From assembly GCA_947476825.1 (NCBI GenBank), contig CANJRV010000005.1:1-57496 (forward strand): a DNA stretch of 57,496 nucleotides. Direction: 5' to 3'. Each line of letters begins with the position of its first letter. Position 1 is the stretch's first letter. Below are positions 1 to 57,496 of this stretch, piece after piece. Position numbers and translations under genes: made by a program. The DNA is from Bacteroidota bacterium. Lineage in GTDB: Bacteria > Bacteroidota > Bacteroidia > Chitinophagales > Chitinophagaceae. The notes under the pieces were generated by a model, which saw only the letters and a list, made by a program, of their open reading frames with translations, was not told the DNA's origin and did not search any database.

Positions 1-156
1 ACAACTGTAGGGCGAAAAAAATTTTTAGAACCTCTATATCATGAAATGATTAAAACAGAAAAAGGAAAAAAAATGGCATTAGAAATTTTTGATATGGCGA
101 AGAATAATTATCACCCTTTAACTGCAAAAAAAATACAAGAAATTATTGAAAAATAA
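1..156 (+). CDS. M1 family metallopeptidase, C-terminal fragment
   Basis: The frame is open from base 1 and ends at TAA 154-156, giving the last 51 residues of a protein that begins outside the window. The peptide contains VGRKKFLEPLY near its start and YHPLT near its end. I recognise this pattern from the C-terminal helical domain of leukotriene A4 hydrolase-type M1 zinc aminopeptidases. The catalytic HExxH part is not in the window, so activity cannot be judged. The gene converges on the MFS carrier with about 20 bases between stops, and no terminator hairpin is visible there. Confidence 0.7.
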   Translation, partial: TTVGRKKFLEPLYHEMIKTEKGKKMALEIFDMAKNNYHPLTAKKIQEIIEK

Positions 157-177
157 TTTAACAAGATTTGTGTTTAT

Positions 178-1401
178 CTATTCTTCTTGATAATCCAAAT
201 CTTTATGAAATGACTCATGCAATTTGGTTGCTCCATAAAATGCGAGAGCACAACAAATTATTCCAGTTACCAAGGCACTATTTAATTTTGTGATACCTGT
301 CCATTGAAAAAATATATACAATAATGTGATAGGAATTAAGGAAGCGCGAATAAAATTAGGTACTGATGTTGTTACTGTTGCTCTAATATTTGTGCCGAAT
401 TGTTCCGCTGCACTCGAAATTAATACAGCCCAATATCCTGCGGCAAAACCGAGTGCGGTAAATAAAAAATAAAATTCCTGTACTGTTCTATTTGCCATAC
501 AAAAATAGGCTATCACCATCAGCATAGTAGCAGCAATATAGTATTGCAAGATTTTTTTTCTACTTTGTATAATTTGGCTCCAAATACCTGATGATAAATC
601 GCCAAGAGTGACACCAGCATAACAATATAAAATGGATTTAGGTGGTTCAATAATTCCTATGATACCAAGTTCTTTTCCTAATTCAGGGCTTAATGTAACT
701 AGTATTCCAATACAATACCAAATAGGTAATCCTATCAAAATGCAATGCAAATAAGTGACCAATCTAGCCTTGGATAAAAATAACAGCTTCAAACTTCCTA
801 AACTGTTCGCTTTTTCTTTCGCAAGTTGATACATTCCAGATTCAAAAACTCCAATCCTTAATAATAACAAACAAAGACCTAATACACCGCCAACTATATA
901 ACACAATTTCCAATCTTGAAAGTAAATACCCATGAAGCTTGCAAACATGGCACCCGATACACCTACAGTAGCAACAATAGTAGTACCCCACCCTCTTTTT
1001 TCTTTGGGTAAAGATTCAGCAACCAAAGTAATGCCTGCTCCTAATTCGCCAGCCAAACCTATTCCAGCAATAAAACGTAGTATCCCATACTCGGTTACAT
1101 TGGTGACATATGCATTCAAAATATTTGCAACAGAATATAAAATGATGGATCCGAATAAAACAGAAAGCCTTCCTTTTTTATCACCTAGTACACCCCAGAA
1201 TATACCACCAATCAACATGCCTATCATTTGGATATTTAATAACCATAATCCACTGTGCTCAATTTGTTCAGGGTTAAGACCTAAAGCTTTCAGACTTGGT
1301 TTGCGAACAATACTGAATAGAACTAAATCATAGATATCTACGAAATAACCTAAGGATGCAACAATGACTGGAATGGTTAATATGCGTGAATCTTTCTGCA
1401 T
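178..1401 (-). CDS. MFS transporter
   Basis: A 407-residue integral membrane protein with about 12 hydrophobic segments. The loop between the second and third segments carries the MFS signature GDKKGR (about residues 73-78), and FVDIYD lies in the first segment, as in the metabolite:H+ symporter branch. Substrate unknown; the family moves small organic acids or osmolytes across the inner membrane. The open frame extends seven codons upstream to a TTG (1420-1422), but that TTG lies inside a perfect -7 box (TACATTTG), so I start at the ATG at 1399-1401. It is followed on the other strand by the end of an M1 peptidase gene. The MFS assignment is firm, the subfamily is not. Confidence 0.85.
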   Translation of the reverse strand: MQKDSRILTIPVIVASLGYFVDIYDLVLFSIVRKPSLKALGLNPEQIEHSGLWLLNIQMIGMLIGGIFWGVLGDKKGRLSVLFGSIILYSVANILNAYVTNVTEYGILRFIAGIGLAGELGAGITLVAESLPKEKRGWGTTIVATVGVSGAMFASFMGIYFQDWKLCYIVGGVLGLCLLLLRIGVFESGMYQLAKEKANSLGSLKLLFLSKARLVTYLHCILIGLPIWYCIGILVTLSPELGKELGIIGIIEPPKSILYCYAGVTLGDLSSGIWSQIIQSRKKILQYYIAATMLMVIAYFCMANRTVQEFYFLFTALGFAAGYWAVLISSAAEQFGTNIRATVTTSVPNFIRASLIPITLLYIFFQWTGITKLNSALVTGIICCALAFYGATKLHESFHKDLDYQEE

Positions 1402-1419
1402 GGTAAAATTTTTGTAGGT

Positions 1420-1427
1420 CAAATGTA
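1420..1427 (-). promoter_or_regulatory. -7 promoter box of the MFS gene
   Basis: Read on the minus strand this is TACATTTG, an exact match to the Bacteroidota -7 consensus TAnnTTTG. It lies 18 bases before the ATG at 1401. Seen in sequence; promoter function is inferred. Confidence 0.6.
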
Positions 1428-1470
1428 ATTCATCGTATTCAACCTTTCAAAGTAGAAATGACAACAAAAC

Positions 1471-1498
1471 AAAAGTCGAACATTTCTATTCGACTTTT
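1471..1498 (-). terminator. Rho-independent terminator after clpP
   Basis: Perfect 10-bp stem AAAAGTCGAA / TTCGACTTTT with an 8-base loop, placed 22 bases beyond the clpP stop and before the MFS promoter. On the minus strand the stem ends in T's and is followed by another T-rich stretch. Confidence 0.7.
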
Positions 1499-1520
1499 AT
1501 CCATCTGCGTATTACTTTAT

Positions 1521-2213
1521 TTAAAGTTCCTTTTTTGCATTTCGAACCAATACTTCATCAACCATCCCATATTCTTTTGCTTCTTCGGCAGTCATCCAAT
1601 AATCTCTATCACTATCTTTTTCTACTTTGGCTAATTTTTGACCGCTATGTAATGCGATAATTTCGTATAGTTCCTTTTTCAATTTTCCTATTTCGCGAGC
1701 TGTAATTTCAATATCACTTGCTTGTCCTTCAGCACCACCCAAGGGTTGATGTATCATAATGCGCGAGTGTTTCAATGCAGTTCTTTTTCCTTTAACACCT
1801 GCACACATTAGCACTGCTGCCATACTAGCAGCTATACCAGTACATATCGTACTCACATCTGGTTGTATAATTTGCATGGTATCATAAATGCCTAGTCCAG
1901 CATATACACTACCACCAGGACTATTTAAATACATTTGAATATCACGAGTACGATCTGTGCTTTCCAAAAATAACAATTGTGCGGTTACAATATTTGCTAC
2001 ATAATCATTAATACCTTCCCCAAGAAAAATAATTCTATCCATCATTAGGCGAGAAAAAACATCCATAGATGCAACATTCATCGGACGCTCTTCAATGATA
2101 TAGGGCGTTAAATTAGTCACTTGTTTATTCATGTGAGATGTAAAGTTGTGCAAGGTTGCACTGCTGATGCCATGGTGCTTCACAGCATATTTATTAAATT
2201 CGTTTGGGTTCAT
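1521..2213 (-). CDS. clpP: ATP-dependent Clp protease proteolytic subunit ClpP
   Basis: Serine peptidase that forms the tetradecameric chamber of the cytoplasmic Clp protease; the ClpX or ClpA/C unfoldase would feed it substrates. With the start used here (230 residues) the catalytic triad is Ser130 (in GIAASMAA), His155 (in IMIHQPLGG) and Asp204 (in DRDYWM). The segment NSPGGSVYAG precedes the nucleophile. The protein carries about 30 extra N-terminal residues compared with E. coli ClpP. The open frame runs nine codons further to a TTG that belongs to the -7 box at 2238-2245, so the ATG at 2211-2213 is preferred. No clpX is adjacent, unlike in proteobacteria. An inverted repeat lies just upstream of the promoter. 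Confidence 0.95.
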   Translation of the reverse strand: MNPNEFNKYAVKHHGISSATLHNFTSHMNKQVTNLTPYIIEERPMNVASMDVFSRLMMDRIIFLGEGINDYVANIVTAQLLFLESTDRTRDIQMYLNSPGGSVYAGLGIYDTMQIIQPDVSTICTGIAASMAAVLMCAGVKGKRTALKHSRIMIHQPLGGAEGQASDIEITAREIGKLKKELYEIIALHSGQKLAKVEKDSDRDYWMTAEEAKEYGMVDEVLVRNAKKEL

Positions 2214-2237
2214 ATTCTTTATAAGATTGATTAAATT

Positions 2238-2245
2238 CAAATGTA
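2238..2245 (-). promoter_or_regulatory. -7 promoter box of clpP
   Basis: Minus-strand TACATTTG, exact match to TAnnTTTG, 24 bases before the ATG at 2213. It overlaps the TTG that would start the longest open frame, which argues for the shorter ClpP. Confidence 0.6.
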
Positions 2246-2615
2246 GGATAATAATTTTAAAATGTCATAACCCGAATTTAATTCATGACATTACATGTTT
2301 AATTATGGATGTGATGAATCCAATTGACCAAGATTAAAAGGCAAGGAAGCAAATACATCCAAAATATTTTGATTCAAAAGAAACCTAAAAACTATTGTGC
2401 GTTTGCATTTAATTCCAGTTATTATCATTTTAGGATATTTTTTTTCAATTACTACAATAAGTCAAATTTCCTATTATATTTGTACCATACTTTTTTTTTG
2501 TTAAATTTTCATTTAGAGAGCATAACTTGGAAATCTAATTAATTTTTTAAAGCATTTAGGATAGTATATCATAAAGAAAATTCTTTAAAATAGTCAAAAT
2601 AATAAACTAAATTAT
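2246..2615. other. Intergenic region with an inverted repeat next to the clpP promoter
   Basis: About 370 bases without a convincing gene; short ORFs here have no recognisable protein character. It holds an inverted repeat AATGTCAT (2261-2268) / ATGACATT (2285-2292) spaced by 16 bases. The nearer arm falls about where the -33 element of the clpP promoter should lie. The rest is AT-rich with nothing else I can name. Confidence 0.5.
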
Positions 2616-2882
2616 ATGAATGGTCTTATTCAGAATTCGTTTTATATTTCCTTAATTATTATTGGGATTTTATTTGTATGGAAATTGATTATATCCTTGA
2701 CTAGCTCTAGGTTACGCTCTAATGTCAAAAACTTTTTTTGGTTCGACAATGTCTCTATTTCTTCTACTAGTAATAACGAAATAAAATCAAGTAAAAAACT
2801 ATCCAATCGAATCTCATTAGCTATAATATTTATAATGTCATTGGAGTTTGTTTTGATTGCTGCAATCTTGTATTTTAGCTAG
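2616..2882 (+). CDS. Small two-helix membrane protein, hypothetical
   Basis: An 88-residue ORF with one hydrophobic segment at about residues 9-29 and a second at about 67-87, separated by a hydrophilic, Ser/Asn-rich stretch (about 30-65). No family is recognised. The start ATG is preceded by AT-rich sequence without a Shine-Dalgarno motif. It stands alone between clpP (divergent) and ispE (convergent). The two well-formed membrane segments make it more likely to be real than the neighbouring short frames, but this is the only support. Confidence 0.4.
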   Translation: MNGLIQNSFYISLIIIGILFVWKLIISLTSSRLRSNVKNFFWFDNVSISSTSNNEIKSSKKLSNRISLAIIFIMSLEFVLIAAILYFS

Positions 2883-2933
2883 ACCTTTTTTATTTTCTTA
2901 CTCGTTTTCCCTTCGATTTTTTTTCAATAAAAA

Positions 2934-3764
2934 TTAATCCAGATAAAAAATTTCTTCTTGTTTAAACATCTTATTTTCTTGAATTGTCTTTTTTATTTGG
3001 GTAATAGAATGCGTTTCAAAAATTCCGTATAAGGTACTTCCACTTCCACTCATCGAGCAATAGATTCCACCTAATTGATATAATTCGCTTTTAATATTCT
3101 TTAAATCAGGGAATTCTTTAAAAATAGGAATTTCAAAATCGTTAATTAATTCATCTTTCCAAGTGGATATTGGCTGTTGGACTATTTCATGTGGAAGCTT
3201 TACAGGTTTACCGATGGTTAATTGTGAAAATGCCCATGCTGTTGAAATATGCACCGATGGCTTAATTAAAACAAAACTATAGGCGCTTAAGTCTAATTTT
3301 ATTTCTTCCAAAATCTCCCCTCTTCCAGAACCTCGACAAGGCTTATTCTTTAGAAAAAAAGGGCAATCGCTACCCAATTGAATGGCATATTGTTGTAGGT
3401 TATCATCTGTAAGTTCCAGTTTAAAATACTCATTTAACATCTTCAACATAAAGGTTGCATCAGAAGATCCACCACCTAAACCGGCTCCTGTAGGAATTTT
3501 CTTTAATAAATGGATATTTAAATATGGCAATTGCGGAAAATCTTTCTTCACCAAATCATAAGCTTTCACAATAATATTATCAGCTGGATTTACATCCATT
3601 GAAATACCTGAATTGCTCATTTGAAATGCGTGCGCAGGAATAAATTCAAGTGCATCTACTAACTGAATTGGATAGAATACAGTTTCTATATCATGAAATT
3701 TATCTTGGCGCTTCGCCATTATTTGCAATCCAAGATTTATTTTGCCATTTGGAAATTGAATCAT
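2934..3764 (-). CDS. ispE: 4-diphosphocytidyl-2-C-methyl-D-erythritol kinase
   Basis: GHMP kinase of the non-mevalonate (MEP) isoprenoid pathway; it phosphorylates the 2-hydroxyl of CDP-methylerythritol using ATP. The 276 residues match the family length. The glycine-rich ATP loop PTGAGLGGGSSDA is at residues 91-103. The likely catalytic pair is Lys8 (in NGKINLGL) and Asp133 (in GSDCPFF). A second glycine-rich motif, MSGSGSTLYG, near residue 240 is the usual third GHMP motif. It lies downstream of hpf, separated by that gene's terminator, so it is probably transcribed from its own promoter. Cytoplasmic. Confidence 0.95.
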   Translation of the reverse strand: MIQFPNGKINLGLQIMAKRQDKFHDIETVFYPIQLVDALEFIPAHAFQMSNSGISMDVNPADNIIVKAYDLVKKDFPQLPYLNIHLLKKIPTGAGLGGGSSDATFMLKMLNEYFKLELTDDNLQQYAIQLGSDCPFFLKNKPCRGSGRGEILEEIKLDLSAYSFVLIKPSVHISTAWAFSQLTIGKPVKLPHEIVQQPISTWKDELINDFEIPIFKEFPDLKNIKSELYQLGGIYCSMSGSGSTLYGIFETHSITQIKKTIQENKMFKQEEIFYLD

Positions 3765-3783
3765 ATTGGTAAAACTAAACCAA

Positions 3784-3816
3784 AAAAAATACCCTCCAAA
3801 ACGAAGGGTATTTTTT
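3784..3816 (-). terminator. Rho-independent terminator after hpf
   Basis: Perfect 12-bp stem (3784-3795 with 3805-3816; AAAAAATACCCT against AGGGTATTTTTT) around a 9-base loop, with a run of eight T's on the minus strand. It begins two bases after the hpf stop codon. Confidence 0.85.
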
Positions 3817-3817
3817 A

Positions 3818-4123
3818 TTAATGAGCTTCTACTTGTTTTTCTTTAAAGCCTTTTATTTGTGTGATTAAAGCTTTTAGTGCTAAATCAAAAGATTCTTCAA
3901 AACTTTTAGATTCGTGTTTTACAAAAAAAGTGTGCTTCGGAATATGCACTTTTATTTCGGCAATTTTGTCCTTGATTTGATGTATCACATTATCTACTTT
4001 TAGGTAAACTTCTACATCAACAATGTTATCATGATAGGTTTTTAATTTATCGACTTTTTCATTGACATGCGTTAAAAGTTTCTTGTCAGCATCAAAGCGT
4101 TGTGTGCGAATTTGAATATTCAT
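3818..4123 (-). CDS. hpf: Ribosome hibernation promoting factor, short HPF/RaiA type
   Basis: A 101-residue protein of the HPF/YfiA family, which binds the 30S decoding region and stabilises inactive ribosomes in slow growth. It starts MNIQIRTQRFDAD and shows the beta-alpha-beta-beta-beta-alpha layout, with VDVEVYLK in the middle and a helical C-terminal part rich in Lys (FDLALKALITQIKGFKEK). There is no long C-terminal dimerisation domain, so it is the short form. It is followed directly by a strong terminator and is monocistronic. Length and sequence fit the family well. Confidence 0.9.
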   Translation of the reverse strand: MNIQIRTQRFDADKKLLTHVNEKVDKLKTYHDNIVDVEVYLKVDNVIHQIKDKIAEIKVHIPKHTFFVKHESKSFEESFDLALKALITQIKGFKEKQVEAH

Positions 4124-4454
4124 TTGTCTAAAATTTAATTACAGGGTTAATAATATAAAGAACTAGCATGAAGGTACAAAGAGAATTAATAAAACAAAAA
4201 AAAGCTTAGTATTTTTTTACAATTATTCGCATTTTTGTTATTGTTTTAACATTATTAAATTGAAAATTTAGAATGTGGAAATTAAACAAATTAATTGATA
4301 GCGGAGCTTAGCGGAAATTTGTAATGAACGTCTTCTATTTTCAAAAATAATTTTACCATTAAGGCAAGCAAAAGAAATTACGTAGGATAGAAAAAAATGA
4401 ATAAGCTTCACTATTTAAAATAGATTCATGATATTTGAACATAATAATCAAATA
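4124..4454. other. Divergent intergenic region hpf / acpS
   Basis: About 330 bases between divergently transcribed genes, AT-rich with long A and T runs. A GATATTTG sequence around 4431-4438 lies 16 bases before the preferred acpS start and resembles a -7 box with one mismatch. Nothing else is recognised; a possible ORF on the opposite strand across acpS is a shadow. Confidence 0.4.
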
Positions 4455-4838
4455 ATGATTGCTGGAATAGGAACTGATATTGTTGAAGTATATCGAATCG
4501 AAGAGAAATTGCAAAAGAATGAACGCTTCAAGACTCACGTTTTTTCTGAGGCAGAAATTGCCTATTGCGAAAAACAAAAAAAACCGAATATTCATTTTGC
4601 CGCAAGGTGGGCAGTAAAAGAAGCTTACCTCAAAGCAATTGGTGTGCAATTTATTGGTAATCATCGCTTGCCAGAAATTGAAACCTTACATTTTGAAAAT
4701 GGCAAACCGTTTATCCATTTACTAGGCAATGCGAAACAAAATTTTTTAAATCAAAAATGCAAGGCAATTCATGTGAGTATTTCGCATACTGAAATTAATG
4801 CCATTGCATTTGTGGTAATTGAATCAGATACTTTCTGA
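4455..4838 (+). CDS. acpS: Holo-[acyl-carrier-protein] synthase
   Basis: Transfers the 4'-phosphopantetheine group from CoA to a serine of acyl carrier protein. The start at 4455 gives MIAGIGTDIVEV, the usual AcpS N-terminus, in a protein of 127 residues. The open frame continues nine codons upstream to an ATG at 4428, but those residues are not family-like and overlap a promoter-like GATATTTG. The Mg/CoA-binding Asp is in GTDIVEV and the Glu in WAVKEAYLKAIG. FSEAEIAYC is the usual central motif, and the C-terminal VSISHTE segment is typical. It is followed after about 100 bases by the S4 protein gene on the same strand. Confidence 0.93.
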   Translation: MIAGIGTDIVEVYRIEEKLQKNERFKTHVFSEAEIAYCEKQKKPNIHFAARWAVKEAYLKAIGVQFIGNHRLPEIETLHFENGKPFIHLLGNAKQNFLNQKCKAIHVSISHTEINAIAFVVIESDTF

Positions 4839-4944
4839 TGGAAGTTACATTGCAAACTACTAGTTTAAACACTTTAGCAAAGTATCAAATAACTACACAT
4901 TATCAAAAGATTAAATCATAAATAAATTTACAGGAGCTATAAAA

Positions 4945-5331
4945 ATGATCATGGAAAAAGTAAGAATCGATAAATATTTATGGTCGATAAGATTATTCAA
5001 AACGAGAACTTTGGCAAGTGCTGCCTGTGAAAGTGGGAAAGTAAAATGGAAAGGTGAATCGATAAAAGCCTCTAAAGCTGTTATCTTAAATGAAGAATAT
5101 GAGGTGCGAAATGAAGCAAAAAAATTACTGATTAAGGTAACTGGAATTATTTCGAATCGAGTGTCTTACGAAGTTGCTATCACCAACTATATTGACATTA
5201 CCCCTGAAAGTGATAAAGTTGAAAATGAATTTCAGGCTTCCAGTTTTTACACCGGTAAACGTTTAAGTAAAGTAGGCAGACCAACCAAACAACAACGTCG
5301 AAATATGGATGATTTTCTGGAAAATGAGTAA
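4945..5331 (+). CDS. RNA-binding S4 domain protein, HslR (Hsp15)-like
   Basis: A 128-residue protein with an N-terminal S4 RNA-binding fold (about residues 3-65): VRIDKYLWSIRLFKTR, then SGKVKWKGE. It has a basic C-terminal tail GRPTKQQRRNMDDF. This is the architecture of HslR/Hsp15, which in E. coli rescues stalled 50S subunits carrying nascent chains. The start has an unusually clear Shine-Dalgarno (aggag, around 4933) for this window; an in-frame ATG two codons later is the alternative. Same strand as acpS but about 105 bases away. Family assignment is good; the role is inferred by homology. Confidence 0.85.
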   Translation: MIMEKVRIDKYLWSIRLFKTRTLASAACESGKVKWKGESIKASKAVILNEEYEVRNEAKKLLIKVTGIISNRVSYEVAITNYIDITPESDKVENEFQASSFYTGKRLSKVGRPTKQQRRNMDDFLENE

Positions 5332-5428
5332 GCAAAATAAAAATTTTAACCTCATCCCTTTTTTATTCGGTTTCCCTTGCTATTAAATTCAAAAAAAAAA
5401 TTACCTTGCCTTACAAATTTACTTTCTG

Positions 5429-6943
5429 ATGGAACAACAACTCACACTCGAACAAATACAAGATTTTAAAGGAAAATACCCAAAGCAATTATGGTATCTA
5501 TTTTTTAGTGAAATGTGGGAGCGATTTTGTTTCTATGGGATGCGGGGCATGCTTACTTTTTTTATGGTTCATCATTTAATGATGAATGAAAAAGTTGCCA
5601 ATTTGCAGTATGGTGCCACTCAAGCCTTTGTTTATGCATTTACCTTTCTTGGCGGTTTGTTTGCAGATAAAATATTAGGATTTCGAAAATCATTATTTTG
5701 GGGAGGATTACTCATGATCATCGGCAGTTGTATTTTGGCTTATGATCCTCTGAAATTTTTCTTTTTAGGCATTAGTTTCACAATAATCGGCACTGGCTTT
5801 TTCAAACCGAATATTTCTACGATGGTAGGAAGCTTATATAAAAGCGGCGATACACGAACTGATGCGGGATTCTCTTTATTCTATGCTGGAATTAATGTCG
5901 GTGCTCTAATTGGTGGTTATATTTGTATTGCCATAGGCAAGGGAGAAATGTTACAAAATACGATACCTACTCATCTTGCTTGGAATGTCGCCTTCGGATT
6001 AGCTGCAATAGTGATGACTATCAGTTTAGTTACTTTTATTTTTACCAAAAATTCATTAGGGCCGATTGGACTTTCACCAATGCATTCCATGGAGGATGGC
6101 AATAAAAAACAAATGATAGAATGGGCAGTTTATTTAGGTTCTTTAGCTATAATTCCATTAATCATGATTATGGTATCCAAAACGGAATATACAGATTACT
6201 TCATGTATACCATTGGACCATTAGTGCTTCTGTATTTATTTTATGAAATGACTAAATGCAATAAAGATGAACGAAATAAATTACTTGCGGCATTAGTATT
6301 CATCCTTTTTTCCATTCTATTTTGGGCGTTTTTTGAACAAAGTGGTGGCTCCCTAAGCTTATTCGCAGCTAATAATTTGGATAGTAATGTATTAGGAATC
6401 AAGTTAGATCCAAATGGCGTAAACAATTCTGCAAATTCATTATTTGTTATCATTTTCGCTGCTTTATTAGGCTTATTGTGGGTGTGGTTGAGCAAGCGAA
6501 AAATGGAACCAAACACGTTAGTTAAATTCGGATTGGGTTTTTTATTTTTAGCACTTGGTTTTTATATTTTTTATTATACAAGATTCTTTGCTGATGCGAA
6601 TGGAGTCACTTCACTTAACCTATTCACTTTCGGATGGTTTATCATTACCTTCGGAGAATTAAGTTTATCGCCTATAGGTTTATCCATCATGACCAAACTC
6701 TCTCCTACTCGTCTGAGTGGTGTGATGATGGGCATGTGGTTTTTGGCAAGCGCTTATGGACAATACGCTGCAGGCATATTAGGAGCAGGCATGGCAAGTG
6801 CCGATGAGCATGCATCCTTAATCACAAAATTAATGGCGTATACAGATGGCTATAAACAATTGGCAATCTATGCTTTAATAGCTGGTGTTGTATTAATCGC
6901 GATTTCACCTTTTGTCAAAAAGCTAATGGGAGAAGTTAAGTAG
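5429..6943 (+). CDS. Proton-dependent oligopeptide transporter (POT/PTR family)
   Basis: A 504-residue inner-membrane protein with about 12-14 hydrophobic segments. Residues 28-37 are EMWERFCFYG, the ExxER(F)xxYG motif of POT transporters that couples proton and peptide movement. It is followed by MRGMLTFFMV, and the second signature region is FKPNISTMVGSLY. It imports di- and tripeptides with protons in this family. The CDF exporter gene starts three bases after its stop, so the two are almost certainly co-transcribed, though no metabolic link is obvious. The length is normal for bacterial POT proteins. Confidence 0.92.
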   Translation: MEQQLTLEQIQDFKGKYPKQLWYLFFSEMWERFCFYGMRGMLTFFMVHHLMMNEKVANLQYGATQAFVYAFTFLGGLFADKILGFRKSLFWGGLLMIIGSCILAYDPLKFFFLGISFTIIGTGFFKPNISTMVGSLYKSGDTRTDAGFSLFYAGINVGALIGGYICIAIGKGEMLQNTIPTHLAWNVAFGLAAIVMTISLVTFIFTKNSLGPIGLSPMHSMEDGNKKQMIEWAVYLGSLAIIPLIMIMVSKTEYTDYFMYTIGPLVLLYLFYEMTKCNKDERNKLLAALVFILFSILFWAFFEQSGGSLSLFAANNLDSNVLGIKLDPNGVNNSANSLFVIIFAALLGLLWVWLSKRKMEPNTLVKFGLGFLFLALGFYIFYYTRFFADANGVTSLNLFTFGWFIITFGELSLSPIGLSIMTKLSPTRLSGVMMGMWFLASAYGQYAAGILGAGMASADEHASLITKLMAYTDGYKQLAIYALIAGVVLIAISPFVKKLMGEVK

Positions 6944-6946
6944 ACC

Positions 6947-7927
6947 ATGAAACAAAAAAGTATTCAAATCCAGAAACTACTTGTGATAGTTTCAATTGTT
7001 CTTTTTGTATGTAAAATTTTTGCCTGGTATATAACTGGTTCGGTTGCTATTCTCACGGATGCATTAGAAAGTACAGTGAATGTAGTAGCTGGTTTTATCG
7101 GATTATACAGTATTATTCTGTCGGCAAAACCTAAAGATAAAGAACATCCTTATGGGCATGGCAAAGTAGAATTTATTTCAGCAGCAGTAGAAGGTATATT
7201 AATCAGTACCGCAGGATTTATAATTATTTATGAAGCACTCATTAATTTAATTCATCCGCATACGCTACAAAAATTAAATATTGGCTTAATACTTATTGGT
7301 ATTACTGCCTGCATAAATTATGTTGTAGGCTTTTATTGTGTCAAAAAGGGTAATCAGGAAAATTCGCCAATATTAATTGCTGGTGGCTCACATCTAATAT
7401 CAGATACTTATTCAACTATAGGACTTATTGTCGGCTTGTTTATCGTATGGATTACTGGATACAAATGGCTAGATAGTGCTGTTGCCATGGTATTTGCCTT
7501 CATTATAATTTTCACAGGCTATAAAATTATTAGAAAATCTATTTCTGGCATCATGGATGAATCGGACGAAGCCATCATAGAAGAAATCATTCAATTATTA
7601 AATAAAAAAAGATTGACCAATTGGATTGATGTTCACAATATGCGAGTCATTAATTATGCCGGGTTCTATCATATAGATTGCCATTTAACCGTCCCCTATT
7701 ATATCAATGTATCCGAATCGCATGACATTTTGGATACTCTCACAGACATTTTAAAAAGCCATTTTAAAGATCGTGTCGAATTTTTTGTACATATAGATGG
7801 ATGCCTTCCTAAACAATGCAGTTTATGCAACGTACAACCTTGTAAATTTCGCCAAAAAGATTTTGAACATTCCATTACTTGGACAATAGATAATATTTTA
7901 TTAGATAAAAAGCATACGTTGGTGTGA
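6947..7927 (+). CDS. Cation diffusion facilitator family transporter with Cys-rich tail
   Basis: A 326-residue divalent-metal/proton antiporter (Zn, Fe or similar) with about six N-terminal membrane segments and a cytoplasmic C-terminal domain. The HxxxD metal site is H149/D153 (GGSHLISDT) and the conserved HPYGHGK loop is at about residues 67-73. The first site reads D38-A-L-E-S: where FieF has a second Asp four residues on, there is Ser42. After the C-terminal ferredoxin-like domain is a Cys cluster, C286, C291, C294 and C299, followed by FRQKDF. I recall such a tail from other Bacteroidota CDF proteins. Separated by three bases from the peptide symporter. Substrate metal cannot be read from sequence. 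Confidence 0.88.
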   Translation: MKQKSIQIQKLLVIVSIVLFVCKIFAWYITGSVAILTDALESTVNVVAGFIGLYSIILSAKPKDKEHPYGHGKVEFISAAVEGILISTAGFIIIYEALINLIHPHTLQKLNIGLILIGITACINYVVGFYCVKKGNQENSPILIAGGSHLISDTYSTIGLIVGLFIVWITGYKWLDSAVAMVFAFIIIFTGYKIIRKSISGIMDESDEAIIEEIIQLLNKKRLTNWIDVHNMRVINYAGFYHIDCHLTVPYYINVSESHDILDTLTDILKSHFKDRVEFFVHIDGCLPKQCSLCNVQPCKFRQKDFEHSITWTIDNILLDKKHTLV

Positions 7928-7968
7928 TATTAAACTACTAATTGAATGTTGACTCCTTGTTATATTAT

Positions 7969-8011
7969 CTGCATATAAACCATTGCTTAATTGCATTTGA
8001 TTTATATGCAG
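7969..8011. repeat. 11-bp inverted repeat between convergent genes
   Basis: Perfect arms CTGCATATAAA (7969-7979) and TTTATATGCAG (8001-8011) around a 21-base loop, in the gap between the CDF gene and nrdJ. It has no clear T tract, so it is at best a weak terminator or an RNA 3'-end structure. Confidence 0.5.
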
Positions 8012-8073
8012 TGCACAAAGTGCAAATCATTTTTAGAAATGAATCATAATTGTATCCAACTCAATCCATCCAA

Positions 8074-11000
8074 CTAGCTACAGCCTGTTGTGGTGCCGCA
8101 ATTTGGACACATATAACAAGTTCCATTTCTTAGTGTAATGTTTCCACAACTGCGACAAATCGGAGCGTCAGCACTTGTGCCCATCATTTTCTTTTTATCC
8201 AATTCCGACATTGCACTAGCTACATTTACTTTTTGAGGAGCTAATTCAGAAACAGGGCTTGGTTTACTTGGTCGAGCTGAAAGCGAAGTGATCCGTACAT
8301 TAGACAATTCTTGATCTTCTGTTGGTTGATCCCACTCATCATGACCAGTGCTACCTGCCGCAGCTTGGACATGCACAAGATCTGTTCGCCCTAGGTATTC
8401 ATAACCCAATGCGCGGAAAATATAATCGACAATGGAAGTTGCGTTTTTAATATTTGGATGATCTACAATTCCAGCCGGTTCGAAGCGAGTGAAGATAAAT
8501 TTATCTACAAATTCTTCTAAAGGCACACCATATTGTAAACCAATGCTGACAGAAATCGCAAAGCAATTCAACAAACTACGAATTGTTGCACCTTCTTTAC
8601 TCATATCAATGAATATTTCTCCCAATGTACCATCACTGTATTCACCGGTACGAAGAAATACTGCTTGTCCACCAACTTTTGATTTAATAGTATATCCTCT
8701 ACGTTTTGCAGCTAATGTTTTACGTTCAACGATTCGAGACAATTGACGTTTTAATTTTGTATCTGGACTCGCTTGTACTCGTTTATTGACTTCTTCCAAT
8801 AATTCATCAATCGTTAATTTGTCCAAATCATGAATCACATTCTCTGCAATTTGCTTGATTTCTTCTTTGATATTTTCAGGTTCTGATACCTTTTCTTTTT
8901 TATCACTTTTATTAGAAAGTGGCTGGCTCATCTTACTTCCATCGCGATATAAAGCGTTGGCTTTCAACCCCAATTCCCAACTTAATTGATAGCATTCTTT
9001 AATCTCAGCGATGGTTGCTTCATTCGGCAAATTAATCGTTTTGGAAATAGCTCCAGAGATAAAAGGTTGTGTTGCACCCATCATACGAATATGTCCAGTA
9101 TGGTGAATATATCGCTCACCTTTTTTACCACATTTATTGGCACAATCAAAAATGGCAAGATGCTCTGGTTTAAGATATGGTGCGCCTTCTAGCATCATAG
9201 TTCCACATACATAATCATTCGCTGTATTTATTTCTTCCTCCTTGAAACCTAATTCTTCCAATAAGTCAAAAGTAGGATTCATGTATTGTTCTGGCTTGAA
9301 ACCAATGCGTTGCAAGCATTCTTCGCCTAAAGCATAATGATTAAATACAAATGCAATATCAAAAGCACTTTCAACAGCTAGGTCCAATTTTTTTAATTCC
9401 TCAGCAATAAAACCTTTTTGAGTTAATGATTGATGATTGATGAAGGGAGCACCAGCAAACGTACCATGTCCTTTTGCATATTTTACAATCGCATCATTTT
9501 CCTTTTCAGAATAACCAATATTTCTTAAGGCTGTAGGAATGCTCTGATTGATTATTTTAAAATAACCACCACCGCTTAATTTTTTAAACTTCACCAATGC
9601 GAAATCGGGTTCTACGCCTGTGGTATCACAATCCATTACCAATCCTATTGTTCCAGTTGGTGCAATTACCGTTGCTTGTGCATTTCTGTATCCGTATTTT
9701 TCTCCCATTTGCACAGCATCATCCCATGCTTTTGTAGCAGCTTTCAACAAATAATCAGGACAATATTTTGCTTGTATTCCTTGTGGTTTGATATCGATAC
9801 TTTCAAATGCGTCTTGCGCATCGTAAGCCGCTGCACGATGATTACGCATCACACGAAGCATATGTTTTTTATTCTCTTCGTATTTCGCGAAAGTGCCTAA
9901 ATGATGTGCCATTTCCGAGGATGTCTTATAAGCAACACCTGTCATAATTGCGGTTAGAGCACCTGCAATACCTCGTGCTTGTTCACTATCATACGGAATT
10001 CCTTGCACCATTAATAACGACCCTAAATTGGCATAACCTAAACCAAGGGTTCTATAATCATAGCTTAATTGAGCAACTTCTTTCGCTGGGAATTGTGCCA
10101 TGAGAACAGATATTTCTAAAACAACTGTCCAAAGTCTGGTTACATATTCATAACCGTTCACATCAAATTGATTCGTCTCTTGATTATAAAAACGACGAAG
10201 ATTCATGGATGCTAAATTGCATGCTGTATTATCCAAAAACATATATTCGCTGCAAGGATTTGAAGCACGAATTTTTCCACCTTCAGGACAAGTATGCCAT
10301 TCATTGATAGTTGTATCGTATTGTGTTCCTGGATCTGCACAACGCCATGCTGCGTAGGCAATTTGATCCCATAAATCTTTAGCTGGCACTTTTTTCATGA
10401 CATGCCCATCGGTACGAGCTTTTAGTTCCCAGTCGGTTCCATTTTGTAAGGCATAGAAAAAATCATTCGGCACACGAACAGAATTGTTAGAATTTTGTCC
10501 GCTTACTGTTTTGTATGCTTCCCCTTCATAATCATGGCTATAACCAGCAGCTATTAATGCGGCTACTTTTTGCTCTTCTTCTACTTTCCAATTGATGAAT
10601 TTTTCGATTTCTGGATGATCTAAATCTAAGCAAACCATTTTTGCTGCACGGCGAGTAGTACCACCACTCTTGATAGCCCCTGCTGCACGATCGCCTATTT
10701 TCAAAAAACTCATGATACCACTAGAAGTACCGCCACCACTTAATTTTTCACCTTCACCTCGAATGTTAGAATAGTTGGTTCCAACACCACTTCCGTATTT
10801 AAATATTCGGGCTTCACGTACCCATAAATCCATGATTCCACCTTCATTGACTAAATCGTCATCAACGCTTAAAATAAAACAAGCATGTGGTTGAGGACGT
10901 TCATAGGCATTGGTAGATTTACTTAATTCTCCAGTGCTTGGATCTACATAATAATGTCCCTGTGGTTTACCCGTAATGCCATATGCAGAATGCAACCCTG

Positions 11001-11421
11001 TATTAAACCATTGAGGAGAATTAGGCGCACAGCTTTGGTTCAGAATTGAATAAACTAATTCTTCATAAAATATTGTTGCATCATATGGACTATTGAAGTA
11101 ATTATGTTTTTCTCCCCATTGCTTCCAACAATCGGCCATACGATGAGCCACTTCTTTGATAGATGTTTCTCGTCCTAATGTACCATCAGCTTGTGGTACT
11201 CCTGCTTTTCTGAAATATTTTTGGGCTAAGATATCTGTCGCAATTTGACTCCAATGTGAAGGAACTTCTACATTTTTCATTTCAAAAACTACTTCTCCAT
11301 TGGGATTGCGAATAACTGACGTGCGCAAATCATACTGAAATTGATCATACACACTAATTGTGTCAGTGGTATAATATCGGCTAAATAATAAGCCAGATGT
11401 TGGGGTGTTTTTTTTACTCAT
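8074..11421 (-). CDS. nrdJ: Adenosylcobalamin-dependent (class II) ribonucleoside-diphosphate reductase
   Basis: Reduces ribonucleotides to deoxyribonucleotides with a B12-generated radical, independent of oxygen. The 1115 residues contain the complete active site: redox cysteines C181 (ACFIL) and C401, and N388, C390 and E392 in NPCSE. The 11-residue gap between C390 and C401 is the class II spacing. The C-terminus (1089-1114) holds seven cysteines in C-x2-C and C-x2-C-x2-C clusters, the swinging redox arm or zinc ribbon of this family. A Lys/Glu-rich linker lies around residues 840-880. A TAnnTTCG box sits seven bases before the ATG. I saw no cobalamin riboswitch or convincing NrdR box upstream. 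Confidence 0.96.
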   Translation of the reverse strand: MSKKNTPTSGLLFSRYYTTDTISVYDQFQYDLRTSVIRNPNGEVVFEMKNVEVPSHWSQIATDILAQKYFRKAGVPQADGTLGRETSIKEVAHRMADCWKQWGEKHNYFNSPYDATIFYEELVYSILNQSCAPNSPQWFNTGLHSAYGITGKPQGHYYVDPSTGELSKSTNAYERPQPHACFILSVDDDLVNEGGIMDLWVREARIFKYGSGVGTNYSNIRGEGEKLSGGGTSSGIMSFLKIGDRAAGAIKSGGTTRRAAKMVCLDLDHPEIEKFINWKVEEEQKVAALIAAGYSHDYEGEAYKTVSGQNSNNSVRVPNDFFYALQNGTDWELKARTDGHVMKKVPAKDLWDQIAYAAWRCADPGTQYDTTINEWHTCPEGGKIRASNPCSEYMFLDNTACNLASMNLRRFYNQETNQFDVNGYEYVTRLWTVVLEISVLMAQFPAKEVAQLSYDYRTLGLGYANLGSLLMVQGIPYDSEQARGIAGALTAIMTGVAYKTSSEMAHHLGTFAKYEENKKHMLRVMRNHRAAAYDAQDAFESIDIKPQGIQAKYCPDYLLKAATKAWDDAVQMGEKYGYRNAQATVIAPTGTIGLVMDCDTTGVEPDFALVKFKKLSGGGYFKIINQSIPTALRNIGYSEKENDAIVKYAKGHGTFAGAPFINHQSLTQKGFIAEELKKLDLAVESAFDIAFVFNHYALGEECLQRIGFKPEQYMNPTFDLLEELGFKEEEINTANDYVCGTMMLEGAPYLKPEHLAIFDCANKCGKKGERYIHHTGHIRMMGATQPFISGAISKTINLPNEATIAEIKECYQLSWELGLKANALYRDGSKMSQPLSNKSDKKEKVSEPENIKEEIKQIAENVIHDLDKLTIDELLEEVNKRVQASPDTKLKRQLSRIVERKTLAAKRRGYTIKSKVGGQAVFLRTGEYSDGTLGEIFIDMSKEGATIRSLLNCFAISVSIGLQYGVPLEEFVDKFIFTRFEPAGIVDHPNIKNATSIVDYIFRALGYEYLGRTDLVHVQAAAGSTGHDEWDQPTEDQELSNVRITSLSARPSKPSPVSELAPQKVNVASAMSELDKKKMMGTSADAPICRSCGNITLRNGTCYMCPNCGTTTGCS

Positions 11422-11428
11422 GGGGGTG

Positions 11429-11436
11429 CGAATTTA
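11429..11436 (-). promoter_or_regulatory. -7 promoter box of nrdJ
   Basis: Minus-strand TAAATTCG (TAnnTTCG variant), with only seven bases between it and the nrdJ ATG. If used, the mRNA would have almost no 5' leader. Confidence 0.45.
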
Positions 11437-11810
11437 TTGGGTTTCCCTCTATTTCAGAGTGTATTCTCGTCTCAATTAATTTATGAATCAATGTTGCCAT
11501 TGTCGTAAATTAAAACTAAAATGAAAATAACCTCTTTGGAGTGGATTGTAGGACGAAGATATTTTTTACAACTTGGTTTTGGTATTTTCTTTATTCACAG
11601 TTTGTGTATATTCTGCATATTATTTGGCATCACATAGCAAAATCAATATGTATATCGTTGTGTATAAAAAAAAATATTTATTTTGGATAAATGGCAAAAT
11701 AAACAATTTGGATTTTCACAAATACAATAACCCAACTTGGAATAGAACAAAACAATTATGAAAAGATCCTTTTCAGGATAAAATCTAAGTGTTTAGATAA
11801 CAAAGACCAA
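11437..11810. other. Intergenic region upstream of nrdJ
   Basis: About 370 bases between the nrdJ start and the end of ridA. A 62-residue open frame here has no protein-like character. I looked for a cobalamin riboswitch and for paired NrdR boxes and found neither. No terminator hairpin for ridA is evident. Confidence 0.4.
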
Positions 11811-12191
11811 TTATCGGATAGCTATCATGGATATTTCAACATTCACATTTCTTGGTAAGCCAGCAACCTGAATGGTTTCACGAGCTGGGAAGTCCTTTGT
11901 AAAGTATTTAGAATAAGTAGTATTCACTGTAGAGAAATGCTGCATATCACTTAAGAAAATGGATGTTTTTAGTACATGATCAAAATCAATTCCAGCCTCC
12001 GTTAAGATGGCTTTTAGATTCTGCATCACTTGTTCTGTTTCTTCTTCAATACTATCTAGTATTAATGTATTCGATTCTGCATTCAAAGCAATTTGCCCAG
12101 AAATAAATATAAAACCGTTTGCCTCAATGGCTTGATTATACGGGCCAATTGGTGCAGGCGCATTTGTCGAATGAATATTTTTTTTTACCAT
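11811..12191 (-). CDS. ridA: RidA family reactive imine/enamine deaminase
   Basis: A 126-residue cytoplasmic protein of the YjgF/YER057c/UK114 family. It hydrolyses reactive 2-aminoacrylate-type enamines made by PLP enzymes and so protects metabolism. Family landmarks: APAPIGPYNQAI near the N-terminus, FISGQIALN, and the C-terminal FPARETIQVAGLP, where the Arg binds the substrate carboxylate, followed by VNVEISMIA. Length is exactly that of the family. It is divergent from tsaB with only 39 bases between start codons. Its own -7 box (TATTTTTG) lies four bases before the ATG. Confidence 0.93.
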   Translation of the reverse strand: MVKKNIHSTNAPAPIGPYNQAIEANGFIFISGQIALNAESNTLILDSIEEETEQVMQNLKAILTEAGIDFDHVLKTSIFLSDMQHFSTVNTTYSKYFTKDFPARETIQVAGLPRNVNVEISMIAIR

Positions 12192-12195
12192 CTTG

Positions 12196-12203
12196 CAAAA
12201 ATA
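12196..12203 (-). promoter_or_regulatory. -7 promoter box of ridA
   Basis: Minus-strand TATTTTTG, matching TAnnTTTG, four bases before the ridA ATG; transcription would start at about the first codon. Confidence 0.45.
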
Positions 12204-12213
12204 AGATTTGAAT

Positions 12214-12221
12214 TACATTTG
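12214..12221 (+). promoter_or_regulatory. -7 promoter box of tsaB
   Basis: TACATTTG with a TTG -33 element at 12193-12195 (18-base spacer). The box ends nine bases before the tsaB ATG. The ridA and tsaB promoters lie back to back in 39 bases. Confidence 0.6.
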
Positions 12222-12230
12222 CGTGCATAA

Positions 12231-12866
12231 ATGAGCTATATATTATATATTGATACCAGCGGAACTGATTCCCTTCTCTTTCTATCACAAGATGAAAAAA
12301 TTATTGCCACTAAAACAAGTGCCCTACAAACAAATCATAGTCATTTAATACATATTCATTTAAATGAGTTACTGTTAGAAGCAGGAATTAAATGGAATCA
12401 AATACACGCGATTGCGATACAGAATGGCCCTGGTTCTTATACTGGATTAAGAATTTCACTATCTGCCGCAAAAGGAATTTGTTATGTGCATTCCATTCCA
12501 TTATTTCTATTTAATTATTTTGAAATAATACACTATTGCATTCCAAATAAAAATAGGCCTATAGGCATTTTATTATTTGCTAGAGAAAATGAATTTTTCT
12601 TTTCTGCCTATCATCCACAAGAAGGAATAATTCAAGACCCGTCATTGATTTTAATAAGTGATTTAGATTCATTTATCGAAGAAAAAAAATTAGAACTTGT
12701 AACTGTGGATGCTAAATTGAACGCTTATTTTCCCAAGATTGAACTAATAGAATTAACGCCAGCAAAAATTGCAGCGTATATTTTTACGAAAATTTCTTCC
12801 AAAAAAGAGGCTGACTTATTCTATTCCGAGCCTTTTTACTTAAAAAACGTGTACATTAACAAATAA
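12231..12866 (+). CDS. tsaB: tRNA threonylcarbamoyladenosine biosynthesis protein TsaB
   Basis: Inactive ASKHA-fold partner of TsaD in the TsaBDE complex that makes t6A37 on ANN-decoding tRNAs. The 211 residues begin MSYILYIDTSG, and NGPGSYTGLRISLSAAKG (about residues 64-81) is the highly conserved YeaZ signature. The C-terminal half is more variable, as in the family (usual length 210-240). The AUG lies about nine bases after a good -7 box, so the transcript should be leaderless or nearly so. No tsaD or tsaE is nearby. Confidence 0.93.
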   Translation: MSYILYIDTSGTDSLLFLSQDEKIIATKTSALQTNHSHLIHIHLNELLLEAGIKWNQIHAIAIQNGPGSYTGLRISLSAAKGICYVHSIPLFLFNYFEIIHYCIPNKNRPIGILLFARENEFFFSAYHPQEGIIQDPSLILISDLDSFIEEKKLELVTVDAKLNAYFPKIELIELTPAKIAAYIFTKISSKKEADLFYSEPFYLKNVYINK

Positions 12867-12995
12867 ACATGTTATAAACATTTGTTTTTTTGATAATATT
12901 ATTAAATTTACGTTTGAATTATTTTGCGTTAATAGATAATTAACAATCTCAGTAAGTGCGCATAAATAATCCTCTCTTTTCAATACATATTAAAA

Positions 12996-13361
12996 ATGAA
13001 ACTAATGGAACAAAACATTCTTTCTTCAGACATCATTTCAATTCATGAAATCAATTCGATGTCTAAAATTAATTATCTTGAAGTAAAAAAAGCAGCCGCT
13101 ATTTTGAGGGCAATTAACCACAAACTAAGACAGTCCATTATTAAACTATTAGAAGAAAAAAACTTCTTGACTGTGACAGAAATATATGTCAAACTTCGAG
13201 TTGAACAATCAGTCGCCTCTCAGCATTTAGCTATTCTCCGTCGAGCTGAAATTGTCAAAACCAATCGCGATGGTAAAAACATTCATTATTCGCTTAGTTC
13301 TTCAAGATTAGGAGAAATAGACAATGTGATTAAACAACTATTACAGGACGACAATAAATAA
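12996..13361 (+). CDS. ArsR family winged-helix transcriptional regulator
   Basis: A 121-residue DNA-binding protein. The winged helix spans about residues 30-110: ILRAINHKLRQSIIKLL, then LTVTEIYVKLRVEQSVASQHL as helix-turn-helix (residues about 60-80), and the wing TNRDGKNIHYSLS. There are no cysteines in the helix-turn-helix, so it lacks the ArsR/SmtB alpha-3 metal site. The signal sensed is unknown. A second Met at codon 4 is an alternative start. It is convergent with recG, seven bases apart, and preceded by a 130-base gap, so it is transcribed alone. No metal-efflux gene is adjacent to hint at a regulon. Confidence 0.85.
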   Translation: MKLMEQNILSSDIISIHEINSMSKINYLEVKKAAAILRAINHKLRQSIIKLLEEKNFLTVTEIYVKLRVEQSVASQHLAILRRAEIVKTNRDGKNIHYSLSSSRLGEIDNVIKQLLQDDNK

Positions 13362-13367
13362 TTAAAT

Positions 13368-15479
13368 TTAAGAGATTCTACTCCAGACTTCCTTATCTTT
13401 TCGACTTAACAGAAAGAGTTTTAAATTCTCATTTTCTGACTTAACCAGATTTTGATCTTGCTGAAGCAGTTGTATAGCTGCATTCCTTGTTGTTTCCATT
13501 AATGCTACATCTTTAATAATATCAGCAATTTTCAAATCTGCTGCACCGCTTTGTCTAGTTCCATCAATTTCACCTGGACCACGAAGTTCAAGATCCTTTT
13601 CAGCAATCGCAAAACCACTAGATTCTGTAATCATTGTATGCATGCGTTCCTTGCCGTTTAAAGTCAATTGTTCAGAAGTCAATAAAATACAATAGGATTG
13701 ATCAGCGCCCCGTCCTACTCTTCCTCGCAATTGATGTAATTGAGATAAGCCAAATCTCTCTGCGCTTTCAATGAGCATAACACTAGCATTTGGAACATTT
13801 ACGCCCACTTCGATGACTGTAGTTGCCACCATAATATGCGCATTCCCTTTTACAAAACTATTCATATTGCTTTCACGATCTGCTGGCGTTTGTTTGCCAT
13901 GAACCATGGCAATATGATATAAATGGCTTGGGAAAAATTGTTTCACTTGTTCATACCCAGCTTGAAGATTTTCGAAATCTAATTTTTCACTTTCTTCGAT
14001 TAATGGATATACAATATAAGCTTGTCTTCCCAAGTCAAGTTCATGCCTTATAAAATCCATTACCTTAGCCCGATGAATTTCAGATCGATGTATAGTTGTT
14101 ATTGGTTTGCGTCCAGGTGGTAAATGTGCGATTACAGACACATCCAAATCGCCATAGCTGGTCATCGCTAATGTCCGTGGAATTGGCGTAGCGGTCATTA
14201 CTAAAATATGAGGAGGCAAAGTATTTTTTTTCCAAAGCTTAGATCGTTGCTCAACACCAAATCGATGTTGTTCATCAATAATACTTAGGCCTAAATTTTG
14301 AAAAATAACGCTATCTTCTATTAACGAATGTGTCCCAATTAAAATGTGAATTTCACCATGAAGTAATTGTTCAAGTAATAATCTTTTCTGTTTGGCTTTC
14401 GTTTTCCCCGAAAGGTATGCCACTTGAATCGGGAGTTCCTTTAATAACTGCGAAATACCTTCAAAGTGCTGCCATGCAAGAATTTCAGTCGGCGCCATTA
14501 AACAAGTTTGAAATCCATTATCTAAGGCTATCAACATGCACAGAACCGCAACTATTGTTTTCCCACTACCTACATCGCCTTGTAATAAACGATTCATTTG
14601 TTTACCTGTTTGGGTATCATTACGAATTTCGCGCAATACTTTTTTTTGGTCTTCCGTTAATTCAAAAGGAAGAAACTGCTTAAAGAAAGTATGAAACAAA
14701 TCACCGACTGTAGTGAATACATAACCCTTTATAAATTGGTGATTCAGTTTTAATTTACAAATTCCTATTTGATGAATGAATAATTCTTCAAATTTTAGCC
14801 TATGAATGGCTTGAGTTAGTTGTTGGATATTCTCTGGAAAATGAATATTTTTGATGGCCATATATTTAGGCATCAGTTGAAAATGAGATAGAATTGGAAG
14901 TGGCAAAATTTCTACTACATTTTTTTCAGATAATAGGAGAAAAAGTTGCTGAACTAATTTTACATAGAACTTTCCAGATAATGATTTAGATCTCAGCTTT
15001 TCCGTTGAAGAATAAACTGGTTGATACAATGGGAATTGCTCCATGGCATTCCCTTCTATTTTTTCTAATTCTGGATGTGTAATATTCCAGTATCCATTAA
15101 ATCGAGTTGCTTTGCCATAGACTAAAAAATCCCCTCCATTCGCAATCATTTTCTCTAACCAATGGATACCCTGAAACCAGACCAATTCAATGGTACCAGT
15201 TTCATCTTTGAAATTAGCAACCAACCTTTTGCTTCGTCCGGTTCCTATAAGTTCTGAATAAGTAATTCGACCAATAATTTGTACAAAAGTGCTTTCTTCA
15301 GGAATATTCTTGATTTTAATGAAGCTACTTCTATCCATGTATCTAAATGGATAAAAATGAAGCATATCCCCAAAGGTATATATACTCAATTCCTTGCGCA
15401 ACATATCCCCTTTCAACGGACCTACTCCTTTCAAGTATTCTATGGGTGTCAGTAACAGTTCATTTTTATGCGTAAACAT
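13368..15479 (-). CDS. recG: ATP-dependent DNA helicase RecG
   Basis: Branch-migrating helicase that regresses stalled forks and processes R-loops and Holliday junctions. The 703 residues match the family. Domain order: N-terminal wedge OB fold (about 60-140), SF2 helicase core with Walker A GDVGSGKT at 301-308, MAPTEILA (motif Ia), DEQHRFG at 402-408 (DExH box) and TATPIPRT (motif III). The second RecA domain has HGKQTP, VIEVGVNVP and the motif VI Q-L-R-G-R-V-G-R-G. The C-terminal region DGTRQSG is RecG-specific. The gene stands alone after a 95-base gap from the upstream membrane-protein gene. Confidence 0.97.
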   Translation of the reverse strand: MFTHKNELLLTPIEYLKGVGPLKGDMLRKELSIYTFGDMLHFYPFRYMDRSSFIKIKNIPEESTFVQIIGRITYSELIGTGRSKRLVANFKDETGTIELVWFQGIHWLEKMIANGGDFLVYGKATRFNGYWNITHPELEKIEGNAMEQFPLYQPVYSSTEKLRSKSLSGKFYVKLVQQLFLLLSEKNVVEILPLPILSHFQLMPKYMAIKNIHFPENIQQLTQAIHRLKFEELFIHQIGICKLKLNHQFIKGYVFTTVGDLFHTFFKQFLPFELTEDQKKVLREIRNDTQTGKQMNRLLQGDVGSGKTIVAVLCMLIALDNGFQTCLMAPTEILAWQHFEGISQLLKELPIQVAYLSGKTKAKQKRLLLEQLLHGEIHILIGTHSLIEDSVIFQNLGLSIIDEQHRFGVEQRSKLWKKNTLPPHILVMTATPIPRTLAMTSYGDLDVSVIAHLPPGRKPITTIHRSEIHRAKVMDFIRHELDLGRQAYIVYPLIEESEKLDFENLQAGYEQVKQFFPSHLYHIAMVHGKQTPADRESNMNSFVKGNAHIMVATTVIEVGVNVPNASVMLIESAERFGLSQLHQLRGRVGRGADQSYCILLTSEQLTLNGKERMHTMITESSGFAIAEKDLELRGPGEIDGTRQSGAADLKIADIIKDVALMETTRNAAIQLLQQDQNLVKSENENLKLFLLSRKDKEVWSRIS

Positions 15480-15574
15480 GCAATGTAAAAATAGTTTAAT
15501 CCAATAACAATTAAGACAGCAGTCTTAAAATTAATTTTGTTTTACTACAAAGAACAATCATTCTTTAAGCTTCT

Positions 15575-15949
15575 TTAGCTTTGCGTTTTCATTTGCTTGG
15601 TCAAACTAGCTAACCATAAAGATTCTAATATAGTGTAGGTGATATAAACACCCATTAATAAAAATAAATCTGGTTTAAATAATTTACCTTGGTATAAAAA
15701 CACAACAGCCGCAATAATGCAAGATAAAAATTTAATGAGTGTAGCACCCATTACACCTCGTACAAATTTGTTCGGATTTTTATCATTAATCGAACGCACA
15801 GAAATCCAATAAGATAACAAAGTAACCAATGCTAAAAATATAGTTCCAATTAATACGACTTGCATTGTAAAATGCGCAGAGAAAAAATATTCAGTACCAC
15901 ACAAAATAATGGTGACTACAAATAGAAGTAAGTAAAATTTATTTTTCAT
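15575..15949 (-). CDS. Small four-helix membrane protein, hypothetical
   Basis: A 124-residue protein with four predicted membrane helices (about residues 5-22, 30-48, 70-86 and 92-112) and short loops; the single longer loop is NDKNPNKF. I recall small membrane proteins of this size next to bactofilin and ATP synthase genes in related genomes, where they resemble AtpI-like assembly factors, but no ATP synthase gene is in this window. That reading is inference only. It follows the bactofilin gene on the same strand, with a 157-base gap. Confidence 0.7.
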   Translation of the reverse strand: MKNKFYLLLFVVTIILCGTEYFFSAHFTMQVVLIGTIFLALVTLLSYWISVRSINDKNPNKFVRGVMGATLIKFLSCIIAAVVFLYQGKLFKPDLFLLMGVYITYTILESLWLASLTKQMKTQS

Positions 15950-16106
15950 TTTGAATCATTCTTTACATGGAATGAAGATATAATTGTGATGAAGACAATA
16001 AGACAAAAAGCCTACTTATGGCTATTTATCAATAAGAAGTATTGTTAGTAATTAAAACTAGTACTACCTAATTTACCAAATTCATGTAAATCATGGCATC
16101 ATTTAC

Positions 16107-16643
16107 TTATGCATTCACATTTGACACCCCTAATGAATTAGTATTCATTGGTGGTTTTAATGTTTCTAATTTGGGTGCAACGTAAGCAGCAGCAGCAGGT
16201 GCAGGTGCCCCCATAGAGCAATTGCCATTAAATTTAACGCCATTTTCAATGACTAATTTTCCAGTATTAATATCGCCATCAATAATTGCAGAGCCTTTTA
16301 AAAATAGGATATCCGCAATTTTCAATTTGCCAGTTACATAGCCTGAAATTTCCGCATTTTGACAGATGATATCTCCATCTACTTTTCCATTGTTTGAAAT
16401 AATTACTTTCCCTTTAGAAGTAACACTCCCTTTAATATTCCCTTCAATTTTTATATCTCCTTCAATTTTTATTTGCCCCTCTAACATGGTTCCTTCAGAA
16501 ATAATCGTTAAAGGAGAACTGCTACTGCTACTGTTACCATAGGTAGGCAAAATACTGGATGCAACAACAGGCTCCATTCTTGGTGGAATATTATTTATCT
16601 GTGGTGTAGGTGGTGTTTCTTTATTGCTTGAAAAAATGGACAT
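16107..16643 (-). CDS. Bactofilin (polymer-forming cytoskeletal protein)
   Basis: Nucleotide-independent filament protein that scaffolds envelope processes. The start used here gives 178 residues: MSIFSSNKE, a Pro/Ser-rich N-terminal tail, then a right-handed beta-helix (about residues 60-145) seen as short repeats such as IKIEGDIKIEGNIKGSV and GKVDGDIICQNAEISG. A Pro/Ala-rich C-terminal tail follows. The open frame continues 37 codons upstream, but a good promoter (-33 TTG, 19-base spacer, -7 TAATTTTG at 16667-16674) lies inside that extension and its residues look non-coding. It is divergent from the PorW/SprE gene. Confidence 0.9.
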   Translation of the reverse strand: MSIFSSNKETPPTPQINNIPPRMEPVVASSILPTYGNSSSSSSPLTIISEGTMLEGQIKIEGDIKIEGNIKGSVTSKGKVIISNNGKVDGDIICQNAEISGYVTGKLKIADILFLKGSAIIDGDINTGKLVIENGVKFNGNCSMGAPAPAAAAYVAPKLETLKPPMNTNSLGVSNVNA

Positions 16644-16666
16644 AGATTTTTTTTTTTTTAATCGGT

Positions 16667-16674
16667 CAAAATTA
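16667..16674 (-). promoter_or_regulatory. -7 promoter box of the bactofilin gene
   Basis: Minus-strand TAATTTTG with a TTG element 19 bases upstream. It falls within the N-terminal extension of the longest open frame and so supports the start at 16643. Confidence 0.6.
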
Positions 16675-16942
16675 GTGTAAATATTCAATCTTACAACACA
16701 AGTGAAGATTCTTTTTTGCGTAACACCTTTGCCGAATTTTACAACACTACTCACTTTTCCTGAAATTTCACTCCTATTTTCCTAGAATATCAATGGAAGA
16801 AAATTATAAATAATTCAAGCAATTACGCCTATTTTTGTGCCATCTTTTATATAAAACTTCATTATAAAATCACATTTTTATGGTTCAAAAAAAAACTTTT
16901 GCAAAAATGCAATAAAAGTGTTTGTTTTAAGTTTCATAACCC

Positions 16943-19900
16943 GTGAAGATTCATCTAAATATAGCCTTTTTTTTGGTCATCTGCTTTACGCTGCTCTTCT
17001 CTTTTACAAGTGAAGCGCAGAGTATTTATACAAAAAATAAAATAGACAGTAGCGCAATTCAAAATAGAATTAATAATGAATATGCCCGCAGAGATAGCAT
17101 GATTGCTGCCATGCGTCAAAAACGTTCTGCTGATAGTTTAGCAAGAATTATTCAAAAACAAAAATTACAACAATATAGAGATAGTTTGGTCGCAGCTCGT
17201 ATTTCAAAAAGAAAAGCAGATAGTATCGCTCGATTAGAATTAAAAAATAAACTAATAGAAGAAAGAAGAATTAAAGATAGTACGGATTTAGCCGTCAAAA
17301 GAAAAACACAAGATAGCCTTGCGGCAATCCAATTTAAATTGGATAGTATTAAGCATGAAGAACAATACATAGCGAATAAAATTGCAGCTGAGAAACGGCG
17401 AATTCAAGATAGTTTATTAGCAGTACGATTAGCTTATAATGATAGTTTAAAAGAAGCAAGGTTAATTTCAAAAACCCAGCGAGACGAATGGAATAAATAT
17501 AAAAATTCTAAACACTATAAAGATAGTGTAGCCGCTAGAAAAAAAGAGATAGCTGATAATCTCAAACAAAAAAGGCAAACAGAACTTACCATACGAAAGG
17601 AAAAACAACAGCATTTCAATGATAGCATTTTTATTGCCAGAAAAATGTATAATGATAGTTTAACTTTAGTTAGGCATCAGCACAATGACAGTATTGCAAC
17701 GCATCAAAGATATGTAATAGATAGTACCAAAGCATTTCGTAAAACCTATACAGATAGCGTTGTTACAGCAAGAAATATATTAAAAGATAGTTTAAATGCA
17801 AAAAGAAAATTAAAAGATCTCAAAGCAAAAGAGGCGGAAGAGGCAGCTTTGGCAAAAGCTAAAAAGAAAAATGACCTTTCGCTCTCCGTTAAAGTACATG
17901 AAGACAAAAAGGAAGCTTGGACAAATGAGAAATTGCTGAAAAGAAAATGGAGTCTTCCAAGAAGAATCTATCAAAACACAGTCACCCGTTATAACTATTA
18001 TTATAATGCTAAAAGAAAGTATCGAGAATCTACAAAAACTTTGACAAAAAATAATCATGAAGATTTTAGTCAACCTATTTCGATATATCCATTTGATGTT
18101 CAAAAATCTGGTAGTACAGTCGCATCAGATATGGATTCAGTCATAAAAAAATGTTCATTTAGTACGCAAATTCATGACCCTCGTTCTAAATGGTTTGATA
18201 ATCTATATTTCTTAATGGGTAAAGGCTCTTACACAAAAAGCGATTACGAAAGTGCAATTACTACTTTTCAATTCGTAGCGAATGAATATAAAGATGCGCC
18301 TAAAAAATCGGTGATTAAAAATGCGCCATTGGATTCAAACTTAAGTATTGCAAGCGTCGAAAAAAGAAAAGGAATCAGAAAATTAAGACATCAACCCATT
18401 AGAAATGAAGCATTAATATGGTTAGCTAAATCGTATATCATGGCAGAACAATATAGTGAAGCCCAATCTCTATTAGGTACTCTAGAAAAGGATAGAAATT
18501 TTCCAAAGCGACTGAAACCAGATTTATATATTACAAAAGCCTCTTTGGATATTGAACAAAAAAATACTACAGAAGCTATTGCATCCTTGACAGAAGCATT
18601 GAAACAAAAACTGGATCACAAACAAAGTTCACGCTTGGAATTTTTATTAGGTCAGCTATATCGTAAAGAAAAAGACTATGTATCTTCTACTGAACATTTA
18701 AAGAAATCGATACATAAAAAGACTAAACCAGAAATGGATTTCTTTTCTAAATTATATATCGCTGAAAACGCAGCCTATGGTGGGGGTGAGAAAGCAGAGT
18801 CTATCAAACAATTAGAGAAAATAATTTCAGATCCAAAATTCGCTAAATTTAAAAGCCAAGCCCTCATTGCCTTAGCCGCCATCGAAGCTACAGACAATCC
18901 AGAAAAAGCAATTACATTGTTGAAAAAAAGTATTGCAGATCCTGAAAATAAAGAGCCGATTCAAAAAGCAACCGCCTTTGCGTATTTGGGTAAATTATAT
19001 TATAACAACTCTGATTATGAACCTGCAAAAGCCGCCTATGATAGCGCCTCTTTTTATGGTAGCAATCCACCGATTGAGAATATCAATGAAGTAAATACAC
19101 GCAAAACAGTTTTGGGCGACATCGTCACTTATTTACATATCATTCATACCCAAGATAGTTTATTAATGCTTTCTCAAAAAAGTGAAAAAGAACAAAAAGC
19201 TATTGCTAAAAAAGAATTGGATAGAATCAAAAAATTGTTGGAAGAACAAAAATCAACTGAAACAAAAGTAGAAACGTTAATACCAAATAACTCTACCAAA
19301 TCAAATTGGTATTTTTACAAAACAGACTTAATAGAAAAAGGGGCAAAAGAATTTACACAAAAGTGGGGTAAAAGAAAATTAGAAGATAATTGGCGAAGAA
19401 TTGCAGTTTTAAATTCTAATTCCAATGCAATGGAAAATATTGAAGAGCAAGAACAAAATGCAGGAGATATAAAAGCAATTGGCACTGACTTATATACGTT
19501 GTTATCCTATATCCCAAAGACCCCAGCAAAAGTAGATGCTGCAAAAATAAAAATCATGGATGCTTATTATGGTTTGGGCTTAACCTACTTCTCACAACTT
19601 TCCGATTATAAAAAATCAATTGGTGCTTTTGATACTTTAATTGATCTATATCCAACTACAAGTTATAAAGCACAAAGCTACTATGGCTTATATTTAGATT
19701 ATAATAAGTTAGGCGAAACTACACAGGCCACAAAATATAAAAATCTTTTAAATAAAGAATTTGGCGAATCTATATTTTCACAAATTGCTAGTAATCCTGA
19801 ATATTTAAATGAAATAAAGAATAAGGAAAAATATATTCTTCACCATTATGATAGCACTTATGCATTATATAAAGTTACCAAATATACAGAGGCATTGAGT

Positions 19901-20602
19901 CAAGTCGAATTTGCCAAAGCAACGTATAAAAATCATGCCTTATTGCCGAAGTACTTATTGGTAGAAGCTATTAGTTATGCAGGTTTGAAGAACTTTGTGA
20001 AGTGTAAAGAAATTTTAACAAGCATCATTGCAAATTATGTGAATACCCCCGAACAAATTAGGTCTACGGCTATATTGAATTATTTATTAGCACACAATAC
20101 AGATTCACTAACGGCTAAAATTGATTCAAATACAGTACTCAAAACGATTATAACTAATCCAGACAATACTAAATCTGAAGACAGTTTAGAAGCTAGTGTT
20201 TCATTTACAGATTTACGAAAAAGCGAAGGAAGTGGACATTTTGAATATGAACCGAATAGTCCGCATTTTGTTTTAGTTTTTATTAAAAATGTGGATGGTA
20301 GAACAATGGCATTAAAATCTGCATTAAGTGATTATAATTTAATGAAGCATGGCGTTTCGGAATATAGTACCGGGCTTAATTTGTTTACCGCACAACAGGC
20401 AGTAGTTACGGTACAGGAATTTTCCAATCATATTTTTGCAAAACAATATATGAATGAATTGAAAGGAGAAAAAAATATCTTCACCCAATTCCAGAAAAAT
20501 GAATATGAAATCTGCATCATTTCCAAAGCGAATCAAGAAGAGTTATTGAAGACAAGAGATATATTAGGTTATTTGAAATTCTACAAGCAGAAATATAAGT
20601 AG
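16943..20602 (+). CDS. Type IX secretion system PorW/SprE-type TPR protein
   Basis: A 1219-residue secreted protein. It starts at GTG with a signal peptide (hydrophobic residues 8-20, cleavage after SEAQ, about residue 26). Residues 35-300 are a highly charged helical region built around Asp-Ser pairs; six exact 11-residue repeats occupy 226-291. Residues about 345-400 (TRYNYYYNAKRKY) and 420-760 hold TPR-like repeats (YESAITTFQFVANEY, NEALIWLAKSYIMAEQY). A second TPR block follows at about 870-1080. The C-terminus (about 1110-1219, starting HFVLVFIKNVDGRT) is the conserved end I know from SprE/PorW. PorW/SprE is needed for T9SS export and gliding in relatives. Usual proteins are nearer 850-1000 residues; the extra length is the coiled region. 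Confidence 0.8.
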   Translation: MKIHLNIAFFLVICFTLLFSFTSEAQSIYTKNKIDSSAIQNRINNEYARRDSMIAAMRQKRSADSLARIIQKQKLQQYRDSLVAARISKRKADSIARLELKNKLIEERRIKDSTDLAVKRKTQDSLAAIQFKLDSIKHEEQYIANKIAAEKRRIQDSLLAVRLAYNDSLKEARLISKTQRDEWNKYKNSKHYKDSVAARKKEIADNLKQKRQTELTIRKEKQQHFNDSIFIARKMYNDSLTLVRHQHNDSIATHQRYVIDSTKAFRKTYTDSVVTARNILKDSLNAKRKLKDLKAKEAEEAALAKAKKKNDLSLSVKVHEDKKEAWTNEKLLKRKWSLPRRIYQNTVTRYNYYYNAKRKYRESTKTLTKNNHEDFSQPISIYPFDVQKSGSTVASDMDSVIKKCSFSTQIHDPRSKWFDNLYFLMGKGSYTKSDYESAITTFQFVANEYKDAPKKSVIKNAPLDSNLSIASVEKRKGIRKLRHQPIRNEALIWLAKSYIMAEQYSEAQSLLGTLEKDRNFPKRLKPDLYITKASLDIEQKNTTEAIASLTEALKQKLDHKQSSRLEFLLGQLYRKEKDYVSSTEHLKKSIHKKTKPEMDFFSKLYIAENAAYGGGEKAESIKQLEKIISDPKFAKFKSQALIALAAIEATDNPEKAITLLKKSIADPENKEPIQKATAFAYLGKLYYNNSDYEPAKAAYDSASFYGSNPPIENINEVNTRKTVLGDIVTYLHIIHTQDSLLMLSQKSEKEQKAIAKKELDRIKKLLEEQKSTETKVETLIPNNSTKSNWYFYKTDLIEKGAKEFTQKWGKRKLEDNWRRIAVLNSNSNAMENIEEQEQNAGDIKAIGTDLYTLLSYIPKTPAKVDAAKIKIMDAYYGLGLTYFSQLSDYKKSIGAFDTLIDLYPTTSYKAQSYYGLYLDYNKLGETTQATKYKNLLNKEFGESIFSQIASNPEYLNEIKNKEKYILHHYDSTYALYKVTKYTEALSQVEFAKATYKNHALLPKYLLVEAISYAGLKNFVKCKEILTSIIANYVNTPEQIRSTAILNYLLAHNTDSLTAKIDSNTVLKTIITNPDNTKSEDSLEASVSFTDLRKSEGSGHFEYEPNSPHFVLVFIKNVDGRTMALKSALSDYNLMKHGVSEYSTGLNLFTAQQAVVTVQEFSNHIFAKQYMNELKGEKNIFTQFQKNEYEICIISKANQEELLKTRDILGYLKFYKQKYK

Positions 20603-20680
20603 TGGTAGTTTTATTTTCAGGTTCTTAAGATATTTTACTTACTCTTTTAATGGCAATAATTTTATGTCTTGAATTTGCCT

Positions 20681-21263
20681 TCATGTTTCGGATGATTTTG
20701 GTTTAAACCAAATCGGATTTTTGGGTGCTGCAAGCCACGCTTTTTCTTTGTTTTTTTCATCTTCTTTTTCCTTAGGCCATTCATCAATCAATGAGAAAAT
20801 TGTTTCTATTCGCCATCATGCATTTTTACATCCTGTCCCAGATTAATCATTTTCTTATCGAGATTTTCTAACTTTAATAATACTTCGCTGTTGGTCAATA
20901 ATATCTCCCTAAGTTTTGTATAAATCCTCATTATTTGAATATTTACTTGTATAGCTCTGAGACTATTTAAAATACTGGATAGCATTAGTACTCCATAATC
21001 AGTAAATACGAAAGGTAGTTTTCTAATGCCTCCCCAACTTGATGTCGCATTTTGCGACATCAAGATTCCCAATTCTTCCTGTGTTAATTGAAACATAAAA
21101 TCTATGGGAAATCTATTAATATTTCGTTTTACTTGTTCATTTAACCTTCTTGTTTCTACTTCATACATTTCCGCTAGATCTCTATCTAGCATTACTTTCT
21201 GCCCTCTAATCATGTATATTTACTCATGATTATTTCGCTTTGTATTATTATATTTTTACTCAT
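20681..21263 (-). pseudogene. ORF6N domain protein, broken by two frameshifts
   Basis: The intact frame 20806-21213 encodes IRGQKVMLDRDLAEMYEV onward, the ORF6N domain found in phage antirepressor-like and host-encoded regulators. Two breaks flank it. Upstream, a second frame starting at the ATG at 21263 reads MSKNIIIQSEIIMSK and would join as SKIYMIRGQK if one A were added to the AAA near 21219-21221. Downstream, the frame stops at 20806, but one added base near 20811-20814 opens RIETIFSLIDEWPKEKE and runs to a TGA at 20681. With both repaired the gene has 195 codons, a normal ORF6N length. It lies between PorW/SprE and ndk, opposite strand. Real pseudogene or two sequencing errors. Confidence 0.75.
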
Positions 21264-21397
21264 TTACACATAACTTTTTTGGAATGTAAATGTATTATTT
21301 TGTTTTAAAATAGCACATTTTGCAACCTTATAATTTGCATTGAATGTAGATTATAAAATTCATAAACTTCCCTTCTTGAAATATCAAACATGGGCAT

Positions 21398-21405
21398 TAC
21401 ATTTG
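21398..21405 (+). promoter_or_regulatory. -7 promoter box of ndk
   Basis: TACATTTG with a TTG -33 element ending at 21378 (19-base spacer), 23 bases before the ndk ATG. One of the best promoter matches in the window. Confidence 0.65.
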
Positions 21406-21428
21406 CGGCAAATTAAAAAACAAACATA

Positions 21429-21845
21429 ATGTCGAATCAAACATTCACGATGATTAAGCCAGATGCTACTAAAGCAGGGCATATCGGTGCTATCTTAGAA
21501 AAAATTAATGGCGCAGGATTCAGAATCAAAGCCATGAAAATGACCAAATTGTCTGCAGAAAAAGCAGGTCAATTTTATGAAGTACATAAAGAGCGTCCAT
21601 TCTATGGCGAACTTTGTGCATTTATGAGTAGCGGTCATATTGTTGCAGCTATACTAGAAAAAGACAATGCAGTAGCTGATTTCAGAACTTTAATTGGCAG
21701 TACGAATCCTGCAGATGCAGCTGATGGAACTATTAGAAAATTATTTGCTACTAGTCTTGGTGAAAATGCAATCCACGGTAGTGACAGTGATGAAAATGCA
21801 ATGATTGAAGGAAACTTTTTCTTCTCTGCCTTAGAGAAGTTCTAA
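21429..21845 (+). CDS. ndk: Nucleoside diphosphate kinase
   Basis: Transfers the gamma-phosphate of ATP to nucleoside diphosphates through a phospho-histidine. The 138 residues match the family. It starts [17 protein letters not shown] (nucleotide-binding Lys in TMIKPDA); the catalytic His116 is in [12 protein letters not shown] and the conserved GSTNPADA is at 90-97. Single gene with its own promoter and a strong terminator directly after it. With nrdJ, adk and the purK/purE genes it makes this window rich in nucleotide metabolism, though the genes are not linked in operons. Cytoplasmic. Confidence 0.97.
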
Positions 21846-21895
21846 ACCAACTGCTTTGTGTATGCACGCAATTTGCAAACAATGAAGATTAAAAT

Positions 21896-21930
21896 AAAAA
21901 TGTCGGGCTAATTCTAGTCCGACATTTTTT
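21896..21930. terminator. Bidirectional terminator between ndk and the T9SS cargo gene
   Basis: Stem TGTCGGGCTA (21901-21910) with TAGTCCGACA (21915-21924), one G-T wobble, 4-base loop, flanked by A's on the left and T's on the right, so it can serve both convergent genes. Confidence 0.8.
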
Positions 21931-21947
21931 TATTCCAAAGATTAAAT

Positions 21948-23681
21948 TTATTCTTTTACTATTTTATACATTTTTCCTTGTAGCAAAATGAAATAAATTC
22001 CTTTCGCAAGATCGCCAATTTGTAATGTTGTTTTGGCGTTGTTGATTGTATATTTTTTCAACTCTTGACCCATTTGATTCATCAATATTGCGTTAGTTGA
22101 AGTACTTAAATCTTTCACAACAATATTTAATTCATTCTTTGTTGGATTAGGATAAATACTAACATTCTCTTGGTTGAATAATAAATTTCTAATATCAGAA
22201 AATTCATATTGACCAGAAATATCTACTTGCTTCAAACGATAATAATTAACACCTGGTACTGGATTATTATCAACAAATGAATAATAATTTTCTGCCAATA
22301 AATTTTGTGCTGCTACTTCACCAATATCTGTAAAGTCCATAGAATTTGTACTGCGTTGAATCACAAATTTCAAATTATTCTTTTCATCAGTTGTTACCCA
22401 ATCCAAAACTGCATTCGTATTTACTTTTTTCGCAGTAAACGAAACAAGATGAACTGGTAATGCAAAACAAATAATTGTGTTGATGGAGTTAGTCGTTGTG
22501 AAACTAGCTTTAGGAGTAACTTGTGCTGTTGATGTAGTTCCTGTACCACCATTTTGTCCAGGTGCCGCACCGCCATTAGGTCCGCCTATTCCACCACTAG
22601 CTATTACTATTCCTGCATTATTATACGAGATTCCGTATTTTATTTTTAATCTTCCACCGCCGCCGCCGCCGCCGCTATCATTTGCTGCGCTCACACCAGT
22701 TGATCCATTACCACCAGCTGTAGTTACTGTTCCAGCAGACAAAACTTCAATATAATCGCCAGTCAAGAAGATACAACCACCAGAACCACCACCGGCACCA
22801 AATGAACTACCAGGGGTTGTTGCATTTCCACCTGCTGCTGTAATCAAACCAGTACTCGTAACGGTAGTTTGTGTAGTAGAATTCAAAATGATTATTCCTC
22901 CTCCATTTCCTCCCAATGTATTTTGCGATGATCCACCTGCACTTCCATAAGCTACGTCATTACCACTTGTTGTACCATATGTTGGGCCACCAACGCCTGG
23001 CGTATCTCCTAAATCATAACCACCAGTTCCACCTACTCCTCCATAGCTTCCACCACCAGCGCCAGAATTTTGAGGTGCTGATTGTGTTCCACCACCAGTT
23101 CCAGTACCATTTGAATTTAATCCAGTTGGTACATTTCCTTTTCCAAGGGCGTTTATTGTGCCTGCAATTTTAATTCGTGAGGCATTAATAGTCAATGTTG
23201 TACTTTGTGTTACATCAACAGTGGAACCAGCTGGTACCTCAAACCAGTCGTGGGTATGGGTTCCAGTTAAAACAGATGAGCCAGCAGGAGCGATAAAAGA
23301 ATTCGGAAATGTAGCTGCGAAATTGCTCCCGTTGGGTGCAGTGGCATCACCAAAATACATATAAATGGTATTAGCTCCAACTGCAAATGTTGGAATATTT
23401 ACCCATAATTTTCCATTACCAGCTGTAACACTTTCTACGTAATGATTTAAGAAAGTAGTAGGGCAAGTGGATTGGGTAGAAAAACGGATATCATTAAAAT
23501 TGGCTTGTAAATTACCACTCCCAATATAAATTGCTCCAGCAAAAGTGAATTGCATTTTATAATTGGTGAGTGCTGTGCCTGTATTATTTAATTGTATGGT
23601 GTATTTATAACTTGGCAAATAGGCAAAGCAATTAACAACCGTCATTACAACAATAAGCAGAGAGAATAGTATTTTTTTCAT
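21948..23681 (-). CDS. Glycine-rich secreted protein with DUF2341 and T9SS type A sorting domain
   Basis: A 577-residue exported protein: signal peptide (residues 1-19, MKKILFSLLIVVM...), a DUF2341 domain (about 20-130: YKYTIQLNNTG, NDIRFSTQ, ANTIYMYFGDA), then a Gly/Ser/Thr-rich region (about 165-385) with runs such as GGGGGGGRLKIKYG. A fibronectin-like stretch follows (about 405-495), and a T9SS sorting domain (about 505-577) begins at VSIYPNPTKNELNI and ends ILLQGKMYKIVKE. The sorting domain directs export by the type IX system and removal of the tail. The glycine-rich region may form an adhesin or polyglycine-type structure; ligand unknown. It converges on ndk across a shared terminator. 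Confidence 0.85.
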   Translation of the reverse strand: MKKILFSLLIVVMTVVNCFAYLPSYKYTIQLNNTGTALTNYKMQFTFAGAIYIGSGNLQANFNDIRFSTQSTCPTTFLNHYVESVTAGNGKLWVNIPTFAVGANTIYMYFGDATAPNGSNFAATFPNSFIAPAGSSVLTGTHTHDWFEVPAGSTVDVTQSTTLTINASRIKIAGTINALGKGNVPTGLNSNGTGTGGGTQSAPQNSGAGGGSYGGVGGTGGYDLGDTPGVGGPTYGTTSGNDVAYGSAGGSSQNTLGGNGGGIIILNSTTQTTVTSTGLITAAGGNATTPGSSFGAGGGSGGCIFLTGDYIEVLSAGTVTTAGGNGSTGVSAANDSGGGGGGGRLKIKYGISYNNAGIVIASGGIGGPNGGAAPGQNGGTGTTSTAQVTPKASFTTTNSINTIICFALPVHLVSFTAKKVNTNAVLDWVTTDEKNNLKFVIQRSTNSMDFTDIGEVAAQNLLAENYYSFVDNNPVPGVNYYRLKQVDISGQYEFSDIRNLLFNQENVSIYPNPTKNELNIVVKDLSTSTNAILMNQMGQELKKYTINNAKTTLQIGDLAKGIYFILLQGKMYKIVKE

Positions 23682-23721
23682 ATTATTTTACTTAATTAAA
23701 AATTAAGTTGTGAAAATAATA

Positions 23722-25908
23722 TTATTTATTCATAGTAGCGAGAAATTCTTCATTACTTTTTGTATTTCTCATTTGCGACAAAATAAAATTTATTGTTTCT
23801 TCTGGATTCATATCTCCAATATGCTTTCGAAGTATATATAATTTATTCATCGTATCTTTTTCCAACAATAAATCATCTCTTCTGGTAGAAGAAGCCACAA
23901 TGTCGATGGCAGGGTAAATCCGCTTATTTGCTAAACGCCTATCTAGTTGCAATTCCATGTTACCAGTACCTTTGAATTCTTCAAAAATGACTTCATCCAT
24001 TTTACTTCCTGTATCGATTAATGCCGTGGCTAGAATAGTTAATGAACCGCCGTTTTCTATTTTACGTGCAGCACCAAAAAACTGTTTCGGTTTTTGCATG
24101 GCATTGGCTTCCACCCCACCACTTAATACTTTACCTGATGAAGGCGCAACTGTATTATGGGCTCTGGCAAGACGAGTAATACTATCTAATAATATGACCA
24201 CATCATGTCCCACTTCTACCAATCGTTTTGCTTTTTGCAAAGCCAAGGCAGAAACTTTTACATGCTTTTCAGCAGGTTCATCAAATGTCGAAGAAATCAC
24301 TTCCGCTTTCACACTTCTTTCCATATCCGTCACCTCTTCTGGACGTTCATCTACTAACACGATCATCAAATAACATTCAGGATGATTGGCCGCAATTGCA
24401 TTAGCAACTTCTTTCAATAGCATCGTTTTACCGGTCTTGGGTTGCGCTACTATTAGTCCACGTTGCCCTTTTCCGATTGGCGAAAACAAATCCATAATTC
24501 GCGTACTATAATTCGTTGGTGTGGTACACAAATTAATTTTTTCAAATGGGAATAGCGGCGTTAAATAATCAAATGGAACTCTATCTCTAACTTCATCTGG
24601 CGACTTGTCATTGATGGTATTCACCTTTAATAATGCAAAATATTTTTCACCTTCTTTAGGCGGGCGAACTGTACCATATACAGTATCACCGGTTTTTAAT
24701 CCAAACAATTTTACTTGTGCATGAGAAACATAAACATCATCAGGTGAAGTCAAGTAATTGTAATCGCTCGAACGTAAAAAACCATAACCATCCGGCATCA
24801 TTTCTAAAACGCCTTCTGTTTCAATTTGTCCATCAAATTCCAGATTGAATTTGGGGGTCTTTTTAAATTTAAAATCCATTTCTGCAAAAGGCGCATTTTG
24901 CTCCTTCGGCTTAGCATTTAACTCTATTTCAGAAATTCCGATTGGTGTATTATTTTCAGGTCTTGGAGATTCCTGTCTTTGATTTTCTCTCTGCTTATTT
25001 TCTGATCTTTGAGAATCTTGTCTTTGATTTTCTCTTGGGTTATTTTCAGATCTTGGAGAATCTTGCCTTTGATTTTCTCTTGGATTATTTTCAGATCTTG
25101 GAGAATCCTGTTTTTGATTTTCTCTTGGATTATTTTCTGATCTTGGAGAATCTTGTTTTTGATTTTCTCTAGGGTTGTTATCTTGCCTAGGATGTGGAGT
25201 TCTAGGCGGATGTTGTTGTCGTTGATTTGGTTGATTAGGTTGAGCTACTTCTTTGACAGGGTTTGCGATTTCTGTTGGTGCTGTCGTAGAATCCAATGCT
25301 AGTTTAGTTTGTGGATTAATCACCTCTGTTTCACGCTTTTCAGCATGTGGTCTCGCTTCCGCTTTTGGATGTTGTTGCTTTGGATGATTTGGATCCTTCG
25401 GATTAGATTGTCGTGGTTCTTGTTGTTGCTTTTGCTGTGCTGGACGAACTTCTTTTTTAGGTTCAAGCTCAACCATTTTTGCCGTACTTTCTACAACAAT
25501 TGGCGTTTCTGCCTCAACCAATTTTTCCTCCGTTATTTTCTCTACCAATTTCTCTATACCCTTCTCAGCAGATTTGTTTGCTTTCGGCGCTGCTTTTTTT
25601 GTTTTTACAACAGGCTTTATATCTTTTTCTACTGCATCTTGTACAGGTTCTGCGGCAATTACAGCTTCCACTTTTGGTTCATCTATTGCTGCTGGAGTCG
25701 GCTTCTTGCTTGGTTTTTTTGTAACTTTTTTTTCCTTGGCAACTGAATCTCCGTTACTGACAATTGGGTTGATAGCTTGCGCATCCAATATTTTATAAAT
25801 TAGATCTTGTTTACTCAATTCCTTTGTTTCGGTGACGGCTAATTTTTTGGCTACATCTAGTAGTTCGGGAACGATCATATCGTTCAGTTGTATGATATCG
25901 AAATTCAT
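23722..25908 (-). CDS. rho: Transcription termination factor Rho with long repeat-bearing N-terminal insert
   Basis: RNA-dependent helicase that ends transcription. The 728 residues greatly exceed E. coli Rho (419). Residues 1-45 are the N-terminal Rho_N helical domain ([12 protein letters not shown]). Residues about 50-345 are a Lys/Pro/Gln/Asn-rich low-complexity insert containing five 15-residue tandem repeats (244-318). Residues 360-435 are the cold-shock-like RNA-binding domain ([16 protein letters not shown]). The ATPase core follows, with Walker A QPKTGKT at 489-495, [13 protein letters not shown] (Walker B region) and the R-loop/Q-loop region to the C-terminus. Bacteroidota Rho proteins are known to carry such inserts. 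Single gene, opposite strand to trmH. Confidence 0.96.
24955..25179 (-). repeat. Five tandem 45-bp repeats inside rho
   Basis: Codons 244-318 of rho are five in-frame 15-codon units with consensus NNPRENQ[K/R]QDSPRSE. The first three are almost identical at DNA level, while the fifth has diverged ([15 protein letters not shown]). Near-identical tandem units like these are prone to change copy number. Confidence 0.9.
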
Positions 25909-26223
25909 AATTTGAAATAATTTCGTTGCAAACGAATTAAATGTTTTTTAAATTAAAGTGAGGGTTCAAGATGTAATTTGGAAATCAGAAATCTTGATGG
26001 TAAAAACGGAAAAAATAAATTCCTTTTTCTTATTCGAATGCAAGATTACAAACACTTTTCTGTTAAAACAAAATTATTTTTACATTTACAACCCAAAGAA
26101 AAAGAATAGAATTCCTTGAATTAATATGCAGCATCCTATTCCTTTATTCAAACAAATGGAATACAAAACATACATTATCTAGTATACAAATACATATCAA
26201 ACTTTAATATTATCCCCTTTTGC
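25909..26223. other. Divergent intergenic region rho / trmH
   Basis: 315 AT-rich bases between the rho and trmH start codons. It should contain both promoters and the rho leader, but I see no exact TAnnTTTG box; a loose one (TTCGTTTG, minus strand) lies about 20 bases before the rho ATG. No hairpin or ORF of note. Confidence 0.35.
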
Positions 26224-26817
26224 ATGACGCCTGAAAGAACTGCACGACTTCAACATCTTATCCAACATCGCCAAAATGATTTAACGGTAGTATTAGAAAA
26301 TGTACTAGATCCGCATAATGTAGCAGCTGTGATGCGTACCTGCGATGCAGTGGGCGTTATGGAGATTTTTGTATTGAATACCAATATTGAAAAAATAAAG
26401 TACTTTGATACACGCAAAAGTTCAAGTGCAAATAAATGGATGATAGCCCATCAATACAGTGATGTAAAATCTTGTTTTGATCATGTTCGACAAAAATATA
26501 AACGTATTTACTCCACCCATCTTGACCAAGAAGCCAATGATTTATACTCTTTAAACCTTGCGGAATCTTGCGCATTGGTATTTGGCAATGAAAGAACAGG
26601 ACTTTCTCCAGAAACACTTTCTTATAGTGATGGCAATTTTATTGTACCACAAATTGGTATCATTCGTTCGTTGAATATCTCTGTAGCCTGCGCTGTGAGC
26701 CTGTATGAAGCCTATCGTCAAAAAAAATTACAGCACCATTATGCCACAAAAAAAATATCATCATCGGAACAAAACATGCTTTTAAATTTCTGGAAAGAAA
26801 ATGATTTTAGTGAATAA
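26224..26817 (+). CDS. trmH: tRNA/rRNA 2'-O-methyltransferase, TrmH (SpoU) family
   Basis: SPOUT methyltransferase with the trefoil knot. The 197 residues show the family order: VVLENVLDPHNVAAVMRTCD (motif 1 with the conserved Asn and Arg), LVFGNERTGLS (motif 2) and IVPQIGIIRSLNISVACAV (motif 3). The N-terminal TPERTARLQHLIQHRQNDLTV resembles E. coli TrmH, which methylates G18 of tRNAs, so TrmH is preferred over an rRNA methylase such as RlmB. A tRNA-His gene follows about 70 bases downstream on the same strand, but it has its own promoter. Confidence 0.88.
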   Translation: MTPERTARLQHLIQHRQNDLTVVLENVLDPHNVAAVMRTCDAVGVMEIFVLNTNIEKIKYFDTRKSSSANKWMIAHQYSDVKSCFDHVRQKYKRIYSTHLDQEANDLYSLNLAESCALVFGNERTGLSPETLSYSDGNFIVPQIGIIRSLNISVACAVSLYEAYRQKKLQHHYATKKISSSEQNMLLNFWKENDFSE

Positions 26818-26840
26818 TTTTTTCTCTTCCATTTTAATTA

Positions 26841-26848
26841 TATATTTG
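26841..26848 (+). promoter_or_regulatory. -7 promoter box of tRNA-His
   Basis: TATATTTG, exact TAnnTTTG match, 37 bases before the tRNA 5' end; the same octamer precedes tRNA-Gln at the end of the window. Confidence 0.6.
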
Positions 26849-26885
26849 CGCTCCTTTCGAAATTCAACGAACAAGAAAGAAACAT

Positions 26886-26963
26886 GGAGAGTATAGCTCA
26901 GTTGGTTAGAGCATCGGTTTGTGGTACCGAGGGTCGAGGGTTCGAGCCCCTTTATTCTCCCCA
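26886..26963 (+). tRNA. tRNA-His (anticodon GTG)
   Basis: A full cloverleaf. The acceptor stem GAGAGTA pairs with TATTCTC, with the tRNA-His-specific extra G-1 (26886) opposite C73. The D-arm is GCTCAGTTGGTTAGAGC. The anticodon stem TCGGT/ACCGA has loop TTGTGGT, reading GTG, and the T-arm carries TTCGAGC. The 3' CCA is encoded (26961-26963). It is followed by a strong terminator, so it is a single-tRNA transcript. Confidence 0.96.
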
Positions 26964-26969
26964 ACTTTT

Positions 26970-27000
26970 AAAAAGCCTTTATACACTAAAGGCTTTTTTT
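26970..27000 (+). terminator. Rho-independent terminator after tRNA-His
   Basis: Stem AAAAAGCCTTTA (26970-26981) with TAAAGGCTTTTT (26987-26998), 5-base loop, ending in a run of T's. Confidence 0.85.
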
Positions 27001-27046
27001 ATGCCCTGGCATGAGCTCTACTAGAATTAGTATAAGAGTCTAAGTG

Positions 27047-27126
27047 GCATTTTTTGAAAAAAAATTAATGCTACAGTCTAATGGTGTAGCGTTTTTTTTG
27101 AAAAAAAAAATTAATGCTACACCATT
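27047..27126. repeat. Tandem AT-rich hairpin units with an overlapping inverted repeat
   Basis: Two similar units (27047-27074 and 27089-27120), each GC[A/G] + T run + G + A run + TTAATGCTAC; each can fold on itself. In addition AATGGTGTAGC (27080-27090) is the inverse of GCTACACCATT (27116-27126), giving a nested palindrome. It directly abuts the dispersed element at 27126. Open frames through here on both strands reflect the palindrome, not genes. Confidence 0.6.
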
Positions 27127-27212
27127 GGGCGGCACACACGCTTTTCGTTCCAATCTTTTTGCTGCAGAGCCAGCAAAAAGGATTTCCACTGCAATCGTTG
27201 CCGCAATGCATC
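27126..27212 (+). repeat. Dispersed palindromic element, copy 1
   Basis: An 87-base block whose reverse complement recurs at 33388-33474. The 76-base core runs from GCGGCA (27129-27134) to its inverse TGCCGC (27199-27204), forming an outer stem. Inside is a hairpin of about 13 bp: AATCTTTTTGCTG (27152-27164) with CAGCAAAAAGGATT (27171-27184). By hand alignment the two cores differ at 9 of 76 positions with no gap. Confidence 0.8.
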
Positions 27213-27386
27213 TGCAAATGAATATCTTAACGAATCCTAAATGGTTTTCAAAACCTGATAAGATTTTCATACAACATCTTTAGTTATCCATCCTAATATT
27301 TCTTGCTCAACAAAACCAAAGCAGTTTTTTGAACCTATATTTACAGCCTCTAACTTTCTTCCCAAAAGGATTACCATATTACTACG

Positions 27387-28445
27387 ATGCAAATTTTTCA
27401 TTCTCACAAACCCTATATCATTGCTGGACCTTGTGGTGCAGAAGATGAACAGCAAATGTTATCGATTGCGAATTCATTGCGAGATATGCCTATACACATG
27501 ATACGTGCTGGCGTATGGAAGCCGCGATCTAAACCTGGATTTTTTGAAGGTAGAGGCGAACAAGCATTGCCATGGATGCAACAAGTAAAAGCGATATCAG
27601 GTAAGTCCGTTTGTATAGAAGTAGCAACCCGCGAACAAACAGAATTAGCATTGAAATACAATATGGATGCCGTATGGATTGGCGCTCGAACTACCGTGAA
27701 TCCTTTTATGGTGCAAGAAATTGCAGATGCGCTAAAAGGCTCTGGTATTGCGGTTTTGATTAAAAATCCAATTAATCCAGATGTTGAATTATGGAGCGGT
27801 GCTATTGAAAGAATGCAACAAGTTGGTATAGAAAATATAGCCGCTATACATCGTGGATTTTCTTCGTATGATACGACTACAAAATATAGAAATAAACCCA
27901 ATTGGGCGATACCCATCGAACTAAAAAGAAGATATAAAGACTTGCCTATTTTTTGTGATGCGAGTCATATTTGCGGCAACAGAACCCTTATTCCTTTTAT
28001 TGCGCAACGTGCATTAGATCTTGACTTCGATGGCTTGATGATTGAAACACATCCTACACCTGATGCAGCTTTGAGTGATGCGAAACAACAAATTACACCG
28101 AATGAATTAGCGATATTATTAGACCAATTAATTATCAGAAATGCATGTAAAGAAAGCACGCAAAATGATATAGAACAAGTACGTCAAATACTAGATACGA
28201 TGGATGCAGAAATTGTAGACATCATCGGTAAACGTATGGAATTGGTGGAGCGACTTGGGCTCATCAAAAAGGAAAATAACATGCCTATTTTTCAACAAGA
28301 ACGTTGGCGTGAGATTGTGGATTCACGGACTATCTGGGGCGAAAAAAATAATTTAGATGCCAGCTTCATTTTGAAATTATTTGAACTGATTCATGACCAA
28401 AGCATACAAACACAATTGGATTTTTTATCGAAGTCTGATTTATAA
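27387..28445 (+). CDS. Bifunctional DAHP synthase / chorismate mutase
   Basis: A 352-residue fusion for aromatic amino acid synthesis. Residues 1-250 are a type I-beta (KDO8P-synthase-like) DAHP synthase that condenses PEP and erythrose 4-phosphate: AGPCGAEDE (6-14), GVWKPRSKPGFFEGRG, IGARTTVNP, DASHICGNR and MIETHPTPDAALSD (metal and substrate sites). Residues about 262-352 are an AroQ-class chorismate mutase: VRQILDTMDAEIVDIIGKRM, LVERLGLIKKENN and Q-E-R-W. A fused mutase can act as the feedback-sensing part in such proteins. The family start at MQIFHSHKPYIIAGP is clear. It is followed 35 bases later by a methyltransferase gene with its own promoter-like box. Confidence 0.93.
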   Translation: MQIFHSHKPYIIAGPCGAEDEQQMLSIANSLRDMPIHMIRAGVWKPRSKPGFFEGRGEQALPWMQQVKAISGKSVCIEVATREQTELALKYNMDAVWIGARTTVNPFMVQEIADALKGSGIAVLIKNPINPDVELWSGAIERMQQVGIENIAAIHRGFSSYDTTTKYRNKPNWAIPIELKRRYKDLPIFCDASHICGNRTLIPFIAQRALDLDFDGLMIETHPTPDAALSDAKQQITPNELAILLDQLIIRNACKESTQNDIEQVRQILDTMDAEIVDIIGKRMELVERLGLIKKENNMPIFQQERWREIVDSRTIWGEKNNLDASFILKLFELIHDQSIQTQLDFLSKSDL

Positions 28446-28456
28446 ACTATCTTATT

Positions 28457-28464
28457 TATATTCG
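28457..28464 (+). promoter_or_regulatory. -7 promoter box before the methyltransferase gene
   Basis: TATATTCG (TAnnTTCG variant), 16 bases before the ATG at 28481, within the 35-base gap after the DAHP synthase gene. Confidence 0.4.
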
Positions 28465-28480
28465 CACTCAAACAGTTTGA

Positions 28481-29278
28481 ATGGCTTTAGAACACCACAG
28501 TAATCACCAAATGCGCTTCGATCAACAAGTTGATAATGCGCTAAATTATGTATTGCCATTTATTGAAAAAACGGTAAACATCCAAACTGGCACTCGTGTA
28601 TTGGAAATTGGTTGTGGCGAAGGTGGCGTGCTGAAACCATTTGTAGACAAGGGTTGTATCTGCCTAGGTGTAGATTTAGATCAACTGAGAATAGACCTTG
28701 CGCAAGATTTTTTACAAAAGGAAATCCAGGCTGGAAAAATTGCCATCCTAAACCAAAATGTGTATGATGAATCCTTTATTGAAAAATATAAAAACTATTT
28801 TGATCTCATCATTTTAAAAGATGTGATAGAACATATTCATGATCAGGAAAAATTTATGCCCTTCATGAAAATACTATTAAAAGAGAAAGGGCAAATATTT
28901 TTTGGTTTCCCACCTTGGTATATGCCCTTTGGTGGACATCAACAAATTGCAAAAAAGAAATGGACTTCTAAAGTACCTTATTATCATTTATTGCCAATGC
29001 CTATCTATACATGGATTTTGCGTAAAGAGGGTGAAGACGATAATACCATTGCCAGTTTAGTGGATGTGAAAGAAACTGGAATATCTATCGAACGATTTGA
29101 ACGAATAGTCAAAACAACAGGCTATAAAATTGTACAGAAACAATGGTACTTATTTAATCCAATTTATAAATTCAAATTTGGATTAAAACCCCGCAAACAG
29201 TATTGGATATTGGGTGCTGTGCCTTTTATACGAAACTTTATTACTACTTGTGCTTACTATACCATTCAAAAACTTTAA
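28481..29278 (+). CDS. Class I SAM-dependent methyltransferase
   Basis: A 265-residue protein with a Rossmann methyltransferase fold: motif I VLEIGCGEGG (about 40-49), motif II LGVDLD (about 65-70), LIILKDVIEHIHD (motif IV, about 102-114) and GQIFFGFPPWYMPFGGHQQ (about 130-150). The C-terminal part is basic and contains hydrophobic stretches near the end. The substrate cannot be told; the FGGHQQ and IEH motifs occur in UbiG/Bud23-like small-molecule methyltransferases. It lies between the DAHP synthase and lolA genes, same strand, without obvious functional connection. Confidence 0.85.
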   Translation: MALEHHSNHQMRFDQQVDNALNYVLPFIEKTVNIQTGTRVLEIGCGEGGVLKPFVDKGCICLGVDLDQLRIDLAQDFLQKEIQAGKIAILNQNVYDESFIEKYKNYFDLIILKDVIEHIHDQEKFMPFMKILLKEKGQIFFGFPPWYMPFGGHQQIAKKKWTSKVPYYHLLPMPIYTWILRKEGEDDNTIASLVDVKETGISIERFERIVKTTGYKIVQKQWYLFNPIYKFKFGLKPRKQYWILGAVPFIRNFITTCAYYTIQKL

Positions 29279-29357
29279 CATTAGCCATACAAACAAATTT
29301 GATTGAATTGTAGCTAAATACAAATAGTTTTTAATCTTTGCCCTCTCAAAAAAATAC

Positions 29358-29999
29358 ATGAAAAAATTACTGATTGCCTTACTACTCATTTCTGTAACCA
29401 TCTCTACACAAGCACAAGATGCGAAAGCAAAAACCATATTAGACAATGTGAGTAAAAAAGTGAAAGCTTTGAAATCCTTGAAAGCTAATTTTTCTATAAC
29501 CATTACTGCTGCCAAAGGTGCAAAACCACAATCGAAAAAAGGAACAGTAAATATGAAAGGCGATAAATATTATGTGACCTTATCTGGACAAGAAATTTAT
29601 TGTGACGGCAAAACTACTTGGACTTACATGAAAGAAAGTAATGAAGTGCAAGTGAATACTTTAGATCCAAAAGAAAATGCATTTACGCCTTCTAAATTAT
29701 TTACCAATTTTTACGACAAAGAATATACCTATCAATATGCAGGTGTACAAACTGTAGCTGGCAAAAAAGTAGATGTTATTTTATTGATGCCTACCAATAA
29801 ATCCAAACAATATACAAAAGTGGAATTAATGATAGACCAAGCCAGTAGCGTAGTTGCGGGTGGAAAGATGTATGAAAAAAATGGTAACGTGTATGCTTAT
29901 ACTGTTTCAGGATATACACCGAATCCAGTTTTAGCAGATAATATGTTTGTCTTTGATGCGAAAAAATATCCGAAAGTTGAGGTTGTAGATCTTCGCTAA
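29358..29999 (+). CDS. lolA: Outer-membrane lipoprotein carrier LolA
   Basis: Periplasmic shuttle that takes lipoproteins from LolCDE to the outer membrane. The 213 residues begin with a signal peptide (MKKLLIALLLISVTISTQAQ, cleavage at about 20). Next is the LolA fold: AKTILDNVSKKVKALKSLKANFSI, KKGTVNMKGDKYYVTLSGQEIYCDG, TWTYMKESNEVQV, and a C-terminal DNMFVFDAKKYPKVEVVDLR. No FtsK or RarA gene is next to it, unlike in proteobacteria. Confidence is high for the family; Bacteroidota often have more than one LolA-like protein. Confidence 0.9.
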   Translation: MKKLLIALLLISVTISTQAQDAKAKTILDNVSKKVKALKSLKANFSITITAAKGAKPQSKKGTVNMKGDKYYVTLSGQEIYCDGKTTWTYMKESNEVQVNTLDPKENAFTPSKLFTNFYDKEYTYQYAGVQTVAGKKVDVILLMPTNKSKQYTKVELMIDQASSVVAGGKMYEKNGNVYAYTVSGYTPNPVLADNMFVFDAKKYPKVEVVDLR

Positions 30000-30017
30000 T
30001 ACAATTTGAAGATGTGA

Positions 30018-30072
30018 CAATTTGAAAATTTGAAGATGATAGCATTTACTCCATTTTCAAATCTTCAAATTG
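30018..30072. repeat. AATTTGAA-type imperfect inverted repeat between lolA and the GH92 gene
   Basis: Arms 30018-30039 and 30051-30072 are inverse copies (about 20 of 22 bases) made of CAATTTGAA/GATTTGAA units, and a third unit precedes them. It lies between convergent genes and may act as a weak bidirectional terminator. The unit resembles the simple repeats found inside the GH92 gene. Confidence 0.6.
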
Positions 30073-30085
30073 AATAATTTTCAAA

Positions 30086-33000
30086 TTATTTTACTTCAAC
30101 TTCATCCATAAATATGAAGGTATCATTTCCCCTACCCTCATGCCATTCAGGCATTTTACCAAATGACTTTGCAATTACTTTGATGTAGTTTACTTTTTGC
30201 GGCGTGATACTCGTTTGCCATTTTGAGATGCTTACATTTTCATCATGGTCTGGTTTGTTAGTTGGAATGGTTTTTACCAATGTCCAATGTGTAGAATCGT
30301 TGCTGGTATAAAATGAAACAGCAGATGGATAAAAAATCCATGAGTTTTGATCTTCTAAAAAATTAGCTCCTATTGATTTAATTTCGGTTGCTTTATCAAA
30401 TGCCATAATCACTTCAACATCTTGTCCTTGGTAGCCTTGCCAATCGCCAGCACGCCAATTAAGTTTACCATAAATACCATCCATCAAACCCTCTGCCCCG
30501 CCTGCACCATAGGATTTATTATAATCCGATTTTAAAATAATTTTCCGATTGGTAGGGAGTTTTGTAAAGGTAGCGGTTTGGATTGGGGATGTGAATATTT
30601 GCACCGTATTTACAAGGGTATCTCTTCTAAACTGTTGTATCGCATAATTCACTTTAAACTTATTATAAAAATGAATAGTGCTATTTTCTATAATTGTTAT
30701 TTGATTATTATCTAACCTTTTATAGGCCGAATTATTGATAGAATAATAAATTTGGGGGACAGTGTCAGTTGTATCCGTAGGAATGATAAAATCGAAATCC
30801 ATTGGCTCATTATTACCAAATACTAATTTTAAGCTGTCTTTAAAAATTCTTTTTGCGTTCAATAAAAATGGAGAATAGATAAAATCTTGTTTGAGAAGCT
30901 CATCATTGAAACTATATTCACTATTCGCAAATTCTCCTAAATCCGTTAAGATCGTTTCTAATTTCTTGCCTTCAATTTGAACACCAATTGAACGTTTGCT
31001 TTTTTCAAAATAAGCATGACCTCCAGGGCACATTTGATAAATACCCATTTGGTTCATAACATACCAAGCACTCATCTGTCCGCAATCTTCATTTCCAATT
31101 AAACCATCTGGTTCATTTTTGTAAAACTCATTCATGATTTTACTTACAATTTTTTCTGTCTTTTCAGGTTTAAAAATCCAATTGTACAAATAAGCCATTT
31201 GGTGACTTGGCTCATTGCCATGAGCATATTGACCTATTAATCCTGTAATATCTGCTTGTTCGCGTCCTTCTGTTTTTGTTTTAGCGGCAAATAAATCATC
31301 TAATTTTTTTTCAAATCCATCCTTGCCTCCTTGATGACTAATAAGTGAATTAATATCATGCGGCACATAAAAACTATACTGCCAACTATTCGCTTCTGTA
31401 AAATTATTGTCTACTGTATAAGGCGAAAATGGTTCGTACAAACAACCATTTTTTCGAGCGCGCATAAAGCCTGTTGTTGGGTCGTATACATTTATCCAGT
31501 TATGGCTACGATGAGTATAATATTCATAATCTTTTTTCTTGCCTAATGCATTTGCCATTTGCGCTATGCACCAATCGTCGTAGGCAAATTCCAATGTCTT
31601 GCTTACGCTCTCATGGGCATCATCCGAACGTACATAACCATAACGATTGTAGCTTTCCAATGCATCCGCATCGGCGCATCTAACTCGTGCCTTGTTAGAA
31701 AGTTTCAAATCATAAATTCCAAATCCCAAATCATCCCCTTTGGAATTTGCACTCCCCCCTTTGGAATTTGGAATTTCTCCCTTTGGAATTTTCACATAAT
31801 CAGAGGCTTGCGTTGCAATAGACTTCATCGCTTCAAAAGCTTTATTCACATCATAATCTCTAATGCCCTTATTGTAAGCATCCCACATTACACTTACCAC
31901 ATGATAGCCAATCATACAATTGGTTTCATTGCTACTAAGTTCCCATATAGGCAATCGTCCGCCTTGTTCATATTGTTTTATGAAAGTATTGATAAAATCA
32001 TTGGTTCGTTTTTTATCAAGAATCGCAAGTAATGGATGCAATGCACGATAAGTATCCCATAAACTAAAGACAGTATAGTAATTAAATTTCCCTTCGGTAT
32101 TGTGTATTTTATCATCTCGTCCTCTGTATCTTCCATCTATATCGCTATACAATGATGGATGTATCATGCAGTGGTAGAGGGCGGTGTAGAAGACGATGTG
32201 CCGATTAGCAGATGTGCCAATATGCTGATTATTTGTATTTTTTAATTGTTCAATTCCCGAATTATCTAATTGGCTAATCTGCTCATCTGCTAATTGGCTA
32301 ATTGTTATTTTAGAAAGCTCCTTCTCCCATTCTTGTTCGCATTTATTTTTATACAAATCAAAATCCCAATTTGGCATTTCGCTCAATAAATTCTTATGTG
32401 CTCCTTCTTCATCTACTCCACTAATGCCAACTTGAACCTGTAATTTGGAATTCGGATTTTGAGATTCAGAATTTAAACTGTTGTTTTTGGAATTTGGAAT
32501 TTGACCTTTGGAATTTTCTTTTTGGAATTTGATTAAACAGTGAAGAGATTTTTCTGTATTGACAAATGTAGTTTGGCTTGCAGATTTTACAGGTTCGTAA
32601 ATAATGCCTTCAATTTTTTTTGAAAATTTTATTTCATAAAATAATTTTTGATTGTTCGCCCAAGCTTTTGAAAAACGATAGCCACGAATGGTATAATCAT
32701 CTACCTTTTCCATTTTACTATCCAAAACTTTATCTCTGTGTTTCAAATCCAACACAACATACTGCTCGTCATTTTTTTGAAATGTATATTGATGCATGCC
32801 GCCATGCAAAGTCGCGGTTAGCTCTACATTTATTTTTGGATTGTCTAAAAACACTTGATAATATCCAGCATGTGCTTTCTCATTGACATGTAAAAAATGG
32901 GAAGCATATTGGTATTTATCGAGTTGCATTTCTTTGGTCACCGGCATCAACAAAATATCGCCGTAATCGCTGCAACCCGTGCCACTCAAGTGTGTGTGAC

Positions 33001-33250
33001 TAAAGCCATAAATCACAGAGTCGCTATAATGGTAACCACTACAACCATCCCATCCTTCTAAGCGTGTGTCCGGACCAACTTGACAAGCACCAAAAGGCAT
33101 GGTTGGACCAGGGAAAGTATGTCCATGACCACCAGTACCAATAAATGGATTAACGAGATTAAAAAGAGATTCCGTATTCGTCTTTTTTGTTTGTGCGAAA
33201 GCATTTTCTACACATAAAAAAAGTAAGCAATAGACAAGCATTTTTTTCAT
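30086..33250 (-). CDS. GH92 alpha-mannosidase with C-terminal F5/8 (discoidin-like) domain
   Basis: A 1054-residue exported glycosidase (signal peptide about 1-20, ending NAFAQ). GH92 enzymes are Ca-dependent exo-mannosidases acting on N-glycans and mannans. The N-terminal beta-sandwich (about 28-240) starts NLVNPFIGTGGHGHTFPG. The (alpha/alpha)6 barrel (about 285-790) has the acid Glu680 in AHGNEPSHQ and base Asp722 in NEDCGQMSAWY. Residues about 830-905 look like a chitobiase-type C-terminal domain, and about 907-1054 are an F5/8-type C carbohydrate-binding domain (NWRAGDWQGYQGQDVEV). Three low-complexity insertions (residues 243-271, 315-351, 486-520) interrupt it in frame. Likely a periplasmic or surface glycan-degrading enzyme; no SusCD pair nearby. 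Confidence 0.9.
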   Translation of the reverse strand: MKKMLVYCLLFLCVENAFAQTKKTNTESLFNLVNPFIGTGGHGHTFPGPTMPFGACQVGPDTRLEGWDGCSGYHYSDSVIYGFSHTHLSGTGCSDYGDILLMPVTKEMQLDKYQYASHFLHVNEKAHAGYYQVFLDNPKINVELTATLHGGMHQYTFQKNDEQYVVLDLKHRDKVLDSKMEKVDDYTIRGYRFSKAWANNQKLFYEIKFSKKIEGIIYEPVKSASQTTFVNTEKSLHCLIKFQKENSKGQIPNSKNNSLNSESQNPNSKLQVQVGISGVDEEGAHKNLLSEMPNWDFDLYKNKCEQEWEKELSKITISQLADEQISQLDNSGIEQLKNTNNQHIGTSANRHIVFYTALYHCMIHPSLYSDIDGRYRGRDDKIHNTEGKFNYYTVFSLWDTYRALHPLLAILDKKRTNDFINTFIKQYEQGGRLPIWELSSNETNCMIGYHVVSVMWDAYNKGIRDYDVNKAFEAMKSIATQASDYVKIPKGEIPNSKGGSANSKGDDLGFGIYDLKLSNKARVRCADADALESYNRYGYVRSDDAHESVSKTLEFAYDDWCIAQMANALGKKKDYEYYTHRSHNWINVYDPTTGFMRARKNGCLYEPFSPYTVDNNFTEANSWQYSFYVPHDINSLISHQGGKDGFEKKLDDLFAAKTKTEGREQADITGLIGQYAHGNEPSHQMAYLYNWIFKPEKTEKIVSKIMNEFYKNEPDGLIGNEDCGQMSAWYVMNQMGIYQMCPGGHAYFEKSKRSIGVQIEGKKLETILTDLGEFANSEYSFNDELLKQDFIYSPFLLNAKRIFKDSLKLVFGNNEPMDFDFIIPTDTTDTVPQIYYSINNSAYKRLDNNQITIIENSTIHFYNKFKVNYAIQQFRRDTLVNTVQIFTSPIQTATFTKLPTNRKIILKSDYNKSYGAGGAEGLMDGIYGKLNWRAGDWQGYQGQDVEVIMAFDKATEIKSIGANFLEDQNSWIFYPSAVSFYTSNDSTHWTLVKTIPTNKPDHDENVSISKWQTSITPQKVNYIKVIAKSFGKMPEWHEGRGNDTFIFMDEVEVK
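31691..31795 (-). repeat. Repeat-like insertion C in the GH92 gene
   Basis: Codons 486-520 (KIPKGEIPNSKGGSANSKG...). The DNA consists of near copies of CCCTTTGGAATTT, read AAATTCCAAAGGG in the coding strand. Canonical GH92 proteins run directly from this helix end to the substrate loop. Confidence 0.6.
32198..32308 (-). repeat. Repeat-like insertion B in the GH92 gene
   Basis: Codons 315-351 (ITISQLADEQISQLDNSG...) lie between KELSKI and FYTALYHC, which are only a few residues apart in ordinary GH92 proteins. The coding-strand DNA is made of ATTAGCCAATTAG / GCAGATGAGCAGATTAG units. Confidence 0.6.
32438..32524 (-). repeat. Repeat-like insertion A in the GH92 gene
   Basis: Codons 243-271 (QKENSKGQIPNSKNNSLNS...), made of AAATTCCAAA-type units, the same family as insertion C, placed in a loop of the N-terminal sandwich before LQVQVGIS. 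Confidence 0.6.
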
Positions 33251-33387
33251 TCAGTAAATATAAAAACAAATGGGACTTTGTTATATAATATTGCAATTCA
33301 AAAGGTCGTTCTTCTGCGTTTCGGTTGGTGGGACTCCAACCGATAGGAAGACAATTTTAAAATGTTATGCACGATTTTTTTTATGTC

Positions 33388-33474
33388 GATGCATTGCGGC
33401 AAAGATTGTAGCGAAAATCCTTTTTGTTGGCTCTGCAACAAAAAGATTGTAGCGAAAAGCGTGTCTGCCGCCCA
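33388..33474 (-). repeat. Dispersed palindromic element, copy 2
   Basis: Inverse-orientation copy of the block at 27126-27212. The core 33396-33471 is again exactly 76 bases, bounded by GCGGCA and TGCCGC. The inner hairpin reads CAACAAAAAGATT / AATCCTTTTTGTTG, and GATTGTAGCGAAAA occurs on each side of it (33405-33418 and 33445-33458). It lies upstream of the GH92 gene and downstream of map. Confidence 0.8.
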
Positions 33475-33525
33475 AATAATTTGTATTCATTTTATCGATT
33501 GCTGTCTACCAATCGAAAGCCTATT

Positions 33526-34326
33526 TTAATAACCTGAATATAAATTCGGATTCTCTTGCTCTGCTTTTTCTATTTCTGTAAAAGAAGAAAGTATATCTGC
33601 TTTGCCTTTACGCACTGCTATCGAATGTTCGTAATGCGCAGAAACTGAGCCATCTGAAGTTTTGATTGTCCATGCATCATCAGCACAATACACTTCTTTA
33701 GCACCCATATTAATCATTGGCTCGATAGCGATAACCAGGCCTTCTAACATTTTCATCCCATTGCCACGACGACCATAATTAGGCACTTCTGGATCTTCAT
33801 GTAATGACCTGCCCACGCCATGTCCAGTCAATTCACGCACCACACCATAACCATTTTTCTTTTCCGTATGCTCTTGTACAGCCCATGCGATATCCCCTAT
33901 TCTATTGCCAACTACTGCTTTTTGAATTCCTTTGTACAGCGATTCTTTCGTGACTCGCATGAGGCGTTGGATATCTTCAGGCACATCACCTATCGCAAAA
34001 GTATAGGCACTATCACCAACATAACCTTGCAAAGTAGCACCGGTATCGATACTAATTACATCACCTTCTTGCAATTCATCATTGGTCGGAAAACCATGCA
34101 CCACCGCATCATTTACGCTTATACAACAAGCGAATGGAAAATCGCGATACCCTTTAAACGCAGGAGTTGCGCCATGATCGCGGATAAAGGTTTCGGCAAT
34201 CGCATCCAACTGCATAGTAGTAATGCCTGGTTTAATCAATTTAGCCAATTCGGCAATAGTATTTGAAACTAATAAATTGCTTTTACGTATTAGTTCAATT
34301 TCGTCTTTTGTTTTGTAGTAAATCAA
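33526..34326 (-). CDS. map: Type I methionine aminopeptidase
   Basis: Removes initiator Met from nascent proteins. With a TTG start at 34324-34326 the protein begins (M)IYYKTKDEIELIRKSN, the usual MAP N-terminus, and has 266 residues. Metal ligands are D94 and D105 (SIDTGATLQGYVGDS), H169 (LTGHGVG), E202 (AIEPM) and E233 (YEHSIAV); His77 in VVHGFP is the substrate-side His. The open frame goes ten codons further to another TTG (34354-34356), but that one is part of the -7 box TACATTTG and cannot be translated from this promoter. Not linked to secY or ribosomal genes here. Confidence 0.95.
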   Translation of the reverse strand: MIYYKTKDEIELIRKSNLLVSNTIAELAKLIKPGITTMQLDAIAETFIRDHGATPAFKGYRDFPFACCISVNDAVVHGFPTNDELQEGDVISIDTGATLQGYVGDSAYTFAIGDVPEDIQRLMRVTKESLYKGIQKAVVGNRIGDIAWAVQEHTEKKNGYGVVRELTGHGVGRSLHEDPEVPNYGRRGNGMKMLEGLVIAIEPMINMGAKEVYCADDAWTIKTSDGSVSAHYEHSIAVRKGKADILSSFTEIEKAEQENPNLYSGY

Positions 34327-34353
34327 AATAGCTGTATTAAATTTTTTGCTCGG

Positions 34354-34361
34354 CAAATGTA
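34354..34361 (-). promoter_or_regulatory. -7 promoter box of map
   Basis: Minus-strand TACATTTG, exact consensus, 27 bases before the preferred TTG start; it contains the TTG that opens the longest frame. Confidence 0.6.
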
Positions 34362-34465
34362 ATTTGATAATTTGAAATAAGATTATATACCTCTACTTTT
34401 GTGTACACACCACGCGCAAAATGGTTGACAGAAATAAATTTCGGATCTGAAATAAATCAAACAAT

Positions 34466-34666
34466 ATGAAATATCAGAAAACACAAATCAGCGCCTTCGC
34501 TTTATTACTTCTTTTAATCATTGCCCAATTGATCAGAAGTAATTTTCTCCATACTGTTAGAGCTGTAGACCTTTTGCAAATACTGGCTTGTGGTATGTTG
34601 ATTGGCGTTCTTATCACTAAAGTGATAAGCTATACATTAATCAGCACTAAAAAAACTGCAGCATGA
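34466..34666 (+). CDS. Small membrane protein, hypothetical
   Basis: A 66-residue protein with two hydrophobic helices (about residues 9-24 and 36-58) and a short Lys-rich tail; no family recognised. Its stop overlaps the start of the VOC gene as ATGA (34663-34666), so the two are translationally coupled. That overlap is the main evidence that the ORF is real. Upstream is a 110-base gap to the map promoter (divergent). Confidence 0.65.
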   Translation: MKYQKTQISAFALLLLLIIAQLIRSNFLHTVRAVDLLQILACGMLIGVLITKVISYTLISTKKTAA

Positions 34667-35186
34667 AAAAAACATTATTTATCACACTTGCCCTTGTAAC
34701 GTCATTTGGACTTGGTTTTGCTTTCAACCATTTGATCAATAAATCAGGCGATAATACTAAAATAAAAAGAGTGACTAGCATTGGTGGCATCTTTTTCAAA
34801 TGCAAAGATCCAAAGAAAATGAATGAATGGTATAAAACGCATCTTGGTTTAAATACCAATCCTTATGGATCTGTGTTTGAATGGAGGCAAGCGAATGACT
34901 CTAGCAAAAAGGGATTTACCCAATGGAGTCCATTTAAGGAAACTACAAGATATTTTGAACCATCTACCAAAGACTTTATGGTTAACTATAGAGTAGAAAA
35001 TTTGAAATTACTGGTTGAAGAATTAAAAAAGAAGGCGTAACGATAGTAGATACCATGGAAACATACGATTACGGCAAGTTCATTCATATTTTAGACGTAG
35101 AAGGAAATAAGCTGGAACTTTGGGAAGCAAATGATGTGCAGTATGAAAAAATGGGTATTGACATGGGACTTAAAACAACGAAATAA
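34663..35186 (+). pseudogene. VOC (glyoxalase/bleomycin-resistance) family protein with a frameshift at A AAA AAG
   Basis: The first frame (34663-35040, 125 residues) has an N-terminal membrane anchor or signal (MKKTLFITLALVTSFGLGFAF) and the first half of a VOC fold (GGIFFKCKDPKKMNEWYKTHLGL, then YFEPSTKDFMVNYRVENL). It stops at TAA 35038. The -1 frame continues the fold without gap: EGVTIVDTMETYDYGKFIHI, then LDVEGNKLELWE, to TAA 35184-35186. The switch falls at the heptamer A AAA AAG (35025-35031), phased exactly as a -1 slippery site. With a -1 shift, or one more A, the protein has 174 residues. Either a lost base, an assembly error or programmed frameshifting. Confidence 0.7.
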
Positions 35187-35331
35187 TAAGCATTGCGAAC
35201 GGCACACTGTGCTGGTTTTGATGGAAAAATACAAGGCTAAATAGCGTAAACCACAAATGTCCTTTCAGCCTATCTAGTTATACCTGATAATTTTTCTGCT
35301 ATGAAATCTTAAAATCTACACAAAATAACCT

Positions 35332-35339
35332 TACTTTCG
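35332..35339 (+). promoter_or_regulatory. -7 promoter box of rplY
   Basis: TACTTTCG (TAnnTTCG variant) 52 bases before the rplY ATG. Ribosomal-protein promoters of this phylum often have this form. Confidence 0.45.
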
Positions 35340-35391
35340 CACTCCTTAAAAAAACTAAAAGACTTACTATGTCTATAACTGGTGAAATACA

Positions 35392-35976
35392 ATGAAAGTA
35401 ATTACAATTGAAGGACAACTCAGAAGCGAATTTGGCAAAAAAGCATCCCGACATTTTCGTTCTGAGGGCAAAGTGCCTTGTGTAATTTATGGTGGGTCAG
35501 CAAACGTACATTTTACAACAACGCATAAAGAACTTAAAGGCGTTGTGTACACACCTGAATTTAACAAAGCGGAAATCACAGTTGATGGCAAGAAATACAC
35601 TTGCATCTTGAAAGATTTACAAATGCATAAAATTACCGATGAGGTATCTCATGTTGATTTTTTGGAATTGGTTGAAAACAAAAGATTAAATGCTAATGTG
35701 CCTTTAAAATTTGTTGGTCAATCTAGAGGAGTAAAAGAAGGTGGACGTTTTGTGGTAAACATGAGTACGATCAAAATTAGAACTACACCTGAAAATTTAA
35801 AAGAAGTTATTGAAGTGGATATTACTAATCTTGAAATTGGTAAAAATCTTCGTATTGAAGATATCCAAGTGGCAAATACAGAAATCATGCATAACAAGCG
35901 TATTCCAATTGCAGCTGTAGTAACAACGCGTGCGTTGAAACAAGAAGCAACAAATGCTAAAGATTCTAAAAAATAA
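35392..35976 (+). CDS. rplY: Ribosomal protein bL25, long (CTC) form
   Basis: 5S rRNA-binding protein of the 50S subunit. The 194 residues comprise the L25 domain (about 1-90: EGQLRSEFGKKASRHFRSEGKVPCVIYGG) and the C-terminal TL5/CTC beta domain (about 95-185: PLKFVGQSRGVKEGGRF, then IEVDITNLEIGKNLRIEDI). The tail is Lys-rich. It ends at a strong terminator and has its own promoter. The peptidyl-tRNA hydrolase gene that often follows rplY in this phylum is absent. Confidence 0.95.
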   Translation: MKVITIEGQLRSEFGKKASRHFRSEGKVPCVIYGGSANVHFTTTHKELKGVVYTPEFNKAEITVDGKKYTCILKDLQMHKITDEVSHVDFLELVENKRLNANVPLKFVGQSRGVKEGGRFVVNMSTIKIRTTPENLKEVIEVDITNLEIGKNLRIEDIQVANTEIMHNKRIPIAAVVTTRALKQEATNAKDSKK

Positions 35977-35993
35977 TATTTTAATTCATTATC

Positions 35994-36025
35994 AAAAAAA
36001 GCGAGGCTATTGTCTCGCTTTTTTT
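35994..36025 (+). terminator. Rho-independent terminator after rplY
   Basis: Stem AAAAAAAGCGAG (35994-36005) with CTCGCTTTTTTT (36014-36025), 8-base loop, T run. Directly downstream of rplY. Confidence 0.85.
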
Positions 36026-36174
36026 ATAGGATAAAAACTCCCTTTGATTACATGGCTATACGCAACTGGATTTTATCAATAAATGAATCTAAATCCGGTT
36101 TCAAATTACAAATGGAAGCCCTGAGTAGCTCAAAAAAAGTTTTTTAAAAAAAATATAAATATTAGTTTTGGTTC

Positions 36175-37617
36175 ATGAATAAAGCATCCTTTTTACTAAA
36201 AATTTCCCTACTGCTATTTTGTTTCTTTGCATACCAAATGTCATACGGACTTGGCAAAACCAATGGATATAAAATTGAGGTACATGTGAGCAATTGCCAA
36301 GATACTACAGTACAACTTTGCAATTATTATGGCAAAGCAGGCATGGTAAATATAGTAAGTACCAAGACCATCAAAAAGTCAACTGATGTCACATTCACTT
36401 TTGAAAATGACACTGCCATTGTCGGTGGTATTTACTTAATTATGTTTAAAAATAAACGTTCCCAATTTGAATTTATATTGAATAATGGTGCTCATCTACA
36501 ATTGAATTATAATTTTGATAAACCAGTTGAAAGTGCATCCATTATTGGCTCAGAAGAGAGTAAGCAATATCTTGCCTACTTTCAATTTTTGACTCCATTC
36601 AATGACAGGCATATGCTAATTCAAAAGGAAATGGCACTCGCTAAAACAAAAAAAGATTCGACAATTTGTAACGACAAAATAAAAGGATTAAGTGATGAAA
36701 TAAGACAATATAGAAAGATGTGCATTAAAAAATTCCCTTCTACTTTTTTAGCAACTTATTTTACTGCATTAGAATTCACCGACATTCCGAAAAAAATAGA
36801 AAATAACAATGAAGAAAGAGATGAATTTATCAAAAAACACATTTGGGATTTTTATGATTTTACAGATGACAGACTAGCCTTTACACCCATTAATGAGGGT
36901 AAGCTAGAAACTTATTTATCCTTGACAACGCCGGTTGCGGATAGCATAAATCTTGCCATGGATTTGCTATTAAAAAAAATGGAAAAATCAAAAGAATTAT
37001 ACAAATTCACGTTGGATTGGATGTTGAGAGCGCAAGAAAATGCGAAGGTTTTATTTGCTGATGATTGCTTCATTTATTTGGTAGAAAATTATTATTTGAA
37101 AGGAAAAGCAACTTGGGTGACAGACAGTTTCCTCAACAGTTATAAAGCTAAAATCAGTAATTTAGCAACGAATGTAATAGGCGTGAAAGCCCCTGAAATT
37201 AATATCTTTGATATTAAAGATCAACCGACCACCTTACAAAGTATTTATACAAAACATGATTATACGGCCATTATATTTTGGTCGCCTACTTGCAGTCATT
37301 GCAAAGAAGAGATTCCGAAATTAGACAGTGCATTTGCTAGTTTACACCGCGACATTGTCATTGTTGGTATTGATGCTTTTAGAGAAACAGAAGAGTGGCG
37401 CAAGCTAGTAAATGAAAGTCATTACTTAAATACTTGGGTTCATTTATACGACGCAAAACAGACCAGCGATTATCGAAAAAAATATGCGATATACAGTTCT
37501 CCAATTGTTTATTTGGTAGACAGAAATGGCATTATTGTTGGCAAGAGATTCGACCACAGCAACTTAAAAACGCTCTTCGATTTTTTAGATAAGGAAAAGA
37601 ATAAAAACAAAAAATAA
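36175..37617 (+). CDS. TlpA-like periplasmic thioredoxin with DUF4369-type N-terminal domain
   Basis: A 480-residue exported protein. The signal segment spans about 5-25; a beta-rich N-terminal domain (about 30-130) resembles DUF4369. A helical middle (about 135-330) matches the DUF5106 type, and a C-terminal thioredoxin fold (about 338-480) carries a CxxC at C373/C376 in SPTCSHCKEEIP. The cis-Pro loop is YSSPIVYLVDRNG. Such proteins reduce or rearrange disulfides in the periplasm; substrates are unknown. The stop is one base from the stop of the convergent LTA-synthase-like gene. Confidence 0.85.
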   Translation: MNKASFLLKISLLLFCFFAYQMSYGLGKTNGYKIEVHVSNCQDTTVQLCNYYGKAGMVNIVSTKTIKKSTDVTFTFENDTAIVGGIYLIMFKNKRSQFEFILNNGAHLQLNYNFDKPVESASIIGSEESKQYLAYFQFLTPFNDRHMLIQKEMALAKTKKDSTICNDKIKGLSDEIRQYRKMCIKKFPSTFLATYFTALEFTDIPKKIENNNEERDEFIKKHIWDFYDFTDDRLAFTPINEGKLETYLSLTTPVADSINLAMDLLLKKMEKSKELYKFTLDWMLRAQENAKVLFADDCFIYLVENYYLKGKATWVTDSFLNSYKAKISNLATNVIGVKAPEINIFDIKDQPTTLQSIYTKHDYTAIIFWSPTCSHCKEEIPKLDSAFASLHRDIVIVGIDAFRETEEWRKLVNESHYLNTWVHLYDAKQTSDYRKKYAIYSSPIVYLVDRNGIIVGKRFDHSNLKTLFDFLDKEKNKNKK

Positions 37618-37618
37618 A

Positions 37619-39541
37619 TCAATGCGCCTCATCCATTTTTTCTTGCGCAAATTGTAAAAAACTAAACACATGTTTTTTTAGTTCGTTTTCTTTAGACTCA
37701 TTTTCACCAAGAACATTCTTGTTTTTGTTTTTTATATCATACATAAAGTCTTGCCCATATTGATTCATCACCAAATAATGGGTACTATCCAAACAACATA
37801 TTTGATTGTCTTGGATAAAATATGCTTTTGCATTTGGGGATAAAAACAAATTATTGCTAAGCGAATAGTTTTGATACGAAAGATGTAATAACTCCATCAA
37901 ACTGGCATACACATCCGTTTGCGATCCATAATTAGCACTAATTTTAGGTGGCAAATTTGAATTGTAAAAAAACAATGGAATATGGTTTAAGCTCAATGGC
38001 GCTGCATAATCGTCTGGCATATAAATACCATGATCACCAATGATTACAAAAAGAGTATTGCTGAACCAAGGCTTCCGTTTGCAGGAATCTATAAATTTTG
38101 CCAATGCCCAATCGGCATAACAAATCACATTCAAATCCTGATCTTCAAACTTATTTTTATAGGTTGTTTGTAATGGCATCATGCCAGGCAAATGCGAAGT
38201 CACTGTCATCAAGCAATCGAAAAAAGGTTTTTTTGTTTTTGCCTTTTCATCCATCTTTTGCAAAGCATACGCATATAAATGTTCATCCGAAATGCCTAAA
38301 TAATGTTCATGCCACGAAGGCGGATAATCTTTTTCCCCATATATATTTTCAAATCCATTAAATCGCAAAAAGAAACCTAGATTATCAAACTCTTCATTAT
38401 GCGTGCAATAAAAGGAAGTGGTATAATTATGTTTTTTCAAAGTACTCGCGATGCCTTCATAATGAAGTGTTGAAGTCTTAGCATTACTAAACGGATGTAT
38501 TCCAGGCAAAGAAGGCATGCCATATAAAACACCAAAGAGTCCATTATGTGTATGGGTTCCACAAGAATAAATATGATCAAAAAATAAGCTTTGTTTACTT
38601 AAACTATCCAAGAATGGCGTTGCAGAATGCGTGTCGCCAAAATATTTCATTCGATTTGCTGACAGGCTTTCCATGACAATGAGGATTACATTTTTAGGAA
38701 CTTGGGCACTGTCGCTTCGTTCAACAAATCGAGCCAAAAATTTATTTTTTCTAACAAACTTTTCATGTAAAACAGTACTCACTTGTTGCAATGCTTCTTC
38801 GCTGGAATAGTAATTAATTTTAAAAAAAGACATTGTAAAAAAAAAGCTTAGTGCTGGATTTAATGCAAGGTTATTGACAAATGCATTGTTTGTGCAAAAA
38901 GCATCTCGAATTCCAATTGGCCTAGTGTAGGTTGCTCCTCTTAATGCATGCAAGAAAAGCAAACTAGATAATAAAATCCAACCTAACTTAGTTCGTATGT
39001 TTCTTATAGGTTCAGGGTTCCTTATCGTTTTTTTAAAGAGGAATTTAAATAAAAATAATAGTAAAACTATGACGCCAAGTATAGCAAACAAATAGGGCCA
39101 CAATACAAAATCATTTTTTAAAAATAATAAAGATTGCTTAGTAGTAGAAAGCCAAACAAGTACATCTGCGGAAATTCTATTTTTATAAAAATCATAATAA
39201 TACAGGTCACAAATACAAATAATAAAACTTAGTGTAATCCCTATACTTGCTGCTGAATAAGCGGTATAATACAAGAGTTTATTTTGTTTAGGCAATAAAA
39301 AATTGATAATCAATAATACAAATGGAATGATGAGTAAGTATGCCGAAACTTGCAAATCCAATTGGTAGCCAAGAAAAAATGCATTCGAAAAGAATTGTTG
39401 AAACCCATTACCTAAACTACCATGTTGTTCAAAAATAAATATTCTAAAAAAAGTATATGCAGCCAATTGCAACAAAAACAATATAAAGATCCAACTTATA
39501 TACAATGGGATACTCACTTTAAATTTACCCTCTTCGAACAT
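37619..39541 (-). CDS. LTA synthase-like phosphoglycerol/phosphoethanolamine transferase (sulfatase fold)
   Basis: A 640-residue inner-membrane enzyme with five N-terminal helices (about residues 12-30, 65-83, 90-112, 148-170 and 187-200) and a periplasmic alkaline-phosphatase-like domain (about 283-560). That domain begins NVILIVMESLSANRMKYFG (metal Glu291), has the nucleophile region CGTHTHNGLFG (Thr329 or Thr331) and the metal motif VIGDHGIYMPD. Family members decorate lipids, glycans or glucans with phosphate-linked headgroups. In a Gram-negative without lipoteichoic acid, phosphoethanolamine or phosphoglycerol transfer is the likely chemistry. The C-terminal 80 residues are hydrophilic and extra. 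Confidence 0.85.
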   Translation of the reverse strand: MFEEGKFKVSIPLYISWIFILFLLQLAAYTFFRIFIFEQHGSLGNGFQQFFSNAFFLGYQLDLQVSAYLLIIPFVLLIINFLLPKQNKLLYYTAYSAASIGITLSFIICICDLYYYDFYKNRISADVLVWLSTTKQSLLFLKNDFVLWPYLFAILGVIVLLLFLFKFLFKKTIRNPEPIRNIRTKLGWILLSSLLFLHALRGATYTRPIGIRDAFCTNNAFVNNLALNPALSFFFTMSFFKINYYSSEEALQQVSTVLHEKFVRKNKFLARFVERSDSAQVPKNVILIVMESLSANRMKYFGDTHSATPFLDSLSKQSLFFDHIYSCGTHTHNGLFGVLYGMPSLPGIHPFSNAKTSTLHYEGIASTLKKHNYTTSFYCTHNEEFDNLGFFLRFNGFENIYGEKDYPPSWHEHYLGISDEHLYAYALQKMDEKAKTKKPFFDCLMTVTSHLPGMMPLQTTYKNKFEDQDLNVICYADWALAKFIDSCKRKPWFSNTLFVIIGDHGIYMPDDYAAPLSLNHIPLFFYNSNLPPKISANYGSQTDVYASLMELLHLSYQNYSLSNNLFLSPNAKAYFIQDNQICCLDSTHYLVMNQYGQDFMYDIKNKNKNVLGENESKENELKKHVFSFLQFAQEKMDEAH

Positions 39542-39864
39542 GCTTTTATTTTAAGATTCATGTAACCATGCCGAATTACTTTTTTTTGGCATTTTACATT
39601 GTAACAGATATTCTTGTTCACAATAATACTCAATTATTTTTTTATGGCATGACGAATTTTTAATAAGAAAATAATTGCAGTGTGTAATATGCTGAAATTA
39701 CACAATTACTGCAGATGATAATATTTATTTCCTTCGGAAGATTATATCATCTATAATACTTGATGAATGATTACCATACTATCCTTGTACAAAAAAATAG
39801 CCAAGAAATGAAATGCGTTCCTTCCGATATCTTGAATTGAAATTCTAGATTATATTCGCAACAC
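39542..39864. other. Divergent intergenic region with two adjacent stem-loops
   Basis: 323 bases between divergent starts. Stem-loop 1: TGCAGTGTGTAAT (39676-39688) pairs with ATTACACAATTACTGCA (39697-39713) with a 4-base bulge. Stem-loop 2 follows at once: GATGATA (39714-39720) and TATCATC (39745-39751) close an imperfect hairpin with a TTCC/GGAA tip. No T tracts follow. The amidohydrolase promoter is at the right end. No ORF. Confidence 0.5.
39851..39858 (+). promoter_or_regulatory. -7 promoter box of the amidohydrolase gene
   Basis: TATATTCG with a TTG at 39832-39834 (16-base spacer); only six bases separate it from the ATG, so the mRNA should start at about the first codon. Confidence 0.5.
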
Positions 39865-41490
39865 ATGCGTATTTTTATTTTTTCCATTTTAGTGTTTTTC
39901 ATTTCTTCTTGCCATCAAATGGATGCAGATTTAATTATTCATCATGCAAAAATTTATACGGTAGATAGCAACATGAATACCGCGTCTGTCATAGTTATTA
40001 AGGACGGCAAATTCATTGCAGTTGGTGGCGACACCTTATTAAATCAATACCAAGCAAAAAATAAATTGGATGCAAAAGGACAATGTATATATCCTGGATT
40101 CATGGATGCACATTGCCATTTTACAGGATATGCGATGGATAAATACAAACTGGTTTTATATGGGTGTACATCCTTTAATGCATGTGTTGAAAAAATAATC
40201 GCCTATGCAAAAACAAATCATGGCACATGGATAGAAGGTAGAATGTGGGATCAAAATCAATGGGCACAAAAAGAATTCCCTACCAAAGATACACTCGATA
40301 AATTATTTCCGAATACACCAATATTCTTAATGCGTGTAGATGGGCATGCTGTTTTGTGTAATCAAAAGGCGTTGGATTTAGCAAAAATTACAATCACTTC
40401 TACTTGCTCTGGTGGCGAGTTTCAACAAAAAAATGGAAAACTAACTGGCATATTAATTGACAATGCTTGTAAAGCTGTAATAGATATATTGCCGAAAAGA
40501 ACGCAGCAAGAATGTACGATTGATTTTGTCGCAGCACAACAAGATTGTATTGGATACGGGCTTACCAGTGTGATTGATTGCAGTGTAAAAAAAGAAATTG
40601 CGCAATGGCTAATTGCTGCACAAGAAAAAAATAAATTGCAGATACGAACTTCTATTTTATTGACCGACGATAAAGAAAATATTGACACATTTTTACATCA
40701 ATCACCTTTACGTACCAATCAAATGCATATTCTTGGATTTAAAATTTTTGCCGATGGTTCTTTGGGTTCACGCGGAGCATATATGATGCAAGAATATGAT
40801 GACGAACCAAATCATCATGGCCATATGCTCAAGTCTGTTGACTCTATACAAGCTATCGCAACAGAAGTTTTTCATTCTGCGTATCAACTCTGTATACATG
40901 CCATTGGTGATGGCGCAAATCATGAAGTATTACGCATCTATTCCAATATTCTGCCGCCAAATAATAATCGCAGATGGCGTATAGAACATGCACAAGTAGT
41001 TGCGCCTAGTGATTTCCACTATTTTGGAGAATACCAAATTATTCCAAGCGTACAGCCAACACATGCTATTAGTGATATGGCATGGGCAAAGGATAGAATT
41101 GGCGCTGAACGAATGAAGTCAGCCTATGCATACCAACAGCTTTTATTGCAAAATAATTGGCTCCCATTGGGTACTGATTTCCCGGTAGAAGGAATCAATC
41201 CATTACATACCTTTTATACAGCTGTATTTCGACAGGATGAGCATGGAAATCCACAAAATGGATTTCAAACGGAGAATGCATTGAGTAGAAAAGATGCACT
41301 ACAAGGCATTACCATTTGGGCCGCAAAATCAGCATTTGAAGAAGACCAGAAAGGCAGTATTGAAAATGGGAAGTTGGCAGATTTTGTAATTCTACCTGTT
41401 GATTTGATGAAAGCTAGTCCGAATGAAATTTACAATGCAAAAGTGACTTTCACTTTTATTGGCGGCAAAAAAGTTTTCGAAAAAAAATAA
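39865..41490 (+). CDS. Amidohydrolase family lipoprotein (YtcJ-like)
   Basis: A 541-residue metal-dependent hydrolase of the amidohydrolase-3 group. The N-terminus is a lipoprotein signal with lipobox ISSC (Cys16), so the enzyme is anchored in the periplasm or outer membrane. A small beta domain (ADLIIHHAKIYTVD) precedes the TIM barrel. Metal ligands are H83 and H85 (DAHCHF), with further conserved elements GFKIFADGSLGSRGAYM, HAIGDGAN, RIEHAQ and LGTDFPVEGINP. The C-terminal beta strand GSIENGKLADFVILP is typical. The substrate is unknown; relatives act on amides, esters or N-acyl amino acids. Single gene with a leaderless-type promoter. Confidence 0.88.
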   Translation: MRIFIFSILVFFISSCHQMDADLIIHHAKIYTVDSNMNTASVIVIKDGKFIAVGGDTLLNQYQAKNKLDAKGQCIYPGFMDAHCHFTGYAMDKYKLVLYGCTSFNACVEKIIAYAKTNHGTWIEGRMWDQNQWAQKEFPTKDTLDKLFPNTPIFLMRVDGHAVLCNQKALDLAKITITSTCSGGEFQQKNGKLTGILIDNACKAVIDILPKRTQQECTIDFVAAQQDCIGYGLTSVIDCSVKKEIAQWLIAAQEKNKLQIRTSILLTDDKENIDTFLHQSPLRTNQMHILGFKIFADGSLGSRGAYMMQEYDDEPNHHGHMLKSVDSIQAIATEVFHSAYQLCIHAIGDGANHEVLRIYSNILPPNNNRRWRIEHAQVVAPSDFHYFGEYQIIPSVQPTHAISDMAWAKDRIGAERMKSAYAYQQLLLQNNWLPLGTDFPVEGINPLHTFYTAVFRQDEHGNPQNGFQTENALSRKDALQGITIWAAKSAFEEDQKGSIENGKLADFVILPVDLMKASPNEIYNAKVTFTFIGGKKVFEKK

Positions 41491-41542
41491 TATTGACATT
41501 CATCAAAATGATGTTTCCATTGAAATTCAACTTTTTTCGCAT

Positions 41543-41550
41543 TAGCTTTG
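41543..41550 (+). promoter_or_regulatory. -7 promoter box of purK
   Basis: TAGCTTTG with a TTG at 41520-41522 (20-base spacer), ending nine bases before the ATG at 41560. Its last three bases are the TTG that opens the longest frame. Confidence 0.6.
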
Positions 41551-41559
41551 TCGCATTCT

Positions 41560-42723
41560 ATGAATCAATCCTTCTTTTCTAGTGGTAATAAATTAGGCAT
41601 TTTAGGCGGTGGACAACTTGGCAAAATGATGTTGCAAATAACCCGAATGTGGGATATTTATACGAAAGTATTAGATCCAGATGCGGAAGCCCCTTCACGA
41701 TTGGCTTGTAATCAATTTGTACAAGGCAATTTACAAGATTACGAAACGGTTTACCAATTCGGGAAAGACTGTTCGGTGCTTACTATCGAAATTGAACATG
41801 TAAATGTGGAGGCCTTATTGCAATTGCAAAAAGAAGGGGTAATCGTACATCCTAATCCGCAAGCTTTGGCGATTATTAAAGATAAAGGATTGCAAAAACA
41901 ATTTTATCAAGAACATCAATTCAATACAGCCCCATTTCAACTATATAACAACAAGCAAGAAATTCTTGATGCTGTACAACAGGGCTTGATTCAATTTCCT
42001 TTTGTACAAAAATCAAGAACCGATGGCTATGATGGAAAAGGTGTTCAAATTATTCATGCAATAGCTGACTTGTCTATGCTGATGGACACCCCTAGCGTCA
42101 TTGAAAAGAAAATAGAGATTCAAACAGAAATTGCCATTATTGCTGCACGAAATAGCCACGGAGAAATTTGTTGTTACGATCCTGTCTCTATGGATTTTCA
42201 TGAAGAAGCCAATATGCTTGAGTTATTACTTTATCCTGCACCAATTTCAGAGGAGATTACCAATAAAGCAAAGGAAATTGCCATTCAATTAATCGACAAA
42301 TTTTCCATCTGCGGATTATTAGCGGTCGAATTTTTAATAGACCCTTCCAATCAAATATACATTAATGAAGTAGCTCCAAGGGCACATAATAGTGGCCATC
42401 AAACCATAGAAAGTAGTATTACTTCTCAGTTCGAACAACATGTGCGTGGTGTATTAAATCTGCCATTAGGAAGCACCAAACTTATATTCCCTTCTGCCAT
42501 GCTTAATTTGATTGGAGCAGCAAACCATGAAGGAGACGTGCACTATGATGGAGTGGAAAAATTGATGCAAGAAGAAGGAGTACACGTACATTTATATGGC
42601 AAAAGAAAAACTAAGCCCTTCCGTAAGATGGGGCATGTAACAGTAACAGATCATTCATTAGAAGAAGCGAAAAATAAAGCAAAATGGGTAAAACAAAACA
42701 TACAAGTCATCAGCCAAAAATAA
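41560..42723 (+). CDS. purK: 5-(carboxyamino)imidazole ribonucleotide synthase
   Basis: ATP-grasp enzyme that carboxylates AIR with bicarbonate and ATP in purine synthesis. 387 residues from the ATG at 41560; the open frame begins four codons earlier at a TTG inside the -7 box, which I reject. Motifs: LGILGGGQLGKMM at the N-terminus, VQKSRTDGYDGKGVQ (ATP-binding loop), CGLLAVEFLID and NEVAPRAHNSGHQTIE (metal/ATP site). It overlaps purE by 40 bases in another frame, so the two are translated from one mRNA as consecutive pathway steps. Confidence 0.96.
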   Translation: MNQSFFSSGNKLGILGGGQLGKMMLQITRMWDIYTKVLDPDAEAPSRLACNQFVQGNLQDYETVYQFGKDCSVLTIEIEHVNVEALLQLQKEGVIVHPNPQALAIIKDKGLQKQFYQEHQFNTAPFQLYNNKQEILDAVQQGLIQFPFVQKSRTDGYDGKGVQIIHAIADLSMLMDTPSVIEKKIEIQTEIAIIAARNSHGEICCYDPVSMDFHEEANMLELLLYPAPISEEITNKAKEIAIQLIDKFSICGLLAVEFLIDPSNQIYINEVAPRAHNSGHQTIESSITSQFEQHVRGVLNLPLGSTKLIFPSAMLNLIGAANHEGDVHYDGVEKLMQEEGVHVHLYGKRKTKPFRKMGHVTVTDHSLEEAKNKAKWVKQNIQVISQK

Positions 42724-43202
42724 CAATTGTCATGGGAAGTGACAGTGATTGGCATATCATGAAAGATGCTTCAGATTTTTTAACACAGCAAGCAATTGAA
42801 CATGAATGTACCATTGTATCTGCTCATCGCACACCAAAACGAATGTTTGATTTTGCAAGTAAAGCCCACCAAAGGGGCATTCAAGTTATCATTGCTGGCG
42901 CAGGTGGTGCCGCACATTTACCAGGCATGATTGCGAGTATTACACCATTGCCAGTAATTGGAGTTCCAGTAAAATCGAGTAATTCAATGGATGGTTGGGA
43001 TTCTGTTTTATCCATTCTTCAAATGCCTAATGGTGTTCCTGTGGCAACTGTAGCATTAAATGCAGCAAAGAATGCAGCCATACTTGCATTACAAATTTTA
43101 GGTAGTTCGGATGCTACACTTCAACAAAAAATTATTGACTATAAAAAATCTCTTGAAGCAGAGGTAATGAAAAAAGTAAAGAACTTTCCACCAACAAAAT
43201 AA
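42684..43202 (+). CDS. purE: N5-carboxyaminoimidazole ribonucleotide mutase
   Basis: Converts N5-CAIR, the PurK product, to CAIR. The 172-residue class I PurE has ITIVMGSDSDW near the N-terminus (phosphate-binding), the catalytic His in SAHRTPKRM, the glycine loop IIAGAGGAAHLPGM and GVPVKSSNSMDGWDS. It starts within purK (ATG 42684) and reads MGKTKHTSHQPK before the family core. The next in-frame ATG (VMGSDSD) would remove the first beta strand, so the overlapping start is preferred. The purK/purE order and overlap are a classic operon. Confidence 0.95.
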   Translation: MGKTKHTSHQPKITIVMGSDSDWHIMKDASDFLTQQAIEHECTIVSAHRTPKRMFDFASKAHQRGIQVIIAGAGGAAHLPGMIASITPLPVIGVPVKSSNSMDGWDSVLSILQMPNGVPVATVALNAAKNAAILALQILGSSDATLQQKIIDYKKSLEAEVMKKVKNFPPTK

Positions 43203-43229
43203 ATGTAATCATTACTATTATTAGTCAAT

Positions 43230-43261
43230 AAAAAAAAGCTGACTCGATTAGAATCAGCTTT
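43230..43261 (-). terminator. Terminator after the sigma/anti-sigma operon
   Basis: Stem 43235-43245 with 43251-43261 (AAAGCTGACTC / GAATCAGCTTT, one mismatch), 5-base loop. The minus strand has a run of eight T's after it. It may also stop purE transcription from the other side, but the T tract is poor there. Confidence 0.65.
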
Positions 43262-43283
43262 CATTGCATTTCATTTACCTAAA

Positions 43284-43844
43284 TTATCGTGTTCTCCGTT
43301 GAGCTGGAGCAGAAGCAGGTGGTGGCGGAGGTGCCATTTGTCTTGGTGCTTGTCTTTCCATTGATCGTTCGTTCATTGATCTATCATTCATCGGTCTATT
43401 CATCCGTGGTGATTCCATTCTATTCGGTTGTTCATTACCAGCATCTTGTCTATTTTGCATTCTTTCTGAACGTCTCATAATAATTTTTCTAAACTCTTTT
43501 TCAGATTGGTATAAACGATTGATTTGATTGTTATCCATCACCTTTAAAAACTGAGCATTATATTTCTTCTTAATATCCAATGCCTTTTGTTCTTGGTCTA
43601 ATATTTCTTCCGCAGTTCTATTGTCATTTTGGTTTAATTTTCTGCGTTCTAAAACAACTGCCTCCAATTCATTTTGGTAATTATTGTAGATAGGCCAAAA
43701 TAATTCTGCAGTCTTAGGATCTAAATTAAGCTGATTGGATAAGTAAGCGATTTTCAAACTTTCAACCCGATTCCCTTTTCCTTGTTGAGCAAACATGGGA
43801 ATGGATAAAGTAAAAAATAAAGAGATTAAGAATATATTTTTCAT
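43284..43844 (-). CDS. Spy/CpxP-like periplasmic protein of an ECF sigma operon
   Basis: A 186-residue exported protein: signal peptide (about 1-19, ending MFAQ), then a long helical region (about 25-120: LNLDPKTAELFWPIYNNYQNELE). Such helical proteins occur as sensors or chaperones with ECF sigma factors in this phylum. Residues about 128-186 are low complexity, with Asn/Arg/Met/Ser repeats (NRPMNDRSMNERSMERQ), a run of five prolines and an Arg-rich end. The gene is last in the sigma/anti-sigma operon (18-base gap) and ends at a terminator. The chaperone or sensor role is inferred from context and helical pattern only. Confidence 0.75.
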   Translation of the reverse strand: MKNIFLISLFFTLSIPMFAQQGKGNRVESLKIAYLSNQLNLDPKTAELFWPIYNNYQNELEAVVLERRKLNQNDNRTAEEILDQEQKALDIKKKYNAQFLKVMDNNQINRLYQSEKEFRKIIMRRSERMQNRQDAGNEQPNRMESPRMNRPMNDRSMNERSMERQAPRQMAPPPPPASAPAQRRTR

Positions 43845-43861
43845 AGTGTTGTGTTTAAAAA

Positions 43862-44524
43862 TTAAAGGATGTAAGATGAAATTTCTTCATCGGATAGTTT
43901 GTTTAATTCAGTTTCATAAATTTCCGTTTCAAGGGCTTTCAAATCTAATTTGGATTCATCTATTGGATCTAATGAGGTTAAGTCATTTTCAAATTCAGTT
44001 TGGTGTAAATTTATATAAGAAATTATTTCATTGTCTGAAATTCCAGATAATTCTTTTTCAAAAGAAGGAATAGTTGGCGCATTCAACAATTTGAACCCGA
44101 TAGATAAAAAAAGAACTAGACTAGCTGCAATACTTAATGTTGCTGTCCGCTTGCGATGAAATGTAAACCTACTCATCTCTGGCTTTTCGATATTCGCTGT
44201 TTGTACAATTTCCTTTACCGATTGCTCAAAATACCCAACAGGTATATAATAAGGCATTTTTCGAGGAATGGTATTTAAGAATTCTTCTTCCTTAATTTGA
44301 TCTAGTACCGAAGGCAAAATGGTATTAAAATAATCAGAGGAAACAGAATATGGAATCGAATGTGGTAAAGAGGAAAGAGATTCTTCTATTTTAATTTCTA
44401 ACATAACTTGATTTGGAAAATCATCGAAATAATGATCTGGAATCGTAAAGGTTGCTAAACAATTGTCAGGAAGTGTAACCCCTAACTCATCCAATTCTTT
44501 GACTATGTCATTATTTATATTCAT
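43862..44524 (-). CDS. Probable transmembrane anti-sigma factor
   Basis: A 220-residue single-pass protein. The N-terminal cytoplasmic part (1-120) contains three copies of a P-x(2-6)-Y-F motif (IPDHYFDDFP at 28-37, SVSSDYFNTILP at 60-71, IPVGYFEQS at 94-102), a pattern I recall in Bacteroidota anti-sigma-like proteins. One membrane helix at about 128-147. The periplasmic tail ends with two similar segments, ISDNEIISYIN and LSDEEISSYIL. It lies between the sigma gene (35-base gap) and the Spy-like gene, which is the main support for an anti-sigma role. No zinc-binding HxxxCxxC motif is present, so it is not a ZAS-type anti-sigma factor. Confidence 0.7.
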   Translation of the reverse strand: MNINNDIVKELDELGVTLPDNCLATFTIPDHYFDDFPNQVMLEIKIEESLSSLPHSIPYSVSSDYFNTILPSVLDQIKEEEFLNTIPRKMPYYIPVGYFEQSVKEIVQTANIEKPEMSRFTFHRKRTATLSIAASLVLFLSIGFKLLNAPTIPSFEKELSGISDNEIISYINLHQTEFENDLTSLDPIDESKLDLKALETEIYETELNKLSDEEISSYIL

Positions 44525-44559
44525 TACTCGGCGCTATGACTTTCTTATTTACTATTGGT

Positions 44560-45120
44560 TTAAGCATTCTTGATATATTCTTGTACTTTTTTTGCAGCAT
44601 GATGATAAGATGCTTTCAATGAGCCAACAGAGGTATCTAAAACTGCAGACATTTGCTCGTAAGGCATCTCATCATAATATCTTAGATTGAAGACTGCTTT
44701 CTGTTTATCAGGCAAAGAATTAATTGCAATTTGGAGTTTCCATTCTAGTTTATTGCTATCAAATCCTTTCTCCGCTTTTAAAGTGTTGGCAATCAATGAT
44801 TCATGATCCGAAATGGAGATAGCTCTTCGTTTTTTTATTTGCGCCAAATAAGTAAGACTTTCATTGGTTGCAATTCGATAAAGCCAAGTGTACAAGCTAG
44901 CGTCCTGTCGAAAATTGGCTAAGCTTTTCCATACCTTGACAAACATATTTTGCAATACATCATTGGTATCATCATGATTGACCAACATTCTTCGAATATG
45001 CCAATAGAGCCTTTCTTGATACTTTTTCACTAAAAATGAGAATGCGCGTTCCTTCGTATTCTCATTCTCAAAAAGAGTTAGTATCTCTTGGTCTTCCATC
45101 ATTTCTGTTCCTATTGCCAT
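44560..45120 (-). CDS. ECF-type RNA polymerase sigma factor
   Basis: A 186-residue sigma-70 family protein with regions 2 and 4 only. Region 2 (about 30-100) includes DDTNDVLQNMFVKVWKSL (2.2) and YTWLYRIATNESL (2.4). Region 4 (about 130-184) includes LPDKQKAVFNLRYYDEMPYEQMSAVL and the helix-turn-helix SVGSLKASYHHAAKKV. It recruits RNA polymerase to a stress or envelope regulon and is normally held by the membrane protein encoded next. Met at codons 7 and 8 are alternative starts. It is divergent from the L,D-transpeptidase gene, which could be a target; that is only a guess. Confidence 0.93.
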   Translation of the reverse strand: MAIGTEMMEDQEILTLFENENTKERAFSFLVKKYQERLYWHIRRMLVNHDDTNDVLQNMFVKVWKSLANFRQDASLYTWLYRIATNESLTYLAQIKKRRAISISDHESLIANTLKAEKGFDSNKLEWKLQIAINSLPDKQKAVFNLRYYDEMPYEQMSAVLDTSVGSLKASYHHAAKKVQEYIKNA

Positions 45121-45212
45121 ATGTGCGCTGCTAGACTTTCAGACAAAAGTAAAGTTTAATTCTTTGTCTATAAAAATCTAAACTGGAATCGCCTTGTTAT
45201 TCTAAAAAATTG

Positions 45213-45220
45213 TAGGTTTG
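45213..45220 (+). promoter_or_regulatory. -7 promoter box of the L,D-transpeptidase gene
   Basis: TAGGTTTG with a TTG at 45194-45196 (16-base spacer). Eight bases separate it from the ATG at 45229, so the mRNA is probably leaderless. Confidence 0.5.
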
Positions 45221-45228
45221 CTTTGTCC

Positions 45229-46905
45229 ATGTATTATTCTAAGTTTGATTCATCTGTATTTTTTTCAATAGCCTTTTTGTGTATTCTTGTTGCTTGTAAA
45301 ACAGATGTAGATAAACCAAAAGGCATTGCACAAAAAAAATCTAAACAAACATTATTCTCGAATTCTACTATTGACCTAGAAAATATTAGTGCACTTATTC
45401 GTGAGGAACTCGACACAAATAATAAAAATAAATTGGTAATTTGGGATAATGATTCAGTATCCTGGATACATGATATTGCACAACTATACAGCACCAATTC
45501 TTTGCAACCATTTTGGATTTCTGAAAAGGGATTTAGTGCTGAAGCTGCCAGTTTCATAGAAGCCATTCCTGAATTAGAATTTGATGGTTTAAACCTTCAT
45601 GATTATCATTTGCAGGAACTACAAGCATGCATGAAGAAGACCAATTCATTATCCGATTCTGCCTTGGTCAATATAGAATTTAAACTAAGCAATACTTTTT
45701 TTCAAATTACACATGATATGATTCTAGGTAATCGAATCGGAAAAATAAATTCGAAAGACTGGAAAAATAAAAATGATTCTTTATTTAATTATGGCATCCT
45801 ATTAAAACAAAGTATTGCGAATGGAAACTTTTTTGATGTGTTTCAACGAATGAGACCGCAACAATATTGGTATGCTAAATTCAGACAAGAATATAAACGA
45901 TTAGATAGCTTGAATAAATCCGGCGCTTGGACAACATTCACTCTTTCGAAAGACAGTATAAAAAATGAAACTGAAATTTCTATACCGAATATTATTTCAT
46001 TGAGAAAACGTTTGAATAAAGAAATTGGCATTCCTAAAGACACGAATACCGCCATTTGGAATGAAGATATCATCAATAGCCTTAAAAAATTTCAACACCT
46101 GCATCAACTTAAAGTTACTGGAATTTTAGATTCTACTACCATCAACAAATTGAATATTAGCTTAAAAGACAAACAAATCATTTTGGCAAATAATATGGAG
46201 AAATTGCGTTGGTTAAAGCATGATTTTCCGCAACCCTATATTTGGGTAAATATTCCAAAAATGGAATTGGATTATGTTGATCATGATTCTGTGCAATTCA
46301 ATATGCGTGTGGTGGTCGGTCGTATCAGTCGCCCAACCCCTACCCTAGATGCTCGCTTAGAAAACATTGTATTCAGTCCGCCTTGGGGAGTACCACCAAC
46401 CATCATGAAAGAAGAGGTTATTCCAGGAATAGCTCGCAAAGGATTGAGCTATCTTTCACGACGAGGATTAAAGGCATATGACAGACACGGGCACCAAGTA
46501 AATGCCTCAGCTATTAATGCAAGTAATTTCAATCAATATTCTATTCAGCAAGCACCTGGCTATAGTAGTTCATTGGGTGAGGTTAAATTTAATTTGCCAA
46601 ACCCATGGTCCATTTATTTGCATGATACACCTCATCGTGGCGACTTTGTAAAATCTTTTCGAGCATATAGTTCAGGTTGTATTCGAGTGCATCACCCAAA
46701 AGAATTTGCTGCGTTTTTATTACAAGATACAGCCCGTTATTCTTTATCCAAAATTGACTCTATTTGCAAAACGAGAAAGACAAAATATGTCACCATGCAC
46801 AGAGATGTTCAAGTACATATTGTTTATCTTACGAATGCCATTGATAGTATTGGCAATATCATGTATCTTAAAGACTTATACAGATTGGATAAAAAAATGC
46901 AATAG
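45229..46905 (+). CDS. L,D-transpeptidase lipoprotein (YkuD domain)
   Basis: Makes 3-3 peptidoglycan cross-links or anchors proteins to the wall. 558 residues from the ATG at 45229; a TTG two codons upstream is downstream of the -7 box but less likely. The lipoprotein signal ends LVAC (Cys23). Domain order: scaffold domain (about 60-270), peptidoglycan-binding helices (about 283-325: LKKFQHLHQLKVTG), then the YkuD catalytic domain (about 335-520). His465 in LHDTPH and Cys484 in SSGCIRVH are the active-site His and nucleophile. This is the WcfG/YcbB-like architecture. Divergent from the ECF sigma gene. Confidence 0.9.
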   Translation: MYYSKFDSSVFFSIAFLCILVACKTDVDKPKGIAQKKSKQTLFSNSTIDLENISALIREELDTNNKNKLVIWDNDSVSWIHDIAQLYSTNSLQPFWISEKGFSAEAASFIEAIPELEFDGLNLHDYHLQELQACMKKTNSLSDSALVNIEFKLSNTFFQITHDMILGNRIGKINSKDWKNKNDSLFNYGILLKQSIANGNFFDVFQRMRPQQYWYAKFRQEYKRLDSLNKSGAWTTFTLSKDSIKNETEISIPNIISLRKRLNKEIGIPKDTNTAIWNEDIINSLKKFQHLHQLKVTGILDSTTINKLNISLKDKQIILANNMEKLRWLKHDFPQPYIWVNIPKMELDYVDHDSVQFNMRVVVGRISRPTPTLDARLENIVFSPPWGVPPTIMKEEVIPGIARKGLSYLSRRGLKAYDRHGHQVNASAINASNFNQYSIQQAPGYSSSLGEVKFNLPNPWSIYLHDTPHRGDFVKSFRAYSSGCIRVHHPKEFAAFLLQDTARYSLSKIDSICKTRKTKYVTMHRDVQVHIVYLTNAIDSIGNIMYLKDLYRLDKKMQ

Positions 46906-46972
46906 CTTTTACACAAACTATTTTGATTTGAAATAAAAACGAAATACTATTACATGTAATAAAACGTAATTC

Positions 46973-47917
46973 ATGTCCATCAAAAATATTGCGACTAATT
47001 CTGTTGTATTTAATTCTTTTTCAAAAGTACTTTCCAATTATTACCATAATCAGTATGGCGGTATAATATTGGCTTATCATGAAATCGCTATTGAACGTTT
47101 CAAAGAACATCTAGCATTATTTCGCAAGCATGAGATTGTGTCTTTATCTGAAATGGTAAACCGAAAAAAAAAGAAATTGAGTACGAAGTATTTGATTACC
47201 ATAACTGTAGATGATTGCTATCTAAATACCTTACCTGCTCTTTGCGACTATTGTTCTGCAACCCAAATCCCTATTACCTTTTTTGTACCAACAGATTTTA
47301 TTGATGGGAAAGCTTTACCTCCTTTTATTTTTAATAACATCAAGAAATTGTCCAAAGGAAGAAAAATAGACATAAATAATCAGTTATATGATTTTTCAGA
47401 TGAGCAATCATGTAATACTTTTTTTAATTCTTTGCACGACTTAATGTATTATCAATCTGAGAACGAATACAATCCAATTTGGTTGCAGATCATGCACCAA
47501 TTAGTAGAACAAGGCGTTTGTCAACTAGCTGATTTCAAGGTACACAATCCCCCAGTGAATTGGGATTTTATTGCAGAAAAAAGTAAAAATGAATTGCTTA
47601 GTTTTCAAAGTCATACCGTAACGCATCAAGCTGCTGCAGGTCTTTCGGCTGCTCAATTTGAAATGGAATGCAAACAAAGTAAACAAAAAATAGAATCCAT
47701 CACGAATAAAGAAGTTACGCATTTTTGTTATCCTTATGGCGGTTTAAAAAATATTGGTAATACTGCACCAGCCATCGTACAGAAGATGTATGACAGTGCG
47801 GTAACTATGGTAAGAGGCAGAATACAAGCACAACAAAATGACTATTTATTACCTAGGATTCCTTTATATGATTTGGACACCAAACAAAGAACCATTTTAA
47901 AAACTATTATTAAATAA
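46973..47917 (+). CDS. Polysaccharide deacetylase (NodB-type) family protein
   Basis: A 314-residue protein with the NodB deacetylase layout. ILAYHEI begins the domain; TITVDDCY carries the catalytic/metal Asp pair (D80, D81); SHTVTH gives the metal histidines H214 and H218; the late motif is CYPYGG. A roughly 90-residue insert separates the first two motifs. No signal peptide is evident, so it probably acts in the cytoplasm or by another route. The GNAT gene starts four bases after its stop, so the two form an operon. Family members remove acetyl groups from surface sugars; the actual substrate is unknown. Confidence 0.85.
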   Translation: MSIKNIATNSVVFNSFSKVLSNYYHNQYGGIILAYHEIAIERFKEHLALFRKHEIVSLSEMVNRKKKKLSTKYLITITVDDCYLNTLPALCDYCSATQIPITFFVPTDFIDGKALPPFIFNNIKKLSKGRKIDINNQLYDFSDEQSCNTFFNSLHDLMYYQSENEYNPIWLQIMHQLVEQGVCQLADFKVHNPPVNWDFIAEKSKNELLSFQSHTVTHQAAAGLSAAQFEMECKQSKQKIESITNKEVTHFCYPYGGLKNIGNTAPAIVQKMYDSAVTMVRGRIQAQQNDYLLPRIPLYDLDTKQRTILKTIIK

Positions 47918-47921
47918 TCCT

Positions 47922-48947
47922 ATGGACAATGCTTCTTGGCAACTTAAGCTTTTTTCTGAATTACCCATCGATGATTTAATTGCCTTCAATAATGCGATGT
48001 ACCCGCATAAACCAAAATACGATGCGGAGAGTTTGAAGTGGAGATTTAGAATTGGTTTTGATCAAAAAATTGAACCTATCTATTTATTGATGGATGGAAA
48101 AATAGTCGGTCAGGCTGGATTAATCCCTAATCAGATTGTAATGAATGATTCGAATCAAATTGTGATTTGGTTTAATAAATTTATTGTGTCCAATCAATTG
48201 CAAGGGCAAGGTTTTGGTAAAATATTGACACAACGTTGGATGGAATTAACGAATATCCACATAACGAATTGCAATGATCAATCCATGCAAGTTTTCAAAA
48301 AATATGGTTGGGAAGAAGAGTTTAGTTCTGCTCGTTTTGCAAGACCTATTCATTTAAAAAACGTAGCAAAAACAAAAGATTGGAAGGGGTTAAAATTATC
48401 CTTAGCAAGTATTGCAACACCTTTTTATCAAATCATGCTACATGGCTATTGTTTATTTTCAAAGCAATTACAGATTCAATCGCTGAGCGAAAATACGGCA
48501 CAATCCTTACTTCCTTATTTCAAACAAATTTCGAATAATTATTTGGTAAAAGATGAACAGTGGATAAAATGGCGATTACTTTCTGGGCCTCTTGCGAAAG
48601 AGTATTACATTATCCGTTACCATGACGCCGCCATTATTTTTAGACATTTTGAATACCATACATCTAAAAGAATTCATATTGTTTATCATACCCTTTGCTC
48701 GTCTGAACAGGAAAATAAAATTTTGTTGAAATCGCTGCTGCAATTTGCATTAAAAAACAAAGTGGAATTAATCTGGGCTTTTACCAATATACCTCATTTA
48801 AAAAATAGCTATCGGCATATCCTTTCCAATACAATCTCAACACGTTTTGCTTTTCATACACAAGACCCTGAAACAATGTCTATGTTTCACACAAATCCAA
48901 TTCCCTTGCAGTCTGTAGATTCTGATTATGACTCTATGTATGTTTAA
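47922..48947 (+). CDS. GNAT-fold acyltransferase-like protein
   Basis: A 341-residue protein. The N-terminal half (about 1-150) has an acetyltransferase pattern: LLMDGKIVGQAGLIPNQIV, then the acetyl-CoA loop NQLQGQGFGKILTQRWMEL (Q-x-x-G-x-G/A type), then MQVFKKYGW. The C-terminal half (about 165-335) resembles a second, degenerate GNAT domain, as in proteins that attach groups to cell-wall or surface sugars. Four bases after the deacetylase gene; its end overlaps the end of the convergent membrane-protein gene by 14 bases. Together with the deacetylase it suggests acetylation and deacetylation of a surface glycan, but this is inference. Confidence 0.75.
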   Translation: MDNASWQLKLFSELPIDDLIAFNNAMYPHKPKYDAESLKWRFRIGFDQKIEPIYLLMDGKIVGQAGLIPNQIVMNDSNQIVIWFNKFIVSNQLQGQGFGKILTQRWMELTNIHITNCNDQSMQVFKKYGWEEEFSSARFARPIHLKNVAKTKDWKGLKLSLASIATPFYQIMLHGYCLFSKQLQIQSLSENTAQSLLPYFKQISNNYLVKDEQWIKWRLLSGPLAKEYYIIRYHDAAIIFRHFEYHTSKRIHIVYHTLCSSEQENKILLKSLLQFALKNKVELIWAFTNIPHLKNSYRHILSNTISTRFAFHTQDPETMSMFHTNPIPLQSVDSDYDSMYV

Positions 48948-50223
48948 TTCTTTTTCCAATTGTAGCAATTGAAAGAATAAGTTTATCAAAAATTGGGACT
49001 TCGCTTAATCCAACTAATGCAGGTAATAGCAAGGCTGTAAATTCACTTTTATATCTAACTAATGCGCCACAATTTGGTATTGTATATCCTATGAAAAGAT
49101 ATACAGAGAAAGAAAAAAAGAATAAAAAATAAAAAAATACGGCATGTGATTTTTTAAACTGAACATGCAATCCCAACATGACAATGAGAAATAAAACAAG
49201 ATAGGTATCAACAGAAGCTAAAATATATTTGATTGGATTGCCCCACTTAAAAATGGGTTGCAGCAAAATATGATTCAATGCACTTGGAAAGTTCTTGTAA
49301 AAACTCTGCATATTATTTTCTAATGCTGGCGTATTTATATCGGAATAGCCTTTTAATAAAAAAAAACCTTCTTGTTTATGAATGATAATTTGCAATAAAT
49401 CTATATGATTATTTGTAATCCATTTCGTCGCAAACATCAAACTCAGCAGGCATAAATAAGAAAACAAGAAGGTAATAAATTTCTTGACGGGTTTAAAATA
49501 CGAAATGATTATCCATATGAATAATGGTGGCAACAAGCATAGTAAATAAAAATAACGTGACATCAATAAGAAAAATAAAGAACAGAAAAAAAACAAGAGC
49601 GTAGAAAGTTTTCTATTCTGTAAACATGCGTTCGTAAAATAAACAATACAACCAATTGCAGACAATACCCATCCATCTTTATGAATTCCACTACACCAAA
49701 ACAATACAGAAGGAATCAAAAAAATGGTAATGAAAAAGAGTATTTTTTTTTGCGGTTGAATGCCATAGCAAGTTTTATACAATAATAATTGCCCAAAAAA
49801 ATAAATGACATTAAAAAAAATCACATTGACAAAAGGATTCCCCATTGAAAAAATATCCGACAAAACCATAAACTTTGTATGCACCGAATTGCCTAAATCA
49901 CTCCAATACACAGAATCTATTGAAGAAAATATATTCAAATGATGTGCGATGTCACCCCAATTAAATAAGAATTCTTTCCAAAATAAACTTGGTTGGGTCG
50001 ACAACTTACTTAAATCTTCCAGAGCCTGTAAATGATAAAAACGAATGTCATTAGAAACATATTCGCGCTCATGAATGTAGAGATTCAAACAACCTGCAAT
50101 TACTTTTAGAATAAAAATGCCAATAATGATGTAAATAGAAAATCCAGTGTTTTTTTCTGTTTTATAAACATAAAAAAAACTACTAAATAAAAGTAGATAA
50201 ATACAAAATAGAAATACTTGCAA
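48934..50223 (-). CDS. Polytopic membrane protein, possibly envelope-glycan related, hypothetical
   Basis: A 429-residue protein with about ten hydrophobic segments and one larger loop (about 50-125, with WGDIAHHLNIF and FWKEF). The segments alternate with short basic loops. No family motif is certain; the layout is like Wzy/O-antigen polymerases or GT39-type membrane glycosyltransferases, but I see no diagnostic residues. It overlaps the GNAT gene tail to tail by 14 bases and lies 45 bases downstream of an L,D-transpeptidase gene on the same strand, so it may be co-transcribed with it. Role unknown. Confidence 0.75.
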   Translation of the reverse strand: MQVFLFCIYLLLFSSFFYVYKTEKNTGFSIYIIIGIFILKVIAGCLNLYIHEREYVSNDIRFYHLQALEDLSKLSTQPSLFWKEFLFNWGDIAHHLNIFSSIDSVYWSDLGNSVHTKFMVLSDIFSMGNPFVNVIFFNVIYFFGQLLLYKTCYGIQPQKKILFFITIFLIPSVLFWCSGIHKDGWVLSAIGCIVYFTNACLQNRKLSTLLFFFCSLFFLLMSRYFYLLCLLPPLFIWIIISYFKPVKKFITFLFSYLCLLSLMFATKWITNNHIDLLQIIIHKQEGFFLLKGYSDINTPALENNMQSFYKNFPSALNHILLQPIFKWGNPIKYILASVDTYLVLFLIVMLGLHVQFKKSHAVFFYFLFFFSFSVYLFIGYTIPNCGALVRYKSEFTALLLPALVGLSEVPIFDKLILSIATIGKRIKHT

Positions 50224-50268
50224 GTTGTAAATATAATAGACCGAGATAGAAAATAAGAATAGTAACTT

Positions 50269-51279
50269 CTATTTTACTTGAACTGTATCGGAAATAAAAG
50301 TATGGTTACTTTGTTCTTTCATAAAAATATAAGTGGTCACTTTCTTTTCTGTAATTGGCAAAACTGATTGATCACTATTTACTATTACAGAATTAGAAGA
50401 TACTTTATTAGAAACTATTCTATTGTTCTTTGTTTGAGCAAGTTTGGAGTCAGTCGATTTACAATCCTCCTCTTGCATGTCATTGTCCAATCGTGCATAT
50501 TTTCGATTAGCTGGTAAATTAATATCCATTTGATCTGCTTCTTCAGGTAAGTTCTTGACTTTTTTTGTTAGCCAATAAGAGGAATGAATATACGTTTCAG
50601 CAGAAAAATAAATAAAAAGACATTGACCATCTTTAATTTTATCAATAACTTTTGGCGCGATATCTACTGGCAAAGCGGGGCAACCATGACTTCGCCCTAT
50701 TCTTTGATTGGCTCTTGCAAATTCTTCACAGACATAATTCGCACCATGTATTACAATTGCCCTGTCATAAGCATTCGAATTAAACATGCCGTCCACACCA
50801 TTTAGCTTTAAGGAATAGCCATTATTCCCTTCATACGTTTCCCCAGTTGTGTAGAAGCCTAAACTACTTTGGTGAGAATTTTCAATATTCGAAAAGTTGT
50901 TTGCAAACTCTTCTCCAGTGCCCATTCCGTGCGCTACCAATGTATTAAAAAGTACTTTCTTTTTCGCCATATCAATTACCCAAAGTCTTTTCTCATTACT
51001 AGATTGGGTGAAATCACAAACAGTTAATAATGAATTTGAATTTATTTTGCCTGCTTCTATCAAATTCAAATAACCATAATAGGCAAACATGAATGGCTCA
51101 AATCGCAACTTATTCATCTTACTAAAAGAAATATTATCATACATATAACGAATAAATTTCATCGTTTTTGTATCGATACGATTCGCTGATTCACTTTCTA
51201 TTCCTATAGCAAAAACTTTGTTCTGATAAGAACAAAGTAGTGCAATGGCTAAAAATAATATTGTGAATAGTTTCTTCAA
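50269..51279 (-). CDS. Murein L,D-transpeptidase catalytic domain family protein (YkuD_2 type)
   Basis: A 336-residue exported protein. The signal peptide is residues about 1-24 (LFLAIALLCSYQNKVFA). The catalytic domain is at about 85-230: LLTVCDFTQSSNEKRLWVID, VAHGMGTGEEFANNFS, IVIHGANYV and the active-site SHGCPAL (Ser197 to Cys200, Cys nucleophile). The C-terminal 110 residues are Asp/Ser/Lys-rich and unlike the family. It is a second L,D-transpeptidase-type enzyme within 6 kb of the lipoprotein one, but from the YkuD_2 branch. The gene precedes the polytopic membrane-protein gene. Confidence 0.88.
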   Translation of the reverse strand: MKKLFTILFLAIALLCSYQNKVFAIGIESESANRIDTKTMKFIRYMYDNISFSKMNKLRFEPFMFAYYGYLNLIEAGKINSNSLLTVCDFTQSSNEKRLWVIDMAKKKVLFNTLVAHGMGTGEEFANNFSNIENSHQSSLGFYTTGETYEGNNGYSLKLNGVDGMFNSNAYDRAIVIHGANYVCEEFARANQRIGRSHGCPALPVDIAPKVIDKIKDGQCLFIYFSAETYIHSSYWLTKKVKNLPEEADQMDINLPANRKYARLDNDMQEEDCKSTDSKLAQTKNNRIVSNKVSSNSVIVNSDQSVLPITEKKVTTYIFMKEQSNHTFISDTVQVK

Positions 51280-51455
51280 ATTCTTTTTATAATTTAATTA
51301 TGTTTATTGCAAGCAGGTAAAAATAATAAAAATCAAGAATAAACAAGTTATTAAATTCCTTTTTACAGAAATGAACAAAACGTTTTTCAATCAAAAAAGA
51401 TAAAAGCTGAGCATTTTTGATATGAATTAATACGAGGAAAAAGGTATTCCGTGTT

Positions 51456-52412
51456 TTACTTTCTTGCCACTGAGCGTTTCGCTGCTGCTACTATTGCTTC
51501 AGAGGTTAATCCATATTTCTGTAACAAATCAAGAGGTTTCCCGCTTTCACCAAAACTATCCTTAACCGCTATAAACTCGTGTGGACAAGGCATGTGCTGT
51601 GCAGCGATTTGGCTAACACTATCTCCTAATCCACCATTTTGTTGGTGTTCTTCGGCAGTCACTATACATTTTGTTTTAGATATAGATTTCAAAATGGCAT
51701 CCTGATCTATTGGCTTAATCGTGTGAATATTAATTAGGTCGCAGGTGATTCCCATTTGCTCCAATTGTTCAACCGCTTTCATGGCTTCCCACACCATATG
51801 CCCGCAGGCGAAGATGCTCACATCATTTCCTTCGTGTATAATTTGCGCTTTCCCAATTTCAAAGGGCACATCTAATGGCGTAAAATTTGGCCATTTTGGT
51901 CTGCCGAATCGCAAATATACTGGACCATCATAAGAAGCTATAGCCATTGTAGCGGCCTTGGTTTGGTTAAAATCACATGGCACAATAACTGTCATACCAG
52001 GTAACATTTTCATCATCCCAATATCTTCTAACACTTGATGCGTGGCGCCATCTTCACCCAAAGTAAGTCCAGCATGAGAGGCACAAATTTTTACATTTTT
52101 ACCACTGTAGGCAACACTTTGGCGTATTTGATCATACACACGGGAAGTAGAAAAATTAGCAAAAGTAGTTGTGTATGGGATCTTTCCACCAATGGTCATT
52201 CCAGCTGCAATGCCTATCATATTTGCTTCCGCAATGCCGCATTGAACAAATCGTTCAGGGAAATCTTTCATGAATGCATTTAACTTAAGAGACCCTGCTA
52301 AATCTGCAGTTAAGGCAACCACATTCGGGTTTTGTTTTGCAATTTCATAAATACCTTCGCCAAAACCAGCTCTGGTTTCTTTTTCATTTTGAACAGGGAA
52401 ATCTATTAGCAT
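51456..52412 (-). CDS. Transketolase, C-terminal subunit (split form)
   Basis: A 318-residue protein equal to the pyrimidine-binding and C-terminal domains of transketolase. It begins EKETRAGFGEGIYEIAKQNP. GIAEANMIGIAAGM carries the Glu that activates thiamine diphosphate, and GATHQVLEDIGMMK and LRFGRP follow. The C-terminal domain carries VTAEEHQQNGGLG. The thiamine-pyrophosphate-binding N-terminal half is not adjacent: upstream are obgE and adk, downstream an L,D-transpeptidase gene. It must pair with a subunit encoded elsewhere. It follows obgE by 56 bases on the same strand and may be read from the adk promoter. Confidence 0.9.
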   Translation of the reverse strand: MLIDFPVQNEKETRAGFGEGIYEIAKQNPNVVALTADLAGSLKLNAFMKDFPERFVQCGIAEANMIGIAAGMTIGGKIPYTTTFANFSTSRVYDQIRQSVAYSGKNVKICASHAGLTLGEDGATHQVLEDIGMMKMLPGMTVIVPCDFNQTKAATMAIASYDGPVYLRFGRPKWPNFTPLDVPFEIGKAQIIHEGNDVSIFACGHMVWEAMKAVEQLEQMGITCDLINIHTIKPIDQDAILKSISKTKCIVTAEEHQQNGGLGDSVSQIAAQHMPCPHEFIAVKDSFGESGKPLDLLQKYGLTSEAIVAAAKRSVARK

Positions 52413-52468
52413 GGCGCAAATGTAAAAAACAATACAGGAAATATAAAGATAGTTTTATGCACAAAAAA

Positions 52469-53482
52469 TTATTCTATTTCTAAATCCTTGATGAGCAAAT
52501 GCCACAGTTTATCTTTTAGTTCGCTGATACCAATATTACTCAAAGAGGATATAAAATGAATGGGTACATGAGACGGAAATTCTCGTACAATTTCTTGTTT
52601 CAATTCTTCGTCTAACATATCGCACTTACTAATAGTCACTAGCATTTCTTTATCTAATAAATCTGGATTATATTTTTCCAATTCATTCATCAGAATATCG
52701 TATTCTTCTCTATGATTTTTACTATCCGCTGGAATCAAAATCATAAGAACTGGATTTCTTTCAATATGCCGCAAAAAGCGATGTCCAAGGCCTTTACCAT
52801 CTGAAGCTCCTTCAATAATGCCTGGCAAATCAGCCACACAAAAAGATTTTCCACCTTTATATTCTACGATTCCTAAATTGGGAGAAATGGTAGTAAATGC
52901 GTAATCTGCTATTTTGGGTTTAGCCGCACTAATAACGGATAACAAAGTAGATTTTCCAGCATTCGGAAATCCTACTAAACCTACATCTGCTAATATTTTG
53001 AGTTCAACTATTTTCCATTCTTCAATACCAGGTTCACCGGGTTGTGCGTAATCTGGCGCTTGATTAGTAGAAGTTGCAAAATTACCATTGCCATTTCCTA
53101 AGCCGCCTCTTCCGCCTTTCACCCAAATTACTTCTTGTCCATGTTCTAAAATTTCTGCTTCCACTTCGCCGGTTAATTCATTTTTACCGACGGTACCCAA
53201 TGGCACTTCAATGTAAATATCCTTTCCAAAACTTCCGCTTGAATTATTTTTACTTCCACGCTTGCCATCTTCTGCCAACAAATTTTTGTGGTAGCGAAGA
53301 TGAAGTAATGTCCACATATTTTTATTGCCACGCAAAATAATATGTCCCCCACGACCGCCATCACCGCCGTCAGGGCCACCATTTGGTCTGAATTTTTCTC
53401 TTAAAAAATGGCTTGCACCAGCACCACCTTTACCCGATTTACAAAATATGCGGATGTAGTCAATAAAATTATCTGATTGCAT
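52469..53482 (-). CDS. obgE: GTPase Obg/CgtA
   Basis: Essential GTPase of 50S ribosome assembly and stress signalling. The 337 residues comprise the glycine-rich OBG fold (about 1-160: [22 protein letters not shown], then [10 protein letters not shown]) and the G domain: G1 GFPNAGKST at 171-179, switch FTTISPN, G3 [10 protein letters not shown], and the later ISKCD (NKxD-type, here with Ser for Asn). The C-terminal OCT domain of longer homologues is missing, as is usual in this phylum. It follows adk by 29 bases in the same operon. Confidence 0.95.
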
Positions 53483-53511
53483 TATTTTGTTTTGGTTTTA
53501 TTTTAGAACAA

Positions 53512-54087
53512 CTATTCGATATGCGCATCAATAGCTTCGCTCAATAGCGCAAAAATTTGCTCTACAGTTCCTTCACCTTTTATTTCGCTTAATTTATTGT
53601 TGCGCTTATAATAGTCAGAAACTGGAGAAGTCTTTGCATGATATTCCTTTATTCGTTTGGTAATCACTTCTTCATTGTCATCACTTCGACCAGAAGATTC
53701 TCCTCTAGAAATCAATCTGGTTTTTAACTCTTCTTCACCTACTAGTAAACTCAATACAATATCAATTGGGTTATTTTTAAAATCTAATAAATTGTCCAAA
53801 GCCTCAGCCTGTGCCACTGTCCGCGGGAAGCCATCAAAAATAAATCCTTTGACATCTGGGTTTTCATCCAATTTGCTACTGATCATACCAATCACTACCT
53901 CGTCAGGAACCAACATGCCTTGATCCATATATTTTTTTGCCTCCACACCCAATGGGGATCCATTATTCACTTCACTTCGTAAAATATCGCCAGTAGAGAT
54001 ATGTACTAGATTATACTTGTCAATAATATTGGTAGACTGAGTTCCTTTGCCACTTCCCGGAGGTCCAAAGAGCACTAAATTAAACAT
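53512..54087 (-). CDS. adk: Adenylate kinase
   Basis: Interconverts ATP + AMP and 2 ADP. The 191-residue short form has the P-loop GPPGSGKGT at residues 8-16 and AMP site motifs STGDILRSEV and FIFDGFPRTVAQAEAL. The lid is short and lacks the four zinc-binding cysteines: ISRGESSGRSDDNEEVI. The Arg pair in KRIKEYH closes the active site. First gene of adk-obgE, possibly also of the transketolase half. A clear -7 box (TATATTTG) lies 20 bases upstream of the ATG. Confidence 0.96.
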   Translation of the reverse strand: MFNLVLFGPPGSGKGTQSTNIIDKYNLVHISTGDILRSEVNNGSPLGVEAKKYMDQGMLVPDEVVIGMISSKLDENPDVKGFIFDGFPRTVAQAEALDNLLDFKNNPIDIVLSLLVGEEELKTRLISRGESSGRSDDNEEVITKRIKEYHAKTSPVSDYYKRNNKLSEIKGEGTVEQIFALLSEAIDAHIE

Positions 54088-54107
54088 ATATTGTTTTTTT
54101 GAGAGCG

Positions 54108-54115
54108 CAAATATA
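54108..54115 (-). promoter_or_regulatory. -7 promoter box of adk
   Basis: Minus-strand TATATTTG, exact TAnnTTTG match, 20 bases before the adk ATG. No clear -33 TTG is visible upstream. Confidence 0.5.
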
Positions 54116-54259
54116 GTAGAACTCCTGCATAAATGCTAAATAATGGAACATCGTTTGCTAGGTTCGAATCCATTTCATAATATACAATGCATCTTAAAAT
54201 ATGTAAAACTTCCATTTCACTGTTTAGCATTCATTAAATTCTCCTTTTTTTCTACATAA

Positions 54260-54297
54260 AAAAAACGCTTGAAATGCGAACAATTCAAGCGTTTTTT
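54260..54297 (-). terminator. Rho-independent terminator after the choice-of-anchor L gene
   Basis: Perfect 14-bp stem, AAAAAACGCTTGAA (54260-54273) with TTCAAGCGTTTTTT (54284-54297), 10-base loop, and T run on the minus strand, 15 bases beyond the stop. Confidence 0.88.
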
Positions 54298-54312
54298 CAA
54301 ATGAGATTAGTC

Positions 54313-55377
54313 TTAGAGTTTAATCAATTTCTCTACATAATTTTTTTGATCAGCGTTACGAGTCATTTTTACTAGAAAGATTCCTTTTGCCAAATGGCTC
54401 AAATCTATGGTAGCTTTAGATTCATTTTTTTCCATGTTGGTTTTGTAAACTACTTTCCCATCCACCGAATTTATACTTATTTCCCATGCTTCATTTTTAC
54501 TATTTTGAATAGTTAAAATATCATCAACAGTAGTTGGATATATTATAATACCTGCATCGGCTTGACTCAAATTTGTAAGGCCATTCGGTGCTGCGCCACC
54601 ACTTTTCAAACTATTCGCTTTTAAAGCTACATAGGAATTAAGGATGCCATCCGACACATCTGTAATCGCCATTTTAAGATGGTAAGTTTGTCCACCCACA
54701 ACAGTATGCGTTGCAATTAAAGGTGTAGTAAAACCGTTGACCGTAATAAAGGTATCTACATTATTTACATACAATGCCGTATTGGGTGTACAAGCAGTAT
54801 TAGAACCATCATTAATAGAATTGATAGATACTGGAATACTTGTATTTGGAATCAAAGCCATGTTCTCAGAACCAGTAATCCCAGGACCAGAAATAAAGAA
54901 CCCAAATATATCATTGAATGGGGAGCAATTAAAATTAGGATATTCATCAGATCCAAATACATATTCAAACTCAACATAAGTACCAACCGGCACGATATCA
55001 AATTCTAAAACACATGCATCAAAAGTATTGGTACCAACAATAACACCAAGATCAGCATCGCCTGCAGAGCTCATAGATGTAGAACTAAAATCAGATGGAA
55101 GACCATTAAATCCAATATCGGGACCATTGGTTAAAACATTACCTGTTCCTAAAAGTATTCCGTTATTAATCCCCAAATTGGTAATCCCTGAAAATTCTCC
55201 ATTGGCAAAGGTGTGGCAAGTTAGTGCTTCATTAGAAATGGTAACACCATTCGTGCTTGAACTCGCAACTAAGATATTTGCTAATTGCGAAGCAGTTTGA
55301 TTAGGTGTTATGCTCAATTGCGCTTTGGTAGCGGTAAAGCAACAAAATGCAATAGGTAAAAGTAAAAGTTTTTTCAT
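54313..55377 (-). CDS. Choice-of-anchor L domain protein with T9SS type A sorting domain
   Basis: A 354-residue exported protein. Signal peptide about 1-19 (LLLPIAFCCFTATKA). The choice-of-anchor L domain spans about 25-265: GEFSGITNLGINNGILLGTG, then DACVLEFDIVPVGTYVEFEYVFGSDEYP (the characteristic FGSDEYP), IFGFFISGPGI and THTVVGGQTYHLKMAITDVSD. A T9SS sorting domain follows (about 278-354: GIIIYPTTVDDILTI, ending YVEKLIKL). Cell-surface or secreted by the type IX system; function of the domain is not known to me beyond surface display. Single gene with its own terminator. Confidence 0.88.
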   Translation of the reverse strand: MKKLLLLPIAFCCFTATKAQLSITPNQTASQLANILVASSSTNGVTISNEALTCHTFANGEFSGITNLGINNGILLGTGNVLTNGPDIGFNGLPSDFSSTSMSSAGDADLGVIVGTNTFDACVLEFDIVPVGTYVEFEYVFGSDEYPNFNCSPFNDIFGFFISGPGITGSENMALIPNTSIPVSINSINDGSNTACTPNTALYVNNVDTFITVNGFTTPLIATHTVVGGQTYHLKMAITDVSDGILNSYVALKANSLKSGGAAPNGLTNLSQADAGIIIYPTTVDDILTIQNSKNEAWEISINSVDGKVVYKTNMEKNESKATIDLSHLAKGIFLVKMTRNADQKNYVEKLIKL

Positions 55378-55443
55378 GTTTTTTATATTAGGTAAATGTA
55401 AGAAAGTATATTAAATATATCAGAAAAATATTGTTGTGGATTA

Positions 55444-55728
55444 TTAGATACTCGTTTTCACATTGGCAATACATTTGTCTATCATCATTATATATTTATC
55501 AATATCCTTTTGCATTTTTTTCTTGTCAATGTTCATGTTTGCATTGATGTGTTCCGTATGCAATTCTTGTTTTAGTTTTTCCATTTCTGCCTTCTGCGTT
55601 TCTATTTTTTCTAAATAGGTAAATACAGAAGTTTTTAATTCCGCATTCTCTTTTTCCAATCTTTGCACACGCGTTTTGAGCTGCCTTACTTTCTCTTTTA
55701 TTTCCAATACTAATTGCGAAAACTCCAT
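55444..55728 (-). CDS. Small coiled-coil protein, possibly ZapB-like
   Basis: A 94-residue protein, almost entirely helical with a heptad pattern at about residues 5-60 (LVLEIKEKVRQLKTRVQRLEKENAELKT) and a second helical part ending DKYIMMIDKCIANVKTSI. In related genomes I recall such proteins next to zapA in cell-division contexts, but no zapA is present here. The gene lies between the choice-of-anchor L gene (same strand, 66-base gap) and the divergent HerA-like gene. Function unproven; a division or scaffold role is a guess from the fold. Confidence 0.75.
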   Translation of the reverse strand: MEFSQLVLEIKEKVRQLKTRVQRLEKENAELKTSVFTYLEKIETQKAEMEKLKQELHTEHINANMNIDKKKMQKDIDKYIMMIDKCIANVKTSI

Positions 55729-55808
55729 ATTTTTTTTTTAAACACCTAAAAATAATAAAACAATTCTAGTTTACACAAAATTCTTATTTTCACCCACAAA
55801 TAATAAAT

Positions 55809-57347
55809 ATGCCATTTGAACAAATTATCCAAGATGCCTACACTTTTAAAGGTGAAAATATCCTATTAGGTTGCGCAGTATTAGATGGCAAATCCGTTGC
55901 TGGTTCGCGCGTCAATTTACCCCTCAAAACCATGAACAGACATGGACTTATTGCAGGAGCAACAGGGACAGGCAAAACAAAAACATTACAACTAATAGCC
56001 GAAGGATTAAGTGAAGTAAGTGTATCTGTGATGCTGCTAGATATCAAGGGTGATTTAAGTGGTATTGGTGCTGCAGGAACGCTCAACGACAGAGTAGCAG
56101 AGCGTTGTACACAAATAGGCATTGAGTATTCCCCTACTATTTTCTCGGTAGAATTTCTCACCTTGAGTGAACAACAAGGGACTCGTTTACGCGCGACCGT
56201 TTCTGAATTCGGACCTGTTTTATTGTCCAAAATATTGGGCTTAAATGATACACAAGAAGGTATCGTTTCTATGATATTTAAATACTGCGACGACCACCAA
56301 TTACCATTGCTTGATTTGAAAGATTTGATTAAGGTTTTACAGTATATAAATAATGAAGGAAAGGATGAAATTAAAGCAGAATACGGCAATATTTCTACCC
56401 AATCTACTGGCACTATTTTGCGAAAAATTATTGAACTACAGCAACAAAAAGCGGATATTTTTTTTGGCGAAAAATCATTTGAAGTAGATGATTTAATGCG
56501 CATCAGTGACGATGGACGTGGTATGATTTCTGTTGTACGTGTAAACGACTTACAAGATAGACCTAAGTTATTTTCTACTTTTATGTTGCAACTATTAGCT
56601 GAACTCTATGCTAGTTTGCCTGAAGCCGGCGATCTAGACAAACCTAAATTGGTTTTATTTTTAGATGAAGCTCACTTGATTTTCCAAGATGCCACATCCG
56701 CATTAATGCAACAATTAGAATCAGTTATCAAACTCATTCGGTCAAAAGGAGTAGGCCTATTTTTTATCACACAAAATCCGAATGATATTCCGCAATCCAT
56801 ACTCAGTCAATTGGGCATGAAAGTGCAGCATGCGCTTAGAGCGTTTACGGCTAAGGATAGACAAGATATTAAAAAAGTTGCCGAAAATTATCCAGAAACA
56901 GAATTTTACAAAACAGAAGACCTTGTTACGCAACTGGGTATTGGCGAAGCAATTGTAACCTTACTCAATGAAAAGGGCATTCCTACACCATTAGTGCATA
57001 CCATGCTTTGTCCGCCACGATCACGCATGGATATTTTAACAGATGGTGAAATCAATACGATTGTTAGCAATTCAAAAATTCGTGCGAAATACAATGAGAT
57101 AGTAGACACAAAGAGTGCATACGAAATATTAAATCAAAAAATAAATAGAAGCACAGAAGAAGAGGATTCGGATACTACAAATAGAACGGATAACAAAAAG
57201 GAAGAAAAGGGCACATTAGAAACAATATTAGACAGCCCTATTACTCGACAAGTAGGTAGAACGGCCGCAAGTATTATTACTCGTTCCTTGCTTGGCGTAT
57301 TAGGTTTAGGAGGCACAACTCGCCGAAAAAAAAGTAGTTGGCTTTAA
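55809..57347 (+). CDS. HerA/YjgR-like helicase (DUF853 family)
   Basis: A 512-residue HerA/FtsK-superfamily ATPase. Walker A GATGTGKT at 50-57, LLDIKGDLSG after the first strand, Walker B LVLFLDEAH (D286, E287), FITQNPNDIPQSILSQLG (sensor-like) and KVQHALRAFTAKD. This is the DUF853/YjgR architecture without the N-terminal HAS-barrel of archaeal HerA. The C-terminal 60 residues are a charged linker followed by a Gly/Leu patch and KKSSWL. No nurA or Sir2 gene is adjacent, so nothing points to a defence system. Role in vivo unknown. Confidence 0.88.
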   Translation: MPFEQIIQDAYTFKGENILLGCAVLDGKSVAGSRVNLPLKTMNRHGLIAGATGTGKTKTLQLIAEGLSEVSVSVMLLDIKGDLSGIGAAGTLNDRVAERCTQIGIEYSPTIFSVEFLTLSEQQGTRLRATVSEFGPVLLSKILGLNDTQEGIVSMIFKYCDDHQLPLLDLKDLIKVLQYINNEGKDEIKAEYGNISTQSTGTILRKIIELQQQKADIFFGEKSFEVDDLMRISDDGRGMISVVRVNDLQDRPKLFSTFMLQLLAELYASLPEAGDLDKPKLVLFLDEAHLIFQDATSALMQQLESVIKLIRSKGVGLFFITQNPNDIPQSILSQLGMKVQHALRAFTAKDRQDIKKVAENYPETEFYKTEDLVTQLGIGEAIVTLLNEKGIPTPLVHTMLCPPRSRMDILTDGEINTIVSNSKIRAKYNEIVDTKSAYEILNQKINRSTEEEDSDTTNRTDNKKEEKGTLETILDSPITRQVGRTAASIITRSLLGVLGLGGTTRRKKSSWL

Positions 57348-57405
57348 GTTTGATACCAGAAAAAAACAATAAAAAATTTCTATTTGGTAAAATTCAAATA
57401 CTTTT

Positions 57406-57413
57406 TATATTTG
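57406..57413 (+). promoter_or_regulatory. -7 promoter box of tRNA-Gln
   Basis: TATATTTG with TTTG at 57383-57386 (19-base spacer), 10 bases before the tRNA. Confidence 0.65.
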
Positions 57414-57423
57414 CACCCGTTAA

Positions 57424-57494
57424 TGCCTGATGGTGTAAAGGTAGCACAGCAGTTTTTGGTACTGTTAGTCTAGGTTCGAATCCTGGTCGGGTAA
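57424..57494 (+). tRNA. tRNA-Gln (anticodon TTG)
   Basis: The acceptor TGCCTGA pairs with TCGGGTA (two G-T wobbles). D-arm GTGT/GCAC; anticodon stem GCAGT/ACTGT with loop TTTTGGT, reading TTG; T-arm CTAGG TTCGAAT CCTGG. The discriminator is A57494 and the following bases are CA, not CCA, so CCA is added post-transcriptionally, unlike in tRNA-His in this window. The window ends two bases later. Confidence 0.92.
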
Positions 57495-57496
57495 CA

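Follow-up and report, generated by a model that had tools for sequence, protein, structure and literature searches.

Flavo-1 hairpins as the probable conserved middle of a MITE in two related Bacteroidota genomes

Two Flavo-1 copies and their surroundings

The stretch of DNA analyzed here, called the window throughout, is 57,496 nucleotides long and belongs to a genome of 3.30 Mb in 184 contigs (G000), which we compared with the genome of a sister species (G149). An ORF at 23722-25908 presumably codes for the transcription terminator Rho and has a long N-terminal extension of near-identical repeats of 15 protein letters each. Farther along, a tRNA (26887-26960) and an ORF starting at 27387 enclose the first of two palindromic blocks, and the second lies between the ORFs at 30086-33250 and 33526-34356. 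These coordinates agree with the original prediction, which had placed both blocks in intergenic DNA and described one as the reverse complement of the other. Direct comparison bears this out, as the reverse complement of 27126-27212 aligns with 33388-33474 over 87 bases, without gaps and with nine mismatches, and the 76-base cores (GCGGCA to TGCCGC) likewise differ at nine positions.

Analysis with cmscan assigned both copies to the Rfam family RF01705 (Flavo-1), with E values of 4e-10 and 1.8e-9 and matches that span positions 1 to 76 of the 76 in the model. As both scores exceed the gathering cut-off (Table 1), a chance resemblance between the two blocks is excluded. The only other matches in the window at the gathering threshold were two tRNAs.

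The inverted ends described below for other copies are not recognizable at either window copy, and the left arms in Table 1 are placed by the left inverted end found 48 to 51 bp from the core in those copies. No 8-bp duplication is left at the weak right-end remnant of copy 1. The same side of copy 1 is adjoined by a small palindromic repeat, GTAGCATTAATTTTTTTTCAAAAAATACGCTAC (27045-27126). A simple string test on 68 type A copies detected the GTAGC unit at 11, including a doubtful case. Repeats of the GTAGCATTAATTTTTTTTCAAAAAATACGCTAC type lie within 80 bp of Flavo-1 in 13 of 17 pattern hits in the G000 DNA examined and in 13 of 30 in that of G149, counts in which a palindromic copy can appear once per strand. 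The G149 locus orthologous to copy 1 is about 45 bp shorter, a difference that may reflect the gain or loss of one unit.

Table 1. Features at the two Flavo-1 loci of the window
Feature	Position	Strand	Basis
Flavo-1 core, copy 1	27127..27204	-	cmscan 58.2 bits (gathering 42), Rfam match 27130-27206; nhmmer
Probable left arm of MITE, copy 1, expected place	27205..27254	-	Analogy with other copies; inverted end unrecognizable
Separate second palindromic repeat, GTAGC...GCTAC hairpin, directly adjacent to copy 1 at its 3' end	27080..27126	.	Sequence
Putative additional imperfect GTAGC-type hairpin, adjoining the first	27045..27075	.	Sequence
Weak remnant of right inverted end, copy 1 (AGCTCTACTAGAATTAGTATAAGAG)	27015..27039	+	Best flank match to consensus end
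Flavo-1 core, copy 2	33396..33473	+	cmscan 55.8 bits (gathering 42), Rfam match 33394-33470; nhmmer
Probable left arm, copy 2, expected place	33346..33395	+	Inverted end unrecognizable
Right arm, copy 2 (AAATAATTTGTATTCATTTTATCGAT), partial match to AAATAATTTTCATTACATTTTTAGT	33474..33503	+	Sequence compared with consensus

Copy number, distribution and fold of the Flavo-1 family

Scoring 150 of 955 first-look candidates in G000 gave 148 matches to RF01705 at an E value of at most 0.001, of which 143 exceed the cut-off. This count seems nearly complete, and a profile search of 470 kb, in stretches chosen around known copies, returned no strong copy outside the known places. The two copies in 57 kb are close to the expected density (2.6). 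For the order, the search scored up to 29 candidates in each genome and found a match in 64 of 149 (G000 included), in 45 of them over the cut-off. All 13 other genomes of the genus that were searched have matches (1 to 138 each), 12 of them over the cut-off. The refuting outcome named in the original prediction, two copies only and none in related genomes, did not arise. An exact-pattern scan of named genomes yielded at least 80 loci, and among those listed the motif occurs in Flavobacterium, Chryseobacterium, Kaistella, Epilithonimonas, Pedobacter and others, as well as in Spirochaetota. The GATTGTAGCG-type core thus recurs in other Bacteroidota, so that of the suggested REP-like family the dispersed family stands, while the REP/RAYT link does not (see below).

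The family is not uniform. A second subtype (GCGTTAGGGATAGAACGG...CCCGACCCGAAGGGGAACGC), closer to the form of other Bacteroidota, was seen at L047:6290, L077:3332, L073:2004, L076:2006, L048:5011 and L049:10374, and several of these copies then carry AGTAGTTAGTATTGAG-like repeats. Some type A copies (L039:5813, L046:2076, L063:2067 and L053:1992) have an extra hairpin in the 3' arm, like GGATCCTGACATTTATCGTCAGGACGTG.

All 16 spirochaete loci tested match RF01705 over the cut-off (cmscan, given 19 of the at least 80 named loci). Fifteen are contigs of metagenome bins and one belongs to the complete genome of Treponema putidum OMZ 758. One further match is on L279, a contig assigned to a Saccharibacteria bin; as bins can be mixed, the safest basis for Flavo-1 in other phyla is T. 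putidum together with the number of spirochaete contigs.

The core folds into a hairpin of 26 standard pairs, broken by an A.G mismatch and two symmetric G-N-A/G-N-A loops. The palindrome of the original prediction is confirmed, but its inner hairpin of about 13 bp gives way to one long, nearly continuous hairpin. Single-sequence folding barely beats shuffled sequences (z of -1.0 for copy 2 as RNA and -2.0 for copy 1 as DNA), so covariation, and not folding energy, serves as the structural evidence. It was measured in 46 G000 cores, part of a set of 66 distinct ungapped 78-nt cores of at least 72 bits. In these 46, 98.7% of the cells are paired and 55 cells carry double changes, compared with 20.8 in shuffles, none of 500 of which reached that number. 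The double changes fall at six pairs, and sliding the structure along the alignment abolishes the signal. Across all 66 distinct cores, five G.A/A.G positions never vary, unlike the bases between them. At 25 of the 26 pairs, the wobble pairs are eight G.T and no A.C, which points weakly to folding of the Flavo-1 strand; pair 6-71, with 11 A.C, runs counter to this. A T-run precedes the apical hairpin and does not follow it, which leaves no terminator reading on the Flavo-1 strand.

One alternative, in line with the Rfam type of RF01705 (sRNA), is an ordinary family of small RNA genes acting in trans or of RNA elements regulating in cis. The covariation, the conserved noncanonical pairs and the lean of the wobble pairs to one strand all suit this reading, which we nevertheless consider unlikely, as there are about 150 similar copies and many have mobile-element ends. 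Nor does the gene context help it. With genes called crudely, copies outside ORFs number 74 of 79 in G000, 55 of 58 in G149 and 47 of 63 among named genomes, and they occupy convergent, divergent and same-direction gaps in proportions near those of all gaps. Within same-direction gaps, copies opposite to their genes outnumber those in the same orientation by 30 to 12 in G000 (P = 0.008) and by 22 to 11 in G149 (P = 0.08), and in other genomes the ratio is 13 to 15, so that orientation to genes is inconsistent. No Pfam family occurred in more than two of the 117 neighboring ORFs scanned (133 neighbors in all). In Flavobacterium psychrophilum, the accessible part of a transcriptome study describes hits both sense and antisense, many of them outside transcripts, and obtained no real functional clue from the Flavo-1 sites (PMC9723704).

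Inverted ends, target duplication and the search for a mover

Many copies extend beyond the Rfam model, with ACTAAAAATGTAATGA... upstream and ...TTTTCATTACATTTTTAGT downstream forming inverted ends, mostly 48 to 51 bp from the core on the left and 30 to 32 bp on the right. We analyzed the 153 copies of G000 and G149 that had enough flank. A first, unfiltered fit held many misplaced ends, and the analysis of target duplication uses only the 40 copies that passed a filter for the quality of their ends and for spacing on the left. Their consensus terminal inverted repeats are GGCTAAACTAAAAATGTAATGA (left) and GGCTATACTAAAAATGTAATGA (right); the remaining 113, both window copies among them, fail the filter. 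In the 40, the basic units measure 158 to 162 bp and others about 200 to 240 bp, several with GTAGC hairpins beside the core.

The 8-bp flanks of these 40 copies are 53.7% identical, compared with 36.1% when re-paired (z = 7.3, somewhat inflated in this pooled set by sites common by descent), and other duplication lengths from 3 to 12 bp reach a z of at most 2.7. Eleven of the 40 agree at six or more of the eight positions, with exact duplications at L225:2941 and L042:2003. In G000 by itself (25 copies) the 8-bp signal has a z of 5.9 and other lengths 1.4 or less; in G149 (15 copies) it is weak, at 2.7, with lengths of 5 and 7 reaching 2.5. The ends and the 8-bp duplication are thus properties of the set of 40 of the 153 copies. 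One insertion differs between the species: at L130:8319, G149 reads CATTTAAT-element-CATTTAGT, and the G000 site (L205) has a single CATTTAGT. The unit is short, noncoding and multicopy, with terminal inverted repeats and a target duplication of fixed length, as expected of a MITE.

A rather different origin had been proposed for these repeats, namely a REP- or REPIN-type element mobilized by a RAYT (TnpA_REP) single-strand transposase. Flavo-1 is palindromic, mostly intergenic and present in about 150 copies, some with GTAG inside the motif. G000 has eight Y1_Tnp matches, two of them TnpA-like, one broken and five RAYT-like without internal stops; all three of the five that were tested match NCBIfam NF047646 (REP_Tyr_transpos), and Flavo-1 lies at most 200 bp from two of the five. 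Atypical flanking structures have also been reported for the TnpA_REP subclass 2.6 of Bacteroidetes, in the part of that work available (PMC6006769). However, all five RAYT-like genes (L034, L035, L036, L037 and L038, on contigs C19, C58, C77, C2 and C93) are flanked, as read by eye, by palindromes other than Flavo-1 (for C77 with only 76 bp downstream), and the two nearby Flavo-1 copies fall outside these palindromes. No RAYT-like ORF was found in the 80 Flavo-1 loci of other genomes scanned (E value of 1e-5). REP palindromes of 20 to 40 bp have a terminal GTAG (or CGTC) tag on one side, whereas in Flavo-1 GTAG lies within the arms, and in some copies only. Inverted ends and an 8-bp duplication are, moreover, at odds with single-strand transposition, and we know of no REP described with either inverted ends or a target duplication. 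We therefore rejected the REP/RAYT origin, which we regard as very improbable. The repeats first noticed are real and belong to something larger than was noted, but their interpretation as RAYT-linked REPs fails. The palindromes beside the five RAYT-like genes are of four kinds by eye, some in tandem arrays (C58).

The MITE itself is restricted in range. Its end motif has 25 hits in G000 and 33 in G149 (two in each for a reversed control), 0 to 4 in 12 other genomes of the genus (control, 0 to 2) and 0 to 5 in five of the order (control, 0 to 5). It is near background even in the Flavo-1-rich genomes G150 (74 Flavo-1 copies) and G154 (44). As the motif is near background in the other genomes searched, the MITE accounts for Flavo-1 in these two genomes only. 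We infer that the MITE is local and fairly young and that Flavo-1 is old and widespread. A copy-by-copy test for terminal inverted repeats gave no clear excess in other lineages (mean of 8.20 for named loci compared with 7.42 shuffled), by a method that barely detects the ends even in the species pair (8.58 compared with 7.92), so that the missing excess carries no weight.

A search of 2.8 Mb, with about 38% of G000 and 44% of G149 covered, returned no autonomous element with the MITE ends; its sensitivity was low, with only 17 facing end pairs, and the sole pair 2.6 kb apart enclosed ordinary genes. The two genomes were also searched for the transposase families IS1595, ISL3 and DDE_Tnp_1. 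An IS1595-family transposase of G149 (L183:12727-13650, contig C11), with an open frame of 308 codons, was rejected because its ends (TGATTCTGTC..TGCCACAA) are unrelated to those of the MITE. No MITE end within four substitutions was found near the DDE_Tnp_1 copy examined. The end comparison covered these two copies; the further family matches are DDE_Tnp_1 copies on C130 (G000), C28 and C68 (G149), a second IS1595 place on C44 and a weak ISL3 match on C76.

In two spirochaete bins, some Flavo-1 copies adjoin other ends, GGGGGAAGTCTTCCACTGTCAACAAGTTAAG, the inner 18 bases of which have seven hits with up to four substitutions in 5 of the 16 loci, not all beside Flavo-1. At L308, such ends bracket one Flavo-1 copy within about 190 bp (about 3671-3861), with no target duplication seen, and an IS4-like remnant at 6838-7255 begins with the same end as the Flavo-1 element. 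The 75-residue ORF of the remnant matches NCBIfam IS4 with an E value of 7.5e-7 and 28.6 bits, far under the curated cut-off of 115, and has no match to a Pfam transposase. Five of the six ends compared align to the remnant end better than 200 shuffles, the exception being L264. These observations suggest, short of proof, that Flavo-1 may have a second, unrelated vehicle there. As the hairpin occurs where the MITE ends are rare, it appears to be a module of several mobile elements and not the REP of a RAYT.

Retention of the hairpin and comparison with known systems

G149 is 92% identical to G000 over the window locus. Starting from 93 copies in G000, 36 have their locus in the G149 DNA examined, 32 of which keep Flavo-1 and 4 do not; starting from 61 in G149, 35 have their locus in G000, with 31 kept and 4 not. 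Among the eight orthologous sites that have no element in one of the species (four each way), L130/L205 is the one clean insertion. L071 resembles an internal deletion, L069 has a diverged hairpin in place, and the rest aligned uncleanly across the gap, L168 being compared in part. Both window copies are common to G149, with 0 differences in 78 positions of the core for copy 1 and 1 in 78 for copy 2, and therefore predate the split of the two species. Elsewhere in the window, at 35965-36193, Flavo-1 is absent and the orthologous stretch of G149 (L176) is longer and contains an additional Flavo-1 with ends of the GGCTAAACTAAAAATG type as well as other, nested repeats; the gap between the two does not align cleanly.

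At sites that both species retain, the core diverges less than its surroundings. In 27 of the 32 G000-side ortholog pairs, kept after dropping cores with fewer than 70 aligned bases, the core differs at 63 of 2,104 positions (3.0%), compared with 152 of 1,343 (11.3%) in the 50 bp before it and 78 of 773 (10.1%) in the 30 bp after it; the outer flanks of the same pairs differ by 8.3% and 6.7%. The flanks diverge more than the core in 19 pairs and less in 1, with 7 ties (sign test, P = 4e-5). In the 17 ungapped 78-nt pairs, changes affect 24 of 272 free positions, 17 of 884 paired positions and none of 170 G.A positions (Fisher test for free positions against the rest, P = 6e-8). The G.A class was named after its invariance had been seen in cores that include these, so its zero is partly expected, and the contrast between free and paired positions is unaffected. 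Since the core evolves more slowly than its flanks and changes avoid paired and G.A positions, the hairpin itself appears to be selected, even though, of the 14 pairs with a change between orthologs, 10 do not pair in one of the two species, which counts against it.

The conservation could be only apparent if the element were a neutral MITE whose cores are homogenized by gene conversion or enriched for good cores by the detection. Copies were indeed detected with the core profile, and at one ortholog pair (L074) the loop is swapped for a variant present elsewhere, a site where gene conversion keeps some standing. But detection reaches down to 30 bits and typical type A cores score about 60 to 90. 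Orthologs differ on average at 2.4 positions per 78 and paralogs at 11.0, the opposite of what homogenization would give. Free positions change at near the flank rate (8.8%, compared with 10 to 11%), with the constraint falling on paired and G.A positions. Taking these together, we give little credence to neutrality.

We consider it likely, then, that Flavo-1 in G000 and G149 is the conserved middle of a nonautonomous MITE, with a hairpin that is kept after insertion. In the mechanism that we propose, a DDE-type unit of about 160 bp, longer where hairpins have been added and bounded by the inverted ends GGCTATACTAAAAATGTAATGA, would be moved in trans by a cut-and-paste transposase, and an AT-rich target of 8 bp would be duplicated on its insertion. 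The remaining type A copies would be the same element with decayed ends, including both window copies, which we assign to the MITE because they share the core and, in copy 2, part of the right arm. Once the element has inserted, its ends would decay about as fast as the DNA around them changes, and the 78-nt hairpin would be retained. The object of selection is most likely a folded single strand, either RNA or exposed single-stranded DNA, which would be the Flavo-1 strand and would bind a conserved protein. More tentatively, and with the balance leaning somewhat against it, Flavo-1 could be a self-contained functional hairpin that was captured independently into MITEs by unrelated ISs in Bacteroidota and Spirochaetota and was then kept by selection where it landed; if so, it would be a ready-made hairpin module, widely present and distributed by various transposons.

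Flavo-1 was already known as a candidate RNA since 2010, without a stated function. Travel as a MITE would explain its copy number, scatter and strand indifference in the species pair. Two questions can now be separated, how Flavo-1 spreads (a matter of the transposon) and why the hairpin is retained, which is testable, and the five invariant noncanonical G.A positions offer a handle for finding a binding partner. There is also a caution, in that abundant RNA families known only as motifs can be mobile DNA. The accessible text of PMC2864571, PMC9723704 and PMC9029176 links neither Flavo-1 nor RF01705 to a transposon, within a literature coverage that leaves aside preprints and most subscription papers.

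Three known systems are close enough for comparison, each as described in the parts of the sources available. In the table of Weinberg et al. (2010), Flavo-1 is probably an RNA, probably not cis-regulatory and found in Bacteroidetes only (PMC2864571). Both window copies fit that family, exceeding its gathering score over the whole model, but many copies here lie inside a probable MITE and the family is present in Spirochaetota also. With REP/REPIN-RAYT systems, subclass 2.6 included (PMC6006769, PMC3733652), Flavo-1 shares dispersed, mostly intergenic palindromes and the co-occurrence of RAYT-like genes; it differs in that it does not flank the RAYT-like genes seen and in its inverted ends and 8-bp duplication. 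A further comparison is with bacterial MITEs such as MITECca01 of Cardinium, which is 240 bp long, has 169 copies and stems from an IS982-family element (PMC9769881). Both are short and mostly intergenic, have no ORF, carry inverted ends and reach a similar copy number (148 matches in G000). Unlike MITECca01, the Flavo-1 MITE yielded no parent IS in the DNA searched, and its interior is conserved across bacteria and apparently selected, while its ends decay.
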